Assembly: GCA_019914945.1 (NCBI GenBank)
Contig: CM034112.1
Coordinates: 6,394,001 to 6,458,000 of the forward strand
Direction: 5' to 3'
Source: Typha latifolia
Taxonomy: Eukaryota > Streptophyta > Magnoliopsida > Poales > Typhaceae
DNA length: 64,000 nt
In this document: positions 1 to 64,000 of the stretch, in pieces
Layout: every line of letters begins with the position of its first letter
How positions within the stretch are numbered: the first letter of the stretch is position 1
Made by a program: the position numbers and the translations under genes
Notes under the pieces: model-generated
Told to the model about the DNA's origin: nothing
The model's database searches: none
Seen by the model: only the letters and a program-made list of their open reading frames with translations

Positions 1-1166
1 TGTAAAGTGGGGAAAATGCTCCAAGATGTCCGTCTCCAACTCCCATGTCGCCTCATCAGATTGTCAAGCCACTCGACTAGAACCTCCTTCTCTAATCTAG
101 TACCATGTCATCGTTGGCACCTAGCAAGTACATGAACTGGCTCTATGATCTCTGTCTCCTCCAATGGCTTTGGTAGAACTGATCCAGCGACCTCATGATC
201 TCCAATCCGCTCCCTCAATAATGAAACATAGATGATAGAATGCACTCTCGACCCCTCAGGTATCTCCAAATGATACGCAACCGGACCGATACACTCTAAC
301 ACCCAAAACGGATTGAAGTAGCGATGTGCTAACTTTTGGTTTCGTATCGAATGCAAGTTTCTCTGTTGATACGGTTGCACCCTCACAAACACCCAATTGT
401 CGATGTCGAACTGCTGCTCCCAATGGCTACGATCATAAACTTGCTTCATAGGGTTTTGAGAAAGTTTAAGATGGGCACGCAACCTCCTCAATGTGGCATC
501 TCTATCAATGAAAGCTAAGTCCACCTCCGTCCGATCTGCAGATGCCACTAGATCATAAGAGCGTAATGTTGGAGTCGTGCGCCCATACACCACTTCGAAC
601 AGAGCCATGCCAATACTGCATGGTAGACAGTGTTGTAAGACCACTCTACCCAAGATAATAACTCCAACCATCGTTTCGACATCTCTCCAACAAAGTACCG
701 CAAGTACTACTCAGTGCCTTGATTGACTACCTCAGTTTAGTCGTCCGTCTGTGGATGGTAGGCCGACTTGTAGTTCAATTGAGTCCCCTATAATCTGAAA
801 AACTCCATCCAAAAGTCGCTTATAAATTCACGATCACAATCCTAGATAATCGTGCGTGGCATGCCATGCAATCAAGCAACATCTCTAACAAAAATTTCAA
901 CCACTAACTTGGCTGAAAATGGATTTGACAATGCAGAAAAAGTGCGCATACTTGCTCAATCAGTCAACCACCACAAAAATAATGGAATAACCCTGTACTA
1001 GTGGAAGACCTTTTTTGAAATCCATAGAAATATCTTCCCAAACATGGTTTAGTATTAGTAGAGGCTATAGTAATCCGGCCGATTTCAATGTGGTTGCCTT
1101 AACCCATTGACAAACTTCGCAAGCACGGACAAAACTCCTCACATCTCGCCTCAATCGTTGCCACGT
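1..1166 (-). pseudogene. A-a integrase core, C-terminal part and chromodomain remnant
   Basis: The longest open stretch is 108-671 on the minus strand. It begins near the end of the integrase core (FEVVYGRTTPTLRSYD) and runs through the DNA-binding tail (VLECIGPVAYHLEIPEGS) to VLARCQR just before the chromodomain. Bases 1-107 hold the broken chromodomain. Bases 672-1166 hold the DDE core in several frames with stops. The same segments occur in A-f (40669-41640), A-g and A-i, which confirms the identity. Inactivated; there is no sign of selection on the frame. Confidence 0.8.
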
Positions 1167-3639
1167 TGATTTACTTAGTTCGTGTAACGCCCTCGCCCGG
1201 CACGGCACGTGCACGCCCATGCGCACACACGGCACACGTGGCGCACGCGATAGGTCGGACGGGGCCCGTCACGCACAGATACTCTCCTGTGCACATATAA
1301 TCATGGCATCATCAAATAAAACCTATGAGCCTATTAATGATCACATAATCCATCACCAAATACATCATACTATCGACCAAATAAACTTATTAACATATGA
1401 ATATCCAAGTCCATAATAATATACACTAGACAACTACATAATCTGGCAGGGCCCACACAGGCCAAAATAAGCCATCAAGATACAACTAAACAACTAATAT
1501 ATGAGTGCTATAAAATCTGACATATACTATACAAATTATCATCTGATACAATAAGGTACAAATATAACAAACAACGATACAACTCAATGTCTGGTTAAAC
1601 TATCTTCTATACCATCTCGCATCAATAGCTCACCTCAACATCACTCTAAAATATCTTCTCAAGATATCTCAGGTCGCTATCACGTACCACAAATCTGAGG
1701 GGTTAGAAAAGAAATAGAAAGAGTCATGAGCAAAAGGCTTAGTGAATAGACCTTACCCCGAATTAGTGATGCCAAATAGAGAGTAAATTATGTACTGGAT
1801 AATATGAATCAGAAAGAGTATCATGTCATGAATGAGTATATGAATGTATCCTCAATAATATATAAATGAAAAGTAGATAACATGTCATAACTGATACAAG
1901 TATATAATCCTCGACCATGAGTAAACAAATCTCCGTATCATACTATCATCATAACTCTCTCTCAAATATGACACATGATGCATGCCAACCATGACCACGT
2001 TATGATATCAAATGCAATCATATATGATGAATATTGACCCCTCGATAATCAGGTAATCAAATGATAATGAAATCATATGCATTTCTGAACATTATAATCA
2101 TCACCGATATCTCGGTATAATATCATCATACTAGACCACTGTGCACAGTCAATACCCGGTACCCGGTCTCAACATCATGTGCAAAGGCTCAGAGCATACT
2201 CCGCCACCCGCTAGGGTATCAACATCCATCCAGACCGGGCACCCACATAGTTGATAGAAACCTCGTGAGGATAACTCGCCACATATGCCCTAGCGAACGG
2301 CATGTGTCTGAATGTCTGCTGCGCACACAGACTAACGACCTTAGACGTAAGGCCAACAGGATCGCGACTATGTCGAGCGATCAATCATCTCCAGGCACGC
2401 CCTGACCCTCGCGCCCACTCGAGTATCCTCACGCTTTCTATCAACTATCCTATCAATCACATTTCATGCTTTCCTTCTAAATGACAAAACAAATGCATAT
2501 ATCCAGTACGATAACAAGTCAATGCATAATAGGAATTTAGGTGGAATAGGAATCAAGAGAAAATGATGTAATGTAGTCTCCAACTGTACCGTCAACACAT
2601 ACATACTCATGCTACAGATCAACTCGATAAACAATCATAGCAGTAGAATTATCTGTAATCATCTCTATATATGTCACCAATGTACTCATATTCTAAATCA
2701 GCATAATCGAATGCATGATGAAATATGCTCGACTATAATCATCTCTAGATAAAATCATATAATCATGCTGGAGGCCAAAACATGCATATACATAAATATA
2801 TAATATAACCTAATTTGAGAAAGATGTCTAAGGGATAAGACTGCTCACATCTTATCAAAAGACTCAACACACGTATCCCTTGGGTCCATCAATCAACTGC
2901 CACTCGACGCTGGTGAGATCCTCGGGGTCTCAAATAACGGGGTTCAGAGTCTGAAAATGTTTAAGTAACATAAAGTTAGTTGTTTATCTGAATATAATTC
3001 GTTTGAGTAAAATATGATATTTTATTAGGTTTAATATTGATTAGATTTATAGGATAAATTTAATTGTGGCAATATTAATATGCTATTTATATTTATTTAA
3101 TAAAATCCCAATTTGGTAATTATAGAAAATAAGTATATAGTAATTTATCTCCTTTTTATAAATAACCAAGACGACTATATATGATTTAATAAAAATATAA
3201 TTATAGAATAATATTATTACTAGTTACTTTGTAATACTTACTCTTATTTAACTAATCCTAGATTATATGTAAAATAATCATTATCCTATTATACAAAAAT
3301 AATCTGCAATTCTAGTATTCCATTTTATACAAACTATTAGACAATACTAATATACTAAAAATAGACATATATAATATAAGTTAAATATAAATATAAGACT
3401 ACATATATTCACTAATAAATAATAACTAAAACTCTAAATAAATTTATAGGCAATATTTATAATTGTAATTAATAAATTATTATACTAAAATGCTTAGTAA
3501 AATTATATTAGTTATAAATTATCAAAATAACTAATTACCTAAATAGGCTATGTTACTTATCATTAGGAAGTAATTATATAAAAAAATAATATAATAGTCC
3601 TCTTCCAACACTGTCTACTACACAAGAGGAGGAGGAGGG

Positions 3640-4146
3640 CCAAGAATGGAGAAGAAGAAGAGAGGAAGGAGAAGAGAAAGAAAGAAAGAAGAAAGAAGAA
3701 GAAGAAGAAGAGAAGCAGAAGGAAGGGAGGCTCACCTAGGATGCGGCGTGGCGGCGGCGACGGCGATAGCGACAGCGGCGGCTGGCGTTGATAAGAGAAG
3801 GGAGAGAGCTCAAGAGAGAGAGGTGATAGAGAGAGAGAGAGAGAGGGAGAGAGAGAGAGAGAGGAGGGTAAGAGAGAGAGAGAAGGTGGTGCGGCGGCGA
3901 CGACGGCGATAATGAGAAGCCGTCAGTGAGGAGAGAAAGAGAGCGGTGCTAGAGAGAGAGAAAGAGAGAAGGGTAGAGAGAGAACGAGAGAGTTAGAGAG
4001 AGAGAAGGTGGTGAGAAAGGGAGAGGTGATAGAGAGAGAGAGAAAGAGAGGAGGGTAAGAGAGAGAATGAGGGAGTTAGAGAAAGAGAAGTTGGTGCGGT
4101 AGCGACGACGGCGACGGCGGCGGTAGGCCGGCGTCGGCAAGGGAAG

Positions 4147-4178
<32 letters not shown>

Positions 4179-4380
4179 TCGAAAGAGAGAGAGAGAGAGA
4201 GAGACTTAGAGGGAGAAAGAGAGTAGCGGTGAGGGTGGTGTTGCGGCGGCGACGGCGGTGGTAGACCGGCGTCGACAAGAAAATATCTGAGAAAAGAGAG
4301 AGAGAGAGGGGGAGAGAGAGAATATGTGAGAGAGAGAGAAAGAGAGAGAGATATATATAAAGAAAGAGAGGGAAGGCGGT
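3640..4380. repeat. (GA)n microsatellite block with interspersed CGG/CGA clusters in C1
   Basis: Long AG runs alternate with GC-rich inserts (gtgcggcggcgacgacgg types, near 3890, 4095 and 4240), forming roughly three degenerate higher-order units. The block gives false open frames on both strands (poly Arg-Glu on plus, poly Ser-Leu on minus). It lies just before the end of C1 and is absent from the truncated C2. Confidence 0.8.
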
Positions 4381-4544
4381 GGAGGAGGGGGGAAGAGCAG
4401 CGGCTGCGGCGGCGGCGGCGGCGGGGCCCGCCGCAGCTAGCTGGTCCGGCCCGGTTGGCCGGACCGGCGGTTGTGGGCGCACATGGTACCCCCAACACGC
4501 GCCCACGTTGCATGGCACGAGCTTGTGCCATGCAACGCCAATAA

Positions 4545-4680
4545 ATTTTATTTTGTTATATTTTTTATTTTTTTTATTTCTTTATTTTTATCTCTTTTTT
4601 ATTTATATATTATTATTATTATTTATTTTATTAATTATTATTATTATTATTTTCTTTTCTTTTCTTTTCTTTTTTTTGGG
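4545..4680. repeat. T-rich low-complexity tract at the right end of C1
   Basis: About 135 bases of T with A, C and G interruptions, including ATT and TTTTC short tandem runs. It leads directly into the GGGTTATTACA terminus of C1. The open frames across it are compositional artefacts. Confidence 0.7.
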
Positions 4681-4688
4681 TTATTACA

Positions 4689-5479
4689 GTTGGGATATTT
4701 TCTTATTGCATTAGGTGTTTATTTTCATTAAAATAAAATTCCTGTAGGTCTCGTTCGAATGACCTTATGAACAGCTTGTGAATGCCCACATTCGAACACG
4801 ATTGGGCAAGTTTGAACGCCCGCGTTTGAACGCCTGTGTCGCGTTCGCAAATCCAGAGAATGGCTTTTTTGAGGGTGTTCGAACGGAATCGATGGAAATC
4901 CTCTATAATTAGGGTTTTATATTATTTTAGGACTTGTTGGCTAGCCTCTATAAATATGTGAATGGTAGCCAACTTCATTATGCAATTAGATTCTTGAATT
5001 TTTTGCCTCCTATCTTCTCTCTAAACTCCTCCCTCCTCCCTCTTAACCATCCTTCCACATCTACTGTTGGCAAGGTTTCTCCTCGCTTCTAATCTCCCTC
5101 GAATGTCGAGTCACCCCTCTTCTTTGGGACCTCGACCACTTTGTTTCCTTCGTCTACTTCTCTTAATCACTTCCACAATCCACCCTCATCTCCGTACCCA
5201 TCCATAACTCTAACATCTACTTCACTCGTCACCACCACCATCACCGACATTATTCCCTGTTTTCGTCCTTTCTATAGTTCGAATCTATGAAGGGCATAAA
5301 TACGAAAGTTGTAGATCAGGAAGTTACCAGTGAATATTTGACGAATATTTTCCCACGGTTGCGTAGACTGCTTCCTGTAATAAATTCAGATCTTAAGGAA
5401 TTGTTCCGTAGCCGATCATTTGGTTCCTGAGCCTATCAATTTGGTATCAGAGCCTATCATTTGGTATCAAAGCTTATCA
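4689..5479 (+). repeat. 5' LTR of A-b, main part (first 16 bases at 1167-1182)
   Basis: This RL-A LTR was restored by comparison with A-c, A-i and A-k. U3 holds CGTTCGAACG-type motifs (about 4750-4880), followed by a TATA box (4949-4956), an R/U5 region that is pyrimidine-rich near 4990-5270, and an end built of primer-binding-site-like repeats (5419-5479) closing on TTATCA. The two parts of the LTR are separated by C1. Confidence 0.85.
4949..4956 (+). promoter_or_regulatory. TATA box of the A-b 5' LTR
   Basis: TATAAATA lies downstream of the CGTTCGAACG-bearing U3 and upstream of the pyrimidine-rich R/U5. The same placement recurs in every RL-A LTR here. It is a predicted core promoter only. 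Confidence 0.55.
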
Positions 5480-5492
5480 ATTGGTATTAGAG
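5419..5492 (+). repeat. PBS-like tandem repeats at the A-b LTR end plus the primer binding site
   Basis: Three units of about 20 bases (a TTGGTATCAGAG-like core followed by a TATCA-like end) precede a final TTGGTATTAGAG. The core matches the initiator tRNA-Met primer site TGGTATCAGAGC with scattered changes. By analogy with solo LTRs A-h and 22266-23144, all but the last unit belong to the LTR. Confidence 0.75.
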
Positions 5493-5534
5493 AAGGCGAA
5501 CCTCAGACCTCCATTAATAGTTGAAACAAGGAAG

Positions 5535-6909
5535 ATGACATCAACAAGAAGACCTATGGAGAGCACACCGACAAGGGAGGACTCAATGCACGATGATCCT
5601 AACCGTAAGGTCAATTCCTTTGGAGCGACCACGGTAGGACCGAGTCAACCAACATCCATGGATTCGAATATGGATGAACTTAGGGGCATGTTTGAAACAT
5701 TGTTGCATAGAGTTGACAACATGCAAAAGGATCACAATGAATTTAAGGAATATATCATGAAACGATTGGGTTCGTCATCTCCTCGACGACGAACGGAGTT
5801 TTAAAAAGGACCAGCGGTGGGATCTCATCGAACCGATACCCCACAAGTCCAGGTGCGTCATATGAGTGTCAATGATCCCCTCCTACCTATGCTTTCACAT
5901 CATCCCCCACCTCCGTTATAAAACCCAAGATCGGCGGTGGTGGAACCCGAGAGGCGTGCAGCATCAGTGCGCTTCGTCGTTGAGGAGGATTGGCACTTTG
6001 ATGATGAGGTTGATCCCTATGGAGTTGGTGATGGATGTGCTCGAGGATTTTGAGAAGGTGATCAACATGCACAAAGGTTTAGACTTGAACTAAGGATCTT
6101 TCGCGAACCTGACAACGCTATTCGGTGGAGAACCGCACGCTTGGACTTTCCAAAATTCTAAGGCGGTGATCCAATGGATTGGGTATTTCAAGTTGAACAA
6201 TATTATGATTATCAAAGTACAGTGGAAGATGCAAAAGTCCATATGACAAGCTTCCACCTCTAAGGAATGGCATTGCATTCTTATAGATCGGTTATTCGTG
6301 GTGGTGGATTTATCGGATGGGCTGATTTTTGTAGGAGAATTACACACAAATTTTGCTGCCACATTAAGCAAGATGGTTCAAAGGACTACCGTATTGTAGT
6401 GCCAAGCTGAGTTTGAAAGAGTTAGTAGTCGTTGTGAGGCAACGTGGCCCGAACGTACATTGATGAGTACATTTATTTCAGGGCTACGAGAGGAGATACA
6501 AGCGGATGTTCGTGCTCTATGTCCTACTACTCTTGAGGAGGCCTTTGAGAAGGCCGTGAGGATAGAACAAAAGCATAGGGCTATAAAGATGGCAGAGAAA
6601 ACCAATTGGGGCAACAAAGATGGGTGGTTTGCACCTAGAACGCCGGCTGGAAATTCTACGGTTTCAAAAATAAAGGTTGCGACTACTAAACCACGACCAC
6701 CTTTAAGACCTTCTTCTGACATTAGAGGAAGCACAAGACTCCCCGTTCGAACCCTCACACCTGCCCAAGTGGAGGAGCAAAGAGCGAAGGGCCTTTGCTT
6801 TCAATGTGATGAGCATTTCACCCCCGGTCATCGATGTTCTAAACCGATCGGGAGTGTGATGCTTATCGATGGTCCTAAGGAGGATGATGAGATTGATGAT
6901 AATGGAGAG
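5535..6909 (+). pseudogene. A-b gag remnant with zinc knuckle
   Basis: The start is the ATG at 5535 (MTSTRRPMESTPTRED), shared with A-c and A-k. The frame stays open for 90 codons, stops at 5804, and continues in other frames (5866-6093, then 6460-6909). The later part contains the gag core (FISGLREEIQADVRAL) and a CCHC-like knuckle (CFQCDEHFTPGHRC), followed by an acidic linker. Gag would form the particle shell and bind RNA. It is cut at 6909 by the copia D insertion. It has several frameshifts and cannot make a full protein. Confidence 0.85.
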
Positions 6910-7019
6910 TGTTAGGTTTTTAATTGTTGGCAATTGTGTACAAAATATTCTAAGTGTTTGAGCTTTATACAAGTCTAGAAAATCTCTAGTTTGAAGAATT
7001 GCAAGATTATTGGAGAAAA

Positions 7020-7310
7020 GCTGTTGAGTTCACACCGCGTTCACAAACGCGTTCGAACGCGGTGCGTTGACAAACGCGTTCGAATGCGGGTACTACGTTC
7101 ACATAGACCGAGAGCTGCGTTCACAAACGCGTTCGAACACGGGTACTACATTCACACAGACTGAGAGCTGCATTCGCAAACGCATTTGAATGCAAGTACT
7201 GCGTTCACACAGACCGAGGGTTGCGTTCACATACGCATTTGAATGCGGGTACTGTGTTCACATAGACCGAGAGCTGCATTCACAAACGCGTTCGAACGCA
7301 ACCTAAAGAA
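7020..7310 (+). repeat. Tandem ~55-bp repeats in the copia D LTR
   Basis: About five imperfect units read gcgttcacaaacgcgttcga, then a gcgggtactacgttcacata-type stretch and a gaccgagagct-type end. Every unit includes one copy of the CGTTCGAACG palindrome or a C-to-T decayed form. Further single motifs follow to 7405. Such arrays in U3 often act as enhancers, but no function can be shown here. Confidence 0.8.
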
Positions 7311-7478
7311 TTCTAGCTGTCGCATTCAAACGCACTTGGGCCCGTTCGAACGCACCTGAGATCAAGTCAGGTCGTTCGATCGCACTCGTGCCGCGTTCGA
7401 ACGCACCAACGAAGTTTGAAAATCTTGGATTCTCGTGAGTTCCGATAAGACTTGGATTTCTCTCTATCTTGGAAATCA

Positions 7479-7487
7479 TATATAAGG
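7479..7487 (+). promoter_or_regulatory. TATA box of the copia D LTR
   Basis: TATATAAGG stands about 75 bases after the last CGTTCGAACG motif. Placement and sequence fit a plant core promoter. Predicted only. Confidence 0.5.
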
Positions 7488-7687
7488 ATTGTGATGCCCT
7501 ATCTCTAGGGTGGTTGAAGAAGTATAATTGAAGGAGACTTCTTGAGGCTACGTCGGTTCTTCAACTAACAAGGTTCTACTCATATACAAAAGTTAATATT
7601 TCGTCTTAAGGGCTATCTAGACAAAAGATCAATCTCGAGGGCTACTGAGGTTGGACTTCAATCACGAGAAGTACAAATGATCAGGAT

Positions 7688-8320
7688 ATGTTACCAGCTA
7701 AGGAAGATGAATCTGAAATTCAAAAGGCATATAATGACCTGTACCTGGAGTCATTTAAACTCAAGAAAAGCAATATTAGACTACTTCAACGACTCAAGGT
7801 AATCAAACCAGAAAGAATTCAATTTGAGGAGAAGTATAAATTGGAACTTGAACGTGTCAAAGACCTTTCTGAACAACTTGACAATGCGAAAAATAAAATG
7901 AAGGCTGATGAAATTGAACTAGAGTGATTGCAGAAAGAAGTGGTATTTCTTAATGGAAAGAACAAACTAGACGAGATTTTAAAAGCTTAGATTTTTGGAA
8001 AAGACTAGTATGGTATTGGATACTCTAGTAATTCAAATAATAATAAAACTGTCTTTATTTCTGCAGGTATACAAAATGAAGATAACTTGAGGTCATCGAC
8101 CGCATCAAAGCAATCCTGGATGAATGCCTCTAAACTGAAGTTGAATCTAGAAACTGGTGAATCTTCAACGGCACCAAAGGTAAACTTTAGTCACACTTCT
8201 CGAGAAAAGGTGAGTAGAAAAAGGTTTGTTCCGACATGTTATCATTGCGGCATTCTAGGGCATATTTGACCTCATTGCAATTTTTTACGAAAACCTAGAA
8301 GTCATTTCATTTATGGGATG
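7688..8320 (+). pseudogene. Copia D gag, C-terminal half with zinc knuckle
   Basis: The frame holds a charged, coiled-coil-like segment (7688-7927, rich in Lys, Glu and Leu), then stops, then 8087-8269 with TGESSTAPKVNFSHTS and a knuckle start CYHCGILGHI. A TGA at 8267 falls inside the knuckle, where an Arg codon (CGA) is expected before PHC. The N-terminal half of gag is absent, so the internal region begins abruptly. The coiled coil could be mistaken for an independent gene, but the same frame leads into the knuckle and protease, as in SIRE-type gag. Confidence 0.75.
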
Positions 8321-9325
8321 AAAACAAAGGCCATATGGGTCAAGAAAAGTGATTTGAAATGCTATGTTGTGCATATAGCTTTGAAAGCTTTAAATTCTGA
8401 TTTGTGGTATTTAGACAGTGGCTGTTCAAGACATATGTCGTGTGACAAGTTCTTATTTTCTAGTCTCAAAAAACATGAAGGGGGAGCTGTGACATTCGGA
8501 GATGGTAATTTATCCAAGATAATAAATAGGTAAAGGGAAAGTAAGTTCTCCAGGGGTTCCTATTATTGAAAATGTTCTTTATGTTAAGGGCTTAAAAGCA
8601 ATCTTTTGAGCATCAGTCAATTTTGTGATGAAGATTATGAGATAAAATTCTCCAAAATTGATTGTATTATTCTAGATCATGATGGTAATGTTATATGTTA
8701 TGGATCTAGAACATCTAATAATTGTTATGTTGTTGGAACTTCACATAAATTAAAATGTAATAGTGCCTCTTTCGACATTGCAGATCTTTGGCATCAATGT
8801 CTTGGACATGTGAATCACAAGGAATTATTTACTCTATCCAAACAAGAAGTGGTAAGAGGAATATATAAGATGAAACAAATGTCAAAAAGAGTGTGCGGTT
8901 CATGTCAAATTGGAAAACAAATTCGGATCTCACAAAAGAAGGTAAATGCAGCTACCACTCACCGTGTGCTACAATTAGTTCACATGGACTTGATGGGTCC
9001 AACAAAAATGGAAAGTCTTGGAGGTAAACACTATATATTCTTAATGATCGATGATTACTCCAAATATACATGGGTTGTCTTTCTACGTGAGAAGTCTGAA
9101 ATCTTTGAAGTTTTTAAATCACTATGCTTAAAATTACAGAATAAAAAATCTACTACCCTAGTTAGGATTCGTTTTGATCATGATAGAGAATTTGAAAATG
9201 AAAGTTTTTCCATATTTTGCGATTCTCTTGGTATTCAACATGAATTTTCAGCTCCTATAACTTCACAAAACGGGATTGTGAAAGAAAGAACCGAGTTGTG
9301 CAGGAAATGTTATTATAAATAAATC
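8321..9325 (+). pseudogene. Copia D protease and integrase remnant
   Basis: The protease motif LWYLDSGCSRHMSC (Asp-Ser-Gly active site) lies in 8318-8533. A frame change follows. 8606-9322 then gives the GAG-pre-integrase and integrase core: a zinc-binding LWHQCLGHVNHKEL ... CGSCQIGK, then VHMDLMGP and the FDHDREFEN stretch with catalytic Asp residues, and a damaged QNGIVKERT with the expected Glu. Protease would cut the polyprotein and integrase would join cDNA to the genome. The C-terminal part of integrase is lost at 9322, where the frame jumps into the linker before RT. Confidence 0.85.
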
Positions 9326-9326
9326 C

Positions 9327-11111
9327 ATGACTGATATAATTGAAGCTACTCCTATGTTTGTTTCTGCAGATACATATGATGAAGAAATAGGAAAGGAGCT
9401 TGATCTGGAAATTAAGAATCAGGACGAGGACAAAGTTGAAATGAACAAAGATGACTGCAACATACTAGAACCATCTGCTAGAGTGAAATCGAATCATCCA
9501 CTGTCACAAGTGATCGGAGACGTGAATGAACTAATTAAGACAAGACGACAAATCCAAAGTGAGGTATCATTTACTTGTTATATATCTTATTTTGAACCTA
9601 AAAATGTGAAGGAAGCATTGTTAGACGATTCTTAGGTTAATGCTATGCATAAAGAATTAGAGCAATTTTTTAGGAATGATGTTTGGTATTTAGTTCCTAG
9701 ACCTAAGAATGTGAATGTCATTGGAACAAAATGGATTTACAAGAATAAAAGTGATGAACATGGCAATATAATTCGAAATAAAGTTATACTAGTAGCATAG
9801 GGATATACTCAGGTTGAGGGTATAGATTTTGATGAGACATTTGCTACTGTTGGTAGATTAGAGTCTATTCGTATACTGCTTGCTATTGTTTGTCATTTAA
9901 AATTTAAATTGTTTCAAATGGATGTTAAAAATGTTTTCTTGAATGGTACTCTAAATGAAGATGTTTATGTGGAATAACCAAAAGGGTTCGAAGATCAAAA
10001 ATTTTCTTCTCATGTGTTTAAATTGAAAAAGGCTCTCTACGGGCTAAAACAAAATCCAAGAGCTTAGTATGAGAAGGTGACCAAAGTTGATGCGGGGTTC
10101 ACTCGAGGGGGAGTGGACAAAACATTGTTCATTAGACGGTTGAACAAGAGTTTAGTTGTGGCACAAATATATGTGGATGATATTGTCTTTGGGGCAACGA
10201 GTCAATCTTTAGCTAAGGAGTTTGCGGATCTCATGCATAGTCATTTTGAGATGAGCATGATGGGTGAGTTGAAGTTCTTTTTAAGACTTCAAATTACTCA
10301 ATTAGAAAGAGAGATATTTATCGCTCAAACCAAGTATGCTATGGATCTTGTGACGAAATTCGGTTTAGAAAATGCAAAACATGCTAGAACTCCTATGAGT
10401 ACAACTACCAAACTAGGTAAGGATATTTCAGGAAAAAGTGTTGATCAGACACTATATAGAAGCATTATTGGTAGTCTTTTGTACTTAACTGCTAGTAGAC
10501 CAGATATTGCATTTAGTGTCGGTGTGTGTGCTAGGTTTCAGTCTGAACCTAAGGAGACACATTTATTTGCTGTGAAACGTATCATAAAATATGTCGGTGG
10601 CACAGTTGATTTAGGTATCTGTTTTACTTATGACACGGGAACTATTATTTCTAGATACATAGATTTTGATTGGGCAGGTTCATGTGATGATAGAAAAAGT
10701 ACCTCAGGTGGATGTTTTTATATTGAAAACAATCTGGTTGCTTGGTATAGTAAAAAACAAAACTCGATATCCTTATCTACTGTGAAGGCCGAGTACATTG
10801 CAGCGGGAAGTTGTTCTCAGTTACTATAGATGAAACAGATGGTCAAAGATTACGGCATTGAACAAGATACTATGGTGCTTTATTGTGACAACATGAGTGC
10901 TATTAATATATTGAAAAATCCTGTTCAACACTCGCGTACAAAACATATTGATATCCGATATCATTTTATACGCGAGTTAGTTGAAGACAAAATAATAGCA
11001 CCGGAATATGTTGAGGCGGAGAAACAATTGGGTGATCTGTTTACAAAACCTTTGGATTTACAAAGATTTGAGTATCTTCGTACTTCTTTAGGGATTTGTG
11101 CTTTGGATTGA
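9327..11111 (+). pseudogene. Copia D reverse transcriptase and RNase H, with in-frame stops
   Basis: One reading frame runs from 9327 to 11111 and is broken only by point stops, near 9633, 9798, 9975, 10065 and 10827. Each sits where copia proteins have Trp or Gln, so G-to-A or C-to-T changes explain them. Motifs are WIYKNKSDEHGN, FDETFATV, ALYGLKQNPRA and the catalytic YVDD (about 10170), followed by RNase H with GSCDDRKSTSGG, SLSTVKAEYIAAGS and YCDNMSAINI. It ends at SLGICALD and a TGA. RT and RNase H would copy the RNA into cDNA. Confidence 0.9.
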
Positions 11112-12144
11112 TTTTTTTTATTTTGGTTTGCATGTTTTTATTTTATTTCATTTTTTTAGGTTTTCTTACTCTGAAATTTTCTCTTTGGTTTTAGTTTCAG
11201 ATTTGTCGAGAGTTTTTGTCATAAAAAAATTTGATGCACTCCTAGATTCAATAATATACTCTTGACATATAAATATGATTTTTCTCTTGATTATGAGTTA
11301 TTATAGTCAATTTTGTCATCTTGTAGTATAATTATATCATTTCTGATTTATTCACTCTCTCAACTTCTATGATAATTAAACTAAATTTAATGCACTAATA
11401 ACGTGTGTATATTCTTGAGTGAGCATGACATCATGAAATTTTTTTTAAATAGCTCACTATTGACTTTGATTTGCATAGTTTGACCTCATGCTTAGTCTTC
11501 ACAAATGTGTTCATAAAAGATCAATGAAAAGGGCTACAATGAGTTGTGTGAAAGCCATCTTGTTTAGAGTCCAGTTTGACTCAGTACATTGCTTGCAAAT
11601 TAAATAAAAATTTTGATATTTGTGAATATCTTCTTGCACATTGTTTAATATGTACTATAAGAAAAGGGCTACCTACTCATGTGTGAAAGCCATCATTGCA
11701 CCTATATGGTTTAAGTATAAAAAAAAAATTACAGGAAAAATTCCTGTTATGTTATGGAGAATAAGTCGAAAAGTGCAAATTTAATTACTAAGTCGGTTTG
11801 ACTACTGTGTTGTATCATTGTTTAAATAGGGAAGCTTATTTAAGAATAATGTTTCATGTTATCTATGCTCAACTTGCATATGCATATTGTTATGATCAAT
11901 CAAGATTAATCTAATTTTGAGTGATGCATTAGAATTGATTATAATATACTTCTGATGATTTGATTGATCTGTGTATGACTTATTTCATTCGATTGTCATA
12001 TTCTATGTCTTGAATCTATTTTGAATTTCTAGAAGTGCATCTCCAAAAAGATTTTTTATTTTTATTAGACTTTTTTTCTTATAAAAAAGGGCGTTCGAAC
12101 GCAGATTTTTGAGTTGGAATGCGATGACTAGCGCATTCGTACGC
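11112..12144 (+). other. Copia D 3' non-coding region, no gene seen
   Basis: An AT-rich stretch follows the pol stop. It holds two related phrases with gggctac ... gtgtgaaagccatc (near 11530 and 11665) and a perfect short hairpin (acaggaa aaa ttcctgt, near 11731). No env-like frame is present. A lone CGTTCGAACG (about 12090) and a decayed copy near 12130 suggest a sliver of 3' LTR just before the break at about 12145. Confidence 0.6.
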
Positions 12145-12353
12145 GATGATGAGATCGTTGGATCAATTCTACCGGAGCCATTGGAGGAGATAGAGATCAT
12201 GGAGCCAGTTCGAGTACTTGCTAGACGCCGACGACGACATGGTACTAGATTAGAGATGAGATTCTAGTTGAGTGGCTTGGCAAGCCATCTTATGAGGCGA
12301 CATGGGAGTTGGAGATTGATATCTTAGAGCATTTCCCTGACTTTTCACCTTGA
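12145..12353 (+). pseudogene. A-b integrase tail and chromodomain remnant
   Basis: Plus-strand reading gives DEIVGSILPEPLEEIEIMEP, the RVLARRRR linker and a chromodomain end EWLGKPSYEATWELEIDI with a small frameshift, ending in FPDFSP and TGA at about 12351. It matches A-i (59050-59253) and A-c (38140-38337). After the stop comes the purine-rich tract ggtgggggaagcgtcgtggg that would prime plus-strand synthesis. Confidence 0.8.
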
Positions 12354-12380
12354 GCGCAAGGTGGGGGAAGCGTCGTGGGC

Positions 12381-12876
12381 TAATACACTTAGGATCTTTT
12401 CTTATTACATTAGGTATTTATTTTCATTAAAATAAAATTATTGTGGGTCGTGTTTGAACGCCCTTATAAACGGCTTGTGAACGCCCGCGTTTGAACTCAG
12501 TTGGTGGAGTTCAAACACCCGTATTCGAACGCCTATGTCGCGTTCGCAAATCCAGAGAATGACTTTTTTGAGGGCGTTCGAACACGATCGGGTGCGTTCG
12601 AACACGATCGATGAGAATCCTCTATAATTAGGGTTTCATATTGTTTTAGGACTTGTTGGCTAGCCTCTATAAATATGTGGATGATAGCCAACTTCATTAT
12701 GCTATTAGATTTTTGATTTCTTGCCTCCTATCTTCTCTTTAAACTCTTCCCTCCTCCCTCTTCACCATCCTTCCACATCTACCATTGGTAAGGTTTTTCC
12801 TTGCTTCTAATCTCCCTCGACTGTTGAGTCACCCCTCTTCCTTTGGATCTCGACCACTTGGTATCAGAGATTATCA
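12381..12876 (+). repeat. 3' LTR of A-b, internally deleted
   Basis: It starts TAATACAC (TG changed to TA) right after the purine tract and keeps the CGTTCGAACG-bearing U3, the TATAAATA box and part of U5. At about 12858 it jumps from ctcgaccactt to the last PBS-like unit (ggtatcagagattatca), losing roughly 250 bases compared with full RL-A LTRs. The end at 12876 abuts the target duplication CATGT. Confidence 0.85.
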
Positions 12877-12881
12877 CATGT

Positions 12882-14500
12882 GCAACTCTGTGATATCCTC
12901 TTATAAGTCCTCAAGACACCCTCATGACCAGCCTCTGGAGTTCCGTGGAAGTGCTCCAACAATTTTTGTCGTAATCCATCATTTGCGGGCACCCGAATGC
13001 ACTCGCTGTCCAGCAGCAAACCGCCTCGATTCTCCAACTCTAGATGGCACTCCGGATCATCCAACACCTCCTATAACAATCTCAAAACATCTAGATCAGA
13101 TGTACAAGCATAACTCAGCTCATCAAGAAAAGGAAAAGTAGGAGAAGAGAAGGCTGCGAGCTCGGCAGTATCGAGTTGGCGCGATAGTGCATCCGCCGCT
13201 CTATTTTCTATTTGTTTCTTGTATTGAATTTCATAATCATATCCCAGCAATTTTGTGACCCATCTCTACTGTGCTAGAGTGTGAATACGCTATCCCATAA
13301 AGTATGGAAGGCTCCTTAGATCGGTTCGGATAATGAATCGCCTACCAATCAAATAAGTCCTGCACTTTGTGATAAAGCCTTGCAAAGAAAGGCTATGAGA
13401 CGTTCTCCTTGCATTAGTACAGCTCCTATGCCAACACGACGCATCACATTCCACAATGAACTTTTTGGTGAAGTCCGGTAGAGCTAGAACGGTCGTCTTT
13501 ATCATTGATGTTTTCAGTTTTTCAAAAGCTGTAGTGACTTCATTCGTCCATCTAAAGGAGTCATTCCTCAGCAAAGAAGTAAGAGGAGCAGCGATCTTGC
13601 CATACACTGCGATGAAGCGGCAATAATATTCGGTCAGCCCCAAGAATCCTCACAATCCTGTGGTGAAAGTAGGGATCGACCAAGCGGTCATGCATGCCAC
13701 CTTTTGAGGATCCGCTGCCATCCTTCTGCTATGATGATATGGCCTAAATACTCCACTTGTGGTACTCCCCATAAACACTTGGACTTCTTAACCTTCAGCT
13801 GATTTTGCTTCAATTAATTCAGCACATCCTGCAAAATGCCGCCAATGCTCCTTTTCAGCCCTATTGTACACCAAAATATCATCAAAGAATACCAAGACAT
13901 ACCTTCGCAGTAGAGGCTAAAAAATATCATTTATTACGCCTTGAAAAGTAGCTGGAGCATTGATGAGACCAAAGGGCATCACCCGGAACTTGTCCAGAGT
14001 CCTAAATGCAGTTTTATGCACATTCGGCGGGTGATCTCTAATTTGATGATACCCGGTGGTCAACTCAAGCTTGCTGAATATGGTCACCCCTACAAGCTCG
14101 TCCAACAGCTCCTCTATGACCAAAATGGGATACCGGTCCTTGATGGTGATAGCGTTTAGTGCTTGGTAGTCGACAGAAAAATGCCGTATCTCGTTCTTCT
14201 TTCGCACCAATAGCATATGCGATGACTAAGAGCTACGACTTGGTTGTATGAGGCCTTGCTCTAACATCTCGGCTACCATCTTGGAGATAACTTTCTTTTG
14301 CACATGTGGATACCGATACGGCCTCACGTTCATCGGTGTGGCCCCGGGCATAATATCTATGCGATGGTCCGCCGTTCTCCTAGGTGGCAACTCCTTTGGT
14401 TCCTCAAACAATCCAACAAATTTATCTAATAAATTAGACAAATCAATTGTGGTATCTAGACTCATCATAGGCTCATCTCCTGCTGATCCTAACTAAAGAA
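12882..14500 (-). pseudogene. A-a reverse transcriptase, RNase H and integrase zinc domain remnant
   Basis: Read from right to left: 14226-14468 is the region before RT (DLSNLLDKFVGLFEEPKELP). 13917-14216 is the RT palm start ([41 protein letters not shown]). FFDDILVY is encoded near 13880. 13290-13643 is the RT thumb and the RNase H start (VECDAS), with a deletion inside RNase H before YLIGRRFIIRTDLRSL. 12864-13067 is the H2C2 part of integrase (HFHGTPEAGHEGVLRTYKR). Frames change several times, so no product is possible. Confidence 0.85.
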
Positions 14501-15839
14501 GATAGGCCAAATCACTCGCACAAGGAAGCCCCACCATCGGCTGCATCGCTGGAATCAGCGAGGACCAAACACCATCAAGTCGCACATCTTTGTTTCCTTG
14601 CTTAAATTTCATTTACATGCTCCGAAAATCAAAAGTGATGGGTCCCAAGCTCTACAACCACAGTGTGCCAAGGACAATGTTCGCTTAGCGCAGCGCCAAC
14701 GGATACAAGTCCACAATGATGTCGTATCCTTGCACCCATATACCGACCTAGCGACACTAGCTCTCAACCCGAAGCTTCATGCCATCTCCAATAGCAACGT
14801 CAAACCCCGTGGTCGGTTCAGCATCCAAGCCCAACTTCCTCACTAACCTCTCGTCTAGAAAGTTCCCAGAATCGATGAGGATGTGCACACAATGCTTTCT
14901 AACGAGTCCGTCCACACGCAATGTCCTCGGCGTGGAAGTAAATAAATATGCATGTATCGATATTTCAACATGGATATCTTTCTCTGCGCCATCCTCCACG
15001 GCCTCCTCCACGGCCTCCTCATGGACCTCCTCTTAACACTCTCCATCACCAACAACCTCATTGTCCTCCTCGAGACCATCGATGAGCATCACAATCCCAA
15101 TCGATTTGGAACACCGATGACTGGCAGTGAAACACCGATGACTGGAGAGGGGGTCTTGTGCCACCTCAAACATTGAAAGAGAGTCTCAAGGGTGGTCGTG
15201 CTCTAGTACTAGCAATCGATGTCTTTGAACACGCAGAATTTTTAGCCGACGTTCTATGCACAAGCCGCCCATCTTAGTAGGCCCAACTTGCTTTCGCTGC
15301 CATCTTGAGAGCCTTGTGCTTTTGCTCCATTCTCACAGCCTTCTCAAAGGCCTCCTCAAAAGGGGTAGGACAGAGAGCACCAGTGCTGCACGCCTCTCGG
15401 GTTTCACCACCATCGGTCTTGGGTTGTGTATTGGAGGTAGGGGATGATGTGTAGGAATAGGTAAAAGAGGATCATTGACATTAACATGTTGTACTTGGAC
15501 CTATGGGGTATCGGTTCGGTGTGGTCCCACTGCTGGTCCTTCTTGAGGCACCGATCTTCGTAGTGAAGATGACGAAGCTGATCGGTTCATGACATATTCC
15601 TTTAAAGCATTATGATAATTCTACATTACGTCAACCCTATGTAGCAATGTTTGGATCATGCCCCTAAGTTCATTCGCTAAGCCTATGTTCACACCCATGG
15701 ACATTGGTTGACTCGGTCCAATCGTGGCCGCCCTAAGAAAATTAGCCTCTCGGTTAGGGTTAACGTGGATTGAGTCTTCCCTTGTCGGTTTGCTCTCCTT
15801 TGATCTCCTTATTGATGTCATCTTCCTTGTTTCCACCAT
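14501..15839 (-). pseudogene. A-a gag and protease remnant
   Basis: 15621-15839 is the gag start (MVETRKMTSIRRSKES), also seen in A-k. The middle of gag is deleted: the reading jumps to the AFEKAVRMEQKHKAL region near 15330. 14757-15011 is the aspartic protease (HILIDSGN, then FLDERLVRKLGLDAEP). It keeps Asp-Ser-Gly but lacks the few residues that normally follow (STHN in relatives). The part to 14501 is the linker to RT. Multiple frames; dead. Confidence 0.8.
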
Positions 15840-15875
15840 TAATGGATGTCTGAGTTAACTGGGCTCTGATACCAA

Positions 15876-16538
15876 TGATAGGGCTACGGAACAATCCCTT
15901 TAAGATCTTAATTGATTATAGGAAGCAGTCCATGCAACTGAGAGAAAATATTCACCAAATATTCTTTCATAGTTAAAAAATTATGAAACTAAGTGACATC
16001 GATCTGTAATTCTCTGATCTACATTTTTTATATTTATGCCCTTCATGGATTCAAATTGCAACTGGGATGAAATTATAATATAGTGCGGATGATGGTGGTG
16101 GTGACAGGTGGAGTGGATGTTAAAGTTATGGATAATAATGGAGATGAGGGTGGATAGTTGATATAGTTTAAGGGATACAGACGAAGAGAAAGAAGTGGTC
16201 AAGATCATAAGAAAGAGGGAGGACTCGATAGACGAGGGAGATTAGGAGAGACCTTGCCAACGAAAGAAGTGGCTGGTTGGTGAAAAGGGAGGAGGGCGAT
16301 TAGAGTAAAGAGACTAGAGAGAGGATAGAGGAGGAAAGAAACTAATATTCATTAAGTATTATGATTTTGGCTGCCATCCACACCTTTATAGAGGCTAGCC
16401 AACAAGCTAAAATAATAATTATTAACCCTAATTCTAGTGGACTCTCGCCGATCGCGTTCGAACGTGACCTACAAAAAATTTATTTTAATGAAAACAAATA
16501 ATAATGCAATAAGGAAAAGACTCCGACAAGGTGTATCA
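15876..16538 (-). repeat. 5' LTR of A-a
   Basis: On the plus strand it runs from TGATAGGGC (15876) to GTGTATCA (16538). Immediately left is the complement of the primer site (ctctgatacca, 15864-15874), which fixes orientation and end. U3 (right side) holds only one clear CGTTCGAACG copy, fewer than other RL-A LTRs. A TATA-like ttatag block lies near 16390. Confidence 0.85.
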
Positions 16539-17310
16539 AAACCCTAGATACACGACAGCTACGGTAGAACTAGAGGTAAGTAAAGAAGTAAATAAATATA
16601 TATATATATATAGAGAAAGAGAGAGAGAGAGGAGAATAAAGTTAGGATAGAGATTAATTCAATTTGCTTAATGATCAAAGAGTTGTTCTTCACATATTTA
16701 TAGAGGCAAACCCGACTCGGAGTCAACTTAGAATTCCTAATGCAATAAGTAGTAAATGAGTAACCCAAATTAGTAGATGACTTAACCAACTAGAACTCTA
16801 TGCAAATAAGCAAGTGAATTAATCAACTAGAACTCTATCCACATAGTAAGTGATTTAATTAATTAGGATTCTATCCAAATAAGCAAATATGTCAAATAGG
16901 CTAAGTCGACTAGATACATCGAACCTAATATCCCATAATTAATGTGACCTATTTTGGTTATTTAAGAGGTTGTGTAAAGATTGAAGAACTATAACACCCC
17001 ACTACCAAATACACATCCCTCATGTGGGTGGAACCCACGTGATTTCCTCGTGGCATATTGATCAATATTTAAACACAATAAAATAGGAGAAAAGCTCAGT
17101 TTTCATAATTAATATAGATCACAAAAGCCCATAACTCCTAAGGTCACAACAAGCCCTAAAATACATATCAGAAAACAGAAGCAGAGTGCCTATGTAGGGG
17201 TTACAAGCCATCTAACTTAATTTACATGAATAAAATAGATAAAAAGGAATTAAGACTAGTCTTCGCCAAATCTTCCACGGGTTAAGGGTGATATACTGAT
17301 TTGAAAATAT
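16539..17310. other. Unassigned AT-rich DNA with LTR-like fragments
   Basis: No gene is seen. It contains an AT/AG microsatellite (16588-16635), a minus-strand TATA-like block (tatttatagagg, near 16695) resembling the RL LTR promoter region, three tandem units of about 36 bases (16785-16893), and a TATAACACCCC motif near 16990 that resembles a decayed TGTAACACCC LTR start. It is probably one or more old LTRs of families not otherwise present here. Confidence 0.5.
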
Positions 17311-17690
17311 GATACGATCTCCCCTTCAAAAGGGTTAATCCGACTCAGAACTAGTTTTGGGAAAAAATTTATACGTAGTTTTTGAGATATTATCCAATGG
17401 ATCTAACGGTTGGATTGACGTGCAATTTTGGTATGTTGTAGCACTATGAAAGAATCTAATTTCACTCAAATCTAATAGCTAAATTGAGAGATATCATCAA
17501 AATAGTGTGTGAAGGTTGGAAGATCTGAGGAATTGAGATCTATGGGTGGAGGCACGAACTCCTAGTTGAAATATTGTGGTGGTAAATCGACAGTAATAGG
17601 GTGGCACTGGTAAGGTTGATGGAGATGGAAGGTTAGGGATGATGAATGGGGTTAATGCGATGGTAGGGAGAGTAGAAGAAGAGAGAGAAG
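17311..17690 (-). repeat. Diverged RL-B-like LTR fragment
   Basis: It begins TGATACGATCTCCCC, the complement of an RL-B LTR end, and follows the RL-B U5/R order (gagatat, ttggtatgttgtagc, ggtggaggcacgaactcctag) with many substitutions. It is truncated at 17690, where a plus-strand RT frame begins. The orientation is opposite to that RT, so it is a separate piece, not the 5' LTR of B3. Confidence 0.65.
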
Positions 17691-19205
17691 ATGGCCTCCC
17701 CTAAGGAGCTGCTGCAGGAATTTAGGGACCTCTTTGAGGAGCCCCGAGGACTACCACCGACCCGTCGGCATGATCACCGCATTCAGATCATTCTAGGGGC
17801 TGAACTAGCAAATGCTCGGCCATATCGGTACCCACATGTCCAGAAGGAGGAGATTAGCAAATTAGTGGAGGAAATGCTAGAGCAAGGGATTATTCAACTG
17901 AGTAGGAGTGCCTACTCATCGCCGGTGCTATTGGTTTGAAAGAAAGACGGGAGTTGGCGGTTTTGCGTTGACTACCGAGCCTTGACTGCGATCACCATCA
18001 AAGACCAGTACCTAATATCGATGATCGAGGAGTTGCTGGATGAACTTATAGGGTCGGCTTACTTTAGCAAACTTGACTTAAGAGCGGGGTACCATCAAAT
18101 CAACATTGACCCAGAAGATGTGCATAAAATGGCGTTTCGGACTCACGATGGCCATTATGAGTTTCGAGTCATGCCGTTTAGGCTCACCAATACACCGGAC
18201 CGACTACCTTCCAAGGGCTGATGAATGACCTTTTTTGCCCACTCTTGCGTCGGTATGTGCTCGTCTTCTTTGACGATGTTCTAGTGTATAGTAGGAATTG
18301 GAGCGAACACTTGCAGTTTGTGCGTGAGGTGTCGAATATCTTGCGACAAAACCATTTAAAAGTCAAGATGAGCAAGTGCCTTTCGGGTGAGCCACAAGTG
18401 GAGTACTTGGGTCATACAATCTCAACGAGAGGAGTGGAAGCCGATCCAAGTAAGATCAAAAACATGATGGACTGGCCGATTCCCACTAATCAACGGGAAT
18501 TGAGAGGATTCCTTGGGTTGACGGGGTACTATTGGCGATTCGTTGCCAACTATGGCAAGATTGCTGCCCGGCTGACCTCCTTACTCAGAAAAGGAGGGTT
18601 TCAATGGATGAGCAAGGCGACGGAGGCTTTCAAAGCATTGATGACAACCATGTCTACCGCACCGATTTTGGCTCTACCGAATTTCAGCAAGCCCTTTGTG
18701 GTGGAATGCGACGCTTCGGGTGAGAGAATTGGAGCTGTTTTAATGCAAGAGGGCAGGCCATGGTATATATGAGCAAGGCATTATCAAACCAGTCGCAACA
18801 ACTATCCACCTATGAGCGTGAAATGTTAGCAATTCTACACGCCGTCACCAAATGAAGACCCTACTTGATTGGCCAACAGTTTACTATCCGCACGGACCAG
18901 CGTAGCTTACCCTACTTCATGGAGCACCATGTGCACAACCCAACACAATAATGGTGGGTCACAAAACTCCTTGAGTATGACTACGAGTTAGTATACAAAA
19001 AGGGGATCGAGAATCAAGCGGCCGATGCCCTTTCGCGCCAACTGGACACAAGTGAGCTTGCTTCATTTTTAGCACCAACCCTTCGTCTATTTTCAGATCT
19101 ATGGGAAATCAGTGCAGAGGATCGAGTCACGGAGGAGCTTGAGTCAGAGTTCAATGATCACTTCCCCAATTTCCTTAAGGATAAGGTTGCAGAAGCGTGG
19201 TGGAT
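17691..19205 (+). pseudogene. B3 RL-B RT-RNase H remnant lacking integrase
   Basis: Frames 17691-17936, 17982-18218 and 18221-18772 together cover [47 protein letters not shown], the catalytic YVLVFFDDVLVYS and the RNase H start VVECDASG. A TGA at 17937 replaces a Trp codon, and one-base shifts lie near 18195 and 18760. RNase H continues in other frames to about 19080 (YPTSWSTMC frame shift). The reading then passes from DLWEISAED directly to a chromodomain-end-like EELESEFNDHFPNF and KDKVAEAWWID, with no integrase between. B2 has the same join. The 5' part is missing. Confidence 0.85.
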
Positions 19206-21029
19206 TGATATGATTCAGACTTCACCGACGTCGTCTTGAGCATGGATACACTTTAGGGGTGTCTTTTATTCTTGTTTTAGTATTTATTTCATAGAAAAAT
19301 AAGTTTTTTGTATGTCGTGTTCGAACATGGGTGGGGTGCGTTCGAACGCCTTGCGAACGCCTGCATCAGGTTTAGAAATACAGAGAACGCAAAATGTGTG
19401 TTCGAACGCGATATGGTTGCGTTCGAACGCCATTGTGAACGCTTGCATCAGGTTCGCAAATTTAGATAACGCAAAATGTGCGTTCGAACGAGATCGGGCG
19501 CATTCGAATGCGGTCAGCAAAAATCCACTATTTCTAGGTTTAATAATTGTCATTTTTGAATTGTTTGGTTAGCCTCTAAAGGTGTAGATGGCAACCAAGG
19601 AGTCATTATTGAATAAATTGAGTTTTGCCCTAGTCTCCTTCTAATACGATTCGGACTTCACTGATTTCGTCTTGTTTTAATGTTTAATTCTTAAGAAAAT
19701 AAGTTTTTTGTAAGTCGCATTCGATCGCAGGTGGAGTGCGTTCGAACGCGGTTGTGAATGCCTGCATCACGTCTAAAGAGTGTGAATTGTGCGTTCGAAC
19801 GCGCTGTGAACGCCTTCACCGCGTTTGCAAATCCAGAGAAGTGGGAAATAGGTACGTTCGGTCGTGCGTTCGAAAATTCAGAGAAGAGCGAACTAGGCGA
19901 GTTCGAACGCGAGTGGGCGCATTTGAACACGCTCGGCGAAAATGTACTATTTAGGGGTATTTTTGAATTGTTTGATTAAGCTTCTAAAGGATGTGGATGG
20001 CAACCAAAGAGTCATTATTAAAGAATTGAGTTTTGCCTTGCCTCCTTCGTCTTCTTCGCTCTCGTTCTCTCAATCCCCGGCGACGCCGCTTCTAACCTCC
20101 CTTAACCGGCCAATCACCCTAGTCCCTTAGGGGTAGCCCTCTCCTCCTCCCCCTTCTTCTAATCTATCCAACACTTGCCCTAACCCATCCATCAACCATA
20201 ACCCTTCCACCACCACTTTTCACCGGTGTCACCTCATTAACGCCGGTCCACCACCAACCACCATCATCTAGGATCTCGTGCCTCCATCCACGGATCCTGA
20301 TCAAACCCTCTAATGTTCATCCACTAATCAGATGATATCTCAAGATCCCCACATCCGATCCACCTGAAACTTGATTTATTGGAAAGCTCTTTGCCGAGGC
20401 TACAACATATCCAAATTGCACATCGATCTGACGGTCGTATATTTCGGGATCTATTTACAAATTTTTATGCCAGAATTAGTCTAGATATGAGAATCGGAAG
20501 AGATCAAACCTTAGCGAAAGGGGAGATCGTATCACCTTCATCCTCTTCTCTCTCGTTCTCTCGTTCCCTGGCACCGCCAATTCTAACCTCCCTCAACTGG
20601 CCACTCACCCTAGTCCCTTAGGGGCGGGGCGGCGCACTCCTCCCATTTCTTCCAATCTATCTATTACCTTGCCTTAACCCCTTCCATTATCCATAATCCT
20701 TCCATCTCCACTTACTCATCGGTGCCACCCTATTATCGCTGGTCTACCACCATCCATCAACACCTAGGATCTCGTCCTTCCATCCACGGATCCATAGACG
20801 GACTCCCTAACGTTTGTCTACTTCTTGGACGATATGTTGAGATCCCACCATCCAATTTTCTTGACATTAGATATGTTGGAAAATCTTTTCCAGGGTACAA
20901 CATATCAAAATTTCACATTGATCCAACGGCTGCATTTTTTGGGATCCTTTTCCAAAGTTCCATGTCAGATCCTGTCCAAATCTAAAAAACGGGATAGATC
21001 GAACCTTAGCCTAACGGGAGATCATATCA
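19206..21029 (+). repeat. 3' LTR of B3, split by a solo RL-B LTR
   Basis: It starts TGATATGATTCAGACTTC directly after the purine tract and ends ATCATATCA at 21029. Outer parts are 19206-19641 and 20540-21029. U3 carries several CGTTCGAACG motifs (19318-19510). The LTR end lacks the 42-base PBS-like units of B1 and B2, so it belongs to an older form. To the right, RL-B pol DNA of the opposite strand resumes at once, so B3 was inserted into another RL-B copy. Confidence 0.85.
19642..20534 (+). mobile_element. Solo RL-B LTR inside the B3 LTR
   Basis: It starts TAATACGATTCGG (TG decayed to TA) and ends GATCGTATCA. The flanks CCTTC (19637-19641) and CCTTC (20535-20539) are a perfect target duplication, and removing the unit restores the outer LTR (cctccttc atcctcttc). 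It is 893 bases with U3 motifs, R and U5 in order and no internal region, as expected after LTR-LTR recombination. Confidence 0.92.
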
Positions 21030-21985
21030 CTACGATTTAACCCGTTAGCAGATTTGGCATTCAAGCACATATTTCATCACATCCTCATCATCACTATCCA
21101 TGTGCAGCTCTCTGCCAGCCGTTTGTAGGTGCATAAGACTCCTTCATAGCCTGCTTTGGGAGTGTCATCGAAGTGTGCCACCGATAGACGCCGCAACCCC
21201 TCGTCCACAGGTACTTTGATTCGCCCGTGCTCAAGCACTATCCCTCCGCGCACCTCATGCTCAGGGTTGCTTGAAGGGTCCTCTCTTAGCTCCTCCATGA
21301 GCCGGACCAAGTCGGGATCCTCTACACTAGCCCTCCTTAGATTTGAAAAGAAATGGAATGTTGGGGCTGAAAAAGAAGTGAGTTCGCTTGCATCTAGTTG
21401 GCGCAAAAAGGCATCAGCTACTCGCTTTTCGATTGCTTTTTTGTAAACCAGCTCATAATCATACCCAAGGAGCTTTGTGATCCGCTGTTGCTATGCCGAG
21501 GTGTGTACACACTGCTCCATGAAGAAACATAAGCTCCCTTGATCGATCAAGAAGGGGTGCCATTTGGTAGGGTGTGCAGAATTGCAAGCATGTTGGTGAA
21601 CGATTGTCGCAACTGGTTCGACAAGGCCTTGCTCATGTATGTCATGGGCCTTCCCTCTTGCATCAAGATAGTTCATGTATGTCATGGTTCCCTCTTACAT
21701 CACACTCCACCACGAAAGGTTTGCTGAAATCCAGTAAGGCCAAAACTGGCGCGGTAGACATAGCCTTCAATGATTAAGGGGGATTCCTTGGGTTGATGGG
21801 TACCACCAGCAATTCGTCGCCAATTATGGGAAGATTGCTGCCTTGCCGAACAAAGCGATAGAGTCCTTTCAAGCATTGAAGGCTGCCTTCAATGCTTCAA
21901 AGTAGGGAGGTCCGCGGGCCTTGCCATAATTGGCGATGAATCGCCGGTAGTACCCCGTCAACCCAAGAAATCTAACCATATCAAT
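21030..21985 (-). pseudogene. B4 RL-B RNase H/integrase fragment with a fold-back
   Basis: On the minus strand, 21077-21406 reads MRQLDASELTSFSAPTF, then NLRRASVEDPDLVRLMEEL and HFDDTPKAGYEGVLCTYK. That is the end of RNase H, the spacer and the integrase zinc domain. It is the only copy here showing the uninterrupted RL-B join between RNase H and integrase, so it serves as the reference for the B1 deletion. 21410-21770 is RNase H with a small local duplication (catgtatgtcatgg repeated). 21777-21985 holds an inverted repeat of the RT connection segment. Confidence 0.8.
21777..21985. repeat. Inverted repeat made of the RT connection segment
   Basis: The left arm reads as plus-strand GGATTCCTTGGGTTGATGGG onward. 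The right arm is the same RL-B segment (FLGLTGYYRRFIANYGK) on the minus strand. Arms are about 55-65 bases with about 90 bases between them. It could have arisen by template switching during repair or reverse transcription. Confidence 0.65.
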
Positions 21986-22265
21986 TCTCTATTAAGATTA
22001 GCATTCTCAAAATTAGCAATCTAATCATATCAATTCTCTAGTAAGATCTTCATGTCAACTACCATAAGTCATCAGCTATACAAGAATTCATAAGGTACAC
22101 TTTCACCACCAACAACAATGAAAATGCACTAGTCACCACATAATAAGTGTCTAAAAGAAAGTTCAAACTAATAATATCGTTACTCATTCACCCCATGACT
22201 ATTTTGCTAATTGCACAAAATTTCAAAGCTTAAATACTTATTCCAATCATGACTAATCATCAATC
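21986..22265. other. Unclassified AT-rich DNA, left flank of a solo LTR
   Basis: No gene and no similarity to the RL families is visible. With 23145-23440 it forms one stretch interrupted by the solo LTR: joining at the CAATC duplication gives a continuous AT-rich sequence. It could be old low-copy DNA or an unrecognised element. Confidence 0.5.
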
Positions 22266-23144
22266 TGATAAACTCTGATACCACTTTAATAAGCTCTGAT
22301 ACCAAATTGTTAAGATCTGAAATCAAAGATAGGCTACGTAATTATTCCTTCAAGATCCGGATGCATTACAGAAATCAGTCTACGCAACTCTGAGAAAATA
22401 TTCGTCCAATATTCTTCTGTACTCAAACAATTATGAAACCAATTTGGTTAGATCCATGACTTCCTGATCTACAACTTTTATATTTACACCCTTCGCAGAT
22501 TCAAACTGTAGCAGGGATGGAAACACGAAATAACGTGGGTGATGATGGTTGGAGTGGATGTTAGGGTTATGGATGAGTATGGAGATGAAGGTGGATGGTG
22601 GATGTGATTAAGGGATATAGACAAAAGGAACGAAGTGGTTGAGATCCCAAAGAAGAGGGGTGGCTCGATAGTCGAGGGATATTAGAAGTTAGGAGAAACC
22701 TTGCCAACGGTAGAGGGAGGTGGAAGGATGGTGAAGAGGGCAGAGGGAGAAATCTAGAGAGAAGATAAGAGGCAAGAAATTAATAATCCAATAGCATAAG
22801 TTGGCTACCATCCACATATATATAGAGGTTAGCCAACAAGTCCTAAAACAATATGAAACCCTAATTCTATAACTTTCTCGTCGATCGCATTCGAACGCGC
22901 TCGATCGCGTTCGAATACACCAAAAGACATTCTCTGTATGTGCGAACGCGATGCAGGTGTTCAAACTCGCCCGATCGCGTTCCAACGCACAATATGCGTT
23001 CTCTGTATTTATGAACTTAATGCAGGTGTTTGCAAGGGTGTTCGAACGCGACCCCACCTACGTTCTTACACGACCTATAAAAATTTTATTTTAATGAAAA
23101 TAAACACCTAATGCAATAAGAAAAGATCCTAACTAAGTGTATCA
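22266..23144 (-). mobile_element. Solo RL-A LTR with PBS-like units inside its end
   Basis: On the plus strand it runs from TGATAAACTCTGATACC (22266) to GTGTATCA (23144), with perfect target duplications CAATC at 22261-22265 and 23145-23149. Two complements of the tRNA-Met primer site (ctctgatacca, near 22271 and 22294) therefore lie inside the LTR. U3 carries CGTTCGAACG motifs, mostly C-to-T decayed. Confidence 0.92.
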
Positions 23145-23440
23145 CAATCATTCACCAGTAAGAATTCAAATATTACTAATCAAAATACTTCCTTATTCAA
23201 GATTATGACAACTGTTGACTAAAAACCAACATTAAATAATACCAAAATCTCACTACTTTCAATTATTATACAACTCTATAATAATCAACTCCAAGTACAG
23301 ATGGAAGAATGGTACATAATTTATGCCAACCCTGTCTTTTAGTCCTCCAAGGAATAACTAAACCGCAAGAAGCAATGGCCCCCCATCCTTATTAGCGAAT
23401 AAAGATAGGTTAAAAAATTAATTATCATTTAGGCATTCAT
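23145..23440. other. Unclassified AT-rich DNA, right flank of the solo LTR
   Basis: Continuation of 21986-22265 after the solo LTR. No coding signal is seen. Confidence 0.5.
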
Positions 23441-24250
23441 TGATGCAATTCGGATTTCACCGATGTCGTTTTGAGCATGGATACACTTTATGAGTGTCTT
23501 TTCTTATTATTTTAGTGTTTCTTTTAGAGAAAAATAAGTTTTCTGTAGGTTGTTTGTAAAAACAGAGAATGTGAAATATGCATTTGAAGACAATCGGGCA
23601 TGTTCAAACACCTGCTTCAGGTTCGCATCGACAGAGAACTCTTTTTGTGCGTTCGAACGCAGTCGGCGGAAATGCACTGTTTCTAGGGTTAATAATTGTC
23701 ATTTTTGAATTGTTTGGTTAGCCTCTTAAGGTATGGATGGCAACCAAAGAGGCATTATTGAATAAATTAAGTTTTTACCCTAATCTTCTTCTTCTCCTTC
23801 TCTCTCGTTACCTCATTCCCCAGCTTCGCCGCTTCTAGCCTCCCTCGACCGGCCACTCACCCTAGTCCCTTATCAGCCCACTCCTTTGCCCTCTTCAAAT
23901 CTCTCTACCCTTGCCTTAACCCTTTCATCATCCATAATCCCACGATCACCACCTTACTCACCGATGCCACCCTATTGCCGCCGGCCTACCACCTCCATAA
24001 TCACCTAGGATCTCGTGCCTTCATCCACAGATCCATAGACGGACTTCTTGATGTTCATCTACTTATCTGACGATATCTTGAAATCCTATTGTCCAATTTT
24101 TCTAAAATTAGATTTGTTGGAAAGCTCTTTCTGAGAGTTACAATATATTCACATTGATCCAATAGCTACAACTTCCGAAATCCTTTTCCAAAGTTCTATG
24201 ATAGATCCTATCGAGATTTGAAAACGGGATAGATCAAATCTTAGCACACT
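23441..24250 (+). repeat. RL-B LTR fragment, truncated at its 3' end
   Basis: It begins TGATGCAATTCGG (a decayed RL-B start) and follows U3, a tctagggttaat block, the R region and U5 up to gggatagatcaaatcttagc, then loses similarity before the expected GATCGTATCA end. U3 has one intact CGTTCGAACG and several decayed forms. No internal region and no second target duplication were found. Confidence 0.75.
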
Positions 24251-25090
24251 CACTATAGAATAAGTGATTAGTTATTATGAATTGGCTTGATTAGATTCGT
24301 AGCGGTTGAGATTCAGATCTGCACAGGATTTGGGATCCATGGGTAGAGGCACAGATTCCTAGGTATAGGATGGAGGCGATGATGGAGTGGAGGCCGAGCA
24401 GTTGATGGAGGTGGCTTAACAATCGATGATAGTGGTGGTGGTTTGTAGATGCAGACGTGATAGATGGTTGAAGGTTATGATTGGCCTACAATTGTGGTAA
24501 AAACCGTATGAAGATAGATACGATTAAGATAAGGAGACAAAGGAGAAGAAGTAAACCTGCCCATCTAGACTAGGGGGATCGGTGGAAGAGGGAGATTAGA
24601 AGTTAGACGAGACCGTGCCAACGGAAGAGGTGGCGGCACTGGTTGGTAAAGGAGGAAGAGGGAGATGTAGACGCCGATGGCCTAGTTGTCAGGGCAAAAG
24701 CCAATTAATCTTTCATTCCAAACATATCTAAGATACAAGCCATAAGGCCCTATTTATAGAGATTAAATAAAAAATTCTATAATAAATTTAACTAAACTAG
24801 TCTTCCTTATCTTCTCGGATTAACCCTTCGTTTTGCCGCAAATAGAATTCGAATCTGGAGAAGTTGTGAATACTGAAGTTCTAGATCTGAATGTTGGCGA
24901 TATTATCCAACTGGTTTGATATTATTCAGATATCCGTACTGTGAATATTTTCCCAAAACTGCGCAGAGCTGGATTTATAGCTAATTGAATACAATCATAA
25001 CCTATTAAGGCTCTAACTAAACCAAATAATCAAATAATATAATTAGACTCAATCCATTTAGCCCAATCTCCCTTTGACGTTATCCAATTT
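24251..25090 (-). repeat. LTR fragment with RL-B-like U5/R and E-type U3
   Basis: 24330-24730 follows the diverged RL-B U5/R order (gggatccatgggtagaggca, purine-rich, then gagattagaagttagacgag). After a minus-strand TATA-like block near 24765, the U3 is of type E (taactaaactagtcttcctt onward), shared with the A-d LTR (29863-30180) and free of CGTTCGAACG arrays. Ends are not defined by target duplications. Confidence 0.6.
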
Positions 25091-25727
25091 GACTTGGTTC
25101 ACATCATTAGTATATAGGAAGGGACCCAAGCCAAATTGACCTCCAATTAGATATCCATAAATCACCCTTGACCGACATCAAACCAAGCTCCGGTAGATCT
25201 GATGTATGCACTTAGTCACTCATTATAAAAGTCAATCTGTAAGAGTATAAAACTTTGTTTTTGTGAAAAGAAAAAGAAATAAAATAATAATAAAATAAAG
25301 CTAACTTTAGAAAACGTCGCAAAAATAAATATAGTGCACCATAAAATATCGAACAAGTAATAATGATGCCGTCAGTTAATCTACTACCTAATTTTCCACT
25401 CCGACCAACTCGTCTCACAAACAGAATAATTTGCGCTACTCAATAAATTGAGATACTCACTAATCTTCCAATTAATAAACTAAGCACATCAAGGTATACT
25501 CAGGGTCAATTACCAATACTGACAAGAGCACTCAAGAATCTAGTTGCTAATTTACTCCTAGAACCCTAATCACTCACCACACTAGTGTGAGGTAATTGAG
25601 ATCCACCCACTACCTAAAACATTTGACACAAAATAGGATCTACACTCTACCAAGGAAACCCTTATAGCATATGACATAAGAAGTTTAGCAAATGCAAACT
25701 TTGCTAATTCCTTTTTAACTATGACTA
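25091..25727. other. Unclassified AT-rich DNA, no gene seen
   Basis: It has no RL, C or D similarity and no credible reading frame. A short inverted repeat (caccacactagtgtgaggt) lies near 25575. It ends at the A-c LTR start. Confidence 0.45.
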
Positions 25728-26644
25728 TGATACATTTAGTTAGGATATTTTCTTATTGCATTAGTTGTTAATTTTCATTAAAATAAAATTCATGTAGGTC
25801 GCGTTCGAACGCGAGTTCGAACGTAGAAGGGGTCGCATTTGAACACCCTTGCGAACGCCTACATCAGGTTTGCAAATATAGAGAACGCGTACTATAATAT
25901 ATTTAGTTAGGATCTTTTCTTATTGCATTAGTTATTTATTTTCATTAAAGTAAAATTCATGTAGGTCGCATTCAAATGCGACCCCTCTTGCATTCGAACG
26001 CCCTTGTGAACGTCCGAATCAGGTTCGCAAATACAGAGAACGCGTAATGCGCGTTCGAACATGATCGGGCGAGTTCGAATGCCTGCATCGCGTTCCTACA
26101 TATATAGAATGCCTTTTGTGCATTCGAACGCGATCAGCGAGAATCCTCTATAATTAGGATTACTTATTGTTATTAGGAATTATTGGCTAGCATCTATAAA
26201 TATATAGATGGTAGCTAAATTCATTAGGTTATTGGAATATTAATTTCTTACCTTCTATCTTCTCTCTATTCCCTCCTCCCTCTTCACCATACTTCCACCT
26301 CTACCGTTGGCAAGGTCTCTCCTAACTTCTAATCTCCCTCGACTATCGATTCCTCTCTCTTCTTTAGGATCTCGACCACTTCTTCCCCTCATCTCTATTA
26401 TTATCCATAACCCTAACTTCCACTCCACCCGTCACCACCACCATCACCCACATTAAATCATACTTTCATCCCAGTTGTAGTTCAAATCTGCAAAAAAATA
26501 TAGATCAGGGAGTTTCGGATCGATTTCATTTGGTTTTGTAATTTATGACTACGGGAGAATATTTGATAAATATTTTTCCTCGATTGCACGAACTGCTTCC
26601 TATAATAAATTCAGATCTTAAGATAATTATTCCGTAACCTATCA
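25728..26644 (+). repeat. 5' LTR of A-c with a duplicated U3 start
   Basis: It starts TGATACATTTAG and ends CCTATCA at 26644, followed at once by the primer site. The first 167 bases recur from 25895 (TAATATATTTAG). Both copies are preceded by ACTA, so the duplication includes flanking bases. U3 has CGTTCGAACG-type motifs in both copies. A TATA box (ctataaatata) lies near 26193. Confidence 0.85.
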
Positions 26645-26657
26645 TTGGTATCAAAGC
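26645..26657 (+). promoter_or_regulatory. Primer binding site of A-c
   Basis: TTGGTATCAAAGC abuts the LTR end TATCA. It matches the complement of the plant initiator tRNA-Met 3' end with one G-to-A change. A single unit is present here, unlike A-b and A-h. Confidence 0.75.
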
Positions 26658-26699
26658 TAGGCGAACCTCAGACCTCCATTAATAGTGGAAACAAGGAAG

Positions 26700-28170
26700 A
26701 TGACATCAACAAAGAGACCAATGGAGAGCACACTGACAAGGGAAGACTCAATCCACAATAACTCTAACCGTGAGGCCGATTCTCTTAGAGCGACCCCGGC
26801 AGGACCGAGTCAACCAACATCCATGGGTCAGCATGGCGGATGCACTTAGGGGCATTTCCAAACCTTGCTGCATAGAGTTGACGCAATGCAAAAGGATCAC
26901 AATGATTTAAAGGAATATATCATGAACTGATCGACTTCGTCATCTCCTCGACAAAGATTGGTGCCTCAAGAAGGACCAGTGGTGGGACCATATCGAACCG
27001 ATACCCCATAGTTCTAGGTGCGACATGTTAGTGTCAATGATTCCCCCTTACCTATGCCTACACATCATCCCCCATCTCTGATACAAAACCCAAGAACGGT
27101 ATTGGTGGAACCCAAAAGGCATGCGACACTGGTGCGCTTCGTCAATGAGGAGGATTAGCACTTTGAGGATCAGGTTGATCCCTTCGGAGATGGAGATGGA
27201 CGTGCTCGAGGATTTAGAGACGGAGATCAACATGCACAAAGATTCAGACCTAAACCAAGGATCTTTCGTGAACTCGACAATGCTATTCGAGGGAGAACCG
27301 CACGCTTAGACTTTCCAAAATTTCAAGGCGGTGATCCAACGGATTAGGTATTTCAAGTTGAACAATACTTTGATTGCTAAGGGACAGTGGAGGACGCAAA
27401 GTTCTAGATGGCAAGCTTTCACCTCCAAGGAATGACATTGCATTAGTATCGATCGGTTATTCGTGGTTAAGGATTTACCGATTGGGCTAACTTTTATAGG
27501 AGGATTATACGCAGATTTGGGACAGCAACTTATGAATATTTTCCTGCCACATTAAGCAAGATGGTTCAGAGGACAGCTGTATTGAAGTACCAAGTAGAAT
27601 TTGAAATAGTTAGTAGTCGTTGTGAGCCACCTTGGCCCGAACCGACATTAATGAGCACATTTATTTTAGGGATGCGAGAGGAGATATAAACGGATGTTCG
27701 TGCTCTTTGTCCTACCACTATTTAAGAGGCCTTTGAGAAGGCCGTGAGGGTGGAGAAAAAATATAAGGCTCTCAAGATGGTGGCAAAAATAAGTTAGGGT
27801 AACCGAGATGGGCGGTTTCCACCTAGAAACCTGGCTGAAAATTTTGCGGGTACAAAGACAACGGCTGCTAGTATTAGACCATGACAACCTTTGAGACCTT
27901 CTTTCGATGTTAGAGGAGGCACAAGACCCCCCGTTCAAACTCTCACACCTACCCAGGTGGAGCAGCGACGAGCGAAGAGCCTTTAATTTCGATGCGATGA
28001 ACGTTTCACCCCCGGTCATCGGTGTTCCAAACCGATCAGGAGTGTGATGCTTATCGATGGTCTCGAGGAGGCTAATGAGGTTGTTGATGATGGAGAGTGT
28101 TTAGAGAAGGTTCATGAGGAAGTCGTTGAGGAGGGCGTAAAGGAAGATATCTAAGCTAACTCGTTAGAAA
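26700..28170 (+). pseudogene. A-c gag remnant
   Basis: The start ATG at 26700 gives MTSTKRPMESTLTRED. The reading then changes frame repeatedly through the capsid-like region (near 27310-27660) to a decayed zinc knuckle (FRCDERFTPGHRC type, near 27985-28030) with a stop-bearing start. Length and order match A-b and B1 gag. Confidence 0.8.
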
Positions 28171-29261
28171 GCATTTTGCGCACATCCTCATCGATTCGGG
28201 GAGTACACACAACTTTCTAGACGAGAGGTTAGTAAGGAGATTGGGTCTGGATGCTAAACTGACCACGAGATTTGATGTTGCTATTGGAGACAGCAAAAAG
28301 CTTATGGCAGAGAGCTTATGTCGCTAGGTCGGTATATGGGTGCAAGGACACGACATCATTGTGGACTTGCATCCGTTCGCGCTGCGAGGAGCGAACATTG
28401 TCCTTGGCACTCAGTGGTTACAGAGTTTGGGATCCGTCACTTTTGATTTCCAGAGCATGTGGATGAAATTTAAGCAAGGAAACAAAGATGTACAGCTTGA
28501 TGGCGTTTGGTCTCCACTTATTCCTGTGATGTAGCCGATGGTGGGGCTGCCATGTGCGAGTGATTTGGCATATCTTCTTCAGTTAGGACCAGTAGGAGAT
28601 GAGCCACAAATAAGTCTAGACACTACCATTGAGTTGTATAATTTATTAGACAAATTTGCTGGACTATTTGAGGAACCAAAGGAGTTTACACCTAAGAGGA
28701 CGGAGGACCACCGCATTGAAATTGTGCGTGGGGCTGCACCGGCAAATGTGAGGTCATATCAGTATCCACATGTGCAAAGGGAAGTTATCTCCAAGATGGA
28801 AGCCGAGATGTTGGAGTAAGGCCTCATTCAACCAAGTCATATCTCCTACTCATCACCCGTACTATTGATGCAAAAAAAGGATGGGACACTTGCACGGGCG
28901 ACTATCGGGCACTAAACGCTATTACCGTCAAGGACTAGGCTTGTAGGGGCGACTATATTTAGTAATCTTGATTTGAGGGCCGGGTATCGTCAAATTAGAG
29001 TTCATCCAGTAGATGTGCACAAAACTGCATTTCGGACTCCGAATGGGCATTACGAGTTCTGGGTGATGCCTTTTGGTCTCACCAATGCTCTAGCTACTTT
29101 TCAAGGCCTCATGAATGATATATTTTGGCCTCTATTGCGAAGATATGTTTTGGTATTCTTTGACAACATTTTGGTGTATAGTAGGATTGAATTGGAGCAT
29201 TGGCGGCATTTGGAGGATAAGCTAAATTTATTGAAGCAAAACCAGTTGAAGATCAAGAAGT
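28171..29261 (+). pseudogene. A-c protease and RT remnant, cut by A-d
   Basis: A protease trace lies near 28195 (IDSGSTHNF-like DNA). 28340-28534 is the region after protease (GANIVLGTQWLQSLGSVTFD). 28538-28819 leads into RT (FAGLFEEPKEFTPKRTEDHR). 28973-29261 is the RT palm ([25 protein letters not shown]). The catalytic block reads [12 protein letters not shown]: the second Asp is Asn. Bases 28880-28970 have lost part of the DYRALNAI region. Reading ends at KNQLKIKK-type DNA where A-d begins. Confidence 0.85.
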
Positions 29262-30191
29262 TGTTAAGCTCTAATACTGATTTGAAAGGCTCTGATACCA
29301 AATTGATAGGATTTTGAATCAAAAGATCGGCAACGGAACAATTCCTTAAGACCTGAATTTATTGTAGGAAGCAGTCCGCACAACTATAGGAAACTATTCA
29401 TCAGATATTCTACTTTAGTCAGAAAATTACAAAACTAATTGGGTTGGATACGTAACTTCCTAATCTACAACTTTTGTATTTATGCCCTTCACCGATTCGA
29501 ACTTTAAAAGGTTGAATAACATGGGTGATGGTGCTGGTGACGGGTGAAGTGGATGTTAGGGTTATGGATGGGTATGGAGATGAGGGTGGATTGTGAAAGT
29601 GATTAAGGGAAGTAGACGAGGGGAATGAAGTGGTCGAGATCCTAAAGAAGAGGGGTGACTCGACAATCGAGAGAGATTAGAAGTGAGGAGAAGCCTTGCC
29701 AACGGTAGATGTGGAAGGATGGTGAAGAGGGAGGAGGGAGGAGTATAAAGAGAAGATAGGAGGCAAGAAATTAAGAATTCAATTCCATAATGAAGTTGGC
29801 TACCATCCACATATTTATAGAGGCTAGCCAACAAGTCCTAAAATAATATAAAACCCTAACAAACCAACTAAACTAGTATTCCTTATCTTCTCCAATTACC
29901 TTTCGGATTAAGCTTTCGGTTTGTCATCGATAAATTCTGAATCTGAAGAATTCATGAATATCAAAGTTGTAGATCTGGAGGTTGGCGACCTTATCCAGCT
30001 AGTTTGATATTATTTTGATATATGTAGATTATTCTACAAATATTTTTCCGAAACTGCACAAAGTTGAATTTAGCTAATTAAATAAAATCCTAACCTACTA
30101 AGACTCTAACTAAACCAAATAACCAAATAAGATAATTAGACTCAATCCATTCAGCCTAATCTTCCTTTGATGTGATCCGATTTGTATCAAT
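29262..30191 (-). repeat. 3' LTR of A-d: RL-A U5/R joined to E-type U3
   Basis: The plus-strand start TGTTAAGCTCTAATAC is followed by ggctctgatacca, so two PBS-like units lie at the LTR end, as in the solo LTR at 22266. R/U5 and the TATA block are RL-A (to about 29860). From there the U3 is type E, shared with 24780-25090, and lacks CGTTCGAACG. It ends GTATCA just before the complement of the purine tract (atccaccacgcttccccc). Confidence 0.8.
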
Positions 30192-31528
30192 CCACCACGC
30201 TTCCCCCACCTTGCCCTCAAGGTGAAAAGTCAGGGAAACGCTCCAAGATATCAGTCTCCAACTCCCACGTCGCCTCATCGAATGGCTTGCCAAGCCACTC
30301 AACTAGAATCTCCATCTCCAATATGGTACATGTCGTCGTCGGCGCCTAGCAAGTACACGAATTGGCTCTACAATCTCTATCTTCTCCAATGGCTCTGGTA
30401 GAACTAATCCAACGATCTCATGATCTCCAATGTGCTCCCTCAGCAATGAAACATGGAAGATAGGATGCACTCTGGACCTCTCTGGTATCTCCAAATGATA
30501 TGTAACGGGACCAATACACTCCAACACTCGAATGCATCCGCGGTGCAGCAGCAACCAGCCTCGATTCTGCAACTCTAGATGGCGCTCCAAATCATCTATC
30601 ACCTCCTGCAACAATCTCAAAATATATGGGTTAGATGTACATACATACCTAAGCTCGCCAAGGAAGGAAAAGGTAGGAGAAGAATAAGCTGCAAGCTCGG
30701 TGATATCGAGTTGGCGCAATCGTACATCTACCGCCCCATTTTCTATTCCCTTCTTGTATTGGATTTCATAATCATACCCTAGCAATTTTGTGATCGGTTC
30801 GGATAATGAATTGTCTACGATGTCCCATAAAATAGGGGAGGCTCCTTTGATCGGTTCGGATAATGAATTGTCAACTGATCAAATAAGGATCCCACTTTGT
30901 CACCACATGCAAAATTGCCAATGTCTCTCTCTCATAAGTCGATAGTTGCTTAGATTTTTGAGATAAAGCCTTACTAAGATAGGCAATGGGACATCCTTCT
31001 TGCATTAGTACAGCTCCTGTGCCAACACCCGGCGCATCATATTCTACAATGAACTCTTTGGTGAAGTCCGGTAGCGCTAAAACTAGTGCCGTCGTCATTG
31101 CTATTTTTAATTTTTCAAAGGCTAAAGTGGCTTCATCCATCCATCTAAAATAGTCATTCTTCAAGAAAGAAGTGAGAGGAGCAGCGATCTTGCTATATAC
31201 GGTGATGAAGCATCGAGAATATCCGGTCAGCCCCAAGACTCCTCTCAATCCGGTGGTAGTAGTAGGAATAGGCCAAACGGTCATACTTGCAACATTTTGA
31301 GGATCCGCTGCTACACCATCCGCTGAAATGATATCGCCTAAATACTCAACTTGTGGTACTCCCCAAAGGCACTTGGACTTCTTGATCTTCAATTGGTTTT
31401 GCTTCAACAAATTTAGTACATCCTCCAAATACCGTCAATGCTCCAATTCAGTCCAGCTATACACCAAAATATCGTCAAAAAATACCAAGACATACCTTCA
31501 CAAGAGAGGTCGAAATATATCATCCATG
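30192..31528 (-). pseudogene. A-d pol remnant with the integrase core deleted in frame
   Basis: 30303-30785 reads continuously from RNase H end ([19 protein letters not shown]) and spacer to RGCIRV, then straight into the integrase tail LECIGPVTYHLEIPE and VLARRRRR, so the zinc and DDE core are missing without loss of frame. 30871-31428 is RT thumb and RNase H start (LRGVLGLTGYSRCFITVY, IVEYDAPG, YLSKALSQKSKQLSTYE). The RT palm begins near 31430 and is cut by B1 at 31528. Confidence 0.85.
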
Positions 31529-32521
31529 TGATACGATTCGGACTTCACCGACGTCGTCTCGAGCATGGATTCACTTTAGGAGTGTTTTTATTTTATGTTT
31601 TAGTGTTTAATTTCTATTAAAATAAGTTTTCTGTAAGTCGCGTTCGAACGCTGGTGGAGTGAGTTCGAACGCGGTTTGTAAACAGGGTTGTAAACGTGGA
31701 GAAGAGAATGTACTATGCGTTCGACTGCAGTGCGTTCGAACGCACTGTGAACGCCTGCATCGCGTTCGCAAAGACCGACAGGCGCGTTCGAACGCCTGCA
31801 TCGCGTTCACAAATCCAGAAGAGCTAATTCGGTGCGTTCGAACGCGGTCGGCGAAAATTTTGTTTTAGGGTTAATGTGAGTTGTTGGTTAGCCTATAAAA
31901 GGATGTGTAGGGCAACCAAAATCATTATTGATTATTGAGATTGAGTTTTGCCTTGCCTCCTCCGTCTTCTTCGCTCCCGTTCTCTCAATCCCCGGCGACG
32001 CCGCTTTTAACCTCCCTTGTCCGGCTAATCACCCTCGTCCCTTAGGGGTGGCCCTCTTCTCCCCCTTCGTCCAATCTATCCAACACTTGCCCTAATCCTT
32101 CCATCAACCACAACCGTTCCACCATCACTTTTCACCGGTGCCACCACATTATGCCGGTCCACCACCATCCACCATTACCTAGGATCTCGTGCCTCCATCC
32201 ACGAATCCAAAACAGAGCATCCTGACGTTCGTCCTCTAAACGAACGATATCTCGAGATCCCCAACTCCGATTCGCCTGTAACTAGATTTGTTGGAAAGCT
32301 CTTTTAGGAGGCTACAATATATCAAAATCTCACGTCGATCCGACGACAGCATATTTTGGGATCTAATTTTGAAAGTTCCGTGCCAGATCGTAACAAGCTG
32401 GTATCAGAGCCTTAGCCCCAAAGAGAAGATCGTATCAATCTGGTATCAGAGCCTTAGCCCCAAAGAGAAGATCGTATCAATCTGGTATCAAAGCCTTAGC
32501 CCCAAAGAGAAGATCGTATCA
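31529..32521 (+). repeat. LTR1 of B1
   Basis: It runs from TGATACGATTCGG to GATCGTATCA (993 bases). U3 has dense CGTTCGAACG motifs (31640-31850), a TATA box lies at 31894-31902, then pyrimidine-rich R and U5. The last 124 bases are three 42-base PBS-containing units. Confidence 0.9.
31894..31902 (+). promoter_or_regulatory. TATA box of B1 LTR1
   Basis: TATAAAAGG lies directly after the CGTTCGAACG-bearing U3. LTR2 has the same box at 36336-36344, and B2 has it on the minus strand at 57045-57053. Confidence 0.6.
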
Positions 32522-32523
32522 AT
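32398..32523 (+). repeat. Three tandem 42-bp PBS/LTR-end units in B1 LTR1
   Basis: The units start at 32398, 32440 and 32482. Each opens with CTGGTATCAGAGCC (one with an A change) and closes with GATCGTATCAAT. The true primer site follows at 32524. LTR2 has three units at 36841-36966, and both B2 LTRs have two. Confidence 0.9.
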
Positions 32524-32537
32524 CTGGTATCAGAGCC
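32524..32537 (+). promoter_or_regulatory. Functional-position primer binding site of B1
   Basis: CTGGTATCAGAGCC is followed by ACC, unlike the TTAG of the upstream units. It lies 25 bases before the gag ATG, between LTR1 and the coding region. It is complementary to plant initiator tRNA-Met. Confidence 0.8.
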
Positions 32538-32562
32538 ACCTTTCCTCGGACAAGCGCTTCCA

Positions 32563-34506
32563 ATGACGACAACCAGATCCATTGCTGCACGGCGAGATGA
32601 TGAAGAAGAGATTCTCCCAATAGAGGAGGGAGAAACGATTGCAAGGACTTCCACCCGTGGAACCGCCCGATCTAATCAGAATACGGAAGAACCTAGCGTT
32701 CAAGCCATGTTGGGGTCTATTTCAGAGCAATTGGCCATCAACAACCAGATGATGATGGAGATGATGCGGGAACTACGGGCGAACGGGAAAGCACCATCGA
32801 CCCCACGACGCGAGTCCACCCCCTTGAACCCACCGCCACCGGTTCAGCCTTTGCAACCACAAGAGCCGCTGCTACCTCCACCCTATGGGCAGAGGCAAGC
32901 AAGGATGGTTACACCAGGTCCAGTTGTAGGTGAACCCATCCGACGGGTGAACCACTATGGAGACCGTCTTGGAGATCAAGATCCGTGGGCGGGTCAATAC
33001 GATCTGGAACCACAACAAGTTAATCAAAACCGAAGGAGGGATCATCAACCCTTCATGGTGCATCCTCCCCCGGTTAGACATGGACATGATCCGGAACGAG
33101 ACAATGGCATCCGTGGACAAGTCGTGCGTCTCGAATTCCCCAAGTTCAAAGGTGGCGACCCGATCGATTGGTTGTATAGGGCGGAGCAATTCTTTGCATA
33201 CCAAGGAACGGCGGAAGAGTACAAGGTGACGCTTGCGAGCTTCCACCTTGAGGATGCGGCGCTTCATTGGTTTCGAGCAGCCAATGCCACTGAGGCTATC
33301 GAAACTTGGGCTGAATTTTGCGCCGATATCACACGGCGATTTGGAGCATCGAGATATGAAGACTTTGATGCTCTCCTCTCAAAGACGGTGCAAAAGACCA
33401 CGGTTGGGTCATACCAAGAATAATTTGAGAAAATTAGTAGCCGATGTCATCCACCATGGACGGATCAGCAACTTCGCAGCACCTTCATCTCCGGGTTGCG
33501 AGGTGACATACAAGCCGATGTGAGGGCTTTAAGGCCTAGAACCTTAAAGGAGGCCTTCGAAGATGCGGTGCTTATGGAAGACAAACATAGGGCCATGAAG
33601 ATACACTTGAAACAGAGTTGGATGAGCCAAGGAAGCCGCAATCAAGCTCAACCAAACATAGCGGCGAGAAATACTATCGGAGTACCAAGGGTTGCTGCTA
33701 CAGTGGTACCTCCTCGAGCATCCTTGAAGCCATCCCAAGATGTGAAGTATGCACCTAGAGGTCCGGGACGAGCACTCACACCAGCCCAAGTAGAAGAAAG
33801 AAGAGCCAAGGGCCTATGCTTCCGTTGTGATGAGAAGTTTGTACCCGGGCATCGCTGCGCTAAACTGATGGGATCGGTGATGCTAATCGATGGATTGGAG
33901 GAAGTGGAGGACGAGTTTGCAGCTGAAGGTGCAGATGTGGCTGGACATCAAGGAGAAGAAACTGAGGAGCAACCCGTGGAGGACATGATAGCCAAAATCT
34001 CCCTTCACGCCTATTCGGGGACAGCTGCGCCAAAAACCTTGCGGGTAAACGGGGTAGTCAAGAAAACCACAGTGAGAATCTTGATTGACACCGGGTCCAC
34101 CCACAACTTCATTGACAAGAGGCTCCTTAGGAAGATTGGGCTTGAGTCGGAATCCATGGAAGGGTTCGATGTGACAATCGGAGATGGCACCACATTGCGA
34201 GTAGATTTTATTTGTGGAGGTGTAGAATTGAAGGTGCAAGGCCAAACTTTCACATTGGATCTTTATCCGTTGGCCTTGCAAGGTGCCGATATTGTTTTGG
34301 GGACCGAATGGCTTCGAAGCTTGGGGCCCGTGACATTTGATTTTACAAGCCTCACATTGACGTTTTGGAGAAAAGACAAGAGAGTGCTGCTAGATGGAAG
34401 CCAACCGCTACTTGAACTTCCAAATGAAGGGGTCGCAAGGGAGCTCGCTTCTTTCTCGGCGCCCACCTTTCCTTTCTTCTCAGACATTGACCATCTTCTC
34501 AGATGA
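32563..34506 (+). pseudogene. B1 gag-protease, one internal stop
   Basis: ATG at 32563 follows the primer site (MTTTRSIAARRDDEEEILP). The frame is open to a TAA at 33421 (B2 has GAA there) and then open again to a TGA at 34504. Domains: an acidic, Pro-rich N-terminus; a capsid-like region from about codon 195 (KFKGGDPIDWLYRAEQFF); a zinc knuckle CFRCDEKFVPGHRC; and an aspartic protease with ILIDTGSTHNF (Asp codon at 34087). After protease (VTFDFTSLTLTFWRKDKRV) the reading goes to GVARELASFSAPTF, which in B4 lies after RNase H, so RT and RNase H were removed in frame. Gag would package RNA and protease would mature it; the stop prevents a full product unless read through. Confidence 0.9.
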
Positions 34507-35910
34507 GCTAGTGTAGAGGATAGTGAGCTGGTCCAACTCATGGAGGAGTTGAGAGAGAACCCCTCAAGCCACCCCGAGCACGAGGAGCGTGATGGGTTAG
34601 TACTAGAGTGCGGGCGAATCAAGGTACCCCGGAACGAAGAGCTACGGAGACTATTGATGGCACACTTCCATGATACTCCTATAGCAGGGCATGAAGGGGT
34701 ATTACGTACCTACAAGCGGCTGGCCCAAAACTGTACATGGACAGTGATGAAGACGGATGTGAAGAAGTATGTGCGTGAATGTCAAATCTGCCAACGAGTC
34801 AAATCGGAGGCACTCAAGCCTAGCGGGCTGCTACAACCACTACCGATACCAGAGCGTATTTGGGAGGATATCTCCATGGACTTCATCGAGGGGCTGCCGG
34901 AGGTTCGGGGACAATCGGTGTTGTTGGTTGTGGTGGATAGACTAAGCAAATATGCTCATTTCATAACATTGTCTCACCCGTTTTCAGCAAAAAGGGTTGC
35001 TGAAATTTTTGTTCGGGAAGTGGCACGCTTGCATGGGATGCCTAGGACAATCGTGTCAGACCGGGATCGCATCTTCATCAGTGAGTTTTGGTCCGAGTTC
35101 TTCAGATTGCAAGGGACTCAAATCAACCTGAGTTCAGCTTATCACCCCGAGACAGATGGCCAAACCGAGGTGGTGAATCGCGGACTGGAGCAATACTTGC
35201 GATGCTTTGTGGCGAAACGACCAAGGGATTGGGTCAAATTCCTTCCATGGGCTGAGTGGTCATACAATACGGCTCATCACTCTAGCATCGGCATGACCCC
35301 CTTTGAGGCGGTTTATGGGCGCACTCCCCCTGTCTTGCGTGCCTATGATAGACTCGCGGCGGCGGATAGGACCGAGCTTGACTTGGAGCTTGCTGATCGA
35401 GATGAAACATTGAGACTGCTCAAGACTCACCTAGCCACAGCCCAAAACTGCATGAAGCAAACTCATGACAAAGGCCGACGTGAGCGAGAATTTGAGGTGG
35501 ATCAATTGGTGTTCGTTCGAGCTCAACCGTATCGGCAATCCACATTAAGACCAATTTTGAACCAAAAGTTGGGTTACAAGTACAACGGTCCGTACCGAGT
35601 GTTACAACGAATCGGTCCAGTAGCTTACCGGTTGGACCTACCTGAAGGAACCAGGATACATCCGGTCTTCCATGTATCAGCATTGAAGGCCCAGATCAGG
35701 CCTAACCAGGTGGTGGGTTCGGCCTTACCCGAACTAATGGAGGAGGATGGTCCCACTGAACCGGTCCGAGTATTAGACCGTAGGAAAAGACGCCATGGGA
35801 CCATATTAGAGACTGAAGTGCTAATTGAGTGGCTGGGCAAATCTACTGACAAGTCTACCTGGGAGCTAGAGTCAGATATCATGGATCGCTTTCCAAACTT
35901 CAAACCTTGA
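34507..35910 (+). CDS. B1 integrase with chromodomain, open frame
   Basis: This is the longest open coding stretch in the window, in frame with gag-protease but separated from it by the TGA at 34504. The first Met is at 34540 (456 codons). It has a zinc domain (HDTPIAGHEG ... CQIC, His44/His51, Cys81/Cys84) and a catalytic triad Asp114 (SMDFIEG), Asp174 (IVSDRD) and Glu210 (DGQTEVVNR), the last two 35 residues apart as in retroviral-type integrases. A GPYRVLQRIGPVAYRLDLP tail and a short chromodomain (LETEVLIEWLGK ... TWELESDI) end at FPNFKP. It would insert cDNA, with the chromodomain guiding it to chromatin marks. There is no start context of its own, so expression as a separate protein is doubtful. 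Confidence 0.85.
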   Translation, partial: ASVEDSELVQLMEELRENPSSHPEHEERDGLVLECGRIKVPRNEELRRLLMAHFHDTPIAGHEGVLRTYKRLAQNCTWTVMKTDVKKYVRECQICQRVKSEALKPSGLLQPLPIPERIWEDISMDFIEGLPEVRGQSVLLVVVDRLSKYAHFITLSHPFSAKRVAEIFVREVARLHGMPRTIVSDRDRIFISEFWSEFFRLQGTQINLSSAYHPETDGQTEVVNRGLEQYLRCFVAKRPRDWVKFLPWAEWSYNTAHHSSIGMTPFEAVYGRTPPVLRAYDRLAAADRTELDLELADRDETLRLLKTHLATAQNCMKQTHDKGRREREFEVDQLVFVRAQPYRQSTLRPILNQKLGYKYNGPYRVLQRIGPVAYRLDLPEGTRIHPVFHVSALKAQIRPNQVVGSALPELMEEDGPTEPVRVLDRRKRRHGTILETEVLIEWLGKSTDKSTWELESDIMDRFPNFKP

Positions 35911-35938
35911 GGACCAAGGTTGCGGAAGCGTGGTGGAT

Positions 35939-36964
35939 TGATACGATTCGGACTTCACCGACGTCGTCTCGAGCATGGATTCACTTTAGGAGTGTTTTTA
36001 TTTCATGTTTTAGTGTTTAATTTCCATTAAAATAAGTTTTCTGTAAGTCGCGTTCGAACGCGGGTGGAGTGAGTTCGAACGCGGTTTGTGAACGGGGTTA
36101 TGAACGTGGAGAAGAGAATGTACTATGCGTTCGAACGCAGTGCGTTCGAACGCACTGTGAACGCCTGCATCGCGTTCGTAAAGACCGACAGGCGCGTTCG
36201 ATCACGCGTTCGAATGCCTGCATCGCATTCGCAAATCCAGAAGAGCTAATTCGGTGCGTTCGAACGCGGTCGGGCGAGTTCGAACGCGGTCGGCGAAAAT
36301 TGTGTTTTAGGGTTAATGTGAGTTGTTGGTTAGCCTATAAAAGGATGTGTAGGGCAACCAAAATCATTATTGATTATTGAGATTGAGTTTTGCCTTGCCT
36401 CCTTCGTCTTCTTCGCTCCCGTTCTCTCAATCCCCGGCGACGTCGCTTCTAACCTCCCTCGTCCGGCTAATCACCCTAGTCCCTTAGGGGTGGCCCTCTT
36501 CTCCCTCTTCGTCCAATCTATCTAACACTTGCCCTAATCCTTCCATCAACCACAACCATTCCACCATCACTTTTCACCAGTGCCACCACATTAACGCCGG
36601 TCCACCACCATCCACCATTACCTAGGATCTCGTGCCTCCATCCACGAATCCAAAACAGAGCATCCTGACGTTCGTCCTCTAAACGAACGATATCTCGAGA
36701 TCCCCAACTCTGATTCGCCTGTAACTAGATTTGTTGGAAAGCTCTTTTACGAGGCTACAACATATCAAAATCTCACGTCGATCCGACGACAGCATATTTT
36801 GGGATCTAATTTTCAAAGTTCCGTGCCAGATCGTAACAAGCTGGTATCAAAGCCTTAGCCCCAAAGAGAAGATCGTATCAATCTGGTATCAGAGCCTTAG
36901 CCCCAAAGAGAAGATCGTATCAATCTGGTATCAGAGCCTTAGCCCCAAAGAGAAGATCGTATCA
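35939..36964 (+). repeat. LTR2 of B1
   Basis: It has the same termini as LTR1 and lies right after the purine tract ending in gtggtggat. It is 1026 bases; the extra length is mostly a few more CGTTCGAACG repeats in U3 (36200-36290). Three 42-base units end it (36841-36966). It is followed by a primer site and gag, so it acts as both 3' LTR of one copy and 5' LTR of the next. Confidence 0.9.
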
Positions 36965-37005
36965 ATCTGGTATCAGAGCCACCTTTCCTCGGACAAGCGC
37001 TTCCA

Positions 37006-37372
37006 ATGACGACAACCAGATCCATGGCTGCACGGCGAGATGATGAAGAAGAGATTCTCCCAATAGAGGAGGGAGAAACGATTGCAAGGACTTCCACCCG
37101 TGGAACCGCCCGATCTAATCAGAATACGGAAGAACCTAGCGTTCAAGCCATGTTGGGGTCTATTTCAGAGCAATTGGCCATCAACAACCAGATGATGATG
37201 GAGATGATGCGGGAACTACGGGCGAACGGGAAAGCACCATCGACCCCACGACGCGAGTCCACCCCCTTGAACCCACCGCCACCGGTTCAGCCTTTGCAAC
37301 CACAAGAGCCGCTGCTACCACCACCCTATGGGCAGAGGCAAGCAAGGATGGTTACACCAGGTCCAGTTGCAG
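37006..37372 (+). pseudogene. Second, truncated gag start of B1
   Basis: The ATG at 37006 gives MTTTRSMAARRDDEEEILP, nearly identical to 32563 onward, through the Pro-rich segment to VTPGPVA. It then jumps at about 37373 to minus-strand A-d RT (complement of the DYRALNAI segment). It shows a tandem LTR-internal-LTR-internal arrangement that was later truncated. Confidence 0.88.
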
Positions 37373-37515
37373 TTGACGGTAATAGCGTTTAGTGCTCGAT
37401 AGTCGATACAAAAACGCCATGCCCCGTCCTTTTTTCGCACCAATAACATGGGGGATGACTATGAGCTATGACTTAGTTGAATGAGACCTTGCTCCAACAT
37501 CTCGACTACCATCTT
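37373..37515 (-). pseudogene. A-d RT start, right of B1
   Basis: The plus-strand text ttgacggtaatagcgtttag is the complement of the RT segment around [12 protein letters not shown]; the following bases cover the stretch before it, to MVVEMLEQGLI. Compared with A-g, about 230 bases between 31528 and here are missing. At about 37515 the strand switches to A-c integrase. Confidence 0.75.
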
Positions 37516-38340
37516 TGAGACAAATGTCTCGGATCTTGATTGTGTATTTATGAGTGACTTTTGGACAAAGTTTTTTAGATTGTATGGGACTCAATTAAAC
37601 TTTAGCTCACCCTACCATCTACAAACGGACAACCAAACTGAGGTGGTCACTCGAGACATTAAGCAGTACTTGAGGTGCTTTGTTGGAGAGATGCCAAGAC
37701 AATGGTTGGAGTTCTTACCATGGGCGGAGTGGTCATACAACACTGCCTACCACAGCAGCATTGGCAAGCCTCCATTCGAGGTGGTGTATAGGCGCACAGC
37801 TCTGACATTACGCGCTTATAATCTAGTGGCATCTATAGATCGGATGGAGGTGGACTTAGCATTCATGGATAGAGACGCCACATTGAGGAAGTTGCAAGCC
37901 CATCTTAAATTTGCTCAAAACTGCATGAAGCAAGTTTATGATTGTAACCATCGGGAGCAGGAGTTTGACATCGGCAGTTCGGTGATTCTAAGAGTATAGT
38001 CGAATCGAGTTAGCACATTGCTACTTTGGTCTGTTTCAGGTGTTGGGAGCGTATCGTTTAGAGCTGCCGGAGGGGTCGAGAGTACATCCTGTCTTCCATA
38101 TTTCATTGCTGAAGGGAGTTGATTGGAGATCATGAGGTCGTTGGATCACTTCTACCGAAGTCATTAGAGGAGACTGTGATCTTAGAGCCAGTTCAAGTAC
38201 TTGCTAGGTGTCGACGACATCATGGTACCAGATTAGAGATGGAGATTCTAGTTGAGTGACTTAGCAAACCATCCGATAAGGCTACATGGGAGTTGGAGAT
38301 GGACATCTTGGAGCATTTCCATGACTTTACACCTTGAGGG
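37516..38340 (+). pseudogene. A-c integrase core end, tail and chromodomain
   Basis: 37481-37999 includes VSDLDCVFMSDFWTKFFRL (second catalytic Asp region), TDNQTEVVTRDIKQYLRCF (catalytic Glu), FEVVYRRTALTLRAY and a tail to SVILRV followed by a TAG. 38040-38337 continues in other frames through the GPVAYHLELP-like region, the linker and the chromodomain to DFTP and TGA. A purine tract (gcaaggtgggggaagcatgg) follows. Confidence 0.8.
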
Positions 38341-38364
38341 CAAGGTGGGGGAAGCATGGTGGGT

Positions 38365-38856
38365 TGATATACCTTGTTAGAGTCTTTTCTTATTGCATTA
38401 GTTGTTTATTTTCATTAAAATAAAATTCTTGTAGGTCGCGTTCGAACGCCCTTGCGAAGACATGCTTCGGGTTTCAAAAACATAGAACGCAAAATGCACG
38501 TTCAAACACGGTCGAGCGGGATTCCACTAGGATTAGGGTTAATTATTGTTATTAGAGCTTGTTGGCTAGCCTCTATAAAGGTGTGGATGGCAGCCAAAAT
38601 AATTATGCTATTAGATTATTAGTTTCTCGCCTCCTATCTTCTCTCTATCTTCTCTACCATAATCTCCTTCCTCTCTCTTCACCAACCTACCATCTCTACC
38701 GTTGGCAAGGTCTCTCCTAACTTCTAATCTCCCTCGTCTGTCGAGACCTCCCTTTTTCTTGGGATCTCGACCACTTCTTCCCTTTGGTCTTCATCACTTA
38801 AATAACATCTAACATCCACCCTCATCTCCATTAAGGAATTGTTCCGTAGTCTATCA
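38365..38856 (+). repeat. 3' LTR of A-c, internally deleted
   Basis: It starts TGATATACCTTG and ends GTCTATCA. The CGTTCGAACG motifs are few. About 300 bases of R/U5 are lost between ctcatctccatt and aaggaattgttccg. It is followed directly by RL-A protease DNA rather than by a target duplication. Confidence 0.8.
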
Positions 38857-39910
38857 TGAAGAGGAAGATATCCAAGCTGAAATATCGATGCATGTATATT
38901 CGGGTACTTCCTCATCGAGGACATTATGGGTGGATGGACTCGTTAGAAAGTATTGTGTGCACATCCTCATCGATTCCGGGAGTATACACAACTATCTAGA
39001 CGAGAGGTATGTAAGGAAGTTGGGTTTGGATGCTGAACCGACCGCGGGGTTTGACGTTGCTATAGGAGACGGCACGAAGCTTCGGGGGGATAGCTTGTGT
39101 CGCCGGATAAGTATACGGGTGCAGGTACATGACATCATTGTGGATTTGTGTCCGTTGGCGCTGTGAGGAGCGGACGTTGTCCTATGCACTCAGTAGTTAC
39201 AAAGCTTGGGACCCATCACTTTTGATTTCTGGAGTATGTGGATGAAATTTAAGCAAGAAAACAAAGATGTGTATCTTGATGGCGTTCAGTCTCCGTCGAT
39301 TCCAGCAATTATGCCAATGATGAGGTTGCCTTATGCGAGTGATTTGGCCTATCTTTCTTTAGTTAGTACCAGTAGGAGTTGAGCCTTTAATGAATCAATG
39401 TACCACAATTGATTTGTCTAATTTATTAGATAAATTTGCTTGACCATTTGAAGAGCCAAAGGAGTTGCCACTAAGGAGAACGGTGGACCATCACATAGAG
39501 ATTATGTCCAGGGCTACACCGACGAACGTGAGGCCGTATCGATATCTGCATGTACAAACGGAAGTTATCTCCAAGATGGTAGCCGAGATGTTGGAACAAG
39601 GCCTCATACAACTAAGTCATAGCTCTTAATCATCGCCGGTGCTATTTGAGCGAAAGAAGGATGAGACATGGCATTTTTGTGTGACTACCGGGCATTAAAC
39701 GCTATCACTGTCAAGGGCCAGTATCCCATTCCGCTCATAGAGGAGCTGCTGGACAAGATTGCAGGGGCAATCATATTTAGCAAGCTTGACTTGAGTGCCG
39801 GGTATCATCAAATTAGAGTTCACTCCGTGGATGTGTACAAAACTTCATTTAGGACTCCAAACGGACACTACGATTCTGGGTGATGCCCTTTGATCTTACC
39901 AATGCTCCAG
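38857..39910 (+). pseudogene. A-e RL-A protease and RT remnant
   Basis: 38888-39166 is protease (MHVYSGTSSSRTLWVDGLV, HILIDSGSIHNYLDERYVR, Asp-Ser-Gly present). Broken frames cover the linker. 39668-39883 is RT ([36 protein letters not shown]). It has no gag, because the sequence starts just before protease, right at the end of the A-c LTR. That could be a tandem LTR-internal array with gag deleted, or an unrelated copy joined by deletion. It is cut at 39910 by A-f (left target bases TCCAG). Confidence 0.75.
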
Positions 39911-40668
39911 TGATAAGTTACAGAACAATTCTTTCAAGATCTGGATTTATTGCATTAAACAGTCCATGCAATCGAGGGAAAATATTCAGAAAATATTCTT
40001 CGTTAGTCATAAAATTATGAAACCAAACGGGTTCAATCTGTATCTCTTTTATCTACATTTTTTATATTTATGCCCTTCACATATTCAAAAAGCAACTACG
40101 ATGAGAACATGAAATAGTGCAGATGATGGTGGTGGTGACGGGTGGAATGGATCATAAAGTTATGGATGATAATGGAGATGAGGGTGAATTATTGATGTTG
40201 TTTAAAGGATAAAGACAAAGGGGAATAAGTGGTCGAGATTCTAAATAAGAGGGAGGACTCGACAAGCGATAGAGATTAGAAGTTAGTAGAGACCTTGCCA
40301 GTGGTAAAGGTGGTAGGTCGGTGAAGAGGGAAGAGGGAGGAGGGCGATTAGGGTATTGAGACTAGAGAGAAGATAGAGAGGCAAGAAACTAATATTCCAA
40401 TAGCATTATTATTTTGGCTGCCATCCACACATTTGTAGAGGCTAGCCAAGAAGTCAAAATAACAATTATTAACCCTAATTCTAGTGGACTCTTGCCGATC
40501 GCGTTCGAACATGCAAAAGGCGTTCTCTATCGATGCGAACGTGATGCAGACCTTCAAACGTCGCATTTGAACGCACCCGACCGCGTTCGTTGTTTTTTCA
40601 AACTAGATGTAGGCGTTCGAACGCAACCTACAAAAAATTTATTTTAATGAAAATAAATAAGTGTATCA
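39911..40668 (-). repeat. 3' LTR of A-f
   Basis: On the plus strand it runs from TGATAAGTTACAG to GTGTATCA. On its right is the complement of the purine tract (ccacgcttcccccaccttac), so this is the 3' LTR of a minus-strand element. U3 has CGTTCGAACG copies near 40500-40620. Confidence 0.85.
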
Positions 40669-43015
40669 CCACGCTTCCCCCACCTTACCCTCAAGGTGTA
40701 AAGTCGGGGAAACGCTCCAAGATGTCCGTCTCCATCTGCCACGTCGCCTCATCGGATGGCTTACCAAGCCACTTAACTAGAATCTCCATGTGTAATATAG
40801 TACCATGACATCGTCGGCGCCTAGCAAGTACACAAACTGGCTCTACGATCTTTGTCTCCTCTAATGGCTCTAGTAGAACTGATCCAATGACCTCATGATC
40901 TCCAATCCGCTCCCTCAGCAATGAAATATGGAAGACAAGATGAACTCTCGAACACTTTTTAGGACTCCTTCAACAACAATAGAACCCCTTCGGCGGCTCT
41001 AAACAATATGTAGCCGGACCAATATGCTCTAACACCCAAAACGGACAGAAGTAACGATGTGCTAACTTCTGGCTTTACATTGGACGCAAGGTCACCCGAC
41101 GATACGGTTGCACCCTCACAAACGCCCAACTACCAATGTCGAACTCCTGCTCCCTATGGCTGCGATCATAAACTTGCTTCATGCAATTTTGAGCAAGTTT
41201 AAGATGGGCACGCAACCTCCTCAATGTAGCATCTCTATCCATTAAAGCTAAGTCTACCTTCATTCGATCTGCAGATACCACTAGATCATAAGCGCGTAAT
41301 ATTGTTGTCGTGCGCCCAAACACCACCTCAAACGGAGTCATGCCAATGCTACTGTGGTAGGCAGTGTTGTAAGACCACTCCACCAACAGTGAGAACTCCA
41401 ACCATTGTCTCGGCATCTGTCCAACAAAGCATCTCAAGTACTGCTCAATGCCTCGATTGACCACCTCGGTTTGGCCGTCCGTTTGTGGATGGTAAGCCAA
41501 ACTGAAGTTCAATTGAGTCCTTTGTAATCTAAAAAGCTCCATCCAAAAGTCGCTAAAAAATACACAATCACGATCCGAGACAATCGTGCGTGGCATGTCA
41601 TGTAACTGAGCAACATCTTTAACAAAAATTTCAGCCACTAACTTGCTAAAAATAGATGTGATAATATAGAAAAGTGCGCATACTTGCTCAATCTGTCAAC
41701 CATCACATGAATAATGAAATAACCATGTACCAGCGGAAGCCCCTTTATGAAATCTATAAAAATGTCTTCCCAAACATGGTACGGTATTAGTAGAGGCTAT
41801 AGTAATCCAGCCAGTTTCAATGTAGTTGCCTTCGCCCTTTGACATATTTTGTAAGCACAGACAAATGTCCTCACATCTCGCCTTAATCCTGGCCACGTGG
41901 AACTTTGAGATATCCTCCTATACTTCCTAAAGACACCCTCATGACTAGCCTCTGGAGTTTGGTGGAAGTGCTCCAACAATTTCTGCCGTAATCCATCATT
42001 TGCAGGCACCCGAATGCATCTGCGGTCCAGCAGCAAACTTCCTCGATTCTTCAACTCTGGATGGCGCTCTAGATCGTCCAATACCTCCAGTAAAAATCTC
42101 ATAACATTAGGGTCAAATGTACCTGCATATCTCAGCTCATCAAGAAAAGGAAAAGTAGGAGAAGAATATGCTGCAAGCTCGGCTGTATCGGGTTGGCATG
42201 ATAGTGCATCCGCCGCACTATTTTCCGTTCCTTTTTTGTATTGAATTTTATAATCATAGTCCAGCAATTCTGTGACCCATCTCTACTGTGCTAGAGTGTG
42301 AATACGCTGTCCCATAAAGTATGGAAGGCTCCTTTGATCGCTTCGGATAATGAATCGCCTACTTATCAAATAAGGCCTCACTTTGTCACCGCATGCAGAA
42401 TTGCCAACATCTCTCTCTCATAGGTTGATAATTGCTGGGATATATATAATAAAGCCTTGCTAAGAAAGGATATGGGACATCCTCCTTGCATTAGTACAGC
42501 TCCTATGCCAACTCCCGATGTATCACATTCCATAATGAACTATTTGCTGAAATCCTGTAGAGCTAGAACGGGCGCCATTGTCGTTGCTGTTTTAGTTTTT
42601 CAAAGGCTGTAATGGCTTCATCCGTCCATCTAAAGGACTCCTTCCATATGATGATCCGCCGCTACACCTTCCGCTTAGATGATGTAGCCTAAATACTCCA
42701 CTTTTGGTACTCCCCATAGGCACTTGGATTTCTTAATCTTTAGCTGGTTTTGTTTTGAAAAAATTCAGCACCCTCCAAATGCCGCCAATGCTCCATTTTA
42801 ATCCTGCTATACACCAAAATATCGTCAAAGAATACCAAAATATAGCTTCACAGTAGAGGCCAAAAAATATCATTCATGAGGCCTTGAAAAGTAGCTGGAG
42901 CATTGATGAGACCAAAGGGCATCACCTAGAACTCGTAGTGCCCGTCCAAAGTCCTATATACAGTTTTGTGCACATGCGCCGGGTGAACTCTAATTTGATG
43001 ATACCCGGCCCTCAA
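40669..43015 (-). pseudogene. A-f pol remnant: chromodomain, integrase, RNase H, RT
   Basis: 40691-40921 covers the integrase end and chromodomain (LLEPLEETKIVEPVCVLARRRR, LVKWLGKPSDEATWQ). 41075-41638 is the integrase core ([52 protein letters not shown]) in good order. 41797-42267 is RNase H end, spacer and zinc domain (LDYDYKIQYKKGTENSAAD, HFHQTPEASHEGV, CAYKICQRAK). 42268-43015 is RNase H start and RT in broken frames, ending near the AGYHQIRV segment where C2 begins. Gag, protease and the 5' LTR are missing. Confidence 0.85.
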
Positions 43016-45198
43016 GTTTAGTCTTATTAATTAATTATTTATTTTGCATAATTAAGTAAATACTATATAACTTCTGATTAATCAAGATAGAGTAAGAATT
43101 GTAAAATTTATTATAAAATAGATCTTGTCTATACATATATCTTATTTATAATTATTTAGCTTTTATTTTATAATTACATATTTAGAATATTTTAAATAAA
43201 AAAACAAACCTTTCTCCTTATGTTATTACTAGCATTTTAAGATAATAATATAATTATAGCATTTAAATTGTATCTATAATATAGATCTAATTATGTAATT
43301 AAAAATAAAAAGAAGTGATTCTAAACCTAATAAACCTGTATATTTTACTAGAATTAATTCTAATTAGATAAACAACTAATTTCATGCTACTTAAATATTT
43401 TCAGATCCCGAACCCCTTATTTGAGACTCCGTGGACCCTATCAATGAGTTGACGTTTGATTAACGGATATGAGGGATACATGATTCGGGTCTTCTGATCA
43501 GATGTGAGTAATCTTATTCCCTAGACATATTTCTCAAATTAGATTATATTATATATTATGTACATGCATATTTTGGCCTCCAGCATAATTATATGACTTT
43601 ATCTAGAGATGGTTACGGTCGAGCATATTTTATCATGCATGTAATTAGGTTGATCTTCGATACGAATATGATGATGATATATAGAGATGATTAGAGCTGA
43701 TTAAAGATGACTATACTATTATAATTTTATGTCTAGTTGATCTGTAGCATGAGTATGTATGTGTCGACTACATGATTGGAGAGTATATTGCATTATTTTT
43801 CTCTTGATTCCTATTCTATCTAAATTTCTGTTATACATTGACTTGTTATCATACTAAATATATGTATATGATTTGTCATTTAGAAGAAAAGCATGAAATG
43901 TGATTGATTGATTAGTTGATAGAAAGCGTGAGGATACCCGAGTGGGTGCCAGGGTTAGGACGCGCTTGTTGGATGATTGATCGCTCGACATAGTCGCGAT
44001 CCTATTGGCCTTACGTCCAAGGTCGTTAGTTTGTGTGCACAGCAAACATTCGGACACATGCCATTCACCAGAACATATGTGTCGAGTTATCCTCACGAGC
44101 TTTCTATCAGCTAGAAGGGTGCCCAGTCAGGATGGATGTTGATACCCTTAGCGGATGGTAGAATATGGTTATATTTGAGATACTCTTTGCAGATGACAGA
44201 GTATGATCTGAGCCTTCGGGCATGATGCTGAGACCGGGTACCGGGTGTTGACTGTGCATAGTAGTCTAGTATGATGATGACATATAGAGCTGACATTAAT
44301 GACTAAGATGTTGAGAAATATATATGATTTCATTATCACCTAATTACCTAATTATCGAGTAGTCAATATACATCATATATGGTTGCATTTAATATCATAG
44401 CATCGTCATGATCGGCATGCATCATGTGTCATATTTGAGAGAGAATTATGATGATAGTATGACATGGAGATTTGTTTATTCATTGTCGAGGATGATATAA
44501 TTTATCAGTTATGACATATTATCTACTTTTCATTTATGTATTATTGAGGATACATTCATATATATTCATTCATAACATAATGCTCTTTCTGATTCATATT
44601 ATCCAATACATGATTTACTCTATATTTGGCATCACTGATTTAGGGTAACGTCTATTCACTGAGCCTTTTGCTCATGACTCTCTTTATTTTTTTTCTAACC
44701 CCTTAAGATATGTGGTACGTGATAGCGACGAGATATTTTCAGGAGATATTTTTTAGCGAGGATGAGGTGAGCTATAAACGTGAGATGGTATAGAAAATAA
44801 TTTTACCAAATATTGACTTGTAACATTATTTGATGTTTATACTTTATTATATCATATGGTGATTTATATAATACATGTCAAATTATAGTGTACTTGTGTA
44901 TCGGTTGTTTAGTTGTATCTTGATGGTTTGTCGTGGCCTATGTGGGTCCTGCTAGATTATTTAGTGGTTTACTGTATATTATTGTGAACTTGTATATTTA
45001 TATGTTAACAGGTTTATTTGGTTGATAGTATATTTTATTTGGTGTCGGATTATGCGAGAATGGATATGTTAGCAGGTAGTATTTGATAATGTCATGATTG
45101 TATGTGCATAGGAGTGTATCTGTGCGTGATGGGCCCCGCCTGTCCTATCGCATGCGCGTGCCGTGTGGGCGTGCACGTGCTAGTGCCGGGCGGGGGCA
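43016..45198. mobile_element. Element C2: inverted, truncated copy of C1
   Basis: Read on the minus strand it follows C1 from its GC-rich start to about C1 position 3300. Matches include the atgatttactctatatttgg region, the block with gacatagtcgcgatcctatt, and the terminal cgggcgggggca. The GA-rich end of C1 is missing, cut where A-f begins. The right end abuts the RL-B LTR of B5. Similarity is moderate with many small changes, so the copies are old. No gene. Confidence 0.75.
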
Positions 45199-46175
45199 TG
45201 ATATGATCTCCCCTTTTAGGCTAAGGTTCAATCTCTTCCGATTTTCAGATCTAGATTTGATCTAGTATGGAAATTTGTAAATAGATCCCGAAAGATGCCG
45301 CCATCAGATTGATGTGAAATTTTGATATGTTGTAACCCCGGAAAACAGCTTTCCCACAAATCAAATTTCAGGTGAATCGGATGTAGGGTTCTCGAGATAT
45401 TGTTCGATTAGTTGATGAATGTCATGGGGTCTAATCAGGATTCGTGGATGGAGGCACGAGATCGTAGATGATGGTGGTTGGTGGTGGATCGCCGTTAATG
45501 GGTTGGCACTGGTGAAAAGTGGTGGTGGAAGGGTTTTGGTTGATGGAAGGGTTAGGGCAAGTGTTGGATAGATTGGAAGAAGGGGGAGGAGAGGGCCACC
45601 CCTAAGGGACTAGGGTGATTGGCCGGTCGAGGGAGGTTAGAAGCGGCGTCACCGGGGATTGAGAGAACTGGAGCGAAGAAGATGAACGAGGCAAGGCAAA
45701 AACTCAATTCATCAATAATGACTCCACGGTTACCATCCACACCTTTAGAGGCTAACCAATAATTCAAAATTAACCCTAAATAGTGAATTTTCCTCCATGA
45801 TTGCCATCCACACCTTTAGAGGCTAACCAAAAATTCAAAATTAACCCTAAACAATACATTTTCGCTGCCCGCGCCCGATCGCGTTTGAACGCACTTATTT
45901 CTCTCTTCTCTGGATTTGCGAACACGATGTAGGCGTTCGTAGGCGCGTTCGAACGTAGGCATTTGCAGGTGCGTTCGAACGCATAATTCAGACTCTTTGG
46001 ATGTGCGAACGTGATGCAGGCGTTCGCAACCGCGTTCGAACGTACTCTACCCACGTTCGAACGCGACATACATAAAACTTATGTTTTAAAGAATTAAATA
46101 CTAAAACAAGAATAAAAGACACCCCTAAAGTGTATCCCTGCTCGAGACGTCATCGGTGAAGTCTGAATCATATCA
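45199..46175 (-). repeat. 3' LTR of B5
   Basis: On the plus strand it runs from TGATATGATCTCCCC to GAATCATATCA. Full RL-B order: U5, R, a TATA complement, and U3 with CGTTCGAACG motifs (45880-46065). A segment near 45770-45850 is locally duplicated (ccatccacacctttagaggc occurs twice). It has no 42-base PBS-like units. Confidence 0.85.
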
Positions 46176-46815
46176 ATCCACCACGCTTCCATACACCTTG
46201 TCCTCAAGGTGACTCCAATCAAACGTGTTGTGTTCGGTGGGTCATCCTCAGTTGAGCTTGGATACTTATACTCCTACTAGCCCAAGGTGGAATTCAAGTT
46301 CGTCTACATTGAGTCCACTTAGCCTCGGGTGGTCGAACGCATTGACTCAATGTCAGTTTAGCAATAGAAATATGGTGCATGCGATTGCGCTCGGGAGGTC
46401 AAGTTAGATGTAGTTGGTGGATCCATATTAGGTCCTCCCAGTGAATCGAGTTAGGTTGCGCTCATAATCGTTCTGCCCACTCCATGGATTAGGATCCAAA
46501 TCAAATGTATACTGGTATAAGCAAACTCGACTTAGTTAAAGTAAAGAGTTTTGATCATGCCCCTTATTTGACATAATTGAGTCCCCAAGTCCAGAGATGA
46601 CTCACACTTGACTTGACCCCTTTGGCTCTTTGGTCCAACCCAGCTCATGTCTAGCAACTCAACATGGTCAAGCCCAACCATGTAGCCATCTTGAAATTAT
46701 AACCACTTAGGGCTTTAAATTTTTTTTTGAAATCCCTAATATTTCTCCCATAATTCCATCTCCATCAGCTATTGCCATAGGAGTTGCCTTGGCACGTGGC
46801 AGCCTTGGCTGAGTA

Positions 46816-47225
46816 GTGACCACTTCCAGTAGTTGCTTTGGAAGGGTTCCCGATAGTGTGGGGGCAGTCGGTGGCGATGGAAGGTCGAAGTTGGCCCAAA
46901 ATATAAATTCTTCATCTCCTTCTTCTCTTTCCTGTCACAGCCACAACAAGGAGCCTTCGGCCGCTTGGAATATGAAAATAGCTGTCAGTGGGGTCCCTCT
47001 TGGGGTGGCGACGATTGACTGCTGTGGAAGGCTGAGGCTGATAAAAACAAAATCTTTATCTTCTTCTTTTTCATTTAGTTGCAACCATCGCAGGAAGCTT
47101 TCGGCCGTCTGGGTGAGAAAAGCAGCAGCCCACGAGGTCTTTACGGGCCTGTCGGTGGCTAGTGCTGGCGTGGGTGGAAAATTGCGACCTTCTCCTTCGA
47201 GTTGTAGCTCAGCAGGGAGTTGAAA
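46816..47225. repeat. Degenerate ~145-bp tandem units in the B5 cargo
   Basis: Related phrases recur: aaattcttcatctccttctt (46905) and aaatctttatcttcttcttt (47050); caaggagccttcggccgctt and aggaagctttcggccgtctg. On the minus strand both translate to similar text (AESFLRWLQ and AEGSLLWLQ, each followed by an acidic/basic run). A weaker third unit follows near 47180. Confidence 0.55.
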
Positions 47226-48141
47226 CGTCATCGCCAGTGACGACGCTGTCACAGTAGATTGTCGATTGACCGAGGAGAATGGTGGAAGGTCGCTGGAGGC
47301 CATACGCAATTTCTTTCTCGTTGCCGACTCGCCGTGGTTGCAAAGGGAGGTGGTGTAAGGCGACCCAAGTGTCGGAACTCGCGGTTCCAAATCATCTCCC
47401 TCACCACTGATGAGGATTCCTGATGAGGGATATCCGCGGCCATCAGTGGTCTTCCTCCATTCAATAGTAGTTCGCACGGTTGTCGACTCGTCGAAGAACT
47501 CTATTCTGACGTCAAAAGAACCTTTCCAATCGTCGAGCTCGCCGGAGGAAACTGTTGCCTTGAAGCTGGACTCTTCGTTGTTTCTACAAGGATCAAGAAA
47601 GTTGCGGCTAGCCTTTCGCGGTTTGTCAGCGAGGTCTCTGGTGCATGGGAAGATGTGGAGGTTTCGAGAGCTGCTACAATGGTTGAGGAACCCATTGTAG
47701 TTGGTGGCAGTTCGTTGCGGCTAACCATGGGTTGGGGTGTAGAAGCTCGATCTTGTTGGTTAGCCGAACTCTCCTCTATTTTTGTGGGCAACGGGGAGGC
47801 CATGGAGGATGTTGGGTATGCTGCGGAGGGCACCCCATGCTGCCTTGTGATTGCCATGCTTGTTGAAGAAGGTTTCAGCCATGCCACTATAGCGTCGGTC
47901 AATCTCCGGCTAAAGTCACGACTTGTGACCTTGTTTGTCGTTAACGTCTGTCTATATGGTGAAGGGTCATATTTGTATGCTGGTGTCCGTTGCCGCGATG
48001 CCTCCTTCTAGGTGGTGTTCCGGGGATTGAACACAACCCGTCCTGCCTTGTCGGTATACACGTACGCGGTGGTGGTCTCGTTGTAAGGCACCTGCGTCCA
48101 GGGAGACCACCATGACATTCACATAGAGATTTTGAGTCCTC

Positions 48142-48295
48142 CTATTGTATAACTTGAGTCTTTGTGTTCCAGAAGAAGAGGTATCCCGTCTCATCGTCGA
48201 TCAAGGCCTTCCAAGGCTTCGACAAGTCTACATCGATCAGTGCATATGTTAGGCTTTTTGGATAAGCCGACGTCCTTGACATTAGTGCATTCCTG
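48142..48295 (-). pseudogene. Captured WW-domain fragment, DEAD-box RNA helicase-like
   Basis: The minus-strand frame 48142-48366 starts in gag (NNQMMMEM) and passes into YALIDVDLSKPWKALIDDE, then TGYLFFWNTKTQVIQ and a stop. The pattern PWK-x-L-I-D-x-x-TG-x-L-(Y/F)-(Y/F)-WN-x-x-T-x-V-x-Q is the WW domain near the N-terminus of plant DEAD-box helicases of the DRH1/RH14/RH46 group, where YAP-x-D-x-x-L-PKPW precedes it. The helicase core is not seen. The fragment is fused in frame to the gag remnant but ends in a stop where QYE is expected, so no useful product is likely. Identification rests on motif memory, not on a search. Confidence 0.65.
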
Positions 48296-48530
48296 ATTGC
48301 CATAGCTTCTCTTGTCGCCCGTAGTCCCCATATCATCTCCATCATCATCTGGTTATTGATGGCCATTTGTTCGAATCATGGCTTGAATGCTAGGCTCTTC
48401 CGTATTTAGATTTGGTCAGGCAGTTCCGCAGGTGGAAATTCCCACAGCTGTTTCCCCCTCCTCTAATAGGGAAATCTCTTCTTCCTCATCTCGCCGTGCA
48501 GCCATAGCTCTGGTTGTCATCATAGGAAGC
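48296..48530 (-). pseudogene. B5 gag N-terminal remnant
   Basis: The minus strand reads from an ATG near 48519 (MTTRAMAARRDEEEEIS) through EEGETAVGIST and a shifted QAMI stretch to NNQMMMEM, the B1/B2 gag start with stops and a small deletion. It joins the captured segment just after LRATREA. Confidence 0.75.
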
Positions 48531-48564
48531 GCGTGTCTGAGGAACAGTGGCTATGATACTAGCT

Positions 48565-48760
48565 TGATACGATCTCCCCATTTAGGCTAAGGTTCGATCT
48601 CTTCCGATTTTTCAGATATGGACTTGATCTGGTACGGAACTTTGTAAATACGTCCCGAAAGATGCCGCCGTCGGATCGATATGAAATTTTGATATGTTGT
48701 AGCCCCGGAAAACTTTCCAACAAATCAAATTTCAGGCGAACGTCAGGGCGCTTCTGTCTC
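48565..48760 (-). repeat. 5' LTR fragment of B5
   Basis: TGATACGATCTCCCC onward is the RL-B U5 end, adjacent to a decayed primer site complement (gtggctatgatactagct). An internal deletion joins caggcga to acgtcaggg. Similarity fades after about 48760, so U3 is lost. Confidence 0.7.
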
Positions 48761-48963
48761 TATGGAGGTGTGCCTTCTTGTTGATGCAAAACCATTGATC
48801 CAGTGATTAGCATAGTGTCTGACAATCATTGGCTTTGATATCATTTGATATGAGCCTATCCACATGTAGTCAGGTGTTCAACACTCCGTTAGCAATGATC
48901 TTTGGACTGATTCGAGAGTGGACCTTATGAGGGTGGCTTTCGGAGATCTACCCATCAAAGCTC
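48761..48963. other. Unclassified short stretch
   Basis: About 200 bases between the B5 LTR fragment and the A-g LTR. No repeat family or coding signal was recognised. Confidence 0.4.
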
Positions 48964-49817
48964 TGATAAGTCACGGAACGATTCCTTTAAGATCTGAATT
49001 TTTTCCAGGAAGCATTTCGCACAATCGAGGAAAAATATTCTCTCGTAGTCAGAAAATTACGAAACCTAGTGGAATTGATCTGGTAGCTCCCGATCCACGC
49101 TTTTCGTATTTAAGCCCTTCGTAGATTCAAATTGCAACTGGGACGAACGTATGATTTAGTGCGGATGATGGTGGTGGTGACGGGTGGAGTGGAAGTTAGG
49201 GTTAGGGATGATAATGGAGATGACGGTGGATGGTGGATGCTGTTTAAGGGATAAAGATGAAGAGAAAGAAGTGGTTGAGATCCCAAAGAAAAGGGAGGAC
49301 TCGACAGTCGAGGGAGATTATAAGTTAGGAGAGGACTCGACAGTCGAGGGAGATTATAAGTTAGGAGAGACCTTGCCAATGTTAGAGGTGGTAGATTGGT
49401 GAAGAGGGAGGAGGGAGATTAGGGTAGAGAGAAAAAGAGAGGTAAGAAATAGATATTCCAATAGCATAATAAATTTAGCTGCCATCCACACCTTTATAAA
49501 GGCTAGCCAACAAGCCCTAGTAATAACAACTAACCCTAATCCTAGTGGAATCCCGTCGATCGCGTTCGAACGTGTCAGATCGTGTTCGAACGCACAACAG
49601 GCATTCTCTCTCTGTGCGAATGGGATGCAAACATTCGAACGCGCTTGACCGTGTTCGAACGCACGTTTTGCGTTCTCTATTTTTGCGAACCTTATGCAGA
49701 TGTTCTTAAGGGCATTCGAATGCAACCCGTTCTACGTTCGAACGCGACCTACAGGAATTTTATTTTAGTAAAAATAAACTACTAATGCAGTAAGAAAAGA
49801 CTCTACAAGGTGTATCA
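48964..49817 (-). repeat. 3' LTR of A-g
   Basis: On the plus strand it runs from TGATAAGTCACGG to GTGTATCA, followed by the purine-tract complement. U3 (49550-49750) is rich in CGTTCGAACG. A 36-base segment is tandemly duplicated at 49295-49366. Confidence 0.85.
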
Positions 49818-50536
49818 GCCCACCACGCTTTCCCCACCTTCCCTTCAAGGTGTAAAGTCGGGGAAACGCTCCGAGATGTCCATCTCTAACTCCCATGCAT
49901 TCATACACCACATCAAATGAAGTCATGTCAATATTGCTGTGGTAGGCGGTGTTGTACGACCGCTCCACCCACGGTAAGAATTCCAACTATCGTTTCGACA
50001 TCTCTCCAACAAAGCACCTCAAGTACGGCTCAATGCCTCGATTTACCACCTCGGTTTGGTCATCCGTCTGTAGATGGTAGGCCATATAAAGTTCAATCAA
50101 GTCCCCTATAATCTGAAAAACTCCATCCAAAAGTAGCTCATAAATACACGATCACGATCCGAGACAATTGTGCATGGTATGCCATGTAACCGAATCTCTA
50201 ACAAAAATTTCAGCTACTGACTTGGCTGAAAATAGATGTGACAATGCAAAAAAGTGAGCATACTTGCTCAATCTATCAATCACCATAAAAATAACGGAGT
50301 AACCACATACCAGCGGAAGTCCTTCTATGAAAAACTCCATCCAAAAGTCGCTCAGAAATACACAATCACGATTCGAGACAATCGTGCATGGCATGCCAAG
50401 TAACCGAACAACATCTCAAACAAAAATTTCAGGCCGACTTAGCTGAAAATGGATGTGACAATGTAGAAAAGTGCACATACTTGCTCAATCTATCAACCGC
50501 CACAAAAATAATGGAATAACCATGTACCAACGGATG
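49818..50536 (-). pseudogene. A-g integrase remnant with internal deletion and duplication
   Basis: After the purine tract and a chromodomain end (to about 49894), the reading jumps into the integrase core (SYNTAYHSNIDMTSFDVVYE). The part around DRDCVFLSDFW is duplicated: 50115-50328 and 50329-50536 are copies with a period of 214 bases, and have diverged since. Cut by A-h. Confidence 0.8.
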
Positions 50537-50541
50537 ACCCT

Positions 50542-51474
50542 TAATACGTTTAGTTAGGATCTTTTCTTACTGTATTAGTTGTTTATTTTTATTTAAATAA
50601 AATTCCTATAAGTCGCATTCGAACGCAGGTGGGGTCGCGTTCGAACGCCCTTGCGAACGCCTGCAACTGGTTCGCAAATACAGAGAACGCATATTGTGCG
50701 TTCGAACGCAGTTGGGTGAGTTCAAACACCTGCATTATGTGCGCACATACAAAGAACGTCTTTTGTGCGTTCGAACGTGATTAGGCGCGTTCGAACACGA
50801 TCGGCGGGAATCTTCTAGAATTAGGGTTACTTATTATTTTAGGGATTGTTGGCTAGCCTCTATATATATGTGGATGGCAGCCAAATTCAGAATGCTACTG
50901 GAATATTAATTTTTTGCCTCTCTACCATCTATTTACTCTAATCTCCCTCCTCCCTCTTCACCGTCCTTCCACCTCTACCGTTGGCAAGGTTTCTCCTAAC
51001 ATCTAATCTCCCTCGACTGTCGAGCCACCCCTCTTCTTTGACTATCCACCTTCACCTCCATACCCATCCATAACCCTAACATCCATTCCACCCGTCACCA
51101 CCACCATCACCCACGTTATTCTGTATTTTCGTCCCCGTTTCAGTTCGAATCTGCGAGTAAATACAAAAGTTGTAGATCAGGAAGTTAAGAATCTAACCCA
51201 CTTGGTTTTGTATTTGACGAATATTTTTCCACAGTTGCGCGGACTATTTTAAAGGAATTTAGATCTTAAAGGAATTGTTTCGTAGCCGACCTTTCGGTAC
51301 AAGAACCCATCAATTTGGTATCAAAGTATAACAATTGGTATCAAAGCTTAACAATTGGTATTAGAGCTTAATAATTGGTATTAGAGCTTATCAATTAGTA
51401 TTAGAGCTTATCAAAGTGGTATCAGAGATTATGAAATTGGTATCAAAGCTTATCATTAGCATCAGAGCTTATTA
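50542..51474 (+). mobile_element. Solo RL-A LTR A-h, ending in a nine-unit PBS-like array
   Basis: It starts TAATACGTTTAG (decayed TG) and ends GCTTATTA (decayed CA), with perfect target duplications ACCCT at 50537-50541 and 51475-51479. U3 has strong CGTTCGAACG motifs (50618-50800), and a TATA box region lies near 50860. The final 180 bases are tandem PBS-like units. Because the duplication abuts the last unit, the whole array is part of the LTR. Confidence 0.93.
51293..51474 (+). repeat. Nine ~20-bp PBS-like units at the A-h LTR end
   Basis: Units follow the pattern TTGGTATYARAGCTTATCAA with small changes, and one unit is TGGTATCAGAG exactly. Each pairs a tRNA-Met primer-site core with the LTR-end TATCA. 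The array is longer than in A-b (three units) or the solo LTR at 22266 (two). Confidence 0.9.
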
Positions 51475-51479
51475 ACCCT

Positions 51480-53182
51480 CTATGTAATCCATAGAAATGT
51501 CTTCCCAAATATGATCCAGTATAGGTAAAGGCTGTAGTAATCCAGCTGGTTTCAATGTGGTTGCCATAGCCCTTTGATAGACTTCGCAAGTATGAACAAA
51601 ACTCCTCACATCTCGTCTCAATCCTGGCTACGTGCAACTCTGAAATATCCTCCTATAAGTCCTCAAGACACCCTCATGACCAGCCTCTGGAGTTTGGTGG
51701 AAGTGCTCCAACAATTTCTACCGCAATCCATCATTAGCGGGATAGTGCATCCGTCACTCTATTTTTCGTTCTCTTCTTGTATTGGATTTCATAATCATAC
51801 CCAAGCAATTTGGTGACCCATCTCTGCTGTGCCAAAGTGTGTATACGCTGTCCCATAATATATGGAAGGCTCCTTTAATCAGTTCGGATAATAAATCGCC
51901 TACCGATCAAATAAGGTCTCCACTTTCTCACCACATAGAGAATTGCCAACATCTCTCTCTCGTAGATCAATAATTGCTGGGATTTTTGTGATACAGTCTT
52001 GCTATGGAAGGCTATGGGACGTCCTCCTTGCATTACTACACCTCCTATGCCAACTCCCGACGCATCACATTCCATAATGAACTCTTTGGTGATGTCTGGT
52101 GGAGCTAGAATAGGTGCCGTTGTCATTGCTGTTTTCAATTTTTCAAAAGCTGTAGTGGCTTCATCCATCAATCTAAAAGAGCCCTTCTTCAACAAAGAAA
52201 TGAGGGGAGTAGCAATCTTGCCATACCCGGTGATGAAGCAGCGATAATATCCGGTCAGCCACAAGAATCCTCCCAATCCTGTGGTAGTAGTAGGTACTGG
52301 CCAAGCGGTCATGCACTCTAACTTTTGAGGATCCGCCGCTACACTTTCCGCTGAGATGATATAGCCTTAAATACTCCACTTGTGGTGCTCCCCATAGGCA
52401 CTCGGACTTCTTAATATTCAACTGGTTTTGGTTTAACAAATTCAGCACATCCTCCAAATGTCGTCAATGCTCCAATTCAGTCCTACTATACGACAAAATG
52501 TTGTCAAAAAATAACAAGACATACCTTTGCAATAGAGGCTAAAATATATCATTCATGAGGCCTTGAAAGGTAGCTGGAGCATTGGTGAGACCAAAAGGCA
52601 TCACTAGAAACTCGTAATGCCCGTCCGGATTCCAAAATGTAGTTTTGTGTACATCCGCTAGGTGAACTCTAATTTGATGATACCCAACCCTCAAGTCAAG
52701 CTTGCTGAATATAGTCGCCCCTGCAAGCTCGTCTAGTAGCTCCTCTAGAATCAGAATAGGATACCGATCCTTGACGGTAATAGCATTTAGTGCCCGATAG
52801 TCGACAAAAAAAATGCCATATCCCATCCTTCTTTTGCACTAATAGCATGGACGATGAATAAGAGCTATGACGGTTGTATGAGGCCTTGCTCCAACATCTC
52901 GGCTACCATCTTGGAAATAACTTCTTTTTGCATATGTGGATACCGATATGATCTCACGTTTGTCGGTGCAACCCCAGGTACAATCTCTATGTGATGGTCC
53001 GCCGTTCGCCTTCGAGGCAACTCCTTTGGTTCCTCAAACAGTCCAACAAATTAGACAACTCTATGGTAGTTTTTGAACTCATTTGAGGCTCATCTCCTGT
53101 TGGACCTAACTGAAGAAGATAGGCCAAATCTTTCGCACAAAGTAGTCTACCATCGGCTGCATCACACGAATCAGCGGAGAAC
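51480..53182 (-). pseudogene. A-g pol remnant: integrase zinc domain, RNase H, RT
   Basis: 51480-51740 is the integrase start and zinc domain in broken frames; a deletion then removes the spacer. 51875-52312 is RNase H and RT thumb (LGGFLWLTGYYRCFITGYG, FIMECDASGVGIGG, YERE). 52539-52826 is the RT palm ([50 protein letters not shown]). The catalytic DD region near 52500 is damaged (cgacaaaatgttgtcaaaaa). 52860-53182 is the segment before RT. Cut by B2 near the protease/RT linker. Confidence 0.85.
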
Positions 53183-53187
53183 GAATG

Positions 53188-54119
53188 TGATACGATCTTC
53201 TCTTTGGGGCTAAGGCTCTGATACCAGATTGATACGATCTTCTCTTTGGGGCTAAGGCTCTGATACCAGCTTGATACGATCTGGCACGGAACTTTGAAAT
53301 TAGATCCCAAAATATGCTGTCGTCGGATCGACGTGAGATTTTGATATGTTGTAGCCTCGTAAAAGAGCTTTCCAACAAATCTAGTTACAGGCGAATCGGA
53401 GTTAGGGATCTCGAGATATTGTTCGTTTAGTGGACGAACGTCAGGATGCTCTGTTTTGGATTCGTGGATGGAGGCACGAGATCCTAGGTAATGGTGGATG
53501 GTGGTGGACCGGCGTTAATGTGGTGGCACCGGTGAAATGTGATGGTGGAACGGTTGTGGTTGATGGAAGGATTAGGGCAAGTGTTGGATAGATTGGACGA
53601 AGGGGGAGAAGAGGGCCACCCCTAAGGGACTAGGGTGATTAGCCGGACGAGGGAGGTTAGAAGCGGCGTCGCCGGGGATTGAGAGAACGGGAGCGAAGAA
53701 GACGAAGGAGGCAAGGCAAAACTCAATCTCAATAATCAATACCAATTTTGGTTGCCCTACACATCCTTTTATAGGCTAACCAACAACTCACATTAACCCT
53801 AAAACACAATTTTCGCCGACCGCGTTCGAATGCACCGAATTAGCTCTTCTAGACTTGCGAACATGATGCAGGCGTTCGAACGCGTGATCGAACGCGCTTG
53901 TCGGTATTTGCGAACGCGATGCAGGCATTCACAGTACATTCTCTTCACCACGTTCACAACCCCGTTCACAAACCGCGTTTGAACTCACTCCACCAGCGTT
54001 CGAACGCGACTTACAGAAAACTTATTTTAATGGAAATTAAACACTAAAACATGAAATAAAAAACACTCATAAAGTGAATCCATGCTCGAGGCGACGTCGG
54101 TGAAGTCCGAATCGTATCA
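53188..54119 (-). repeat. 3' LTR of B2
   Basis: It is 932 bases with TGATA...TATCA ends. Two 42-base PBS-containing units (53188-53229 and 53230-53271) form its end. U3 with CGTTCGAACG lies at 53815-54010. Target bases GAATG lie to the left. Confidence 0.92.
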
Positions 54120-54820
54120 ATCCACCACGCTTCCGCAACCTTGTCCTCAAGGTTTGAAGTTTGTGAAGCGATCTTTGAACTCTGGCTTAAGTTCCTCCAT
54201 GGTATGATCTTCTGCATTGGTTCCCCACATATCTGAAGATATAGGAAATGCTGGTGCTGAAAGAGCAGCAAGCTCAATTGTGTCCGGTTGGCGCGAAAGA
54301 GCATCGGCGGCTCGATTTTCAATCCCCTTTTTGTAGACTAATTTGTAGTCATACCCAAGGAGTTTCGTGACCCACCGTTGTTGGGCTGGGGTGTGCACAC
54401 GTTGCTCCATGAAGTAGGGTAAGCTACGCTGGTCTGTGCGGATAGTAAATCGTTGGCCAATCAAGTAGGGTCGCCATTTGGTGACGGCGTGTAGAATCGC
54501 TAGCATTTCGCGCTAGTAGGTAGATAGCTGTCGCGACGGACATGCGGGTACCGATAGGGTCAGACATTCGCAGGTTCAGCCCCTGGAATGATTTGGATGT
54601 GATGGTTATGACGACGGTTCGGCGGTAGTCCTCGGGGTTCCTTGAAGAGATCCTAAAACTCCTGCACAAGTGGTTGCAATGTCGGCCCTTGCCGCGGTTG
54701 ATTTCCATCCAGCAGCACCCTTCTTCCATTCCTCCGAAATGTCAGTGTGAGGTTTGAGAAATCAAATGTTACGGGCCCCAAGCTTTGAAGCCATTGGGTC
54801 CCCAAAACAATATTGGCACC
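54120..54820 (-). pseudogene. B2 RNase H, RT start and protease end
   Basis: 54147-54506 is RNase H ([57 protein letters not shown]) and then passes, without integrase, to DMWGTNAEDHTMEELKPEF and FTNFKP. The joining text parallels B3 19096-19160 residue by residue. 54535-54820 is the protease end and RT start (GANIVLGTQWLQSLGPVTFD, EPRGLPPNRRHNH, PYRYPHV), in frame with small damage. The RT palm with its catalytic block is absent. Confidence 0.88.
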
Positions 54821-56539
54821 TTACAAGGCCAACGGATAAAGATCCAATGTGAAAGTTTGGCCTTGCACCTTCAATTCTACAGCTCCACAAATAAAATCTT
54901 CTCGCAATGTGGTGCCATCTCCGATTGTCACATCGAACCCTTCCATGGGTTCCGACTCGAGCCCAATCTTCCTAAGGAGCCTCTTGTCAATGAAGTTGTG
55001 GGTGGACCCGGTGTCAATCAAGATTCTCACGGTGGTTTTCTTGACTACCCCGTTTACCCGCAAGGTTTTTGGCGCAGCTGTCCCCGAATAGGCGTGGAGG
55101 GAGATTTCGGCTATCATGTCCTCCACGGGTTGCTCCTCAGTTTCTTCTCCTTGATGTCCAGCCACATCTGCACCTTCAGCTGCAAACTCATCCTCCGCTT
55201 CCTCCAATCCATCGATTAGCATCACCGATCCCATCGGTTTAGCGCAGCGATGCCCGAGTACGAACTTCTCATCACAACGGAAGCATAGGCCCTTGGCTCT
55301 TCTTTCTTCTACTTGGGCTAGGGTGAGTGCTCGTCCCTGACCTCTAGGTGCATACTTCACATTTTAGGATGGCTTCAAGGATGCTCGAGGAGGTACCACT
55401 GTAGCAGCAACCCTTGGTACTCCGATAGTATTTCTCGCCGCTATGTTTGGTTGAGCTTGATTGCGGCTTCCTTGGCTCATCCAACTCTGTTTCAAGTGTA
55501 TCTTCATGGCCCTATGATTGTCTTCTATAAGCACCGCATCTTCGAAGGCCTCCTTTAAGGTTCTAGGCCTTAGAGCCCTCACATTGGCTTGTATGTCACC
55601 CCGCAACCCGAAGATGAAGGTGCTGCAAAGTTGCTGATCCGTCCATGGTGGATGACATCGGCTACTAATCCTCTCAAATTCTTCTTGGTATGACCCAACC
55701 GTGGTCTTTTGCACCGTCTTTGAGAGGAGAGCATCAAAGTCTTCATATCCCGATGCTCCAAATCGCCGTGTGATATCGGCGCAAAATTTAGCCCAAGTTT
55801 CGATAGCCTCAATGGCATTGGCTGCTCGAAACCAATGAAGCGCCGCATCCTCAAGGTGGAAGCTCGCAAGCGTCACCTTGTACTCTTCCGCCGTTCCTTG
55901 GTATGCAAAGAATTGCTCCGCCCTATACAACCAATCGATCGGGTCGCCACCTTTGAACTTGGGGAATTCGAGACGCACGACTTGTCCACGGATGCCATTA
56001 TCTCATTCCGGATCATGTCCTTGTCTAACCGGGGGAGGATGCACCATGAAGGGTTGATGATCCCTCCTTCGGTTTTGATTAACTTGTTGTGGTTCCGGAT
56101 CGTATTGACCCGCCCACGGATCTTGATCTCCAAGGCGGTCTCCATAGTGGTTCACCCGTCGGATGGGTTCACCTGCAACTGGACCTGGTGTAACCATCCT
56201 TGCTTGCCTCTGCCCATAGGGCGGTGGTAGCAGCGGCTCTTGTGGTTGCAAAGGCTGAACCGGTGGCGGTGGGTTCAAGGGGGTGGACTCGCGTCGTGGG
56301 GTCGATGGTGCTTTCCCGTTCGCCCGTAGTTCCCGCATCATCTCCATCATCATCTGGTTGTTGATGGCCAATTGCTCTGAAATAGACCCCAACATGGCTT
56401 GAACGCTAGGTTCTTCCGTATTCTGATTAGATCGGGCAGTTCCACGGGTGGAAGTCCTTGCAATTGTTTCTCCCTCCTCTATTGGGAGAATCTCTTCTTC
56501 ATCATCTCGCCGTGCAGCCATGTATTTGGTTGTCGTCAT
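54821..56539 (-). pseudogene. B2 gag-protease with three point stops
   Basis: The ATG is at 56539 (MTTTKYMAARRDDEEEILP). Compared with B1 the reading is collinear and interrupted only by a TGA after GHDPE (about 56000; B1 has CGA), a TAA after ASLKPS (about 55363; B1 has CAA) and a TAA after LYPLAL (about 54820; B1 has CAA). All three are C-to-T changes. Otherwise capsid, zinc knuckle (CFRCDEKFVLGHRC) and protease (ILIDTGSTHNF) are intact. Confidence 0.92.
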
Positions 56540-56580
56540 TGGAAGCGCTTGTCCGAGGAAAGGTGGCTCTGATACCAGAT

Positions 56581-57418
56581 TGATACAATCTTCTCTTTGG
56601 GGCTAAGGCTCTGATACCAGATTGATACGATCTTCTCTTTGGGGCTAAGGCTCTGATACCAACTTGATACGATCTCGCACGGAATTTTGAAATTAGATCC
56701 CAAAATATGCTGTCGTCGGATCGATGTGAGATTTTGATATGTTGTAGCCTTGTAAAAGAGCTTTCCAACAAATCTAGTTACAGGCGAATCGGAGTTAATG
56801 TGGTGGCACCGGTGAAAAGTGATGGTGGAACGGTTGTGGTTGATGGAAGGATTAGGGCAAGTGTTGGATAGATTGGACGAAGGGGGAGAAGAGGGCCACC
56901 CCTAAGGGACTAAGGAGATTAGCCGGATGAGGGAGGTTAGAAGCGGCGTCACCAGGGATTGAGAGAACGGGAGCGAAGAAGACGAAGGAGGCAAGGCAAA
57001 ACTCAATCTCAATAATCAATACCAATTTTGGTTGCCCTACACATCCTTTTATAGGCTAACCAACAACTCACATTAACCCTAAAACACAATTTTCGCCGAC
57101 CGCGTTCGAACTCGCCCGACCGCGTTCGAACGCACCGAATTAGCTCTTCTGGACTTGCGAACGTGATGCAGGCGTTCGAACGCGTGATCGAACGCGCCTG
57201 TCGGTATTTGCGAACGCGATGCAGGCGTTCACAGTACATTCTCTTCACCACGTTCACAACCCCGTTCACAAACCGCATTCGAACTCACTCCACCCGCGTT
57301 CAAACGCGACTTACAGAAAACTTATTTTAATGGAAATTAAACACTAAAACATGAAATAAAAACACTCCTAAAGTGAATCCATGCTCGAGACGACGTCGGT
57401 GAAGTCCGAATCGTATCA
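56581..57418 (-). repeat. 5' LTR of B2
   Basis: It is 838 bases, shorter than the 3' LTR because about 120 bases are lost at a short GTTA repeat near 56795. It has two 42-base PBS-like units (56581-56664). The primer site complement ggctctgatacca lies at 56564-56576, between LTR and gag. TATA box complement at 57045-57053. U3 is rich in CGTTCGAACG. Confidence 0.92.
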
Positions 57419-57423
57419 GAATG

Positions 57424-58461
57424 CCATCAAGCCGCACATCTTTGTTTCCTTGTTTAAATTTCATCCACATGCTCTAGAAAATCAAATGTGGCGAGTCTCA
57501 AACTCTGTAACCATTGCTCCTCGCAACACTAACGGATAAAAGTCCACAATGATGTTGTGTCCTAGCACCCGTATACCGTCCTGACGACACAAGCTCTTTG
57601 CCTTAAGCTTCATGCCATCTCCAATAGCAACGTCAAACATACAATGGTCAGTTCAGCTCCAAGCCCAATGTCCTCACTAACATCTTATCTAGAAAGTTGT
57701 ATGTACTCTCCCAATCGATGAGGATATGCACACAATGCTTTCTAATGAGTCCATCTACCTACAATGTCCCGAATATGCATGCATCGATATTTCAGCTTGG
57801 ATAACTTCCTCTGCACCCTCCTCACAATGACTACTAACTCTTTCAAATTCTACTTGGTACTCCAATAAAGTCATCCTCTAAACCATCTTGCTTAATGTGG
57901 CAACAAAATCTTCATATGTCATTCTCCCCCGAATAGCATTGTTAGGTTCGTGAAAGGTCCTTAGTTCAGGTCTGAACCTTTGTGCATGTTGATCTCCTTC
58001 TCTAAATCCTCGAGCACGTTCATCACCATCTATGAAGAGATCAATCTCATCCTCAAAGTGTCAATTCTCCTCATCGACGAAGCGCACCGGTGCCACATGC
58101 CTCTCGGCTTCCACTACCACTAGTCTTGGGTTTGTATCGGAGGTGGGGGATAATGTGTAGGCATAGGTAAAAGTGGATTATTGACACTCACATGTCACGC
58201 CTTGACTTGTGGAGTATCGGTTTGATGTGGTCCCACTGTTGGTCCTTCTTGAGGCACCGATCTTCATCAAGGAGATGACGAAGCCGATCGGTTTATGACA
58301 TATTATTTTAAAGCATTATGATCATTCTGCATTGCGTCAACTCTATGCAGCAATGTTTGGAATATGCCCCTAAGTTCATCCGCCAAGCCCATGTTCACAC
58401 CCATGGACGTTGGTTGACTCGGTCCTGCCGTGGTCGCTCCAAGGGAATCGGCCTCATGGTT
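57424..58461 (-). pseudogene. A-g protease and gag remnant
   Basis: Continuation of A-g after B2. 57424-57800 is protease and its flank in broken frames. 57800-58461 is gag with a large central deletion: the capsid end near 57850 is joined close to the N-terminal part (complement of MGLADELRGMFQTLLHRVDA-like text near 58360). It ends at GPSQPTSMG-type DNA near 58440, short of the start codon. Confidence 0.75.
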
Positions 58462-59256
58462 GGTTGGACGGAGTTTTTTAGATTATAGGGGACTCGATTG
58501 AACTTCAGTTTGGCCTACCATCCATAGACGGACGGACAAACCGAGATGGTCAATTGAGGCATTGGGCAGTACTTGAGGTGCTTTGATGGAGAGATGCCGA
58601 GACGATGGTTAGAGTTTTTACCGTGGACGGAGTGGTCTTACAACATTGATAACCATAGCAGTATTGACATGACTCCATTTGAGGCGGTGTATGGACACAT
58701 GGCTCCGACATTACGTGCTTATAACCAAGTGGCCTCTGCAGATCGGACAGAATTGGACTTAGCTTTAATGGTTAGAGACACCACATTGAGGAAGTTGCGT
58801 GCCCATCTTAAACTTGCTCAAAACTGCATGAAGCAAGTTTATGATCATAGCCATCAGGAGCAGGAGTTCAACATTGGCAGTTGGGTGTTTGTGAGGGTAC
58901 AACCGTATGGATAGATGACCTTGCATCCGATGCATAACCAAAAGTTAGAGCGTATCGGTCCGGTTGCATATCGTTTCGAGCTGTCGGAGGGGTCGAGAGT
59001 GCATCCTATCTTCCATGTTGTATTGCTGAGAGAGCAGATTGGTGATCATGAGTTCATTAGATCAGCCCTACTGGAGCCATTGGAGGAGATAGAGATCGTA
59101 AAGCCAATTGGAGTACTTGCTAGGTGCCAACGATGTTTTGGTATGAGATTAGAGATGGAGATTCTAGTTGAGTGGTTTGGCAAGCCATCTAATGAGGCTA
59201 CGTGGGAGTTGGAGACGGACATCTTAGATCATTTTCCCGACTTTACACCTTGAGGG
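58462..59256 (+). pseudogene. A-i integrase core end, tail and chromodomain
   Basis: 58573-58914 reads RCFDGEMPRRWLEFLPW, FEAVYGHMAPTLRAYN, QNCMKQVYDHSHQEQEF, VFVRVQPYG and stops at a TAG. The same frame goes on at 58915-59253 with QKLERIGPVAYRFELSEGS, LLEPLEEIEIVKPIGVLAR and the chromodomain LVEWFGKPSNEATWELETDI, ending DFTP. Upstream, 58462-58572 has the TDGQTEMVN catalytic Glu region with stops. It is truncated on the left at the A-g junction. Confidence 0.85.
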
Positions 59257-59280
59257 TAAGGTGGGGGAAGCGTGGTGGGC

Positions 59281-60092
59281 TGATACACCTTATTAGAGTC
59301 TTTTCTTATTGCACTAGTTGTTCATTTTTATTAAAATAAAATTTCTTATAGGTCGCGTTTGGACGCGGAAGGGGTTGTGTTCGAACGCCCTTGCGAACGC
59401 CTACATCAGGTTCACAAAAACAAAGAATATGAAATGCACGTTCGAACGTCTGCATCGCGTTCGCATTGACAGAGAACGCTTTTTGTGCGTTTGAATGGGA
59501 TCGGACGCGATTCGAGCGTGATCGGCGGGATTCCACTAGGATTAGGGTTAGTTATTATTATTAGGGCTTGTTGGCTAGCCTCTATAAAGGTGTGGATGGC
59601 AGCCAAAATTATTATGCTATTGGAATATTGGTTTCTTGCCTCTCTATCTGCTCTCTACCCTAATCTCCCTCCTCCCTCTTCACCAACATACCACCTCTAC
59701 CGTTGGCAAGGTATCTCCTAACTTCTAATCTCCCTCGTCTGTCGAGTCCTCCCTCTTCTTTAGGATCTCAACCACTTCTTTCTCTTCATCTTTATCCCTT
59801 AAACAGCATCCACCATCCACCGTCATCTCCATTATCATCCCTAACCCTAACTTCCACTCCACCCGTCACCACCACCATCATCCGCAATATATCCTATTTT
59901 CGTCCCAATTTCAGTTTGAATCTATGAAGGGTGTAAATACAAAAAATGTAGATTAGAGAGTTATGGATCAATTCCACTTGGTTTGTAATTTGCTGACTAC
60001 GGGAGAATATTTTGTGAATATTTTCCCTTCATTGCACGGAATGCTTCCTACAATAAATCTAGATCTTGAAAAAATTGTTCCTTAACCTATCA
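59281..60092 (+). repeat. 3' LTR of A-i
   Basis: It starts TGATACACC right after the purine tract (gtgggggaagcgtggtgggc) and ends AACCTATCA. U3 motifs lie at 59355-59520 (partly decayed) and a TATA box near 59582. It has no PBS-like array at its end. On its right, minus-strand integrase DNA of A-j starts at once. Confidence 0.88.
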
Positions 60093-61468
60093 AAGACATG
60101 GAACACAGTGTGTACTCTAGACTCCTCTGGTAGCTCAAGCTTGTAGGCAACTGGTCCAACATGCTCACAAACTTAAAATGGACCAAAAAATTAGAATGCC
60201 AATTTTGGTTCTAAATAGAGTGCAAGGTGATTTGATGATAGGGCCAAGCTCGTCGTACATACACCATGTCTCCCACTCTAAATTCCTTCTTGCGATGATG
60301 CTGATCATACATTTGTTTCATCCGATTCTGGGCTGCTCTCGTAGGCATCTACAACCTCCTAAGAGTAGCATCATGATCCATCAATGCCATATCAACCTCA
60401 GTCCGTTCCAACAAAGCCGCCTAATCATACCCCCGTAACACCGGTACCGCCCATCCATATACTACCTCAAATGGGGTCATGATGGTGCTGCTGTGATGAG
60501 AAGTATTATACAACTACTCAGCCCATGGAAGATACTCCAACCAGCGTTTAGGATGATCACCCACAAAACATCGAAGGTATTGCTCAATTCCTCGATTAAC
60601 AACCACTGTTTGCCCGTCGGTTTGCAGGTGATATGCCAAGCTCAAGTTCAATTTTGTGCCCTACAACCTTAAGAATTTAGTCCAAGACTCACTAATAACT
60701 ATTTGATCATGATCCGAAATAATTGAGTTAGACATTCTATGAAGTTTGGCAACATTTTGGATGAAGAAACATTCGGCTACTGATTTGGCGAAAAAAGGGT
60801 GCGCCAAGGCTGAGAAATAAGCGTATTTACTCAACATGTCCACCACCACAAAGATAACCGAATACCCGCACCAGTAGTAACCCCTCTATGAAATCCATAG
60901 AGATGTCCTCCCAAACACAATCGGATATCGACAAGGGTTGTAGAAGTCCAACCGGCTTCAAAGTCTCCGTCTTTGCTCGTTCACACGTCTTGCATGCCCT
61001 CACGTGTGCCTTGACATCCTTCTTCATTCTAGCCTAGGTACAGCTATAAGATAGCCTCTTGTAAGTCCTTAGAACACCTTCATGACCTACTTCAGGAGTG
61101 TTGTAGAAGTGTTCTAGCAGTTTAGACCGCAACGACGCATCCATGGGCACTTGGATCCACCTGTGGTCAAGTAATAAACCGTCTATGTCCTCCATCTCGC
61201 GATGGTGCTTCAAATCAGCTCGAATCTCCTACAATAACCCCTTATGCACGGGTTAGTAACACTTGTGCTCCTCAACTACTCAAGGAAAGGAAAAGAAGGA
61301 ATGGACAAAGTTGCCAATTCAGCTCCAATCGACTAGCATGAAAGAGCATCCCCCACTCGATTCTCCATTCCCTTTTTGTATTGCATCTCATAGTCATACC
61401 CAAAATCTTTGTCACCCACCGCTAGTGTGTCGGTGTGTGTATCCACTGGCTTATAAAATATGCCAAAC
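60093..61468 (-). pseudogene. A-j divergent gypsy pol fragment (integrase to RNase H)
   Basis: On the minus strand it shows integrase tail (complement of KLELPEESRVHTVFHV-like text), integrase core (60661-60849, VVDMLSKYAYFSALAHPF), zinc domain (60827-61027, HVRACKTCERAKTETLKPV) and RNase H end (to about 61440). Frames are broken. The wording differs from all other RL-A copies (for example [18 protein letters not shown]), so this is a separate sublineage. It is interrupted by A-k at 61469. Confidence 0.78.
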
Positions 61469-62306
61469 TTATACACTTAGTTAGAGTCTTTTCATATTGC
61501 ATTAGTTATTTGTTTTCATTAAAATAAATTTTTTGTAGGTCGTGTTCGAATGCGGTTGGGGGCGGGTTCGAACGCCTTTGCAAATGCCTACATTAGGTTC
61601 GCAAAAATAGAGAATGTGAAAAGCATGTTTCAATGCGGTCAGGTGCGTTCGAAAGTCTGCATCACATTTGTATCGATAGAGAACGTCTTTTGTGCATTCG
61701 AACGCAATTAGGCACGTTCGAACGCGATCGGCGGGAGTCCACTAGAATTAGGGTTAATAAATGTTATTTTGGTTTGTTGGCTAGCTTCTATAAAAGTGTG
61801 GATGGCAGCAAAAATTATTATGCTATTGGAATATTGGTTTCTTGCCTCTCTATCTTCTCTCTTGTCTATCTACCATAATCTTCCCCCTTCCTCTTCACCA
61901 ACCTACCACCTCTACCATTGGCAAGTTCTCTCCTAACTTCTAATCTCCTTCGTTTGTCAAACCCTCCCTCTTCTTTGGGATGTTACTACTTCTTCCCCTT
62001 CGTCTTTATTGTCTAAACTACATCAACCATCCACCCTCATCTCTATTCTCATCCATAACCGTAGCATCCACTCCACCCGTCAACACAACCATTATACGCA
62101 CTAAATCATATTTTTGTCCTAGTTGAAATTCGAATCTGCAAAGGGCATAAATACAAAACACGTAGATCCGGGAGTTACGGATAGATTCCACTTCGTTTCA
62201 TAATTTTCTTACTAATTAGAATATTTTGAGAATATTTTTCCTCAGTTGTGCGGATTGCTTCCTACAATAAATCCAGATCTTGAAGGAGTTATTTCGTAAC
62301 CTATCA
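61469..62306 (+). repeat. 5' LTR of A-k
   Basis: It starts TTATACACTTAG (decayed TGATACAC) and ends CCTATCA. U3 has CGTTCGAACG motifs (61545-61730). TATA box TATAAAAG at 61799-61806. It has no PBS-like array: one primer site follows directly. Confidence 0.85.
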
Positions 62307-62343
62307 TTGGTATTAGAGCCAGACAAACCTCCGACCTTCATTA

Positions 62344-62905
62344 ATGGTGGAAACAAGGATGATGGCATCAACAAGAAGATCAATAGAGAATACACCGACA
62401 AGGGAAGACTCAATCCATGATAACCCTAACCATGAGACCTATTCCTTTGGGGTGACCACGGCAGGACTGAGTCAACCAACGTCCATGGGTGTGAACATGG
62501 GCTTGGCGGATGAACTTAGAGGCATGTTCCAAACATTGCTGCATAGAGTTGACGCAATGCTGAATTATCATAATACTTTAAAGAAATATGTCATGAACTG
62601 ATCTGCTTTGTCATCTCCTCGACGAAGATCGGTGCCGCAAGAAGGACCAGCGGTAGGAACACACCAAACGATACCCCCACATGTCCAGGTGCAACATGTC
62701 AATGTCAATGATCCTTTTTTTACCTATTCTTACACATCATCAACCACCTTCGATCCACAACCCAAGACCGACGGTGGTGGAATCCGAGAGGTGTGCAACA
62801 CCGGTGCGCTTCGTTGAAGAAGAGGATTGGCACATAGAGGATGATATTGATCTCTTTGGAGATGGTGATTGGTGTGCTTGAGGATATAGAGAAGGAGATC
62901 AACAA
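62344..62905 (+). pseudogene. A-k gag N-terminal part
   Basis: The first ATG (62344, MVETRMMASTRRSIEN) matches A-a; a second ATG at 62359 fits A-b and A-c. The frame is open to 62601 (KKYVMN, then TGA), then continues with SSPRRRSVPQEGPAVG in a frame to 62817, then decays. It resumes after the solo LTR at 63862-64000 (gag core, complement to none). No full product. Confidence 0.8.
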
Positions 62906-63856
62906 TGATACGATCTCTCCTTTAGGGCTAAAGATCGATCTTTTCTAATTCTCAAATCTGGACTAGATCTTGCACGGAACTTTGAAATAAGATCCCGAAA
63001 TATTCCGCTGTCGGATCGACGTGAAATTTTGATATGTGTTAGGCCCGGAAAAGAGTTTTCCAACAAATCAAGTTTCAGGCGAATCGGAGTTGGGGATCTC
63101 GAGATATCGTTCGTTTAGTGGACGAACATCAGGATGCTCTGTTTTGGATCCGTGGATGGAGGCACGAGATCCTAGGTAATGGTGGATGGTGGTGGACCGG
63201 CGTTAATGGGGTGGCACTGGTGAAAAGTGATGGTGGAAGGGTTGTGGTTGATGGAAGGATTAGGGCAAGTGTTGGATAGATTGGACGAAGGGGGAGAAGA
63301 GGGCCACCCCTAAGGGACTAGGGTGATTAGCCGGACGAGGGAGGTTAGAAGCGGCGTCGCCGGGGATTGAGAGAACGGGAGCGAAGAAGACGAAGGAGGC
63401 AAGGCAAAACTCAATCTCAATAATCAAATAATTTTGGTTGCCCTACACATCCTTTTATAGACTAACCAACAACTCACATTAACCCTAAAACACAATTTTC
63501 GCCGACCGCATTCGAACTCGCCCGACCGCGTTCGAACGCACTGAGTTCGCTCTTCTGGATTTGCGAACGCGATGCAGACGTTCGAACGCGCAATCGAACG
63601 CGCCTGTCGATATTTGCGAACGCGATGCAGGCGTTCACAGTGCATTGGAACGCACCGTATTCGAACGCACAGTACATTCTCTTCACCACGTTCACAACCC
63701 CGTTCACAAACCGCGTTCGAACTCACTCCACCCGCGTTCGAACGCGACTTACAGAAAACTTATTTTAATGGAAATTAAACACTAAAACATGAAATAAAAA
63801 CACTCATAAAGTGAATCCATGCTCGAGACGACGTCGGTGAAGTCTGAATCGTATCA
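62906..63856 (-). mobile_element. Solo RL-B LTR in A-k gag
   Basis: On the plus strand it runs from TGATACGATCTCTCC to GAATCGTATCA, with perfect target duplications AACAA at 62901-62905 and 63857-63861. It is 951 bases. U3 (63500-63740) is very dense in CGTTCGAACG. It has no 42-base units at its end, unlike B1 and B2. The palindromes create mirror open frames on both strands. Confidence 0.93.
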
Positions 63857-64000
63857 AACAAGCACAAAGGTTTAGACATAAATCAAGAATCTTTCGCAAA
63901 CCCAACAATGCTATCTGAGGGAGAACTACACGCTTTGACTTCCCAAAATTCCAAGGCAGTGATTCGACGAATTGGGTATTTCAAGTTGAACAATACTTTG

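Follow-up and report, generated by a model that had tools for sequence, protein, structure and literature searches.

B5, an LTR element on the minus strand of a 64,000-nt stretch of the Typha latifolia genome (C14:6394001-6458000, hereafter the window), is probably an old non-autonomous derivative of the RL-B family, in which a captured WW-domain piece was fused once to the N-terminal part of Gag (Gag-N), amplified and kept by selection. We observed homology of this piece to host genes, a recurrent Gag-WW junction, high copy numbers, sharing of modules between LTR families and a selection signal. The original prediction described about 2.1 kb of captured host DNA in B5. The finding is real and wider than B5 alone, but narrower than first stated: it concerns one host domain, not 2.1 kb. 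The search space was the 214.19-Mb genome in 62 contigs.

Structure of B5

B5 is a decayed, non-autonomous element whose sense runs from 48740 to 45199, and all of the features below lie on the minus strand. The 3′ LTR (45199..46175, sense ends TGATATGATTC...GATCATATCA) is of RL-B type, as delimited by BLASTN against other LTRs of the window and relatives. Just inside it lies the purine-tract region (46176..46212), which was recognized from relatives and from its similarity to window positions 30225-30185 (90% identity for 46171-46212); B5 and its relatives have GTGGTGGAT before TGATA in common here. The body of a non-autonomous family (46239..47885) was delimited by matches to genome-wide copies. 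It is followed by a stretch (47886..48132) that is present together with WW in copies of types 1 and 2 (see below) and absent in type 3, and then by the WW-domain piece of DRH1/RH40-type origin (48133..48282), in which the PRYA homologue begins at 48252. The N-terminal part of RL-B gag (48283..48523) is joined in frame to the WW piece after NAP (NAL in B5). The primer binding site TAGTATCATAGCC (48561-48549; TGGTATCAGAGC... in relatives) is presumably of the methionine-tRNA type. Of the 5′ LTR, only a 176-bp remnant is left (48565..48740, 87-88% identical to 45199-45376), and the B5-type LTR similarity ends at 48740. The segment 48741..49817, also on the minus strand, is foreign to B5 and comprises the leader, primer site and LTR (about 48850 to 49817) of another family, with a pol end from 49818. 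The right end of B5 was lost at this junction, which bears on the target-site duplication. Thus, the predicted 3′ LTR, primer site, gag start and purine tract were all recovered, and the predicted second LTR was reduced to the remnant.

The join between gag and WW is locally in frame, as had been claimed, but the Gag-WW frame of B5 itself is broken at three places: a stop at 48418-48416, a frame change within 48395..48376, and a TAG at 48144-48142 that replaces the second Trp codon of the WW domain. A six-frame Pfam search of the internal region gave no match except WW, and no protease, reverse transcriptase or integrase. The internal regions of collinear relatives likewise have no frame for these three enzymes. 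The RNA of such elements would therefore have depended on enzymes of relatives for copying and insertion. The RL-B gag N-terminus had 1858 first-look candidates in the genome, 150 of which were scored. The RL-B copy at 32500-35910 of the window has gag, protease, integrase and a chromodomain (E=8.8e-8 at 34507-35907), but a scan of three frames showed no reverse transcriptase, and no complete autonomous partner was found among the RL-B relatives read.

Copies and arrangements across the genome

A search for other B5-like copies with the same cargo had been suggested, and such copies were found by searches with the WW peptide and the cargo and by a junction scan. The WW peptide gave 75 match rows (75 of 75 candidates scored): four host genes, 35 rows in tandem-array regions and 36 others. 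The last group corresponds to 34 places, two copies being split, and 26 of these were read. The arrays consist of ~3.3-kb units and account for 14 rows in C12:3661-3702 kb, six on C29, seven on C30 and eight on C37. Searching the genome with the Pfam WW model gave 38 rows, of which 28 were above the cut-off (15 of the element rows, the four host genes and nine other). As duplicates, L001 and L009 (=B5), L004 (=L015) and L050 (=L028) are not part of the copy sets. L003 and L021 are one place, which was counted twice in the dN/dS, the first version of the selection test, the tree, the residue counts and the junction scan.

The copies fall into four types. Type 1, to which B5 and most WW loci belong, has an RL-B LTR, primer site, Gag-N fused to WW, body, purine tract and RL-B LTR. 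Type 2 (L020, L028, L053, L055 and, in part, L038) has a different LTR, LTR-C, followed by a primer site, a short leader, an ATG and WW with the body; L028 and L038 begin with MATSRSR.., and sharing with B5 starts only at 48280-48284. In type 3 (L045, L046, L047, L060-L063), the RL-B LTR and gag are joined to the body at 47885 without WW. Type 4 (L051) combines LTR-C with the RL-B gag start and the body, again without WW. The same WW and body are thus found behind two LTR families, RL-B and LTR-C. LTR-C has the ends TGATATGA..TCGTATCA. Among three solo copies examined, the 5-bp target duplication is perfect in L056, matches at four of five positions in L058 and is absent in L057. No autonomous element with LTR-C was present among the 10 LTR-C loci read.

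In type 1 copies L002-L006, the two LTRs share 82-85% identity across stretches of 158-952 bp; in type 3 copies L060-L063, they share 96-99%, with one L063 stretch at 89.5%. Plant substitution rates are near 1.3e-8 per site and year. At this rate, these values mean that type 1 is several million years old, against less than about two million for type 3. In a midpoint-rooted tree of the cargo from 40 loci (one place included twice), WW is present on both sides of the root. Copies of types 2 and 4 form one group with type 1 copies L012 and L013 (0.91), and the young type 3 clade groups with type 1 copies L010 and L025 (0.97), with type 3 copy L047 apart. Loss of WW in type 3 seems more likely than gain, although the separate position of L047 makes the tree not decisive. 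That the youngest lineage read is without WW argues against the domain being needed for movement.

The WW domain and its host homologues

The peptide SKPWKALIDDETGYLFFWN is read in the minus frame of B5 at 48375-48145. Its Pfam WW match (E=5.9e-5, 23.5 bits) is below the family cut-off of 26.9 bits because the TAG ends the domain early; L015 has a complete WW (E=1.5e-9, 38.1 bits) and L020 reaches 34.0 bits. The predicted WW-domain piece adjoining gag is confirmed by the peptide, by these matches and by homology to host genes, and the Pfam scores of B5 and L015 together with that homology rule out a chance match. A second WW domain behind the first was also considered and rejected, because a single WW is all that Pfam detects in L015 and in L020. 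Two weak matches, of no use here, came from a sequence search of the PDB.

The four host loci with the same WW motif (L039, L040, L041 and L042) are presumably DRH1/RH14/RH40/RH46-type DEAD-box genes. L040 and L041 form a pair on C2, separated by about 16 kb. In L039, a DEAD domain (E=1.2e-20) is present as well in the stretch read; the stretches fetched for L040, L041 and L042 were short, and the DEAD-box domain is shown for L039 alone. The amino-acid identity between the element WW and the host loci is 60-63% over 40-45 residues; with a second query, L040-L042 reach 59.5-67.5% over 40-45 residues and L039 reaches 48% over 63. At the DNA level, L040/L041 are 79% identical to B5 over 62 nt, 79-80% to L015 over 70 nt and 73% to the type 2 copy L028 over 113 nt. 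Over 120 nt of WW, the mean pN/pS of 17 copies is 0.27/0.72 to L040, 0.28/0.75 to L041 and 0.30/0.71 to L042, compared with 0.10/0.69 for the host pair L040-L042. Judging from these sequences, the capture of the WW piece is old. The best-matching donor appears to be the L040/L041 pair, but by pS, L042 (0.71) is equally near as L040 (0.72), which leaves the exact donor unsettled.

The host-derived part of B5 is small, about 130-150 nt. The host similarity ends just past WW, within the host open frame, and at each host locus a single open frame contains the whole captured stretch, which hence spans no intron. The element WW and the host genes have the motif RYAPxDPxLPKPWKxLxDxxTGxLxxWN..T...Q.E.P in common, and the element is without the helicase part. 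Unlike in the host genes, the Pro after WN is replaced by Thr in 26 of 27 element copies, and the Tyr of host QYERP is Trp in 23 of 27 and a stop in the other four (one place counted twice in both). We also found Arg at the first Trp in four of 28 rows, a stop at the FFWN Trp in five of 28 and a stop at the second Trp in four of 27, again with one place counted twice. Such Trp losses and stops are as expected of decaying copies. The residue before PRYA is Gly in type 2 copies L020 and L028 and in host L040/L041, and Ser in most type 1 copies, L017 having Gly too. This would fit with type 2 possibly being nearer the original capture.

A single Gag-WW fusion

A motif scan for the junction NAP|MSRTSAYPK, with small variants allowed, matched 21 of the 22 distinct type 1 loci read, counted apart from the regular array units, the unmatched one being L026. 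Two of the 21 (L027 and L029) lie within the C12 cluster, and the array units also carry the junction. In B5, it reads NALMSRTSAYPK. The same in-frame junction in nearly all type 1 loci therefore implied one fusion that was later amplified. Native gag relatives have a proline-rich stretch (NPPPPV..LLPPPYG, with variants) at the fusion point; thus, the fusion dropped the proline-rich stretch of Gag and what follows it.

Signs of selection on the Gag-WW protein

Changes shared by several copies are expected to represent the evolving source elements and private changes to represent decay after insertion, so a contrast between their nonsynonymous:synonymous ratios (N:S) can reveal selection. All p values are one-sided and uncorrected. 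The test sets contain neither array units, which are also absent from the residue counts above, nor copies with insufficient coverage of a region, and the values given here come from the repeat of the test without the duplicate L021. For WW (27 loci), changes shared by at least four copies are 8N:11S and private ones 40N:10S (odds 0.18, p=0.0034). With looser sharing, the ratio is 14:12 for at least three copies (p=0.018) and 25:15 for at least two (p=0.054). For Gag-N (30 loci of types 1, 3 and 4), it is 39:25 for at least four copies versus 101:19 for private changes (p=0.0005). Behind WW, there is no such contrast (20:13 vs 42:24, p=0.47, 25 loci). Wrong-frame controls were not significant in Gag-N, WW or the post-WW stretch. 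Pairwise dN/dS of the Gag-WW stretch is 0.55, versus 0.71 and 0.80 in the wrong frames. The contrasts between shared and private changes are moderate evidence that the Gag-N/WW protein mattered to the element, the counts being small.

The strongest alternative is that WW was captured once and sat in an open frame as a passive passenger of no use, the apparent constraint coming from mutation bias, small numbers or time spent before capture in a host gene not seen here. The most recent amplification, type 3, is indeed without WW, and the pN/pS contrast with the host may partly stem from the host lineage. In addition, the odds for the wrong frames of the body are themselves below 1 (0.61-0.73, p 0.005-0.03), which means that the baseline of the selection test is not flat. 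However, the contrast between shared and private changes arises inside the element family, appears in WW and Gag-N in the true frame only and stops behind WW. It also persists when another four loci, relatives of the C12 cluster, are removed (6:9 vs 41:9, p=0.0029, 23 loci). We therefore regard a useless passenger as possible but rather unlikely.

The body and the stretch behind WW

Within the window, the ~2.1 kb has no retrotransposon similarity, as originally noted. Genome-wide, however, the 2.1-kb cargo has at least 47 match rows, one for B5 itself and 46 more at 80-89% (scored: 40 of 368 candidates), and a 263-aa body piece of a relative has at least 160 (scored: 145 of 600 candidates). 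The cargo without WW and the stretch 47886..48132, ~1.65 kb, is the body of an abundant non-autonomous family. This part of the cargo belongs to a transposon interior, which had been named beforehand as an outcome counting against the original prediction. For the 61 aa behind WW there were 72 match rows, and none was recognized as a host gene in the part of them read.

It might still be argued that all of the 2.1 kb was captured from the host, as originally predicted, with the body derived from a host gene that was lost, very diverged or unrecognized. Young type 3 copies have a long open frame in the body (581 aa in L060), and stop density is 0.81 per 100 codons in one frame versus 4.3-4.8 in the others. 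Nevertheless, homologous host genes were found for the WW piece alone (L039-L042); the body matched neither Pfam nor a host gene in the same genome, and it is highly repeated. Nor did it show constraint in its true frame (odds 1.05, p=0.63, 25 loci; 0.91-1.05 over both test versions), with pairwise dN/dS of 0.73 versus 0.66 and 0.70 in the wrong frames. The idea of the body as a protein kept by selection is thus not supported, since its shared and private changes are alike despite the open frame in young copies, and we consider host capture of the whole cargo improbable. That WW and the LTRs came together by chance through unrelated later insertions is almost certainly wrong: the right side of B5 does join another element, but L002-L006 and the arrays have these parts in the same collinear order.

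Proposed origin, spread and function

The reading we favor, a single capture and fusion followed by amplification, would run as follows. The source of the family would be a chromodomain-bearing Ty3/gypsy element (RL-B), which long ago might have acquired the WW piece of a DRH1/RH40-type gene. A single join would have placed WW in frame behind the RL-B Gag-N, replacing the proline-rich and later parts of Gag. During amplification, selection seems to have kept the short Gag-N/WW protein and not the sequence behind WW. Inner modules would have been swapped between the RL-B and LTR-C families, for which template switching of co-packaged RNAs might be the simplest route. In a later lineage, type 3, WW was probably deleted.

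WW would have been used as a protein-binding module. What it bound is a more tentative matter. It might have been a docking module for the proline-rich stretch of the partner Gag, or for proline-rich host RNA-processing proteins, through which the Gag-N/WW protein and the element RNA joined partner particles; we hold this to be doubtful at present. Selection would then have kept WW for docking until the later lineage managed without it. PPxY occurs in all 12 young RL-B gag loci fetched, but these are near-identical and two come from the window, so the evidence is weak. Among diverged gag copies, it occurs in three of the six that reach the place (eight fetched). The key residues of the element WW are closer to those of FBP11/PRP40-type WW domains than to those of PPxY-binding ones.

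Comparison with known systems

Gene fragments captured by plant LTR elements are generally seen as passengers. Here, one small host domain was fused once to Gag and is found in dozens of places and behind two LTR families, with a selection signal that ends with the domain. If the favored reading is true, a retroelement took over a functional protein-binding module from its host, and the service of captured domains to the element becomes testable. A Gag-WW fusion might be a concrete way for a non-autonomous element to attach to the Gag of a partner.

The Gag N-terminus, LTRs and primer site of B5 are of RL-B Ty3/gypsy chromovirus origin, but B5 has no pol and no capsid part of gag. Type 3 copies retain the integrase end and chromodomain (E=2.8e-7 in L060), as does the RL-B copy of the window; the chromodomain is absent in B5. 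Like Dasheng and BARE2, the B5 family is high-copy, has coding functions partly or wholly missing and was presumably copied by partners. Neither Dasheng nor BARE2 is known to carry a host protein domain fused to Gag.

The original comparison with transduplicating elements such as maize Bs1 holds in that a host gene homologue is present in the same genome and the fusion to gag is in frame, but it applies to the WW piece only. The LTRs, primer site and purine tract around the captured piece are seen in L002-L006, the 5′ LTR of B5 being truncated. Bs1, like the B5 family, is an LTR element without its own enzymes and with an in-frame fusion of gag to host coding sequence. Bs1 is low-copy and carries several host gene pieces, whereas the family described here has one host domain in dozens of copies and in tandem arrays, bears a selection signal and has moved between two LTR families.

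Single copies

The locus L060 (C10:8373900-8378900) holds a young type 3 copy, in which the RL-B LTR and gag are joined to the internal body without the WW piece; its LTR pair is 99.2% identical over 511 bp, and a Gag-body frame of 581 aa is followed by a frame with an integrase end and a chromodomain. An element with LTRs of the second family, LTR-C, lies in the C11:4137500 region; it carries only the first part of the host-derived WW piece, and its insertion site lies within the protease region of a different gypsy element. Elsewhere on C11, a weak peptide match (E=0.005, 64% over 25 aa) to the stretch between WW and body was found at 3432998-3433072, adjoining a body copy at 3431928-3432581.

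Tandem arrays

Type 1 units, with Gag-N fused to WW ahead of the body, form head-to-tail arrays at C37:1-10000, at C12:3661-3702 kb, on C29 and on C30. Neighbouring units have LTRs in common, in the order purine tract, LTR and primer site, with a period of ~3.3 kb; the C37 units are 98.5% identical to one another. These arrays are a satellite-like repeat that arose from an LTR element. Another tandem arrangement is seen at C12:1414400-1418900, where a primer site directly follows the 3' LTR. In the element adjoining B5, the non-autonomous RL-B-type element of the window, a pol end, an LTR and a primer site run consecutively (window 48741-49895), as if a single LTR were common to tandem units, like those of the type 1 arrays.
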